From Dysgonamonadaceae bacterium (GTDB lineage Bacteria; Bacteroidota; Bacteroidia; Bacteroidales; Azobacteroidaceae): a stretch of 35,514 nt of DNA. Position numbers and translations under genes: made by a program. The stretch covers positions 1-35,514 of the forward strand of contig JAIRLY010000006.1 in NCBI GenBank assembly GCA_031259075.1. Reading direction: 5' to 3'. Numbering within the stretch: the stretch's first letter is position 1; every line of letters begins with the position of its first letter. Positions 1 through 35,514 of this stretch are shown piece after piece. Below the pieces are notes generated by a model that saw nothing but the letters and a program-made list of their open reading frames with translations, searched no databases and was not told the origin of the DNA.

Positions 1-117
1 AATATTGCCATTGATTTTTACTGTTTCTTACTAAACGGCATTCACTTTATTTTAGTATTTAAAATATGTTAAAAATCCTCTCCCTTATTTTTTGAGATTT
101 TTCTTCCGAACACGACT

Positions 118-170
118 GGGCTGAGGCCCCTACCTTGTCTTATCTTGCAAAATTAGCCGGAATTTTTTAT
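118..170. repeat. Dispersed intergenic repeat, copy A
   Basis: gggctgaggcccctaccttgtcttatcttgcaaaattagccggaattttttat matches copy B at 7378-7430. Confidence 0.8.
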
Positions 171-263
171 TTTTCCTAATCTTTTATCCTTAAATTTTCA
201 ACTTTTTGAACAGACCTACATCTCTCTAAAGCAGCCCGCGTGAAGTATAATAAAAAAAATTAT

Positions 264-271
264 TACCTTTG
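264..271 (+). promoter_or_regulatory. Candidate Bacteroidota -7 box (TACCTTTG) upstream of ychF
   Basis: TACCTTTG matches TAnnTTTG about 75 bp upstream of the ychF ATG; no clear -33 TTG at the right spacing. Confidence 0.4.
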
Positions 272-345
272 CAACCGGCAAAATCAGTTTTATTTAATTT
301 GATTTTGATGATATTTGTCTGATTATAAATATATTAAGGAAAATA

Positions 346-1449
346 ATGTCATTACAATGTGGTATCGTAGGTCTTCCTAACGTTGGAAAATCGACTCTTT
401 TCAATTGCCTTTCCAATGCGCAAGCGCAAGCGGCAAATTTCCCTTTCTGTACAATAGAGCCTAATGTAGGCATGATTACTGTACCTGATGAACGTTTGAC
501 CCAATTAGCCGCTCTGGTGCGTCCACAAAAAATTATACCGGCAACGGTAGAAATTGTAGATATTGCCGGTTTGGTGAAAGGAGCGAGTAAAGGAGAGGGT
601 TTAGGCAATAAATTCTTAGCTAATATCCGCGAAACAGATGCTATTTTGCATGTTTTACGCTGTTTCGACGATGAAAATGTGACTCATGTAGACGGAACAG
701 TCAATCCGGTTCGCGACAAAGAAATTATTGATTATGAATTACAGTTGAAAGACCTCGAAACAGTAGAATCTCGTATCAATAAAGTGCAAAAACAAGCGCA
801 AACCGGCGGAGATAAACAAGCTAAAGCCGCATTAGATGTTTTATTGCGTTACAAGGAAGTATTGGAACAAGGAAAATCGGCGCGGACCGTCAGGTTCGAC
901 AACAAAGAAGATGAAAAAGTAGCTCGTGAATTATTTCTTTTAACGAATAAACCGGTGCTCTATGTTTGCAATGTAGATGAGGCTTCGGCGCTGTCGGGCA
1001 ATCAATATGTCGACCGTATCAGGGAAGCGGTAAAAGAAGAAAATGCCGAATTATTGGTTGTGGCCGCAAAAATCGAATCGGAAATTGCCGAATTTGAAAC
1101 ATACGAGGAACGTGAAATGTTTCTCAGCGAATTAGGCTTGAAAGAATCCGGAGCGAACCGTTTGATTAAAGCCGCTTACAAATTACTGAACTTGGAAACA
1201 TTCTTCACCGCAGGTCCGCAGGAAGTTCGCGCATGGACTTATCTGAAAGGAAGTAAAGCCCCTCAATGTGCGGGAGTGATCCATACCGATTTCGAAAAAG
1301 GATTTATCCGGGCGGAAGTGATAAAATACAGGGATTATCTGGAATTAGGCTCGGAAAACGCTTGTAAAGAAGCCGGTAAAATGAGCATTGAAGGAAAAGA
1401 ATATATCGTACAAGATGGAGATATCATGCATTTTCGCTTTAACGTGTAA
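346..1449 (+). CDS. ychF: Redox-regulated ATPase / Obg-family GTPase YchF
   Basis: [73 protein letters not shown] and the C-terminal TGS-like [15 protein letters not shown] are typical of YchF. Confidence 0.97.
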
Positions 1450-1471
1450 CTTTTAATTAAAAACTAAAAAA

Positions 1472-2362
1472 ATGAAAAAAAGAAGAATATTATCGCTTTT
1501 GTGCTTTTGGACAGGAATATCTTTCTGTGTTTCAGCACAAAGCACAAAATCGACCGTTGACAATTTATCTGCTTACGTAACCAAAGATTCCATTCAAGGA
1601 TGGACACATTCGGGATTAGTCGGCATTACTTTCGGACAAACCTCTTTACATAATTGGGTTGCCGGAGGTGATAATACCATTTCGGGAAATGTAATTCTTA
1701 ATGGTTTTGCAAATTACGTGAAAGACAAATGGTTTTGGGATAATAAACTGTCGCTGGAATATGGAATGGTTTATTCGTCTTCCTACAACTGGCAGAAAAA
1801 TGCGGATAAAATCAATTTAACTTCTGTGGCAGGTCGCAAAATTACCAATAAATGGTCAACCTCTTTTTTGTTGAATTTTAACACCCAATTTGCAAAAGGG
1901 TATAATTATCCGAATACGGAAAACTATATCTCAACATTTATGGCGCCTGCTTATACCGATGCTGCTTTGGGATTTACGTATAAACCGAACAAAAAATATA
2001 CTTTATTTATTTCTCCTATTGCCGAAAAAGTAACTTTTGTTTTAAATGATTCATTGTCTTCTATTGGAACTTTTGGAGTGGAGCGGGGAAAGACAATAAA
2101 ATGGGAAACAGGAGCCTATTTAATGGCAAGTACCAGTCAAACTGTTTATGGAAATATCGGAATTATTTCCTCCTTGAATTTATTTACGCCTTATGATAAA
2201 AACTTTGGAAATATTGACGTAAACTGGGATTTGCTGATTAGCTACAAAATAAAAAAAATGTTCACGGCAACACTTAATACGGCACTCCGTTATTACGACA
2301 ACGAAATAAAAAGGATACAATTTAAGGAAATTCTGGGTTTAGGATTGACTTATACTTTTTAA
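1472..2362 (+). CDS. DUF3078-like secreted/outer-membrane protein
   Basis: Signal peptide; GWTHSGLVGITFGQTSLHNWVAGGDNTISGN and terminal ILGLGLTYTF resemble Bacteroidota DUF3078 proteins. Confidence 0.75.
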   Translation: MKKRRILSLLCFWTGISFCVSAQSTKSTVDNLSAYVTKDSIQGWTHSGLVGITFGQTSLHNWVAGGDNTISGNVILNGFANYVKDKWFWDNKLSLEYGMVYSSSYNWQKNADKINLTSVAGRKITNKWSTSFLLNFNTQFAKGYNYPNTENYISTFMAPAYTDAALGFTYKPNKKYTLFISPIAEKVTFVLNDSLSSIGTFGVERGKTIKWETGAYLMASTSQTVYGNIGIISSLNLFTPYDKNFGNIDVNWDLLISYKIKKMFTATLNTALRYYDNEIKRIQFKEILGLGLTYTF

Positions 2363-2383
2363 GAGTTGCCGACGGATGTGAAT

Positions 2384-2414
2384 TTTGCAATATTCTAAAA
2401 AAAACGTATATTTG
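2384..2414 (+). promoter_or_regulatory. Bacteroidota-type promoter for the GNAT-parE-coaD operon
   Basis: TTTG (2384-2387) - N19 - TATATTTG (2407-2414), 32 bp before the ATG at 2446. Confidence 0.7.
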
Positions 2415-2445
2415 TGCATCTTAAAAACCCTCTAAATCGTAATAA

Positions 2446-3573
2446 ATGTCTATTGTAATCAGAGAAGTAACGGACAAAGCTACTCTTAAAAAGTTTGTTT
2501 CTTTTAATATAAAGTTATATAAAGAAAGCCCTTACCATGTTCCTACGTTAATCGAAGATGAACTTATGACTTTAAGAAAGGACAGAAACCCCGCTTTTGA
2601 ATTTTGCGAATCAATTTATTATTTAGCCTATAAAGACAACAAAATAGTAGGTAGAATAGCCGGAATTATCAATCATCGAGCCAACGAAACATGGAACCAA
2701 CAGTACGCACGTTTTGGCTTTTTAGATTTTATTGATAACGAGGAAGTTTCAAAAGCATTGTTTCAGGCGGTCGAAAAATGGGCGGTCGGAAAAGGCATGA
2801 ATGGTATTCAAGGCCCTTTGGGTTTTACCGATTTGGATCATGAAGGATTGCTGGTTTGGGGATTCGATCGAATGGGAACCATGGCAACTTCTTACAGTTT
2901 TCCGTATTATAAAGAACACCTAGCCAGATTGGGTTATGAAAAAGACCAAGATTGGCAAGAATTTTTAATTAAAATACCGGAAGAAGTCCCTGAAAAACAT
3001 CGCAGGATTTCAGAAATTGTCTTGAAAAAATATGGCTTGAAAATCAAAAAATTCAAACGAACAAAAGAAATCTGGCCTTATGCAAAGAAAATATTTCTAT
3101 TGTGGAATGAAGCTTACAGACCGCTTTACGGCTATTCGGAATTATCGCCTAAACAGATCGAATATTATATTAAAATGTATATTCCGATGTTGCGTTTAGA
3201 ACTGATCACATTGGTAGTCAGAGAAGATGATGATGCTGTAGTGGGATTGGCAATCACTTTGCCGAGTTTATCAAAAGCATTGAAAAAAGCAAAAGGAAGA
3301 CTGATACCTGTCGGATGGTTTTATTTATTAAAAACCTTATACGGGAAAGGAAATGTCGTTGACTTATATATTATGGGCGTTTTGCCCGAATACCAAAACA
3401 AAGGGATAAACGCATTGCTCTTTTACGATTTGATCCCTATTTTTAATAAATTAGGATTCTCTTGCGCTGAAAGCAATCCCGAATTGGAAATGAATAGAAA
3501 AATGCAATCACAATGGGATGATTTTGATACGGAACATATCAAAACCCGAAGAGCATTTATCAAAAAATTATAA
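2446..3573 (+). CDS. GNAT-like N-acetyltransferase family protein
   Basis: 375 aa; [46 protein letters not shown] and the acetyltransferase-like [25 protein letters not shown]. Confidence 0.75.
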
Positions 3574-3584
3574 AGAAACTATCT

Positions 3585-5423
3585 ATGAATCAAGAAATAA
3601 TCTACGACGAAACAAACATTGTAAAACTGGAGTGGTGGGAACACATACGTGTTCGTCCCGGAATGTATATCGGAAAATTAGGCGATGGAAACTATTCCGA
3701 TGACGGGATCTATGTATTGTTGAAAGAAGTGTTGGACAATGCCATAGATGAACACATGATGGGATACGGAAAAAACATTGATATTATCATTGAAGATGGC
3801 GTTGTGACCGTACGTGATTATGGACGAGGAATCCCCTTGGGGAAAGTGGTAGACGTTTCTTCTCAAATGAACACCGGAGGAAAATACGACTCAAAAGCAT
3901 TCAAGAAATCCGTCGGAATGAATGGAGTCGGGATTAAAGCCGTTAACGCACTTTCTTCTTATATGCTTGTGCAAAGTTTTCGCGAAAGAGAAACAAAAGC
4001 CGTAGAATACTGTAGAGCGCATGTTACAGAAGATATGCCGGTACAGGCGAGCAATGAGCCGAACGGCACTTTAGTCCGTTTTATTCCGGATAAAGAAATC
4101 TTCAAAGAATACCATTTTCAAGATAAATACGTAGAACCTTTGTTGAAGAATTATGTCTTTCTTAATTCAGGCCTGACAATTAATTACAACGGAAAAAAAT
4201 TTTATTCCAAAAATGGATTGGAAGATCTTCTAAACGAAAATATGACTTCAGAACCTTTATATCCGATTATCCATTTGCAAGGAACAGATATTGAAATTGC
4301 CATAACTCATGCCCACCAATACGGAGAAGAATACTATTCGTTTGTAAATGGACAATATACGACGCAAGGGGGAACACATTTATCGGCATTCAAAGAAACC
4401 ATTTCCAGAGTAATTAAAGAATATTACAGTAAAAATTTTGAATATTCGGATATCCGGATGGGAATTACAGCCGCCATTGCTATTAAAGTCGAAGAACCCG
4501 TATTCGAATCACAGACAAAAACCAAATTAGGCTCTAAAGATATGGGACCGGGAGCCCCCTCCGTTGCTAAATTTATAGGCGATTTTATAAAAAAAGAGTT
4601 GGATAACTACCTTCACAAAAATTCCGAAACTTCGGATATTCTCCTTAAAAAGATTACCGATTCGGAAAAAGAACGAAAAGCCATTGCCGGAGTTACCAAA
4701 TTGGCAAAAGAAAGAGCTAAAAAGGCAAATTTGCACAATAAAAAATTGCGTGATTGCCGGTTGCATTATACGGATATAAAAGGAGATAATCTGGATGAAA
4801 CCTCTATTTTCATTACCGAAGGCGACTCGGCCAGCGGATCCATTACTCAAAGTCGAGACCCAAATTATCAGGCTGTATTCAGCTTGCGGGGAAAACCTTT
4901 AAATACGTTCGGATTAACCAAAAAAATTGTCTATGAAAATGAAGAATTTAATCTCTTGCAAGCAGCCTTGAATATTGAAGAAGGATTGGAAGGATTGCGC
5001 TACAATAAGATCATTATTGCTACCGATGCAGATGTAGATGGAATGCATATTCGTTTATTAATTATTACTTTCTTTTTACAGTTCTTTCCCGATTTGATTA
5101 AAAATAAGCATGTTTTTATTTTGCAAACACCACTTTTTCGGGTACGAAATAAAAAAGAAACCATTTACTGCTATTCTGAAGAAGAACGAATAAATGCGAT
5201 AGAAAAATTAGGCCCTAATCCTGAAATCACCCGTTTCAAAGGATTAGGCGAAATATCGCCTGCCGAATTTAAACATTTTATTGGGAGTGATATTCGTCTG
5301 GATCCTGTCGCTATGAGAAAATCAGATGCAGTGAAAGAAATGCTGGAATTTTATATGGGAAAAAACACGATGGAAAGACAAAACTTTATCATTAATAACT
5401 TAGTTGTAGAAGAAGATGTTTAA
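3585..5423 (+). CDS. parE: DNA topoisomerase IV subunit B
   Basis: [68 protein letters not shown]; ParE-length (612 aa) and next to coaD. Confidence 0.93.
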
Positions 5424-5892
5424 AAGGAAAGCAATATTCCCCGGCACTTTCGACCCATTCACTATCGGACACTTGTCGTTGGTAGAAAGAGGGTTACAAT
5501 TAGTGGATGAAATAGTCATTGCTATCGGGGTCAATCCGAACAAAAAAACGTTTTTTTCGCCGGAGCAACGACTGGAAACTATTTCAAAACTTTTCGAACA
5601 AAATCCACAGGTATCAGTGCAGTTCTACGATAGTCTGACGGTAGATTTTGCAGAAAAAGTCGGCGCACGATTTATTCTTCGAGGCATTCGTTCCGTCAAT
5701 GACTTCGAATATGAAAAAAACATTGCCGACGTCAACCGTAAAATATCGGGTATCGAAACTTTCGTGTTATTTACCGAACCGGAACATACGCATATCAGTT
5801 CTTCTATTGTCAGGGAATTGCTGGCGTATGGTAAAAATGTAGATGACTGGGTACCCATTGTCTCTTCCAATTCCGGCGGGGAAGAATTTTAA
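5416..5892 (+). CDS. coaD: Pantetheine-phosphate adenylyltransferase
   Basis: [21 protein letters not shown] and [50 protein letters not shown]; overlaps the parE 3' end by 8 bp. Confidence 0.95.
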
Positions 5893-5947
5893 TGGCGATT
5901 GTTGCGCGGGTCCCGTTTTTCGCTCATCTCTAAAAAAGCACTGAAAA

Positions 5948-5991
5948 GATGTTTCCCCTGCGCTTGCTTACGCAAGTGCAGGGGAAACATC
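5948..5991. terminator. Long hairpin between convergent coaD and the 5994 gene
   Basis: gatgtttcccctgcgcttgc-ttac-gcaagtgcaggggaaacatc: 20-bp stem with one G.T position and a 4-nt loop; T-rich flanks. Confidence 0.8.
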
Positions 5992-5993
5992 CT

Positions 5994-6797
5994 TTATCTT
6001 TTTATACACCGGACAGGATATGCACCCCCTGTCCATGTGTTATTATCTTGTCTTTCCAACCTTCCTTCGCCACCAACAAATAGTACGTTCTCGACTGTAG
6101 TGTAGTACCAAACTATATTACTCCAATGCGAAAATTCCGACTTCGCAATATTCGCGCATCGCCCTGCATAGATCCCCCAATCTAACCAGTATGGCCAGGC
6201 CGTCGGCGACGAAGTATGGGCATTCAAATAAGTCGCCAAGCCTCGCCATTCGGTGGGATTGGGCAAATACCATCCGTCTGTATTAGGACAAGCCTCAGGC
6301 GCTTGCTCAAAGGTGTAATAATACCCCCGTTCTCCTTCAGCACGACCGGTATAAGTTGTAGCGCTTGGAGTTCCTTCTTTCGAATTTTCAAGCATCCATG
6401 TACCGACGTCATAGGGATACGTATAAATTTTATACATATTGTCTCCAATTTTTGCCGTAGCCGAACCCTCATTTGTATCTTCGCTATTATCCGTATTGAC
6501 GACATTCCATTTTTTGCCATTCCAAATATAAATACCTTTTCCGTTGCCGTCTTTAATGGATGCATTTGTATTGTAAACCATCATTCCTGTAGCCGTACCG
6601 ACATCGCCGGCTAATCCAAAAGTAATAACATCAGCCAGCGAAACGGTTGGTAATTTGAATCCCTGAGTGGTCGATTGTAAATCCAACACTGCGCCGTCAT
6701 GCGGATCGGCTTCACTACCGATTACCACTTGTGCATTCACACTTGCTGTGCTCAACATTAGGAGCATCAGCGCTAAAAACATCATCTTTCTTTTCAT
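5994..6797 (-). CDS. Secreted FISUMP-like (C-type-lectin-like?) surface protein
   Basis: MKRKMMFLALMLLMLSTASVNAQVVIGSEADPHDGAVLDLQS N-terminal cassette; C-term with ACPNTDGWYLPNPTEWRGLATYLNA and terminal YPVRCIKR. Confidence 0.7.
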   Translation of the reverse strand: MKRKMMFLALMLLMLSTASVNAQVVIGSEADPHDGAVLDLQSTTQGFKLPTVSLADVITFGLAGDVGTATGMMVYNTNASIKDGNGKGIYIWNGKKWNVVNTDNSEDTNEGSATAKIGDNMYKIYTYPYDVGTWMLENSKEGTPSATTYTGRAEGERGYYYTFEQAPEACPNTDGWYLPNPTEWRGLATYLNAHTSSPTAWPYWLDWGIYAGRCANIAKSEFSHWSNIVWYYTTVENVLFVGGEGRLERQDNNTWTGGAYPVRCIKR

Positions 6798-6963
6798 GTT
6801 TGAAAAATTAAATTAATATTTATTGTTTATTTGAAACGGTTCCGGTAAAGACAACCGGCTTTTATTAAACAATGAGAACAAATGATTTTTTTAATTCGAA
6901 TAGTTGTCTTTACCATCGACCGTATATTCATATTATACTATGTTCAAGATTATTTAAAAATAC

Positions 6964-7125
6964 GAAGCGTGGGGACCTTTAACTTTATCCGCTTATAGAG
7001 GTTCTCGACTACCCATAGCTGCAAATAAGTTATACCCACGCCTTCAACGTGAGCGTTTACAAACTTACTCCTGCAGCTATCGAAATTGTCGAGATTTCTA
7101 TAAGCAAGAATAAAAGCTAACGCTT
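6964..7125. ncRNA. Candidate rod-shaped structured RNA, possibly 6S-like
   Basis: Nested complementarities: aagcgt/acgctt, gcttataga/tctataagc, ctcgac/gtcgag, atagctgca/tgcagctat, taagtt/aactta, with asymmetric internal bulges; no ORF. Confidence 0.4.
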
Positions 7126-7377
7126 TCTGAATTAATATGTAATTTTAAAAAATACTGTCTGTTTCTTTATGAAATTTTAATTAATCGTTTTATGTTTATA
7201 AAATCGCACAAAATTAGTGAGATTTTTTGAAATAGAAAAAGAAAAAGGAAAAAATAACAGCACTTCAGCGATTAAAAAACAATAGTCGCAAAGCTTAGTT
7301 ATCACAACTTCCTTGCGGCTTTAATTTTTTATAAATGAAAGAACAGTATAGTTAACCACTCAGTCTCAAATACTTAG

Positions 7378-7445
7378 GGGCTGAGACCTCTGCCTTGTCT
7401 TATCCTGCAAAATTAGCCGGAATTTTTTATCCCTGAATCGCTGAT
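7378..7445. repeat. Dispersed intergenic repeat, copy B
   Basis: 7381-7430 matches 121-170 at 46/50 positions; 7430-7445 (tccctgaatcgctgat) is exactly repeated at 17752-17767. Confidence 0.8.
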
Positions 7446-7451
7446 CTTTTA

Positions 7452-9137
7452 TTAGCTTATTAATTTACGATATTTGACTCGTTTAGGTTCGACATTACCT
7501 AAGCGGTGTCGTTTGTTTTCTTCATATTCCGAATAGGAGCCTTCAAAGAAAAACACTTCCGAATCTCCTTCAAATGCAAGGATATGAGTGCATATTCTAT
7601 CCAAAAACCATCTATCATGAGAAATAACAACGGCGCAACCGGCAAAGTTTTCTAATCCTTCTTCCAATGCGCGTAAAGTATTCACATCAATATCATTCGT
7701 TGGTTCGTCGAGCAAAAGGACATTGGCTTCCGACTTTAAAGTTAAAGCCAGATGCAAACGATTTCTTTCGCCTCCGGAGAGTGCGCCGCATTTTTTTTCC
7801 TGATCCGCACCGCTGAAATTGAATCTTCCCAAATAAGCCCGCGAATTGATTTCTTTTCCACCGACGCGAATAAATTCCGTTCCACCGGAAACGATCTGAA
7901 ATACTGTTTTTTCAGGATTTATTTCCGCATGACTTTGATCAACATATCCGATGCGGACTGTTTCACCCACTTCAAATATTCCCTTATCCGGTTTGTCTAA
8001 ACCCATAATCAAACGGAAAAGCGTTGTTTTACCAGCGCCGTTGGGACCGATAATTCCGACAATTCCATTGGGAGGAAGCATGAAGTTTAAATTATCATAT
8101 AACAATTTATCTCCGAATGCTTTTGCTACTTGGATGGCTTCAATGACTTTATTTCCTAAACGAGGTCCGTTGGGAATAAATATCTCCAATTTTTCCTCTC
8201 GTTCTTTTGTATCCTGATTCAATAACTGTTCGTAAGAATTTAGGCGAGCCTTTCCTTTAGCATGGCGGGCTTTTGGCGCCATTCGCGACCATTCCAATTC
8301 CCGTTCTAAAGTTTTACGGCGCTTACTGATTTGTTTTTCTTCTTGAGCCATTCGCAAGGTTTTCTGTTCCAGCCAAGAAGTATAATTTCCTTTCCAGGGA
8401 ATACCTTCTCCTCTGTCTAATTCCAGAATCCAACCGGCTACATGGTCCAGAAAATAACGGTCGTGCGTAATACAGATGACCGTTCCGGCATATTGTTGAA
8501 GATGCTGTTCCAGCCAATCAATGGATTCTGCGTCCAAATGGTTGGTTGGTTCATCCAACAAAAGAATATCCGGCTGTTTCAACAGAAGACGACACAATGC
8601 CACGCGCCGTCTTTCCCCTCCCGAAAGCGTTCCGACCAGTTGATCTTCCGGTGGACAACGCAAGGCATCCATAGCTCGTTCCAACTTACTGTCGATGTTC
8701 CATGCGTCTGTAACATCTATTTTATCTTGTAACTCTGCTTGACGAGCAAAGAGTTTATCCATTTTATCCGCATCTTCGTAATATTCGGGAAAGCCGAATT
8801 TTTCGTTTATTTCTTCATATTCTTTCAAGAGGCCAATTGTATCTTGAACTCCTTCTTGTACAATTTCTTTTACGGTCTTTGAATCGTCTAATGACGGATC
8901 TTGTTCCAAATATTCGATAGAATATCCCGACGAGAAAACTACTTCTCCCTGATATTCTTTTTCTATCCCTGCAATAATTTTCAGCAAGGTAGATTTTCCG
9001 GAGCCATTCAAACCTATAATTCCGATTTTCGCTCCATAGTAGAAAGAAAGATAAATATCTTTAAGTACTTGTTTGTTAGGAGGAAAAGATTTACTTACCC
9101 CTACCATTGAAAAAATAATTTTTTTATCATCTGCCAT
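7452..9137 (-). CDS. ettA: Energy-dependent translational throttle protein EttA (ABC-F)
   Basis: Two ABC cassettes (GLNGSGKSTLLK, LSGGERRRVALCRLL, LLDEPTNHLDAESI; GPNGAGKTTLFRL, LSGGERNRLHLAL, LLDEPTNDIDVNTLRALEE). Likely start is the internal Met (MADDKKIIFSMVGVSKSF) at 9137, not 9215. Confidence 0.93.
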   Translation of the reverse strand: MADDKKIIFSMVGVSKSFPPNKQVLKDIYLSFYYGAKIGIIGLNGSGKSTLLKIIAGIEKEYQGEVVFSSGYSIEYLEQDPSLDDSKTVKEIVQEGVQDTIGLLKEYEEINEKFGFPEYYEDADKMDKLFARQAELQDKIDVTDAWNIDSKLERAMDALRCPPEDQLVGTLSGGERRRVALCRLLLKQPDILLLDEPTNHLDAESIDWLEQHLQQYAGTVICITHDRYFLDHVAGWILELDRGEGIPWKGNYTSWLEQKTLRMAQEEKQISKRRKTLERELEWSRMAPKARHAKGKARLNSYEQLLNQDTKEREEKLEIFIPNGPRLGNKVIEAIQVAKAFGDKLLYDNLNFMLPPNGIVGIIGPNGAGKTTLFRLIMGLDKPDKGIFEVGETVRIGYVDQSHAEINPEKTVFQIVSGGTEFIRVGGKEINSRAYLGRFNFSGADQEKKCGALSGGERNRLHLALTLKSEANVLLLDEPTNDIDVNTLRALEEGLENFAGCAVVISHDRWFLDRICTHILAFEGDSEVFFFEGSYSEYEENKRHRLGNVEPKRVKYRKLIS

Positions 9138-9274
9138 AATCAGGATTGCTTTTAAACGATTGCGAAGGTACGAACATCCGGTTAAAACTCCAAATGTTTG
9201 CGCTATTGGGTTCATGGTTTAAAATTTGTATCTTTATATGGTATCTATTCATTAAAGAATCATTCACAATTTTA

Positions 9275-9289
9275 TTTGACTCAGTCAAA
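9275..9289. promoter_or_regulatory. Perfect short palindrome upstream of ettA
   Basis: TTTGACT-C-AGTCAAA. Confidence 0.35.
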
Positions 9290-9618
9290 CGATTCTGTTC
9301 GGATTCAGTAACTCCATGAATATAAAAAGGTAGCATTCTGTTTTTTATAAGTTGCTGATTTTTAGTAACTTTGTGTTACAAAATAAAAAACAAATGCTAC
9401 ACAAAATAAAGTACACAAATTATTTTGGAACTCAAAAATTATTCGTTCAAACGAAGAAATATTTCAAATGCGGGTTACAGTATTGCGTTCTTTGAATATT
9501 TCTGACTTTAGTGTACCTCTTTCTTTGGACAGAAATTAATACTTTGTGAAACAAATTTATTATAACATTTCTTTTCCGAAGAAAGATCAAAACGGGTTAC
9601 TGGTCAATATTGGAAAAA

Positions 9619-9942
9619 TTAGACTTTCAAGGGTTCCCATCTATTTAGGTTTGTCCAGATATAAATACCGGCGCTGCCATTTCCGCCGATAGTATTGGGG
9701 TTGATGTTATACACTAACATCCCCAGACCATTGTCTGAAGATCCTTTTAATTGCCAATCGGTAACGTTTTCCAGTGAAATGCGTGGCAATAACAAACCTA
9801 AATTCTGACCTTTTACTTTTGACAAATCCAAGACAGCTCCGCTGTGCGGATCTTGATCACTACCGATTGTTACTCGCGCTTTCATACTTGCTACACTCAA
9901 AAATAAGAGCATCAGCACTAAATAAATTATTTTTCGTTTCAT
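9619..9942 (-). CDS. Short secreted paralog with the N-terminal cassette only
   Basis: MKRKIIYLVLMLLFLSVASMKARVTIGSDQDPHSGAVLDLSK...LLLPRISLENV...GIYIWTNLNRWEPLKV*. Paralogous to the N-terminal parts of the 5994 and 15931 products; start reassigned to 9942. Confidence 0.65.
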   Translation of the reverse strand: MKRKIIYLVLMLLFLSVASMKARVTIGSDQDPHSGAVLDLSKVKGQNLGLLLPRISLENVTDWQLKGSSDNGLGMLVYNINPNTIGGNGSAGIYIWTNLNRWEPLKV

Positions 9943-10347
9943 ATTTAATAAATTTTCAATGTAATTACAAACTGTAAAGCCGTGCACTTTGCACTTTAAT
10001 CTCATATTCAAGCAATTTGAACTTCCATATACCGAGAGAGAAAAGGTTGTTGAAATCATCGATATTTCAGAAGCAAGAATACAGGATAATACTTTATATA
10101 CTAATGTATTATATCTTTGCAAAATACTTCTTAACTGTGTCGTTAAAATTACCTTTTATCTATTTTGCAATTGATTGTGCAAAAGTAGTAAGGTTTTTTA
10201 CGACTAAAAGAATAATATTGTATCATAAAAATTACACTTTGTTTACTTTTTTAATAATATATAGAAAAGACAAAGGAGAAAGACATAAACAGGGAAGAGA
10301 AAAGGCGTTTTTCTGTCTCGCTTTTTTCTTTCAAATTTAGAACGAAA

Positions 10348-10400
10348 AAATATCCCTATTAATTGGGGGGATACGATAGTAAATATCCCTATAAATGGGG
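10348..10400. promoter_or_regulatory. Two tandem operator-like repeats
   Basis: AAATATCCCTATTAATTGGGG (10348-10368) and AAATATCCCTATAAATGGGG (10381-10400), starts 33 bp apart, each an imperfect inverted repeat. Confidence 0.65.
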
Positions 10401-10401
10401 A

Positions 10402-10432
10402 TTGTAAAGAAGAATCGGAACTTGTACTTTTG
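10402..10432 (+). promoter_or_regulatory. Bacteroidota-type promoter for the porin/imelysin operon
   Basis: TTG (10402-10404) - N20 - TACTTTTG (10425-10432), 26 bp before the ATG at 10458. Confidence 0.7.
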
Positions 10433-10457
10433 TACCGTCAGAAAATAAACAAAAAAA

Positions 10458-11750
10458 ATGAAATTTAAGTATCTTTTAATAATAAACTTTCTCATTTTTT
10501 CTCCATTTTTAATTGTTCAGGCAGAAGTAAAAGACACGACAACTGCCGTAACGCCTCTAAAACACCGTTTTACATTGGGTGGTTATGGAGAAGCAATCGC
10601 TCAACGCATGTTTTACAGCGATAATGTGGCCCGGTATATGTACCCCGAAAGTAATAAGGACGCCACACACGGTCGTTTCGACTTGCCCCATGTAGTCGTT
10701 TATATGGCTTATGATTTCGGCAAAGGCTGGAAATTTTCTTCTGAAATAGAATTTGAACATGGTGGCTCCGGAAGTACATTTGAAATAGAAAAAGAAGAAA
10801 CCGGCGAATATGAGACCGAAATAGAAAAAGGAGGCGAAGTCGTTCTCGAACAGTTTTGGATCGAAAAAACGTTTTCCGATGAAGCCAATCTTCGAATAGG
10901 GCATATTATTGTTCCTATCGGATTGACCAATCAATATCATTTACCGACCGATTTTTTTTCAGCGCTCCGACCGGAAGAAGAAACGGCCATTTTGCCTTGT
11001 ACATGGCATCAAACCGGTATCAGTTTTTGGGGTAAAACCAAACATTGGCGCTATGAAGCCCAATTCTTATCGGGATTGGATGCCGAACGGTTCAGCAACG
11101 CCGGATGGATCAAAGAAGGTGCTATTTCTCCTTACGAATTTGAAATTGCCAATTCGTATGCAGGTGCTCTTCGAGTAGACAATTATTCCGTTCCCGGATT
11201 GCGGATCGGACTGAGCGGGTATTACGGCTACAGCGCTCAAAACAGCTTGAAATGGGAACGTTATAAAAATCAAAATGTAAAAGGCGCTGTAAGTATCGGC
11301 GCACTCGACGCTGTTTATAACGATTATAATCTGTTGGCTCGCGGCAATGTAATCTATGGACATTTAGTTAATTCGTATGCTATTTCCATGATTAATAAGA
11401 AACTGCCTTCGGCAAGTCCATCGCCAAGAACGGATGTGGCTTCCGATGTGTTAAGTTATTATGTAGAAGCTGGATACGATCTGTTTTCTTTCTTTCCGAA
11501 ATTCCGAAACAAACAAGAAAAACTGTATGTTTACGGACATTATGGTTTTTATGATTCCATGTATAAAACCGATAAAAGAATTGCGGCAAAAGATTGGACG
11601 AAAAAAACAATTATTAGCGGAGGCATCAATTATTATCCGCTAAAAGAAATTGTAGTGAAGGCAGAATATTCTTTCCGGAAATTCAGCGCTCTCTACAACA
11701 ATGAGCCGACATTTTCGTTGGGAATCGCATACGCAGGGCTTTTTAAATAA
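10458..11750 (+). CDS. Outer-membrane porin-like beta-barrel protein
   Basis: Signal peptide; RFTLGGYGEAI, EIEFEHGG, LRIGHIIVPIGLTNQYH...TAILPCTWHQTGISFWG, C-term FSLGIAYAGLFK; first gene of an iron-type operon. Confidence 0.75.
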   Translation: MKFKYLLIINFLIFSPFLIVQAEVKDTTTAVTPLKHRFTLGGYGEAIAQRMFYSDNVARYMYPESNKDATHGRFDLPHVVVYMAYDFGKGWKFSSEIEFEHGGSGSTFEIEKEETGEYETEIEKGGEVVLEQFWIEKTFSDEANLRIGHIIVPIGLTNQYHLPTDFFSALRPEEETAILPCTWHQTGISFWGKTKHWRYEAQFLSGLDAERFSNAGWIKEGAISPYEFEIANSYAGALRVDNYSVPGLRIGLSGYYGYSAQNSLKWERYKNQNVKGAVSIGALDAVYNDYNLLARGNVIYGHLVNSYAISMINKKLPSASPSPRTDVASDVLSYYVEAGYDLFSFFPKFRNKQEKLYVYGHYGFYDSMYKTDKRIAAKDWTKKTIISGGINYYPLKEIVVKAEYSFRKFSALYNNEPTFSLGIAYAGLFK

Positions 11751-11778
11751 AAAATAACAATTAAAAAATAAAGACATT

Positions 11779-12939
11779 ATGAAAAGTTTAATGAGAAATG
11801 GTGTACTCGTATGGGCGCTAACAGCGTTCGTTTTGAGTTTTTCTTCTTGCGAAGAAGAAATAAAAGAAAATAACGATGACGTAAAAGTAAATGCGGCTGT
11901 GGAGGCATGTTCAAAACTTGCAACATTATTTACAAGTATTGAATATGACAAGGGAAGCGATGATTTGTATAAACAAATTCTGGAAAATTATGTTAATTCA
12001 ACGATTATTCCGACATATCGCTCTTTGGCGGAAGCTGCCCTTGAAATGCGTACGGCCAATGATGCATTAAAAGCAAATCCGGCCAATGAAACCATGAAGA
12101 AAGCGTCGGAAGCATGGATGAAAGCGCGTATCTGGTGGGAAATCAACGAAGCGTTTCTTTTTGGTCCGGTAGGCGAAAGCGCTCTGGATATTGACGGCCA
12201 CATTGATTCCTGGCCTTTGGAATTGGAAGCCATCCAAACTTCCATTGCCGAAGGGGGAAATATCACCGGTCAGGATGCATGGAATTTGAATGCGGAAGTG
12301 ATCGGCTTTCACGTGACCGAATATTTACTTTACCGCGACGGACAGTCCCGTCCGGTAAGCGATTTGACGTCTGCCGAATTGAATTATCTTACCGCAGCTA
12401 CCGATGCATTGGTATGGGATTGCGTTCTGGCTTATGTGGCTTGGGTTGGCGAAGACAATGTATCAGAGGAGATGAAAACCGTTTTCAAGGAAAACTCTGA
12501 TGTGGTAGCTCATTTGGAGAATAATCCTACTTATAAAAATTTTGCCGCTAAGATGAAAGATGCTTCCGGTTTTTCAAATTCCTTTGCTTCTGCTGTTAGT
12601 CAAATTTCCGATGGCGCTGCCGAGATAGCGAATGAAGTAGGAGAAACAAAAATAGCCGCCCCTTATGCAACCGGTAAGGTGGAAGAAGTCGAATCGTGGT
12701 ATAGCTGGCATTCATTGGACGACTATAAAAACAATATTGAAAGTATAAAAAATGCGTATTTAGGAGGTGTTGATGGCAGTACCCGTACTTCGACATCCCT
12801 GAGTACTTATGTTAAACAGATAAGCACGGATTTAGATACAGCTATTAAACGTCAAATAGATGACTGTATTTCGAAAATTGACGCCATTGGCGCCGACGGA
12901 AGATCTTTTTATGAAGTTGTGCGTGATCGTAAAAAATAA
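11779..12939 (+). CDS. Imelysin (peptidase M75-like) family lipoprotein
   Basis: Lipobox FSSC; VIGFHVTEYLLY contains the GxHxxE motif; AWMKARIWWEINEAFLFGPV. Confidence 0.88.
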   Translation: MKSLMRNGVLVWALTAFVLSFSSCEEEIKENNDDVKVNAAVEACSKLATLFTSIEYDKGSDDLYKQILENYVNSTIIPTYRSLAEAALEMRTANDALKANPANETMKKASEAWMKARIWWEINEAFLFGPVGESALDIDGHIDSWPLELEAIQTSIAEGGNITGQDAWNLNAEVIGFHVTEYLLYRDGQSRPVSDLTSAELNYLTAATDALVWDCVLAYVAWVGEDNVSEEMKTVFKENSDVVAHLENNPTYKNFAAKMKDASGFSNSFASAVSQISDGAAEIANEVGETKIAAPYATGKVEEVESWYSWHSLDDYKNNIESIKNAYLGGVDGSTRTSTSLSTYVKQISTDLDTAIKRQIDDCISKIDAIGADGRSFYEVVRDRKK

Positions 12940-12947
12940 ATAATTAA

Positions 12948-14486
12948 ATGAAAGTCTTAAAATTATCTTTGAGAATTGTATTATTCCTTGTATTTGTTGT
13001 TTCTTGTGCGGATGAAAAAGGGACAGGTTCTGGAGAAATTGTAATACCGGATATTCCTTCCAATAGACCTCCCTATAGTGAAGAACGTTCGGAATGGTAT
13101 CCGGGTGGCGAAAATGGAACTGTATTTATTTCTAATACATTGTCTTATCAACAAGCGATGCCTTTCATTGACGCTAATCCGGAATTATACAGGGCTTTTA
13201 TGCGTGGTGAACGTATTTTTGAGAAAAGTTTCGTCACAACGGAGGGAATGGGTTATTCGGGATTAGGTCCTGTTTATATCCGGAAATCATGCATCGCCTG
13301 CCATCCGAGTTACGGAGGAAGAAGCAAACGGGTAGACAAATTCGATACCAACGATAGCCGAAACGGTTATTTGTTAATGATTTATGATCCTAATTCTCCG
13401 ACGCTGGCTTTAGCAAGCAATTATTTTACCGGAATGACTCAAACGCAAGCTGTTTCTCCCTATAAATCGCCGATCAAAGAATCGGGCATACACCTCGAAT
13501 GGCTTCCTTATACGGATGAATACGGTAACAAATATGAAGATGGAACTTCTTATTCGCTTATTTATCCTAAAATAACGATTGATCAGGACGCTATTTTGTT
13601 CAAAAATTTTGATATGAGCAAACACGCCGCTTCCATCGAAGCTACGATTGGCATTTACGGCGTTGGCTTGTTGGATGCTATTTCGGACGAAGACTTGCGG
13701 GCAGAACATCAAAGTCAACAAACGCGCGGGTATTGTCCGGGCGTTATCGGAGCAGATATTGATGAAACAGGATTAAACCCGTATTATCCGGGCAAACATC
13801 CCGGAAGGTTCACTTATCTTTGTACACGTGCTACGATTGATAACGGACCGGGTTCGAATGCCCTTTGGAATATTACGAATGTGACGCGTCCCGACAGAAG
13901 ATACCATTATATTACGGAAGAATATGCCAAAGTAATGTCCAAAGATCCGGATGTTCAAAAAGCATTGGGACAAAGTGAAGCGGAAATTTTTGCCTATCTG
14001 ATGTCCAAAGAGCTTAAGCCGGAAATGACAATGGAAGATTACAATGATTTTATGGTTTGGCATCGGGCAGTCGCTGTTCCGGCAGCCCGTAATTTGGACG
14101 ATGAGAAAGTGAAAAAAGGGAAAACGCTCTTCAGCGAAGCCGGTTGTGCCGCTTGTCACAAGCCTTCGTGGACTACGCGTAGCGATTATAAGCCGCAACC
14201 CGAACTTTCCAACCAGAAGATTTATCCTTATACGGATCTTTTGCGTCACGACTTGGATATGTATGAACCGGGGCGGGTGAAACTTTGCCGGACAACTCCT
14301 TTGTGGGGACGCGGCTTAATGCCTGTCGTATCCGGACATTCGGATCATCTCCACGATTTACGCGCCCGCAATTACGAAGAAGCTATCTTGTGGCATGGAG
14401 GAGAAGCAAAACAAAGTAAGGATAAATTTCGCAAAATGTCGAAAGAAGACCGTGATGCTTTGGTTAAATTCTTGGAATCTATATAG
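12948..14486 (+). CDS. Di-haem oxidoreductase (DUF1111-like) lipoprotein
   Basis: Lipobox VVSC; two CxxCH haem motifs (CIACH, CAACH); TPLWGRGLMPVVSGHSDHLHDLRARNYEEAILWHGGEA. Confidence 0.9.
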   Translation: MKVLKLSLRIVLFLVFVVSCADEKGTGSGEIVIPDIPSNRPPYSEERSEWYPGGENGTVFISNTLSYQQAMPFIDANPELYRAFMRGERIFEKSFVTTEGMGYSGLGPVYIRKSCIACHPSYGGRSKRVDKFDTNDSRNGYLLMIYDPNSPTLALASNYFTGMTQTQAVSPYKSPIKESGIHLEWLPYTDEYGNKYEDGTSYSLIYPKITIDQDAILFKNFDMSKHAASIEATIGIYGVGLLDAISDEDLRAEHQSQQTRGYCPGVIGADIDETGLNPYYPGKHPGRFTYLCTRATIDNGPGSNALWNITNVTRPDRRYHYITEEYAKVMSKDPDVQKALGQSEAEIFAYLMSKELKPEMTMEDYNDFMVWHRAVAVPAARNLDDEKVKKGKTLFSEAGCAACHKPSWTTRSDYKPQPELSNQKIYPYTDLLRHDLDMYEPGRVKLCRTTPLWGRGLMPVVSGHSDHLHDLRARNYEEAILWHGGEAKQSKDKFRKMSKEDRDALVKFLESI

Positions 14487-14491
14487 GATGA

Positions 14492-15643
14492 ATGGAGAGA
14501 GGCAAAAGGAGAGAGAAAATCAAATATATAGCGTTTGGTAGCTTAATAGCGCTTTTAATAATACTCGCGACAGCTACCGTCGTCGAAAAACTTTGGGGTA
14601 GTGAGTTTGTTCATGCACAAATTTACAAAGCAGGGTGGTTTGTCGCTCTATGGTTTGTATTAGGCGTCAGTGTACTTTTTATTTTGTGCCGTGCGCCGTG
14701 TGTCATGCACCCTTTTACTCTATTATTGCATTGTTCGTTAGTAATTATACTCCTTGGAGCGTTTATTACTTATCTTACGGGCGACCGGGGATTTGTTCAT
14801 ATAAGACAAGGAGAAATAGCCAATTTCTATATTTCGGAAGAGAATGCTGTGAAGCATTCTCTTCCGTTTAACGTGAAATTACTTTTATTTGATATAGAAT
14901 ATCATCCGGGTACGGATGAGCCGGCCGATTATATTAGTTTCCTGAAAATAGATGAAGAAGTATGCAGGGTTTCGATGAATAAGATTTTCAAACGACAAGC
15001 CTATCGGTTGTATCAAATGGATTATGATGCCGACGAAATGGGAACAACTCTCTTGGTCAGTCATGATCCTTATGGGATCGCTGTCACCTATACGGGATAT
15101 GTACTACTTGCGATTTCCATGCTGGGATTACTGTTTATTCGAATAGATTGGAGAGGGATGATTTACACATTCGTTCCGGTTGCCGGATTGTGGTATTACA
15201 TTTCACAACTGAATCCGATAACTCCGGTCTTGCGTTCGCCACTATTAGCTGCTCATGTATCGGTCATTATGATTTCTTATTTGCTCCTTTTGATAATTGC
15301 CGTTTTAAGTATTATCGGCCTTTTTTCTAAAAAATTATCTAAAAAATTTTATCTCCGGAATAGTAAACTGCTGTATCCCGCATTGTTTCTCTTGGCCACA
15401 GGCATCTTTATCGGAGCCGTTTGGGCTAATATTTCGTGGGGAAGATATTGGGGCTGGGATGCTAAAGAAACTTGGGCGTTAATCACGCTATTGGTTTATG
15501 CATTTCCTTTACACAAAGGTAGTTTGCCTTTTTTCCGAAATCAACGAAAATTCCATATTTATTGCGTTATCGCTTTCTTTTCAATTTTAATGACATTTTT
15601 TGGCGTCAGTTATTTTTTGGGAGGAATACATAGCTACATATAA
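14492..15643 (+). CDS. Compact ResB/CcsA-type cytochrome c biogenesis protein
   Basis: N-terminal ResB-like membrane segments; C-terminal CcsA core with SWGRYWGWDAKETWALITLLVYAFPLH. Confidence 0.88.
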   Translation: MERGKRREKIKYIAFGSLIALLIILATATVVEKLWGSEFVHAQIYKAGWFVALWFVLGVSVLFILCRAPCVMHPFTLLLHCSLVIILLGAFITYLTGDRGFVHIRQGEIANFYISEENAVKHSLPFNVKLLLFDIEYHPGTDEPADYISFLKIDEEVCRVSMNKIFKRQAYRLYQMDYDADEMGTTLLVSHDPYGIAVTYTGYVLLAISMLGLLFIRIDWRGMIYTFVPVAGLWYYISQLNPITPVLRSPLLAAHVSVIMISYLLLLIIAVLSIIGLFSKKLSKKFYLRNSKLLYPALFLLATGIFIGAVWANISWGRYWGWDAKETWALITLLVYAFPLHKGSLPFFRNQRKFHIYCVIAFFSILMTFFGVSYFLGGIHSYI

Positions 15644-15721
15644 ATAGACATGTAATTTTATCTGCCGATTTTGGTTTTTCCAAAAAATCTCACTATTCTT
15701 GTTCGATTTTATTAAAAAATA

Positions 15722-15797
15722 AGCAAAGTTTCTACGGAGCGATACATTTCGGACGGAATGGGGTGCAGCACGCAGGTATCATATCCGGTATTCATAA
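15722..15797 (+). repeat. Dispersed intergenic repeat, family 2, copy 1
   Basis: About 84% identical by hand alignment to the reverse complement of 26025-26100. Confidence 0.8.
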
Positions 15798-15830
15798 CGA
15801 GGAACTGCAAGGTTAACCTTTTTTTAAATA

Positions 15831-15857
15831 GCAAGGGTGGAGTATCTCCACCCTTGC
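15831..15857. terminator. Hairpin 3' of the 15931 gene
   Basis: gcaagggtggag-tat-ctccacccttgc, 12-bp perfect stem. Confidence 0.75.
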
Positions 15858-15930
15858 TTGTTACGGCCACAGTTACACGATAGTCCTTCGATTAGGAAAG
15901 GCCGGATGCCTTTATGCATGGACAAATTGT

Positions 15931-17049
15931 CTAATTGTCATTTTTCTTGCAACGGACACTACGCATGTAGTATTTGTAGATGTTGTACCTGTACACTCCG
16001 GTGAGGTTGTTACGCAGGGTCCGGCACCATGCGAAGTTTTCTGAACGGGAACTAATCGACCAGAAGTACGCACCTGTGCCGTAACCGCCAAAATTTCCGT
16101 GATCGGCGCCGCCCACGAGCAAGGCGTCGAAACCGTTAGCGGTAAGATCGTTACTTGTGCCGTTAGTCGCAGTGGTCGAGGTCAAAACCTTCGTTGCGCT
16201 TTTCATGACTGAGCCATGACCGTTACCCGAGGAAGGACGGGGTTCATTATTAATTGTTTCCCAACTCTCGTTCCAAGCCGTTGTAGCACCGGTACCGTAA
16301 GTTCCCTCAGCGCTGTTGGCTATCTCTTTTTCCAACTCATTCCATTCCCTGTCGCTCGGCAGGTGCCAGCCGTCCGGACAGATGCCCTGAATGTTTTCCG
16401 AATTGCCGGCGTTGGATTCACCTTGTCCTTCATTATCACTTACGCCTGTACGACCGGTAACCGCAGCCCATGTATACAATAACCCGTATTCCGGATGGCT
16501 ATCCAATATATCATCGGCAGTAGCGGCGGCTACACTTGCTCTACTGCCCGGATACCAGTAATATTTTAATGACGAATCCTCACCGGGATTGCCGTTTTCA
16601 ATCAAGTCTGTTACTGAAGAAGACTTCGTGGAACGCAAATTCTGGGTCATCCAACAACCGGCGGCACCAAACCGGGCGGCGTAATAGCAATTCCCTTCAA
16701 TATCCTGAACAGACGAACAATCTTGAATTGTAGAAACCACAAGTTTCCATTTGTTCCCGTTCCACGTGTAAATACCTTCTGTGCACGGAACAGTGTTATA
16801 TACCGTCAGTCCGGTAAGCGCCTCAGGGTCTTTGTCGTCGCCGGAAATATCGTCGAGGCTCTCCAAATTCGTCAAAGCGACTCGAGGCAGCAGCAAGCCG
16901 CCTTTAAAAGTTTCCGTATTCTGCAAATCCAGTACAGTCCCGCTGTGCGGTTCATCGTTTTCACTGCCGCCGATTAATACCTGCGCATTCGCACTTGCTG
17001 CGCTCAACATTGTGAGCATCAGCGCTAAAAAAATCATTTTTCGTTTCAT
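15931..17049 (-). CDS. Secreted FISUMP-domain surface protein
   Basis: MKRKMIFLALMLTMLSAASANAQVLIGG...DEPHSGTVLDLQN N-term; WMTQNLRSTK, GLLYTWAAVTGRTG, CPDGWHLPSDREWNELEKEI, YYMRSVRCKK are FISUMP hallmarks. Confidence 0.85.
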   Translation of the reverse strand: MKRKMIFLALMLTMLSAASANAQVLIGGSENDEPHSGTVLDLQNTETFKGGLLLPRVALTNLESLDDISGDDKDPEALTGLTVYNTVPCTEGIYTWNGNKWKLVVSTIQDCSSVQDIEGNCYYAARFGAAGCWMTQNLRSTKSSSVTDLIENGNPGEDSSLKYYWYPGSRASVAAATADDILDSHPEYGLLYTWAAVTGRTGVSDNEGQGESNAGNSENIQGICPDGWHLPSDREWNELEKEIANSAEGTYGTGATTAWNESWETINNEPRPSSGNGHGSVMKSATKVLTSTTATNGTSNDLTANGFDALLVGGADHGNFGGYGTGAYFWSISSRSENFAWCRTLRNNLTGVYRYNIYKYYMRSVRCKKNDN

Positions 17050-17118
17050 GTTTAATAAAAATTAAAATTTTAATAATGTTATTTATTTTAGTTCCGTGAT
17101 TATGTTCTCTTTTACCTG

Positions 17119-17217
17119 TTCAACCCGCTTCGGGGTTGAAAGCGTTGTTGTTGTTTGTTTGTCCCCCAATCGCTTCGCTTCATTGGGGGTTATTTATCTT
17201 GAAGGCCTTCGGCCTTC
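17119..17217. repeat. Cluster of three perfect hairpins
   Basis: ttcaaccc-gcttcg-gggttgaa (17119-17140); cccccaat-cgcttcgcttc-attggggg (17163-17189); gaaggcc-ttc-ggccttc (17201-17217). Confidence 0.75.
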
Positions 17218-17243
17218 CTTACCCCATTCTCTATTTTCCATTC

Positions 17244-17450
17244 CTAATTTTCTATTTCACTCCAAGGCCCTTTTTCGCCTTTTTCGTTCTGCCAGCGTAG
17301 CGCAATGTACACTGTTTTTCCCTGTTCTGCCGCATTAGCCGTCACTTGCACCGAAAAATTGTCGCTCCTGCGGAACAGACAAGGCAATCCCTGCAAAGGC
17401 GATACGTTATTAAAAACGGCAAAAGCTACCTTTTTTGAAGGCAGCTTCTC
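17244..17450 (-). pseudogene. Remnant of a C-terminal coding region (...VYIALRWQNEKGEKGPWSEIEN*)
   Basis: Minus-strand translation EKLPSKKVAFAVFNNVSPLQGLPCLFRRSDNFSVQVTANAAEQGKTVYIALRWQNEKGEKGPWSEIEN* has no start codon and is absent from the ORF track; the GKxxYxALRWxNxxGxxGPWSEI pattern looks like a genuine protein C-terminus. Confidence 0.6.
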
Positions 17451-17475
17451 TTGCTTATTTAAATTTAATTTGCTA

Positions 17476-17499
17476 ATATACGCGCACGTACGCGCGCAC
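17476..17499. repeat. 24-bp alternating purine/pyrimidine tract
   Basis: atatacgcgcacgtacgcgcgcac. Confidence 0.85.
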
Positions 17500-17521
17500 T
17501 TTAAATTAAGGTATACGCCTG

Positions 17522-17559
<38 letters not shown>

Positions 17560-17711
17560 AGAAAAATCCGGCGAGTTCCAACTGTTTTGTGTTAAAAATA
17601 TAAAATGTGCTTTTATTGAAACCGGTTGTCATTAATTTGAACAGATTTATATAATTCGGATACAAATGTATAACAGTTTTTCCATAAAACAATGAAAAAG
17701 TGTAAAAAAAT

Positions 17712-17888
17712 ATGAAGTCGACGGTTTTAGGTTATTATTTAATTTTGTTTCTCCCTGAATCGCTGATAATCAATAGCGATGGGACGCCCATCGGAAAGGG
17801 AGGCCGTTTCGTTTCCCCACAGGCCGAAAGCCGGCAAACCAACCAAGTGCCTGCCTCATACAGCAACAGGAGTAAGATGAAAAAATGA
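17712..17888 (+). CDS. Possible 58-aa small ORF (below ORF-track threshold)
   Basis: MKSTVLGYYLILFLPESLIINSDGTPIGKGGRFVSPQAESRQTNQVPASYSNRSKMKK*; includes repeat segment 17752-17767. Confidence 0.3.
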   Translation: MKSTVLGYYLILFLPESLIINSDGTPIGKGGRFVSPQAESRQTNQVPASYSNRSKMKK

Positions 17889-17950
17889 TAACTTTTAGCC
17901 AAATTTCACTTGACATCCTAAATCAGAAAATAAATTTTTATACATATTTT

Positions 17951-17981
17951 TTGTAAATCACGCTATTTTCATTTAGCTTTG
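17951..17981 (+). promoter_or_regulatory. Bacteroidota-type promoter for the capA-like gene
   Basis: TTG (17951-17953) - N20 - TAGCTTTG (17974-17981), 29 bp before the ATG at 18010. Confidence 0.7.
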
Positions 17982-18009
17982 TAATCCAAATGTAAAAACG
18001 AATAGAATT

Positions 18010-19527
18010 ATGTTTTTAAAAGTCCGAATGTATGCTTTCTTTATTCTATTGATATTTTCTTTGCAAAGTTACTCTCAAGAAGCAGGAAAGGAAATCGTGT
18101 CGATTATAGGAACAGGCGATATTATGCTGGGTTCTAACTACCCTTCTCCGGACAAATTGCCTGTGTTAGACGGGAAAGAGTTGTTTCGCAACGTACAGGG
18201 GATATTAAAAAAGGCCGACGTTGCTTTTGGTAATTTGGAAGGCTGTTTTTTAGATAAAGGAGGTAACGTAAAATCTTGTAAAAAAGGATGTTATTTTTTT
18301 CGGATGCCCGATCGTTATGTCAATTACCTGGTAGAAGCCGGTTTCGATGTAATGAATATTGCGAATAATCACAATGGCGATTTCGGCGCTCAAGGGAAGG
18401 AAAATACGGTAAAAGTCTTGCAAGCAGCCGGTTTACATTATGCAGGACTAAAAAATATTTGTGAAACTTCGCGCTTTGAAATCAATGACGTTAAATATGG
18501 ATTTTGTGGTTTTGCACCTAATTCAGGCACAGTAAAGATAACTGATACGGAATATGCTGTAAAATTGGTTAAAGATTTGAAAAAAGATTGTGATATTGTA
18601 ATTGTTTCGTTTCACGGGGGAGCGGAAGGAAAAGCACATAACCGCGTTACTCGGAAAACGGAAACCTTTTACGGGGAAAATCGAGGAAATGTATACGAGT
18701 TTGCCCATGCTGTAATTGATGCGGGTGCAGATGTTGTTTTCGGACACGGCCCACATGTAGTTCGTGCAGCCGAACTCTATAAAGACCGTTTCATTATTTA
18801 CAGTATGGGGAATTTTTGTACCGCAGGAGAATTTAATATCAGTGGAATTAGCGGATATGCTCCAATAGTGAAAGTATATACGGATAAAAAAGGAAAATTT
18901 GTAAAAGGAGAAATTATTTCGGCGCTCCAAAAAGATAAAACAGGACCGGTATTGGATACGGATCATTCAGCAGCAAAAGAAATCAAACGATTGACCGAAT
19001 TGGATTTCCCCGAAACTAATCTTTCAATTTCTTCCGACGGTAAGATACAAAGAAAAATAGAAGAAAAGGTGATTGAAGAAGAAAAACAAACAGATAATCT
19101 TTTGTTTATAAACAAGAAAGATACTTTATCATACTCGTCATTGGCGCAAGATATTATTGATTATTCCCAGCAATTTATAGGGAAACCCTATCGTAGAGGT
19201 TCTAAAGGACCGAATACTTTTGACTGTTCCGGATTTACTTCTTTTATTTTCAAAAATTTCGGATATAATTTAAGTCAGGGTTGTGCGACTCAGGTGAAAG
19301 AAGGTACAAAAGTAGATAAAAAAGAATTAAAAACCGGAGATTTGATTTTTTTTAAAGGAAGAAATGTCAAATCGTCCGGAGTAGGGCATGTAGGAATTGT
19401 AATTTCCAACGACGGCAAGAAGGATATTACGTTTATTCATGCTTCTCGTAGAGGAGTGAGAATAGACCAACTCAGCGCGTCGGTTTATTATGCGCCGCGT
19501 TATGTAACAGGGCTTAGAGTTTTGTAA
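18010..19527 (+). CDS. CapA-family (PGA_cap metallophosphatase-like) protein fused to an NlpC/P60 peptidase domain
   Basis: CapA motifs GTGDIMLGS, GNLEGCF, NIANNHNGDFG, FGHGPHVVRAAELYKDRFIIYSMGNF; NlpC/P60 motifs GKPYRRGSKGPNTFDCSGFTSFIF, GDLIFFKGR, GHVGIVI, FIHASRRGV. Confidence 0.9.
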   Translation: MFLKVRMYAFFILLIFSLQSYSQEAGKEIVSIIGTGDIMLGSNYPSPDKLPVLDGKELFRNVQGILKKADVAFGNLEGCFLDKGGNVKSCKKGCYFFRMPDRYVNYLVEAGFDVMNIANNHNGDFGAQGKENTVKVLQAAGLHYAGLKNICETSRFEINDVKYGFCGFAPNSGTVKITDTEYAVKLVKDLKKDCDIVIVSFHGGAEGKAHNRVTRKTETFYGENRGNVYEFAHAVIDAGADVVFGHGPHVVRAAELYKDRFIIYSMGNFCTAGEFNISGISGYAPIVKVYTDKKGKFVKGEIISALQKDKTGPVLDTDHSAAKEIKRLTELDFPETNLSISSDGKIQRKIEEKVIEEEKQTDNLLFINKKDTLSYSSLAQDIIDYSQQFIGKPYRRGSKGPNTFDCSGFTSFIFKNFGYNLSQGCATQVKEGTKVDKKELKTGDLIFFKGRNVKSSGVGHVGIVISNDGKKDITFIHASRRGVRIDQLSASVYYAPRYVTGLRVL

Positions 19528-19575
19528 TATAAGATAGAAATATATCTTTATTTTTTTATTTTTAAATCAACTATC

Positions 19576-21495
19576 ATGAAGACTATTATTGATTTATTTG
19601 AAAGCAGTGTAAAAAAATATGCCGGTAACACTTTTCTTTGGGAGAAGAAAAAGGATAAGTTTGAACCGGTAACGTATGCGGAAACGAAGGAAAAAGTATA
19701 TCGTTTGGCCGCCGGATTAGTACAATTAGGCGTTCAGCCAGGTGATAAAATCGCATTACTTTCGGAAGGGCGTAATGATTGGATAATCGGAGAATTAGGT
19801 ATTCTTTATACCGGAGCGGTAAATGTGCCGTTGTCTATTAAGCTGGAAGAGCGAAATGATTTGATTTTCCGCCTCCGACATTCCGAGTCCAAATATATTT
19901 TGGTTTCGGGTGCTCAGTTGAAAAAAATCAAGGCAATTATTAAGGATTGTCCTTTAGTGGAAAAAATAATTGTTTTTGATCCGCAAAGCGCTTACGATGG
20001 AAAAGAAATTCCACTTGAAACTATTCTGAAAGAGGGAGATAAATATCTTGAAACAAATGAAGACGAAATTGTACGAAGAAGTCGTGCAATAAAGGATGAG
20101 GATATGGCCAATATTAGTTATACTTCGGGGACAACTGCCGATCCGAAAGGAATTATGCTTTCGCACCGGAATTATACGGCAAATGTAGAACAAGCCATGT
20201 CGTTGATTAAAATTGAACCGAACGATAGTAATCTGATTATTATTCCGCTGGATCATTGTTTCGGACACGTAGCTGGCTTTTATTCTTTTATGGCGTATGG
20301 AGCTAATGTCGCGACGGTACAGGCAGGACGTTCACCGATGGAAAGTCTTAAAAATATTCCTTTAAATATTAAGGAATTTAAACCGACTGTTTTGATGAGT
20401 GTTCCCGCTTTAGCTAAAAATTTTCGTAAGAATATCGAAAGTACTGTCCGTCAACAAGGACCTGCCGTGGAAAAGCTTTTCAAACATGCTTTGAAAACGT
20501 CATACGCTTACAACAAAGAAGGTTTTAATAAGGGCGGAATCAAGCAAATTCATCGTAAAATCCTCCTCAAAATATACGATAAAATTCTTTTCTCCAAAGT
20601 ACGTCAAGCCTTAGGCGGCAAATTGAAATTCTTTATCGGTGGCGGCGCTTTGTTGGATATTGAATTGCAGCGATTTTTTTATGCTATTGGTATTCCGATG
20701 TTTCAAGGATACGGTTTAAGTGAAGCGACTCCGGTTATTGCGTCCAATACGCTTCATAAACATAAATTGGGTTCTTCCGGTATCCTGGTTGAAAATCTGG
20801 AGTTAAAAATCTGCGATTTGGACGGCAACGAATTACCGTTGGGCGAAAAAGGGGAAATTGTAGTGAAAGGCGAAAATGTGATGTTGGGTTATTGGAAAAA
20901 TCCCGGAGCTACCGCTGAAACAATCAAAGACGGATGGCTGCACACCGGTGATATGGGTTATATGGATTCCGATGGATTTTTGTATGTCTCAGGCCGATTT
21001 AAAAGTCTTTTAATCAGTAGTGATGGAGAAAAATACAGTCCCGAAGGAATTGAAGAAGCGGTGGTAGATAAAACCAAATACATCGATCAAATGCTGTTGC
21101 ACAACAACCAAGATCCCTATACCGTTGCTTTGGTTGTCCCGGATCAAGAGCAGTTGAAAAAATATGTGCAACGTATCAAACCGGATTTATCGTGGGATTC
21201 GAGAGAAGCGAAAGAATTGGCATTGCTTAAAATACAGGAAGTTATCAACCGGTATAAATCCAATGGCATCTATGCCGGCGAATATCCCGAACGATGGTTG
21301 CCTGCTGCTATTGCCGTTCTTCCGGAAGCTTTTACCGAACAAAATTTGTTACTAAATTCTTCTCTAAAAATGGTAAGAGGTAAAATTGAAGAAAAATATG
21401 CCGACCGATTGAAACAACTTTATACGCCGGAAGGGAAGAATATAGTCAATCCGGCGAATCTGGAGGCGTTATGCTATGTCAGGCAAAATGGTTGA
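19576..21495 (+). CDS. AMP-dependent long-chain fatty-acid-CoA ligase
   Basis: YTSGTTADPKGIMLSHRNY, FQGYGLSEATPVIASN, GWLHTGDMGYMDSDGFLYVSGRFKSLLISSDGEKYSPEGIE. Confidence 0.93.
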   Translation: MKTIIDLFESSVKKYAGNTFLWEKKKDKFEPVTYAETKEKVYRLAAGLVQLGVQPGDKIALLSEGRNDWIIGELGILYTGAVNVPLSIKLEERNDLIFRLRHSESKYILVSGAQLKKIKAIIKDCPLVEKIIVFDPQSAYDGKEIPLETILKEGDKYLETNEDEIVRRSRAIKDEDMANISYTSGTTADPKGIMLSHRNYTANVEQAMSLIKIEPNDSNLIIIPLDHCFGHVAGFYSFMAYGANVATVQAGRSPMESLKNIPLNIKEFKPTVLMSVPALAKNFRKNIESTVRQQGPAVEKLFKHALKTSYAYNKEGFNKGGIKQIHRKILLKIYDKILFSKVRQALGGKLKFFIGGGALLDIELQRFFYAIGIPMFQGYGLSEATPVIASNTLHKHKLGSSGILVENLELKICDLDGNELPLGEKGEIVVKGENVMLGYWKNPGATAETIKDGWLHTGDMGYMDSDGFLYVSGRFKSLLISSDGEKYSPEGIEEAVVDKTKYIDQMLLHNNQDPYTVALVVPDQEQLKKYVQRIKPDLSWDSREAKELALLKIQEVINRYKSNGIYAGEYPERWLPAAIAVLPEAFTEQNLLLNSSLKMVRGKIEEKYADRLKQLYTPEGKNIVNPANLEALCYVRQNG

Positions 21496-21517
21496 ACTGT
21501 AAGATGCACCGGTTAAA

Positions 21518-23131
21518 TTAAAAGTTAACAGTAAGAATTGCTGCATCGTACGCTTTTACATGTGCAGGGAAATAAGAATCTTTAATCGGAGTTTTTTCTA
21601 TCCCGAACGTTTCGAAAGCATGAGTGGGCAAAAAAACGTTGACATTGACCTCTTTATCATCAAAATTGGCGACAATCAATAACAATTCATCTTCATGATG
21701 ACGCAAATAAGCATATTGTTTGTCGGGATTGAAATGTTCGTTGGAAAGATTTACATACATTAAATCATAAAATTTTCCTTCCCGGATGGCTTTGCTTTGA
21801 TTGCATAATTGTAATATTTTCGTGTAATAACGACGCAATTTTTTTTGAGTATCCGAAAGTTTATTCCGAAAAGAGGGAATGCTCCAATAATCAAAAATGG
21901 ATGTTCGTCCGTCGCAACCGCTAAATCCTTCTGCGTCCATACCCTGTTCGCCCAATTCTTGTCCGAAATAAACCATGAAAGGATTTGTGTTTAGTGTAGC
22001 GGAAACAACCAGTGCGGGAAGCGCTTTAAGCGGATTTCCAGCAAAAAAATTAGACGCAATACGCTGTTCATCATGATTTTCAAGAAAATTTAACATGCAG
22101 GATTGAATGTCATCTACCGATTGCCAACAATAAGTGATGGCTTTAGCCGGCTGACTGCCGGTAATAATCGAACGCAACGTATCGTAAAGGCCTACTTTAT
22201 CGTATAGATAATCAAATCTTCCGTAGCGAAGATAGTTCCGGTATTGTTGCGGATTATATATTTCTGCGATGAACTCAATATCGGGATATCTTTCTTTTAC
22301 CATCGAAACGGCATACGACCAAAATTCTACGGGCACCATTTCAGCCATATCGCACCGGAAACCGTCGACTCCTTTATCTGCCCAAAAAAGCAAAATATTG
22401 AGCATTTTTTTCCAAGTTGATAAAATAAAAGAAGACTCTTTCATTTGCTCATTTTTAAGGTAATTGAAACCATAATTGAGTTTTACGGTTTCATACCAAT
22501 CATCTCGGCTGGGATGAGCGGAAAAACAATCGTTCCCTGTAGCTTTAGCAGGATATTCTTTGTAAAAAGTTCCGTTTTCATCCAAACAGAAATCCGGATC
22601 AAAAGTTTGTTCCGGTATATAATAAAAATTATTATCCGGATCAAAAGTTACATGTTTATCATCGGAAGCGCCCAAGTCTTCGATTCCTTCCGGTTTTGCA
22701 TCCGAAAAATATTCGCGTGCCACATGATTGGGTACAAAATCAATAATCACTTTTAATCCTGCCCGATGCGTTCGTAAAATCAGCGCTTCAAATTCAGACA
22801 TTCTATTGGAAACATCATCCGCTAAATCGGGATCAATATCGTAATAATCTTTAACAGCATAAGGCGAACCTGCTTTTCCCTTTATGATTGCCGGATGATC
22901 TTTCCTGATACCCCAAGCAGAATAATCGGTTTGAGTAGCATGTTCCAAAAGTCCTGTGTACCAGATATGATTGAACCCCATTTTCTTTATTTCTTTCAAT
23001 ACCTTATCGGTAAAATCGGAAAGTTTTCCGCAACCGTTTTCTTTTACATTTCCATTTGGAACAGGGTAAGGATTGCGATTCCCGAATAATCGAGGTAAAA
23101 CTTGATAGATAATTATTTTTTCTTTTTCCAT
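21518..23131 (-). CDS. Alpha-amylase family (GH13) protein
   Basis: VIIDFVPNHVARE, DGFRCDMAEMVP, IEFIAEIYNPQQ, NFLENHDEQRIASN (GH13 conserved regions). Confidence 0.93.
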   Translation of the reverse strand: MEKEKIIIYQVLPRLFGNRNPYPVPNGNVKENGCGKLSDFTDKVLKEIKKMGFNHIWYTGLLEHATQTDYSAWGIRKDHPAIIKGKAGSPYAVKDYYDIDPDLADDVSNRMSEFEALILRTHRAGLKVIIDFVPNHVAREYFSDAKPEGIEDLGASDDKHVTFDPDNNFYYIPEQTFDPDFCLDENGTFYKEYPAKATGNDCFSAHPSRDDWYETVKLNYGFNYLKNEQMKESSFILSTWKKMLNILLFWADKGVDGFRCDMAEMVPVEFWSYAVSMVKERYPDIEFIAEIYNPQQYRNYLRYGRFDYLYDKVGLYDTLRSIITGSQPAKAITYCWQSVDDIQSCMLNFLENHDEQRIASNFFAGNPLKALPALVVSATLNTNPFMVYFGQELGEQGMDAEGFSGCDGRTSIFDYWSIPSFRNKLSDTQKKLRRYYTKILQLCNQSKAIREGKFYDLMYVNLSNEHFNPDKQYAYLRHHEDELLLIVANFDDKEVNVNVFLPTHAFETFGIEKTPIKDSYFPAHVKAYDAAILTVNF

Positions 23132-23892
23132 TCTTTCAATGCTTTTTGGGCATAATCGTATCCTATTTTAAATATTTTTTCGGCGCTTACCAAATCGAAA
23201 GTTTTGTAATAAATCAAATCTTCCATTTCGATAAGTACATCGCAAAGTTGGCGATCAAGTAAAGTATTGTTTCTCGACATATAGTGATACGAACGTTCTG
23301 CTATATGCATAATCGTTTTATTGTATTTTTTAGGAACAAGCGGACTAACATTCACCCCGATTATTTTTTCACATTCGCTTCGTATCTCCGAAACGGGAAA
23401 ATTTTTGAACAAGCCGCCGTCTACATAATTTATACCTTCAATCACTACCGGATTGAATATAATAGGGATACTGCAAGATGCAACAATCGGTTCGATGAGA
23501 GGTCCTTTGTGAAAAACCACGCTTTTACCATCATCTAAATTGGTTGTTACGACTTTGAGAGGAATAGATAAATCTTCAAACGTTTTTGCTCTCAGGTGTT
23601 TCCTCAGAAACTTACGAAATCCGCTGTTTCCAAAAATAGCTACTTTCGGAATTTGTATTTCTGCAAATTCTTTAAAATCTTTATTAATAAATAATCCTAC
23701 GATTTCTTCCGGGGTATAACCGTCGGCATAAAGTACTCCTGCTAAAGCTCCGGCGCTGGTTCCTGCTATTATTTCCGGTTTCCGACCAAAATCTTCAATC
23801 GCTTTTAAGGCTCCCGGATGAGCAAAACCGCGCGCTCCTCCTCCACTCAAAGCAAGTCCGAGCGTATATCTTTTTTCTGCGAGTATTGTCAT
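23113..23892 (-). CDS. Patatin-like phospholipase family protein
   Basis: LGLALSGGGARGFAHPGALKAIE, GTSAGALAGVLYA (GxSxG), VDGGLFKNFPVSEIR (DGG). Confidence 0.94.
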   Translation of the reverse strand: MTILAEKRYTLGLALSGGGARGFAHPGALKAIEDFGRKPEIIAGTSAGALAGVLYADGYTPEEIVGLFINKDFKEFAEIQIPKVAIFGNSGFRKFLRKHLRAKTFEDLSIPLKVVTTNLDDGKSVVFHKGPLIEPIVASCSIPIIFNPVVIEGINYVDGGLFKNFPVSEIRSECEKIIGVNVSPLVPKKYNKTIMHIAERSYHYMSRNNTLLDRQLCDVLIEMEDLIYYKTFDLVSAEKIFKIGYDYAQKALKEWKKKK

Positions 23893-24002
23893 ACTAATGA
23901 ATTAAGGTGTTAAAGATAGTTATATTTTCTGATTCTAAATAAATAAATGACTTTTAAGCTATAATTTTTTCATCACTTAATGGAGAGTTCATAAAATAAA
24001 AT

Positions 24003-25718
24003 TTATACTTCGGTGATTTCAAATTGGTTTTTACCGATAAAAACCACAACGGCAGCTTTCATATCGGGGCGTTCATTCAATCGGTGGGAATGGAGGTATT
24101 GATGCAATTGCGCCATGCCTTCTTCCCGTTTGTGGGGAACTTCTTTCTCTTCTCCTGTTTTGCAATACTCCAATTCCAATATCCATTCGTACTTGACTTG
24201 CGGCAGATTAGGGTTGCGTTGCAGATAAATATCCGTATAACCCGGCGTTGCTTCGTACTCGCTCATCGGGATGTAAATATGGCTTTGGAAAAGGTATGCC
24301 AAAAGCAGGATTTGAATGTATTTCTCATCAAACTTTTTCAGGTCGCGATCCGAGAGTTTGCTGAAAGCGTTCTGCGAGACATAGTCTATGTAACGGTGAA
24401 CGTCGCCCTCCATTGCCATCGCAATAATAGCCTCATTCAAGAGTTGAGTTTCTAAGGTCAGGTTAGACGTTTCCCTCGTCAAACGACTGATATATTCCCA
24501 ATAAAGCGTTTTGACGGAATAGTTGGGAATACCAAGAAATACTTGTGAAAAATAAGGTCGCTTAATGGTCAGTAGCCCCATATAGAAAAGCAGGGATACA
24601 AAATAATCATCATCAGTTAAATTGTCAATAGAGAATTTTCTGATAATTGTAGTAGTTATCCCTTCGTCTTTCACAATTTGGATTAAACGGTCACGGTTTC
24701 GTTCGTTTTGAGTAAGACGTTGCAAACGTCCGTAATCCGTTTTTAAGTTATCGTCGATGATATTTTCCGGCGCTTTCCTTTCTTTCAGTATTTGATCAAA
24801 AAAATAAAGGATCATTGCCGGATTGTAAACACTATTTTCTCCTTCTTTATGAAAAAGATAGCCATCGTAATAGGTTTGTATATCAACATTGATACAAGCC
24901 GGATCAACGCCTGTTTCGACCATCAGTGTATCGACTTCGCTCTGGGTGAAGCCCATCATTTCATTGTATTGCAAGTCGAGCGTTAGATTGGCGGCAATAT
25001 TGAATCCGCTGGTGAGATCGTCGAGCATAACGGGAGAAATGCCGGTGATGAAAATACGATCGAGAACATTTTTTGTGGCAATTTTCAATGTTTCGTAGAA
25101 ATCGCGAACTAAACCGTTGGCATGCACCATTTGTTTGTAAATATCATTGCCGACACGATTTCTCATAGCAATCAGGTCGTTGGCGAAATGATCGTATTCG
25201 TCAATGATGACAAAGATTTTTTTTCCGGCTGCGTCTGCAGCGTCGTAAGCAATACGCAAAGCGTCAATACCTGGTTTTTCCGTATCTATTTGCTGAATAA
25301 ACATCTTGGATTCAGGGAAAAGAGAACTGTAATCATTGATAAAATGGCGAACAGTTGCTTGTACATTGCGGGAAAAAGATATTTTAAATTCTTCTTCTGA
25401 GGAAGTATTCATGCCGGAAAAATCGAACAGCATCATCAAATAACTGTTATGCCTGTGAGTAGGATTTTTTCCAATGTACAAATCACCGAAAAGCGCCTCA
25501 AAATCTTTAGCCTTGTTCAGATCGTAGTAATGATCCAATACAGAGAAGAACAAACTTTTCCCGAATTTGCGCGGACGGATAAAGAATTGATATTTGTTGG
25601 TTTCATTTTCCAGCAATTCTATAAACCGTGTTTTATCCACGTAGTAGTAATTTTCTTCTCGGATACTACTGAAATTTGAATTGCCGTAAGACAAACGTTT
25701 GATCTTTTTTTCAGGCAT
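24003..25718 (-). CDS. AAA-ATPase-like / PD-(D/E)XK nuclease-superfamily protein
   Basis: YYVDKTRFIELLENETNKYQFFIRPRKFGKSLFFSVLDHYY, KIFVIIDEYDHFANDL, C-terminal YTDIYLQRNPNLPQVKYEWILELEYCK; start Met MPEKKIKRLSYG at 25718. Confidence 0.9.
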   Translation of the reverse strand: MPEKKIKRLSYGNSNFSSIREENYYYVDKTRFIELLENETNKYQFFIRPRKFGKSLFFSVLDHYYDLNKAKDFEALFGDLYIGKNPTHRHNSYLMMLFDFSGMNTSSEEEFKISFSRNVQATVRHFINDYSSLFPESKMFIQQIDTEKPGIDALRIAYDAADAAGKKIFVIIDEYDHFANDLIAMRNRVGNDIYKQMVHANGLVRDFYETLKIATKNVLDRIFITGISPVMLDDLTSGFNIAANLTLDLQYNEMMGFTQSEVDTLMVETGVDPACINVDIQTYYDGYLFHKEGENSVYNPAMILYFFDQILKERKAPENIIDDNLKTDYGRLQRLTQNERNRDRLIQIVKDEGITTTIIRKFSIDNLTDDDYFVSLLFYMGLLTIKRPYFSQVFLGIPNYSVKTLYWEYISRLTRETSNLTLETQLLNEAIIAMAMEGDVHRYIDYVSQNAFSKLSDRDLKKFDEKYIQILLLAYLFQSHIYIPMSEYEATPGYTDIYLQRNPNLPQVKYEWILELEYCKTGEEKEVPHKREEGMAQLHQYLHSHRLNERPDMKAAVVVFIGKNQFEITEV

Positions 25719-25833
25719 AATGAGATTGCGTCTAACATATAAGGACAAAGATAATACATCTTTATCAAAAAGGCTAACAAGGTAAAATCAATCAGTGCAA
25801 CCGCATCAAAAATTAACATTTCTGTAATTAAAA

Positions 25834-25860
25834 GAAAAAGAGGGAATATCCCTCTTTTTC
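25834..25860. terminator. Hairpin upstream of the AAA-ATPase gene
   Basis: gaaaaagaggg-aatat-ccctctttttc, 11-bp perfect stem. Confidence 0.65.
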
Positions 25861-25990
25861 ATAAGTAACCCAAGATTGGGCGTTTTTCAGTATCCCATTG
25901 ACCTGCGGTTATGAAAGTTTCGTCCTTTAAGGACGTTACCCATTCTCCAAAATTGAACAAATTATTTTCATTTTTTAACAATCATAAATT

Positions 25991-26138
25991 AAAGTACATT
26001 GCACTGCGCCGACAGAACGAAAAATATGAATACCGTTCAGGATACCTAATCGTGCTGCATCCCATTCCGTCAGGAATGTATCGCTCGGTAGAAACTTGCC
26101 AAATGCACTCAATCAATACCGTTGTACACTCCTTTTAA
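25991..26138 (+). pseudogene. Remnant related to the 17244-17450 fragment (KYIALRRQNEK...)
   Basis: gtacattgcactgcgccgacagaacgaaaa differs at 4 of 30 positions from the minus strand inside 17244-17450; both translate YIALR(R/W)QNEK. Confidence 0.5.
26025..26100 (-). repeat. Dispersed intergenic repeat, family 2, copy 2
   Basis: Reverse complement aligns with 15722-15797; contains hairpin cattcc-gtca-ggaatg and the motif tttctaccgagcgatacatt. Confidence 0.8.
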
Positions 26139-26145
26139 AAAGGAG

Positions 26146-26173
26146 AAAGAGCCAAATAAATAAATGGCTCTTT
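26146..26173. terminator. Terminator-like hairpin at the 3' end of the exb/ton operon
   Basis: aaagagcca-aataaataaa-tggctcttt. Confidence 0.7.
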
Positions 26174-26201
26174 TTACATTCTCTTTTTATAATCTTAATT
26201 T

Positions 26202-27899
26202 TCAGTATTTTATTTTCAACTGAGTCAAAGCGTCTTTTGCAATTGCGTTATCAGGTTCTACTTCCAAAATCTTTTTGAAGTAATCTCCTGCATTGATTTT
26301 ATCGTCCAACAACAAATAATACGATGCTAAATAACGATAAGCTTCTATAATTTCATTGTTTCTTTTTCCATCTTGATTGGCCGCCAGCATCACCTGCAAG
26401 GCTTCTTCGTAATAAGGTTTGGCAGCTCCTTGCATGGCCGAACCTTTCGCTTTTTGTTCTTTAACATCAATAAAGGAATTGAGTCGCGCTCTCCACAGAT
26501 AACCTAAATAAGATTCAGGCGACCGGCTGATTACCTCGCTAAAAGCATTATTCCCCTTTTCAATATAACTCTTGAAAGCAGCATCGTCTATCTCTTTTTG
26601 TTCGGGAGCAACAGGAGTTTCAAGATATTCGGCGTCAATATATTTGGATGCGGCGGAATAATTAGCTTGTCCATAATAAAAATAGTCATATACGACCGGT
26701 GTTGTTTCTACTTCAAAGTATTTTTCATATTGTTGTATTGCGTCGAGGTAATTATGCGCTGTTTCATAAGCATTCGCCAATTCTTTGTAAACTTCCGGTT
26801 TTTTCGGATCCAAAGCAGCTGCTTTCAAAAAAGCGTCAACTGCAATTTCCGCCTGTTTTTCTTTTATTAAAAGGCGTCCATAAGTAATATAGTCTAAATA
26901 AATATGTTTATCAACCGGATTATCCTGAAGAAATTTTGCCATTTCGGCCAGCGCTAATGCATTATTTTCCAACTTAAAATTATTGTATGCCTGTAAACGA
27001 TTCATAACCGGATTGGCCGGATCAATTTTCAATACATAATCAATTTGTGTTAAAGACTTTTCGTACTGATCCGTAAAATATAACAGTTGAGCATATCTTT
27101 CGTGTTGAAGAATAGGCACTCCCGGTATGGAAATAAATTTTTCATACGCTTTTAATGCCTGAATATACATACCGTTGTCGCGATTGATATCACCAATTAA
27201 AGCATAAGCAGGTATATAATCCGGATCAATACGCGTCAACTCGTCCAAATACTTTAATGCTTCGGAAATGTTAATATTTTTATAAACCTGAGCTAATTTT
27301 AAATAAGCGATTTTATCATTTTTTTCAAAAGCAATGGCATTTTCATAGCGGGCGCATGCTTCTCCTATTTTACCCTCTTTCATCAACATATCTCCTTCTA
27401 CCACATATATGCCGGGGTATTTTTTATTTATTTTCCGTGCTTTATCTAACGCTTCTTCTACTTGCGGCTTCAGATCCACATTCATGTAGACTTCTGCTAT
27501 GGTAGTTTGAACAGAAGGATTTTTTTTTGCCAAACCAACGGCTTTTTTAAACAATGAATCTGCCGTTTTAAGTTCTCCTTTTGTTAACGCAAGTTTACCT
27601 TCGCCGATGTAGCCGAAAGGATATTCCGGAGCGCTTTGAATCGCTTTTTCATAATAATATGCAGCCGAATCAATTTGTTGAAATTGATAATAAATTTGCC
27701 CCAGATAATAATAATTTTCAGCTTGTTCTTGGGGAGATTGATTTTGTTGATACAGGAAAAAAAGTTTAGCTGCATTATATAATTCAGCCCTGTAAAGATC
27801 GATTCCTTTCTCGTTACTATTTGCAAACACTCCCGAAATTGGCAAGAAGACCATTATTGCCAAATTTGCTATTTTTTTTATTAATTTCATTTTTTGCAT
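26202..27899 (-). CDS. TPR-repeat protein
   Basis: Signal peptide plus tandem TPR helices (AENYYYLGQIYYQFQQIDSAAYYYEKAIQSAPEYPFGYIGEGKLAL...). Confidence 0.9.
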   Translation of the reverse strand: MQKMKLIKKIANLAIMVFLPISGVFANSNEKGIDLYRAELYNAAKLFFLYQQNQSPQEQAENYYYLGQIYYQFQQIDSAAYYYEKAIQSAPEYPFGYIGEGKLALTKGELKTADSLFKKAVGLAKKNPSVQTTIAEVYMNVDLKPQVEEALDKARKINKKYPGIYVVEGDMLMKEGKIGEACARYENAIAFEKNDKIAYLKLAQVYKNINISEALKYLDELTRIDPDYIPAYALIGDINRDNGMYIQALKAYEKFISIPGVPILQHERYAQLLYFTDQYEKSLTQIDYVLKIDPANPVMNRLQAYNNFKLENNALALAEMAKFLQDNPVDKHIYLDYITYGRLLIKEKQAEIAVDAFLKAAALDPKKPEVYKELANAYETAHNYLDAIQQYEKYFEVETTPVVYDYFYYGQANYSAASKYIDAEYLETPVAPEQKEIDDAAFKSYIEKGNNAFSEVISRSPESYLGYLWRARLNSFIDVKEQKAKGSAMQGAAKPYYEEALQVMLAANQDGKRNNEIIEAYRYLASYYLLLDDKINAGDYFKKILEVEPDNAIAKDALTQLKIKY

Positions 27900-28858
27900 T
27901 ATTTTATATTGTTTATTGGATATTCATCTTTTATATTTACCGGTATATTTTGTGGATCGGTAACGGGTAGTAAACCCGATTTTAATATAATTTTTTGTCC
28001 GATTTCATTCGCAAGAAAAATACTTAGTCCGGACGACAATCCGCTTTTTGGATCTGATAATATCACATATAGCGGCCTCCATAAAGGATAATTTTCTTGC
28101 GCTATATCTCCTGCATAAGGAAGATAACTGTTATTTACAGTGGCATGTTCTTCTTTACTTATTCTCAATAAACGAAACCGATTTTGATAAATCAATTGAT
28201 TTTTATCATTTATTGTATTGACGCCGATTAAACCTATACTATTCGGTAACTGTGCCACTCTTTCCATTACTTCCAGATAGTTGTTCAACGCATATAAGTT
28301 AGAAGAAAGCGCTTCGCCTTTGGTAATCGAATCTATACTGTAACGCAATATACCGGATTCTTTATTATCAAATATCACTCGAATAGTTCCTAATGGAGAT
28401 TGAGGATTGAGTTGAGACCACTCGGTAATTTCTCCTGTTAAGATTTTCTTTAAATCCTGCAATCCGATTACAGAATCGGTGTTCGCACGATTTATAATTA
28501 AAGCAATTCCATCAAAAGCAATCAAATATTTTTTTGCTTTCATTGAATGTTTTTTGAGAAGTGATTGTTCTTTCAGATTCAAATCCCGCGTTATTAGAGC
28601 AAAACGCACCGAATCTTCCGTTAATAAACGGATAGCTTCTATTTCGCTGGTATAAATCGGGATAATGGTTGCCTTGGGGTTATGAGCTTCAAACACTCTA
28701 ATTTCGGCATCCATTAATGTTTTAAAATTCGCATCGCAAGCGATTCTTATTAAGCCGGAATAAAGTGTATCATCCCATTTATTATTTACTTCTTTTTTAC
28801 ACGAAATAAAAGAAAATAGAAAAATAGATAATATACTTAAATATACTGTTCGTTTCAT
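27899..28858 (-). CDS. PstS-like (PBP-like) substrate-binding lipoprotein
   Basis: Lipobox ISC; RIACDANFKTLMDAEIRVFEAHNP, LKKILTGEITEWSQLNP, GILRYSIDSI. Confidence 0.85.
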   Translation of the reverse strand: MKRTVYLSILSIFLFSFISCKKEVNNKWDDTLYSGLIRIACDANFKTLMDAEIRVFEAHNPKATIIPIYTSEIEAIRLLTEDSVRFALITRDLNLKEQSLLKKHSMKAKKYLIAFDGIALIINRANTDSVIGLQDLKKILTGEITEWSQLNPQSPLGTIRVIFDNKESGILRYSIDSITKGEALSSNLYALNNYLEVMERVAQLPNSIGLIGVNTINDKNQLIYQNRFRLLRISKEEHATVNNSYLPYAGDIAQENYPLWRPLYVILSDPKSGLSSGLSIFLANEIGQKIILKSGLLPVTDPQNIPVNIKDEYPINNIK

Positions 28859-28928
28859 TGCCGTTAAGATATTTCTCTACTGATAAGTCAATGTACCGAA
28901 GAAACATATCGGCACATTGACTTACACA

Positions 28929-29156
28929 TTAGCGTATTTTTTTTATTACTCTAAAAATTCTGAATATTCCGTAAATTCCCATTATAACTCCTATTACAGT
29001 TCTTATTCCTTCAAATTGTTCGGCAAATTGAACATGAAACAAGGAAGGAAAAAGGAAAATAACGGCAAAAACCAAATATAAAATAGCCATTACAGCCTCA
29101 AAAATGAACCATCCTAATTTTTGTCCATTGAATTTCTCGGAATTTTCAGTATTCAT
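28929..29156 (-). CDS. Small membrane protein within the ton locus
   Basis: 75 aa with two hydrophobic segments (WFIFEAVMAILYLVFAVIFLFPSLF; IRTVIGVIMGIYGIFRIFRVI). Confidence 0.8.
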   Translation of the reverse strand: MNTENSEKFNGQKLGWFIFEAVMAILYLVFAVIFLFPSLFHVQFAEQFEGIRTVIGVIMGIYGIFRIFRVIKKIR

Positions 29157-29162
29157 AAATAT

Positions 29163-29981
29163 TTATTTTTGCAATTTGAACAATATCGGTAATGTATAAT
29201 ACACATATACTTTATTCCCGTTTTGTTTTCCGGGAATCCATTTCGGCATTTTCTTTACCACGCGGACAGCTTCTTTATCACAACTTGGGTCTAAGGGTTT
29301 CACAACTTCTACATTGCTTATCGATCCATCCGTTCCCACAACAAAACCAACTATTACGCGGCCTTCGATACCTTTTTCTATGGCGATAGCCGGATAAATG
29401 ATATTTTCCGCCAGCCATTTCATCAGTTCTTTTTCGCCGCCTGCGGGAGTTGGAGGAACTTCGACAAATTTATGGATAACCGGCTCCGCTGCCGGCTCTC
29501 CGATTATTTCAGTAACAACAGCCGGATCTACGCCGCCAATTAGCACGCCATCCGTTGTTGTATTGGAAATAACGCCTGTTTCCATTGTCAATTCAATTTG
29601 AGTTGCTATCTGTTTTTTTCCATCTATCAAATCGTCCGGTCTAATTACCGGAGGCGTAAATTGAATTGCTTTCTTCACTTCCGGAGAAGGAGGAGGAACA
29701 ACTTTTATTTCCGCTACTGTAGTTTTCTCCTGAATTTCAGGGATAGCGCTCATAACTATTCCAGCATTTTGAACAACCTTTGCCGATTGTTGATGTACCA
29801 CAGAGTTAACTAATCGGGAGAGGCAAATAAACAGCAAACACCCGACTATAACAATCACTAACGCTTTAATATGGCGGTCAGAAGAACTCTCGCGTAATTC
29901 ATAAGCGCCATATTCCTTATTTTTCCCTTCAAAAACAAGGTTCAACCATTCCCTTGACGTTAAATCAATGTCTTTAGTCAT
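29163..29981 (-). CDS. tonB: TonB family energy transducer (copy 2)
   Basis: One TM, periplasmic linker, C-terminal GGEKELMKWLAENIIYPAIAIEKGIEGRVIVGFVVGTDGSISNVEVVKPLDPSCDKEAVRVVKKMPKWIPGKQNG. Confidence 0.93.
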   Translation of the reverse strand: MTKDIDLTSREWLNLVFEGKNKEYGAYELRESSSDRHIKALVIVIVGCLLFICLSRLVNSVVHQQSAKVVQNAGIVMSAIPEIQEKTTVAEIKVVPPPSPEVKKAIQFTPPVIRPDDLIDGKKQIATQIELTMETGVISNTTTDGVLIGGVDPAVVTEIIGEPAAEPVIHKFVEVPPTPAGGEKELMKWLAENIIYPAIAIEKGIEGRVIVGFVVGTDGSISNVEVVKPLDPSCDKEAVRVVKKMPKWIPGKQNGNKVYVYYTLPILFKLQK

Positions 29982-30066
29982 GACTTTTCATTTTTAATTG
30001 TGATACAAATAATTAATAATTCTCACTGTGTGGTTTTTTCTTACTACCGGATAGTCATTCTCCGAA

Positions 30067-30090
30067 TGGCGGGGAGCACAATCCCCGCCA
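30067..30090. terminator. GC-rich intercistronic hairpin between the two tonB genes
   Basis: tggcgggga-gcacaa-tccccgcca, 9-bp stem directly after the upstream tonB stop codon. Confidence 0.6.
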
Positions 30091-30098
30091 CGATCAAT

Positions 30099-30914
30099 TT
30101 AGTTTTGTAGTTTAAACAGCACCGGTAGCGTGTAATATACATACACCGCATTCCCGTTTTGTTTTCCGGGAATCCATTTCGGCATTTTTTTCACCACGCG
30201 GACAGCTTCTTTGTCGCAACTCGGATCTAAGGAGCGTTGCACTTCCACACTTCCAACCGATCCGTCGGGGCCGACTACGAAACGTAAAATTACACGACCT
30301 TGAATGCCTTGTTCGGCTGCAATTACCGGATAATTAATGTTTTCCGTCAACCATTTCATCAGTTCTCTTTCTCCTCCCGGAAAGGATGGAGGTACTTCTA
30401 CGTGTGAAAAGATTTCCGGTTTTTTTTCTTCTTGAACTACTACTTTGTGATCTTGAAGGTCGGCAATATCTACGCCGCCTTCTTTTACTCCTTCTACGGT
30501 TTTTACAGAAATATCCGCTTTATTATCCGTTAACTCTTGTTGAGTGACCACCTCATTTTTCACTTCTTCATCTCTTTTGATGACCGGAGGAGTGAATTGT
30601 ACGGTTTCTTTTAACAAGGGAGGAGGAGGAACATTTTCTATCTGTTTGATCTGATCTTCTTCCGGAATTTCCTGATTAAATTCAACCATATTGACTTCTT
30701 CGGTCTGTATTATATCAGGCGCTTTGGGGATCACCGAACTGATTACTTTCGGAAGAAATACCAATGCTAACCCCACAACAGCAACAATCAGTAATGCTTT
30801 CAAATGACGATTACCGGATTCTTCACGCAACACATAAGCGCCATAGCGTTTATTTTTACCTTCAAATACCAGGTCTAACCATCTTTGAGCAGTTAAATCA
30901 ATGTCTCTAGCCAT
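30099..30914 (-). CDS. tonB: TonB family energy transducer (copy 1)
   Basis: MARDIDLTAQRWLDLVFEGKNKRYGAYVLREESGNRH and C-terminal TonB domain nearly identical to copy 2. Confidence 0.94.
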   Translation of the reverse strand: MARDIDLTAQRWLDLVFEGKNKRYGAYVLREESGNRHLKALLIVAVVGLALVFLPKVISSVIPKAPDIIQTEEVNMVEFNQEIPEEDQIKQIENVPPPPLLKETVQFTPPVIKRDEEVKNEVVTQQELTDNKADISVKTVEGVKEGGVDIADLQDHKVVVQEEKKPEIFSHVEVPPSFPGGERELMKWLTENINYPVIAAEQGIQGRVILRFVVGPDGSVGSVEVQRSLDPSCDKEAVRVVKKMPKWIPGKQNGNAVYVYYTLPVLFKLQN

Positions 30915-30933
30915 AATCTTCTTTGTTATTACC

Positions 30934-31638
30934 TTATTTGTTTCCTTGAGCTAACTGTTCAGGGGTAAGATATTTGCCGTCATCTGTTTTTTTATACAGC
31001 AAATACCGGTCTCCATCAGTTATATCTATTACTGCGTAAGCGCCAATGTTGGAAATCAACATTTCGTCCAACACATCCACCAAGTTTTTATAAGTCGAAA
31101 AATCGGTAGGTTTGATCATCACAGTAGGAGGAACAATCCGTGGATTTTCTTTTGCCTTATCATATATTTCTTTCGATTTTTGTCTGAATATCGAATCCGG
31201 AATTTCCTGATTTTGTAATTGCACTTTCAATTCCTGAATTTGTTCATACGTGCCCGCATTCCTTTTTATCAGGTATTCCCTCAGCCCATCCAATTCGTAA
31301 GAAGAAACTTGTAGAAAATTGGGATCGTCATAATGATCTTCTCCCGTTTTTTCGTCTTTGGGCATACCTTCATAATAGTAGAGTTGGTCATCTCCGGCCA
31401 ATAACAAGGTGATAGCTCCGGAAGCTTTTACTTCCTGTTGTTCGTCTTTCTCGACTTTGTCATTGGAAGGCATATTGATATTCATTGTTTGCGGCTTTAA
31501 AAGCGTTGTACAAAACATAAAAAAAGTAATCAACAACATGTTCATGTCCACCATCGGAGTGAAATCAACACGAAGCGTTTGTTTTTTCTGTTTATTTTTT
31601 CCACCCTCGCCGCTTTCCTTAACTTGTACTTCTGACAT
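30934..31638 (-). CDS. exbD: ExbD/TolR family biopolymer transport protein
   Basis: LRVDFTPMVDMNMLLITFFMFCTTLLKPQTMNINMPS. Confidence 0.93.
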   Translation of the reverse strand: MSEVQVKESGEGGKNKQKKQTLRVDFTPMVDMNMLLITFFMFCTTLLKPQTMNINMPSNDKVEKDEQQEVKASGAITLLLAGDDQLYYYEGMPKDEKTGEDHYDDPNFLQVSSYELDGLREYLIKRNAGTYEQIQELKVQLQNQEIPDSIFRQKSKEIYDKAKENPRIVPPTVMIKPTDFSTYKNLVDVLDEMLISNIGAYAVIDITDGDRYLLYKKTDDGKYLTPEQLAQGNK

Positions 31639-31675
31639 TTGTTCTTCAGCTTAAAATAAGATTAAACATTTAACT

Positions 31676-32377
31676 TCAATCGCTGGAAGCCGTTTTCAAA
31701 TTTGTAATCAAGAGATAACGATTTTTACGCAATTCCGGAGAACGTAAGTCATCCATCACTTTTTTGACAATCGGATAATTGGTCTGTTTATCTGCTTTGA
31801 TAGCAAGCTGCAATTCCGGGAGATCCGGATTTCCTTTCCTTGCGTCATCTCTGATTTGAGTAGCATATCTTATCCAACGTTTAAATTCATTATCTTTTGA
31901 AATTGTACCGCCTACTGCATCTTTTACTTCGACACTATCCGTAGGTATTCCCACTCTCGGATTGTTTACATCCATCAAATATGCGTCTTGCTTATCGACG
32001 GGTAAATCTAAGAAGGCAGCCATAGAAGCAATCGGAACTCCAAATGATTTCAGTTTTTTGAAATTCTCTTCTTGCTTGGGAGTAAATGTGTAACCATAGT
32101 CGTTACTCACAGCCTTTAATGTTTCCAACACCTGATCTTGCTGATAATCTAAACTCAAGAAAAGTTTACCTTGTTTATCAACCAAGATCGTTATCAAATT
32201 GGCTTCCGGAACTTTGATTTCGGAAACCGAACTTGGCGTTGTTACTTGTATCGGTTCCTTTGAAATAAAAGTAGATGTCAACATAAAGAAAGTAAGCAAA
32301 AGAACAGTTACATCACTCATCGCCGTCATGTCGATAAATGTACTTTGCTTTTTTACTTTTACTTTTGCCATAATCAA
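31676..32377 (-). CDS. exbD: ExbD/TolR family biopolymer transport protein
   Basis: STFIDMTAMSDVTVLLLTFFMLTSTFISKEPIQVTTPSS. Confidence 0.93.
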   Translation of the reverse strand: MIMAKVKVKKQSTFIDMTAMSDVTVLLLTFFMLTSTFISKEPIQVTTPSSVSEIKVPEANLITILVDKQGKLFLSLDYQQDQVLETLKAVSNDYGYTFTPKQEENFKKLKSFGVPIASMAAFLDLPVDKQDAYLMDVNNPRVGIPTDSVEVKDAVGGTISKDNEFKRWIRYATQIRDDARKGNPDLPELQLAIKADKQTNYPIVKKVMDDLRSPELRKNRYLLITNLKTASSD

Positions 32378-32457
32378 TAAATTAATTAGAATAATTAAAA
32401 AAATGAAGAAAATGAAGGAAATAGATTTTCATTTCTTTCATTCATTTCATTTTTTCA

Positions 32458-33276
32458 TTAACTATTGTGTGTTTCAGCATAAGTTTGAGTTAAAGCAAAA
32501 CCCATTTCATCAATAGCATAAGTCATATTGTCGATTTTACCGCTAAAGTAAGAATAGCTGATAATTGCCAACGCTCCGGTTGCAATACCTGTCGCTGTAT
32601 TTACAAGCGCTTCGGAGATACCAACAGAAAGAGCAACAGAGTCAACAGCTCCTGCTTGACCTAAAGCTTGGAACGATTTAATCATACCTAATACCGTTCC
32701 GAACAATCCCATTAGTGTTCCTAAAGTAGAAATAGTAGCAATTATCGGAAGATTTTGTTGCATAGACGGCAGTTGCAATGCAGTTGCCTCTTCGATTTCG
32801 GCTTTAATCTCTTCGATTTTTGCTTCTTTTGGTAAATTTTGATTTTCCATTTCTTTGTATTTCTTCAGTCCGGCATCCACAATTGCAGCTACAGATCCTT
32901 TTTGTTTGGCGCAAAGTCCTTCGGCAGCAGAGATATTCCCTTTTTTCAAATCTGCTTTTACATCATATACAAAGCTTATTAAGTTTCCTTTTCCTTTCGC
33001 TTTTGAAAGAGCAAAATAACGTTCTACACTTAATATTATGACAGTTAACAACAAAGTTAAGATAAGAGGTACAACGAAACCACCCTTAAACATGGTTCCC
33101 AACAAATTATTAGGATGATGTTCCGGATTATTACCTTCAAAATTTGAATTTGCTCCTAAAACAAAATAAAAGAATAGTTCTGCTAAAACGAGAGCAACTA
33201 AAATAACGATAGCAGCCGAAATACCGCGAGATTTTTTACCTTCTCTTTTTTCTACTGTTTGTTTTTTTGTTTCCAT
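32458..33276 (-). CDS. exbB: MotA/TolQ/ExbB proton channel family protein
   Basis: LPIIATISTLGTLMGLFGTVLGMIKSFQALGQ...SVGISEALVNTATGIATGALAIISYSYFSGKI. Confidence 0.95.
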   Translation of the reverse strand: METKKQTVEKREGKKSRGISAAIVILVALVLAELFFYFVLGANSNFEGNNPEHHPNNLLGTMFKGGFVVPLILTLLLTVIILSVERYFALSKAKGKGNLISFVYDVKADLKKGNISAAEGLCAKQKGSVAAIVDAGLKKYKEMENQNLPKEAKIEEIKAEIEEATALQLPSMQQNLPIIATISTLGTLMGLFGTVLGMIKSFQALGQAGAVDSVALSVGISEALVNTATGIATGALAIISYSYFSGKIDNMTYAIDEMGFALTQTYAETHNS

Positions 33277-33600
33277 AAAAAATTGCGTTCTTTTTTTAAA
33301 TTAGATAAATTTTTAATATTAATTATAATTTTCATTTTTTGTACAAAAACGTTCTGCAAATATAACGAATTTATAACATTATCATATAAAAAAGAGCACA
33401 TACCGTGTATTTTTACGAAAAGTTAACAAATTCGATTCTCTTTTTTCTCTCAAAAGATATAAAATTTTTCTCAAAGATAAATTATTTCTTCTAACTTATG
33501 CTTCATTTTTCGACTATTTTACTCCTTTTCTATTAAACATATTGTAAAAATCAAGATATATTTATATTTCAAGATAATTGAGAAAAAGGTGTTTTTACTT

Positions 33601-33822
33601 CTTTTCAGGGCAAAATCATTCGTCGCTTTTTTCAAGTTCGGGGAGGATTATTTCATAAAATATATTATCGGAACAAAAATTAAAAATGAATCGGATACGG
33701 TTAAACAATGGATTTTGAAACATCAAAAACAGGATGGTCTATTTCAAACAAGGTAAACTGTTGAACAGATTACAAAATTTACCGGTTTCTCTGCTGAAGA
33801 AGTGAAAGACATTCGGACTTGA
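33601..33822 (+). pseudogene. Degraded fragment resembling the C-terminus of Rpn/PD-(D/E)XK nuclease-transposase proteins
   Basis: Frame from 33601 reads ...FKFGEDYFIKYIIGTKIKNESDTVKQWILKHQKQDGLFQTR*TVEQITKFTGFSAEEVKDIRT*; in-frame TAA at 33754-33756; the tail resembles ...IAxxTGLSxEEVxxI. Confidence 0.35.
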
Positions 33823-33855
33823 GAAAAAGCCCGAATACCTTTTTTTATTTTTTAT

Positions 33856-33876
33856 AGGGTGGAGGGTCTCCACCCT
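33856..33876. terminator. Hairpin 3' of the repetitive fibre-like gene
   Basis: agggtggag-ggt-ctccaccct; same GGGTGGAG/CTCCACCC core as the 15831 hairpin. Confidence 0.7.
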
Positions 33877-33954
33877 AATGAGTTACGGGTATACGATGCT
33901 TAGCCGCGCAACAATTACATCTCATAGAAGGCTAATACAAGAATGTATGCAAGT

Positions 33955-35514
33955 TCATTTAATGCAGGTACAAACAAACGTAATGCTGGCGTTTGAATCA
34001 TCATAACTTTCCATGTTATTAAAAGTAAAAACAACGTTAGTTCCATCAATCGATAGCGTAACATATTCGTTCTTGTAGAAGCCTATTATAGTTTCTCCGG
34101 ACATCTGCACGAAGTTCGTAATATAAGCGGAATTCACGACTGTACAGTAGTCCGACACGTCGAAGGAGTCTTGGAACGTAGGTGTTATTGCTTTCTTTGG
34201 TATATATAAATACTTAGTAAGCGAATAGGAGTTGATGTTGCCTGCAGCCCACCCGGTACCGTTATAATATAGCACCTGTCCAGCCTTTGGAGTTGTTCCG
34301 CTCCATACCGCAGCGCTGCCAACGGTGGTCAAAATCTGTCCGTTTGTGCCCGGATCAATTTTTATGGTCGTAACAGCTTTATCCTTTATCTTATCGGTGG
34401 TTACCGCAGCATCCGCTATTTTCGCCGTAGTAACGTTAGCATCTTTTATCTTGGCGGTGGTTACAGCATTAGAAGCTAAATCGGCTTCGGCCACCTCACC
34501 GTCTTTTATCTTGGCACTTGTTACCGCATTGGCTGCAATGGTAGTCGCATTGTTGTCAGCAGAAGCCGTTACGTCTCCGGTAAGAGCAGCGCGCTTAAAA
34601 CTGGTGCCATCAAGTGTAATCGAGGTTGAACCGCTATAAGTAGTGTTTTTAGCGTCAGCCCAAGCAACAGAAGTGCCGGATGTGGTCAAAACCTGTCCGC
34701 TTGTGCCCGGATTAATTTTCGCGATCGTTACGGCTTTATCCTTTATCTTATCGGTGGTTACCGCAGCATCCGCTATTTTCGCCGTAGTAACGTTAGCATC
34801 TTTTATCTTGGCACTTGTTACCGCACCGTCTGCAATGGTAGTCGCATTGCTGTTGGCGGAGGCCGTTACGTCTCCAGTAAGTGCAGCACGCTTAAAACTG
34901 GTACCATCAAGCGTAATTGAGGTTGAACCGCTATAAGTGGTGTTTTGATCGGCGGCCCAAGCAACAGAGGTGCCGGATGTTGTCAAAACCTGTCCGCTTG
35001 TGCCCGGATTAATTTTTGCGATCGTAACGGCTTTATCCGCAATTTTTGCCGAAGTAACCGCTCCGTCTGTGATCCTTGCCGAAGTCACTCCACCGTCCGC
35101 AATTCCCAATGTATAAGGCGATCCCGCAGTTCCCGAACCGGACCGGGTCAAACCGCCACTAGCCGTTGCGGTAGTCACTTCGTTGCCGATTATTCCATCG
35201 GCTTCAGTTGCTAAACCGGCATCAGCAGCCGGCGCCCAAGCTGATCCGTTGTATTTCAATACTTGCCCGCTGGTAGCGCTCATGCTGTTCAGTTTGGCGG
35301 CTGTCACCGCTTTATCCTGAATATCTGCCGAACTAACGGATTTATCGACAATTTTTGTCGAGTCGACTGAGTTGGCGGCTAATTTTGCCAAAGTAACATT
35401 CGCATTTCTTATGTTAGCAGTAATCACGGCATTGTCCTGAATATCCGTCGAACTAATGGATTTGCTTTTAATTTTCGTTGAGTCGACCGCATCAGCCGCG
35501 ATCCTTGCCGAAGT
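33955..35514 (-). CDS. Repetitive tail-fibre/adhesin-like protein, N-terminus truncated by the window edge
   Basis: Repeats of (N/K)AVT(T/S)AKI(A/K)D and larger modules INPGTSGQVLTTSGTSVAWADxxNTTYSGSTSITLDGTSFKRAALTGDVTASA; the frame stays open past the annotated GTG start (upstream TSARIAADAVDSTKIKSKSISSTDIQDNAV). Confidence 0.85.
   Translation of the reverse strand, partial: TSARIAADAVDSTKIKSKSISSTDIQDNAVITANIRNANVTLAKLAANSVDSTKIVDKSVSSADIQDKAVTAAKLNSMSATSGQVLKYNGSAWAPAADAGLATEADGIIGNEVTTATASGGLTRSGSGTAGSPYTLGIADGGVTSARITDGAVTSAKIADKAVTIAKINPGTSGQVLTTSGTSVAWAADQNTTYSGSTSITLDGTSFKRAALTGDVTASANSNATTIADGAVTSAKIKDANVTTAKIADAAVTTDKIKDKAVTIAKINPGTSGQVLTTSGTSVAWADAKNTTYSGSTSITLDGTSFKRAALTGDVTASADNNATTIAANAVTSAKIKDGEVAEADLASNAVTTAKIKDANVTTAKIADAAVTTDKIKDKAVTTIKIDPGTNGQILTTVGSAAVWSGTTPKAGQVLYYNGTGWAAGNINSYSLTKYLYIPKKAITPTFQDSFDVSDYCTVVNSAYITNFVQMSGETIIGFYKNEYVTLSIDGTNVVFTFNNMESYDDSNASITFVCTCIK

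Follow-up and report, generated by a model that had tools for sequence, protein, structure and literature searches.

Can a fused CcsBA cytochrome c synthase be cut down to 383 residues and kept for a single client? The question is raised by a four-gene operon on contig JAIRLY010000006.1 of a Dysgonamonadaceae bacterium. The whole stretch of DNA analysed, 35,514 nucleotides long, is referred to as the window. The four open reading frames (ORFs) lie on the + strand at 10458-11750, 11779-12939, 12948-14486 and 14492-15643; the spaces between them measure 28, 8 and 5 bp. In this order they encode a porin, an imelysin lipoprotein, a DHOR di-haem lipoprotein and a 383-aa fused CcsBA. Chance or misannotated ORFs are ruled out: sister species carry the same block, with proteins 36-85% identical, and omega is about 0.07-0.13 for the operon genes (pairs with unsaturated dS). 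The host is likely a member of a termite-gut lineage.

The first product (10458..11750, + strand) is an outer-membrane porin-like barrel of 430 aa. Pfam assigns it to no family, but the AlphaFold model (mean pLDDT 83.6) matches 16-strand porins by fold in Foldseek searches, including general porins and channels of the OprP/DcaP type. Ten Glu are invariant within a Glu-rich stretch at residues 96-131 (nt 10743-10850, + strand) in 30 homologues of 35-80% identity, a pattern that would be expected of a cation-binding channel. The second product (11779..12939, + strand) is an imelysin (peptidase M75-like) lipoprotein of 386 aa with the canonical order. It matches PF09375 (4.4e-51) and, by sequence, PDB 3n8u and 4ecg, and it carries the GxHxxE motif at residues 176-181 (nt 12304-12321, + strand). 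The third (12948..14486, + strand) is the DHOR di-haem lipoprotein of 512 aa, which matches PF06537, formerly DUF1111, at 8.4e-44 and also Cytochrom_C. Its two CXXCH motifs at residues 115 and 400 (nt 13290-13304 and 14145-14159, + strand) are kept in 75/75 and 74/75 homologues, respectively. The N-termini of the imelysin and the DHOR are of the lipobox type as read by eye, and Cys20 of the DHOR, the expected lipidation site, is kept in at least 95% of homologues. The porin-like barrel, the imelysin and DUF1111-type di-haem proteins, the two lipoproteins and the tight spacing described in the initial annotation are all borne out by these data.

The operon type itself is not new. Porin, imelysin, DHOR and CcsBA genes follow one another in this order widely across Bacteroidales, where the CcsBA measures 630-770 aa; full-length examples occur in Bacteroides gallinarum (L077), Prevotella oral taxon 376 (L110) and Barnesiella (L113). 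A counterpart with the same four kinds of product (CcsA, porin, thiol oxidoreductase and peptidase M75) is BT2473-BT2482 of B. thetaiotaomicron, which is induced 63-324-fold by iron depletion (PMC10434189). This locus has extra genes compared with the window's operon. Its CcsBA is presumably full-length, judging by relatives such as L077. The window's imelysin has the canonical order, whereas its B. thetaiotaomicron counterpart is a circular permutant (PMC3143127); that protein, BT_2479, was detected in culture supernatant (PMC6282197). Elsewhere in B. thetaiotaomicron, at BT1414-18, NrfA is encoded together with a ResB and a CcsA for that locus. Imelysins are linked to iron and are almost always found beside haem peroxidase-type partners (PMC3143127); EfeM, an imelysin relative, binds iron (PMC9174327). 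The EfeUOB/M systems and Pseudomonas PA4370-PA4373 are likewise iron-linked and place an imelysin-like protein beside a haem peroxidase-type protein (PMC3143127, PMC9174327). Unlike these, the window's operon has an added porin and synthase, and its haem-binding member is a DHOR, which carries motifs for covalent haem. An EfeU (Ftr1-type) permease is absent from the four ORFs and their immediate neighbours. Nor does the operon supply an iron permease for the inner membrane, so that the original picture of a 'self-contained' iron module was overstated. By analogy with these systems, the window's operon may serve in iron acquisition.

No publication on an imelysin operon with cytochrome c biogenesis came up in literature searches, and a miniature synthase is described in none of the papers that they did find. 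Whether the operon was already widespread and characterised, a point left for checking by the initial annotation, has a divided answer: it is widespread, though the synthase is then a full-length CcsBA, and the published account of its B. thetaiotaomicron counterpart goes no further than induction by iron depletion (PMC10434189). The novelty is the miniature single-client CcsBA; the operon type was already known from expression data.

The upstream region carries a Bacteroidales-type promoter (10400..10432, + strand), recognized by its conserved spacing and consisting of GATTG (10400-10404), a 20-bp spacer and TACTTTTG (10425-10432). When spacers of 17-24 bp are allowed, the box pair occurs with a spacer of exactly 20 bp in 17/22 upstream regions (shuffled mean 0.2). 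Of 20 matches to the extended motif across 2.34 Mb, 19 lie upstream of the operon's porin gene, in a search where the pattern was partly drawn from the sequences searched and the loci were enriched for the operon; L060, L115, L119, L136, L137, L149 and L150 were not used in drawing it. The motif is present in mini-bearing and full-length-CcsBA lineages alike. A pattern search also locates two palindromic operator-like copies on the + strand, ATCCCTATTAATTGGGGGGAT (10352-10372) and ATCCCTATAAATGGGGAT (10385-10402). These are 33 bp apart, and the second overlaps the -33-type box. The window holds 2 matches to the palindrome pattern against 0.04 expected, and an iron-responsive operator is the natural guess.

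Iron starvation may instead be a trigger for something other than iron uptake. The module could provide periplasmic or surface redox or peroxide defence, a purpose in keeping with the lack of an iron permease and with the Pfam name of DHOR, putative peroxidase, whose catalytic activity is undefined. Iron binding by the imelysin relative EfeM (PMC9174327), the tie of imelysins to iron uptake (PMC3143127) and the strong induction of the B. thetaiotaomicron locus by iron depletion (PMC10434189) argue against it. So does the conserved Glu stretch of the porin, though acidic residues are not iron-specific. A defensive role is considered unlikely but deserves some weight. It concerns the purpose of the operon and is compatible with a synthase dedicated to the DHOR.

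The fourth product (14492..15643, + strand) is a miniature fused CcsBA cytochrome c synthase, the mini. Its chain contains a ResB match (PF05140, 2e-13) at residues 77-182 and a Cytochrom_C_asm match (PF01578, 8.5e-27) at residues 223-380. Both lie above the cut-off, so that domain mapping confirms the CcsB (ResB) and CcsA parts initially read in this one protein. The mini is also, as then stated, shorter than typical CcsBA fusions: 383 aa compare with 630-770 aa in related operons and with 942 residues in the CcsBA of Helicobacter hepaticus (System II; PDB 7s9y, 7s9z). The best sequence match is PDB 25vk. Alignment to 25vk and to H. hepaticus CcsBA (7s9y) falls into two blocks, in which mini residues 25-217 correspond to the CcsB part and residues about 228-382 to the last part of CcsA. 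A CcsBA-type fold is predicted by the AlphaFold model (mean pLDDT 83.7), for which the only strong Foldseek matches are 7s9y (E 1.9e-13, TM 0.70 on query) and 7s9z (E 4.1e-12). Throughout the shared part the modelled fold, the order, the four His, the WWD and the beta-cap region are as in H. hepaticus. Residue mapping on the + strand equates His80 (14729..14731) with H. hepaticus H83, His255 (15254..15256) with H761, His341 (15512..15514) with H858 and His380 (15629..15631) with H897. The H. hepaticus residues are TM-His2, P-His1, TM-His1 and P-His2, respectively (PMC11322641 Table 1). The WWD motif (WGRYWGWD), identified by alignment and conservation within residues 313-332, NISWGRYWGWDAKETWALIT (15428..15487, + strand), is flanked by the periplasmic haem ligands His255 and His380. 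A periplasmic beta-strand domain is kept at residues 98-191 (14783..15064, + strand; DSSP of the model) and aligns to H. hepaticus residues ~100-118 and 230-300. The first periplasmic domain of CcsBA holds the beta-cap (PMC10663686), and the modelled region 98-191 is taken to be its equivalent.

What the mini lacks lies mainly in the middle. Alignment with full-length relatives places a junction at residues 217-239 (15140..15208, + strand), which spans 22 residues against 270-400 in those relatives; intermediates of 163 and 185 residues are known. About 350 middle residues are missing, comprising the second periplasmic domain and several helices, and the N-G/S-Y-E-T segment of CcsA falls within this stretch. 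On the H. hepaticus numbering there are no equivalents of residues about 119-229 and 329-728. The mini thus falls short of the two periplasmic domains and about 14 helices typical of fused CcsBA. Two such domains are typical rather than defining, as seen from unfused CcsB-CcsA pairs and their smaller periplasmic region (PMC10663686). Published H. hepaticus deletions fit the domains kept and lost: deletions in the first domain are dead, and a small deletion in periplasmic domain 2 keeps about 25% activity (PMC6299221). Since those experiments were limited to small deletions, and even the one that was tolerated left only a minor part of the activity, catalysis might suffer when a whole domain and helices are gone. 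Covalent attachment of haem to CXXCH is the activity proposed for the mini.

Whether the mini has any client other than the DHOR can be asked of the genome. The window belongs to a 3.8 Mb bin, 97% complete, in 424 contigs and with 7% contamination. The same genus includes two near-complete genomes of 1.0-1.2 Mb. PF01578 and ResB each match once in the bin, in both cases at the mini gene; DHOR (PF06537) and PF00034 likewise match once each, at the operon's DHOR. Matches to NrfA (PF02335), NapC/NirT (PF03264) and CCP_MauG (PF03150) are absent from the bin. A census listed 171 coding CXXCH sites, a raw count made uninformative by the 171 found in the reversed control; the 152 off the window's contig without an internal stop were retrieved. 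In-frame CXXCH occurs in just 11 ORFs of at least 100 aa, none of which resembles an exported cytochrome. By inspection these are a DnaJ-like, a Cys-rich Fe-S type, an HNH-like, a flippase-like and a small Cys-rich activase-like protein, together with spurious frames. PF06537, PF00034, PF02335, PF03150, PF03264 and the census reveal no c-type cytochrome besides the DHOR. This look for other maturation genes and CxxCH proteins, proposed with the initial annotation, turned up no further cytochromes or synthases; given the completeness, fragmentation and contamination of the bin, a second synthase could sit in the missing part.

A comparison of the DHOR- or mini-bearing genomes of the family points in the same direction. 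Another synthase is present in 1/9 genomes with a mini against 19/21 without (Fisher p = 6e-5), and NapC or NrfA above the cut-off in 0/8 mini-only genomes against 12/22 of the rest (p = 0.01), p-values that are optimistic, as genomes of one genus share ancestry and bins are incomplete. One mini-only genome (G026) has a single weak NapC fragment of 80 aa. The exception (G010) carries the mini with the DHOR and, at another place close to a NapC-type cytochrome, a CcsBA of full length. NrfA is rejected as a second client, being absent from all mini genomes. The link between synthase and block is not obligatory, since many sister species keep porin, imelysin and DHOR without an adjacent synthase. 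A minimal synthase dedicated to the one di-haem lipoprotein, as first suggested from the window, is well supported by the sole CcsA/ResB match, the sole c-type cytochrome and the 8/9 mini species without another synthase. Dedication has a precedent in the Wolinella CcsBA isoenzymes NrfI and CcsA1, separate CcsBA proteins devoted to particular cytochromes. Their substrates are the special CXXCK and CX15C motifs (PMC10663686). They are full-length and serve these unusual haem motifs, whereas the client of the mini has ordinary CXXCH.

The same searches bear on the idea that the mini does no more than export or handle haem, with the DHOR matured otherwise or staying apo. In the CcmC family a WWD core alone handles haem without a synthase role, and the mini is devoid of the second periplasmic domain, for which, jointly with the other periplasmic parts, a role in CXXCH presentation has been proposed (PMC6299221). 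However, CcmC has no TM-His pair (PMC10663686), whereas the mini has the TM-His and P-His pairs as well as the beta-cap. No other synthase was found in the genome, yet both CXXCH motifs of the DHOR are conserved. A role confined to haem handling is therefore improbable, and a dedicated synthase remains the preferred reading.

Minis are present in nine species of the window's genus, mostly with the same upstream genes. Their omega of 0.07-0.11 (unsaturated-dS pairs) is like that of the other three operon genes, and the mini is under purifying selection in the genus. Elsewhere in Bacteroidales, minis have about 380 aa (L053, L054), 395-405 aa (L055-L058) or 343-398 aa (L059-L064). Those of L038, L039 and L059-L064, at 314-398 aa, also lack the first two helices (TM1-2). 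Where sequenced, the DHOR gene ends at, overlaps or stops a few tens of bases from the start of these minis, leaving no room for TM1-2. The four His and the WWD core are common to 21/21 minis, with 44 invariant positions. Parsimony requires six state changes for the origin of minis, and a single mini clade appears in no bootstrap tree. These trees suggest repeated origin, but a single clade is not rejected by an AU test under a simpler model (p = 0.22). Decay is another conceivable reading, in which the mini would be a leftover of the full-length CcsBA of related operons. It might be implied by the internal deletion relative to the widespread form, the further helices gone in L038, L039 and L059-L064 and the operons without a synthase in some sister species, but it is scarcely credible against omega of 0.07-0.11 between species, invariant positions that include every haem ligand and the mini's standing as sole synthase in 8/9 genomes.

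The operon is thus quite probably an outer-membrane iron-handling module supplied with the enzyme that matures its single cytochrome. The observed basis is gene content and order, the ligands, the modelled fold, conservation, no other detectable synthase or c-type cytochrome in the genome and the shared promoter element. Beyond these we infer catalysis by the mini, a surface location, the redox direction, iron as the substrate and iron control of the window's copy. The following mechanism is proposed. (i) Cytoplasmic haem would enter the transmembrane site of the mini (His80/His341). (ii) It would then pass to the periplasmic WWD site (His255/His380). (iii) Beneath the beta-cap, haem would be attached to the two CXXCH of the DHOR apoprotein. 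(iv) Holo-DHOR and imelysin would be transported to the outer membrane as lipoproteins. (v) The Glu-lined porin would let iron in. (vi) Incoming iron would be bound by the imelysin at GxHxxE. (vii) Finally, the di-haem DHOR would perform a redox step that renders the iron usable. With one small client to serve, the lineage may have shed the second periplasmic domain and several helices of CcsBA. A broader proposal is offered tentatively, as falling a little short of an even chance: that CcsBA proteins of 314-405 residues are working synthases, derived repeatedly by deletion in Bacteroidales, and that the window's lineage maintains cytochrome c maturation solely for iron acquisition, serving a single client in the absence of any respiratory c-type cytochrome.

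Cryo-EM and small deletions have left unsettled which regions of CcsBA haem export, substrate presentation and release depend on. Minis are natural deletion variants under selection, and what they retain is precisely the haem ligands, the WWD core and the beta-cap. Should they prove active, they would mark out a minimal synthase of a size suited to reconstitution. In addition, they pair one enzyme with one client inside an iron-starvation operon, where the phenotype of losing cytochrome c maturation would reflect iron handling, not respiration.

Three full-length forms of CcsBA, the fused System II cytochrome c synthase, adjoin a di-haem DHOR gene in homologous loci from other genomes (L120, 8321-10435; L123, 8387-10447; L124, 2699-4765), and in each both transmembrane haem-ligand histidines, corresponding to His80 and His341 of the miniature protein, are replaced. 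The first has become Tyr and the second Tyr, Ser or Ile; both periplasmic histidines are kept. The synthase also varies in architecture. In L065 (9998-11510) two separate proteins, 237 and 271 aa long, take the place of the fused one after the porin–imelysin–DHOR genes, and L079 (9998-11563) encodes a synthase of intermediate size, 521 aa.

Variant operons are marked by a circularly permuted imelysin (L043, L072, L076, L087, L121, L137 and L148-L150). After the L043 example comes a Porin_O_P, then a small protein that may be a cytochrome, one of L-PSP type and a full CcsBA. An FGE-sulfatase domain is fused to a NapC/NirT-type multihaem cytochrome in L152 (1817-3388), with a full-length CcsBA nearby, and in many genomes of the family NapC matches fall within open reading frames 509-554 aa long. 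In the window itself (24003-25748), an AAA-ATPase-like protein carries a PD-(D/E)XK nuclease end.

A pair of palindromes and a promoter of the form GATTG-N20-TANNTTTG lie at window 10352-10432 and are conserved ahead of the porin gene across Bacteroidales. Nineteen of 20 matches to the promoter element in 2.34 Mb of collected loci fall at the porin–imelysin–DHOR–CcsBA operon, a count from a pattern partly drawn from the same sequences and from loci enriched for this operon. A Bacteroidales-type operon also occurs on contig JAMPDC010000001.1 (L084), filed as Staphylococcus sp.; that genome is probably mislabelled.

Within the porin itself, a 36-residue stretch (window 10743-10850) holds ten glutamates invariant among 30 homologues, a sequence pattern that suggests a cation-selective constriction.
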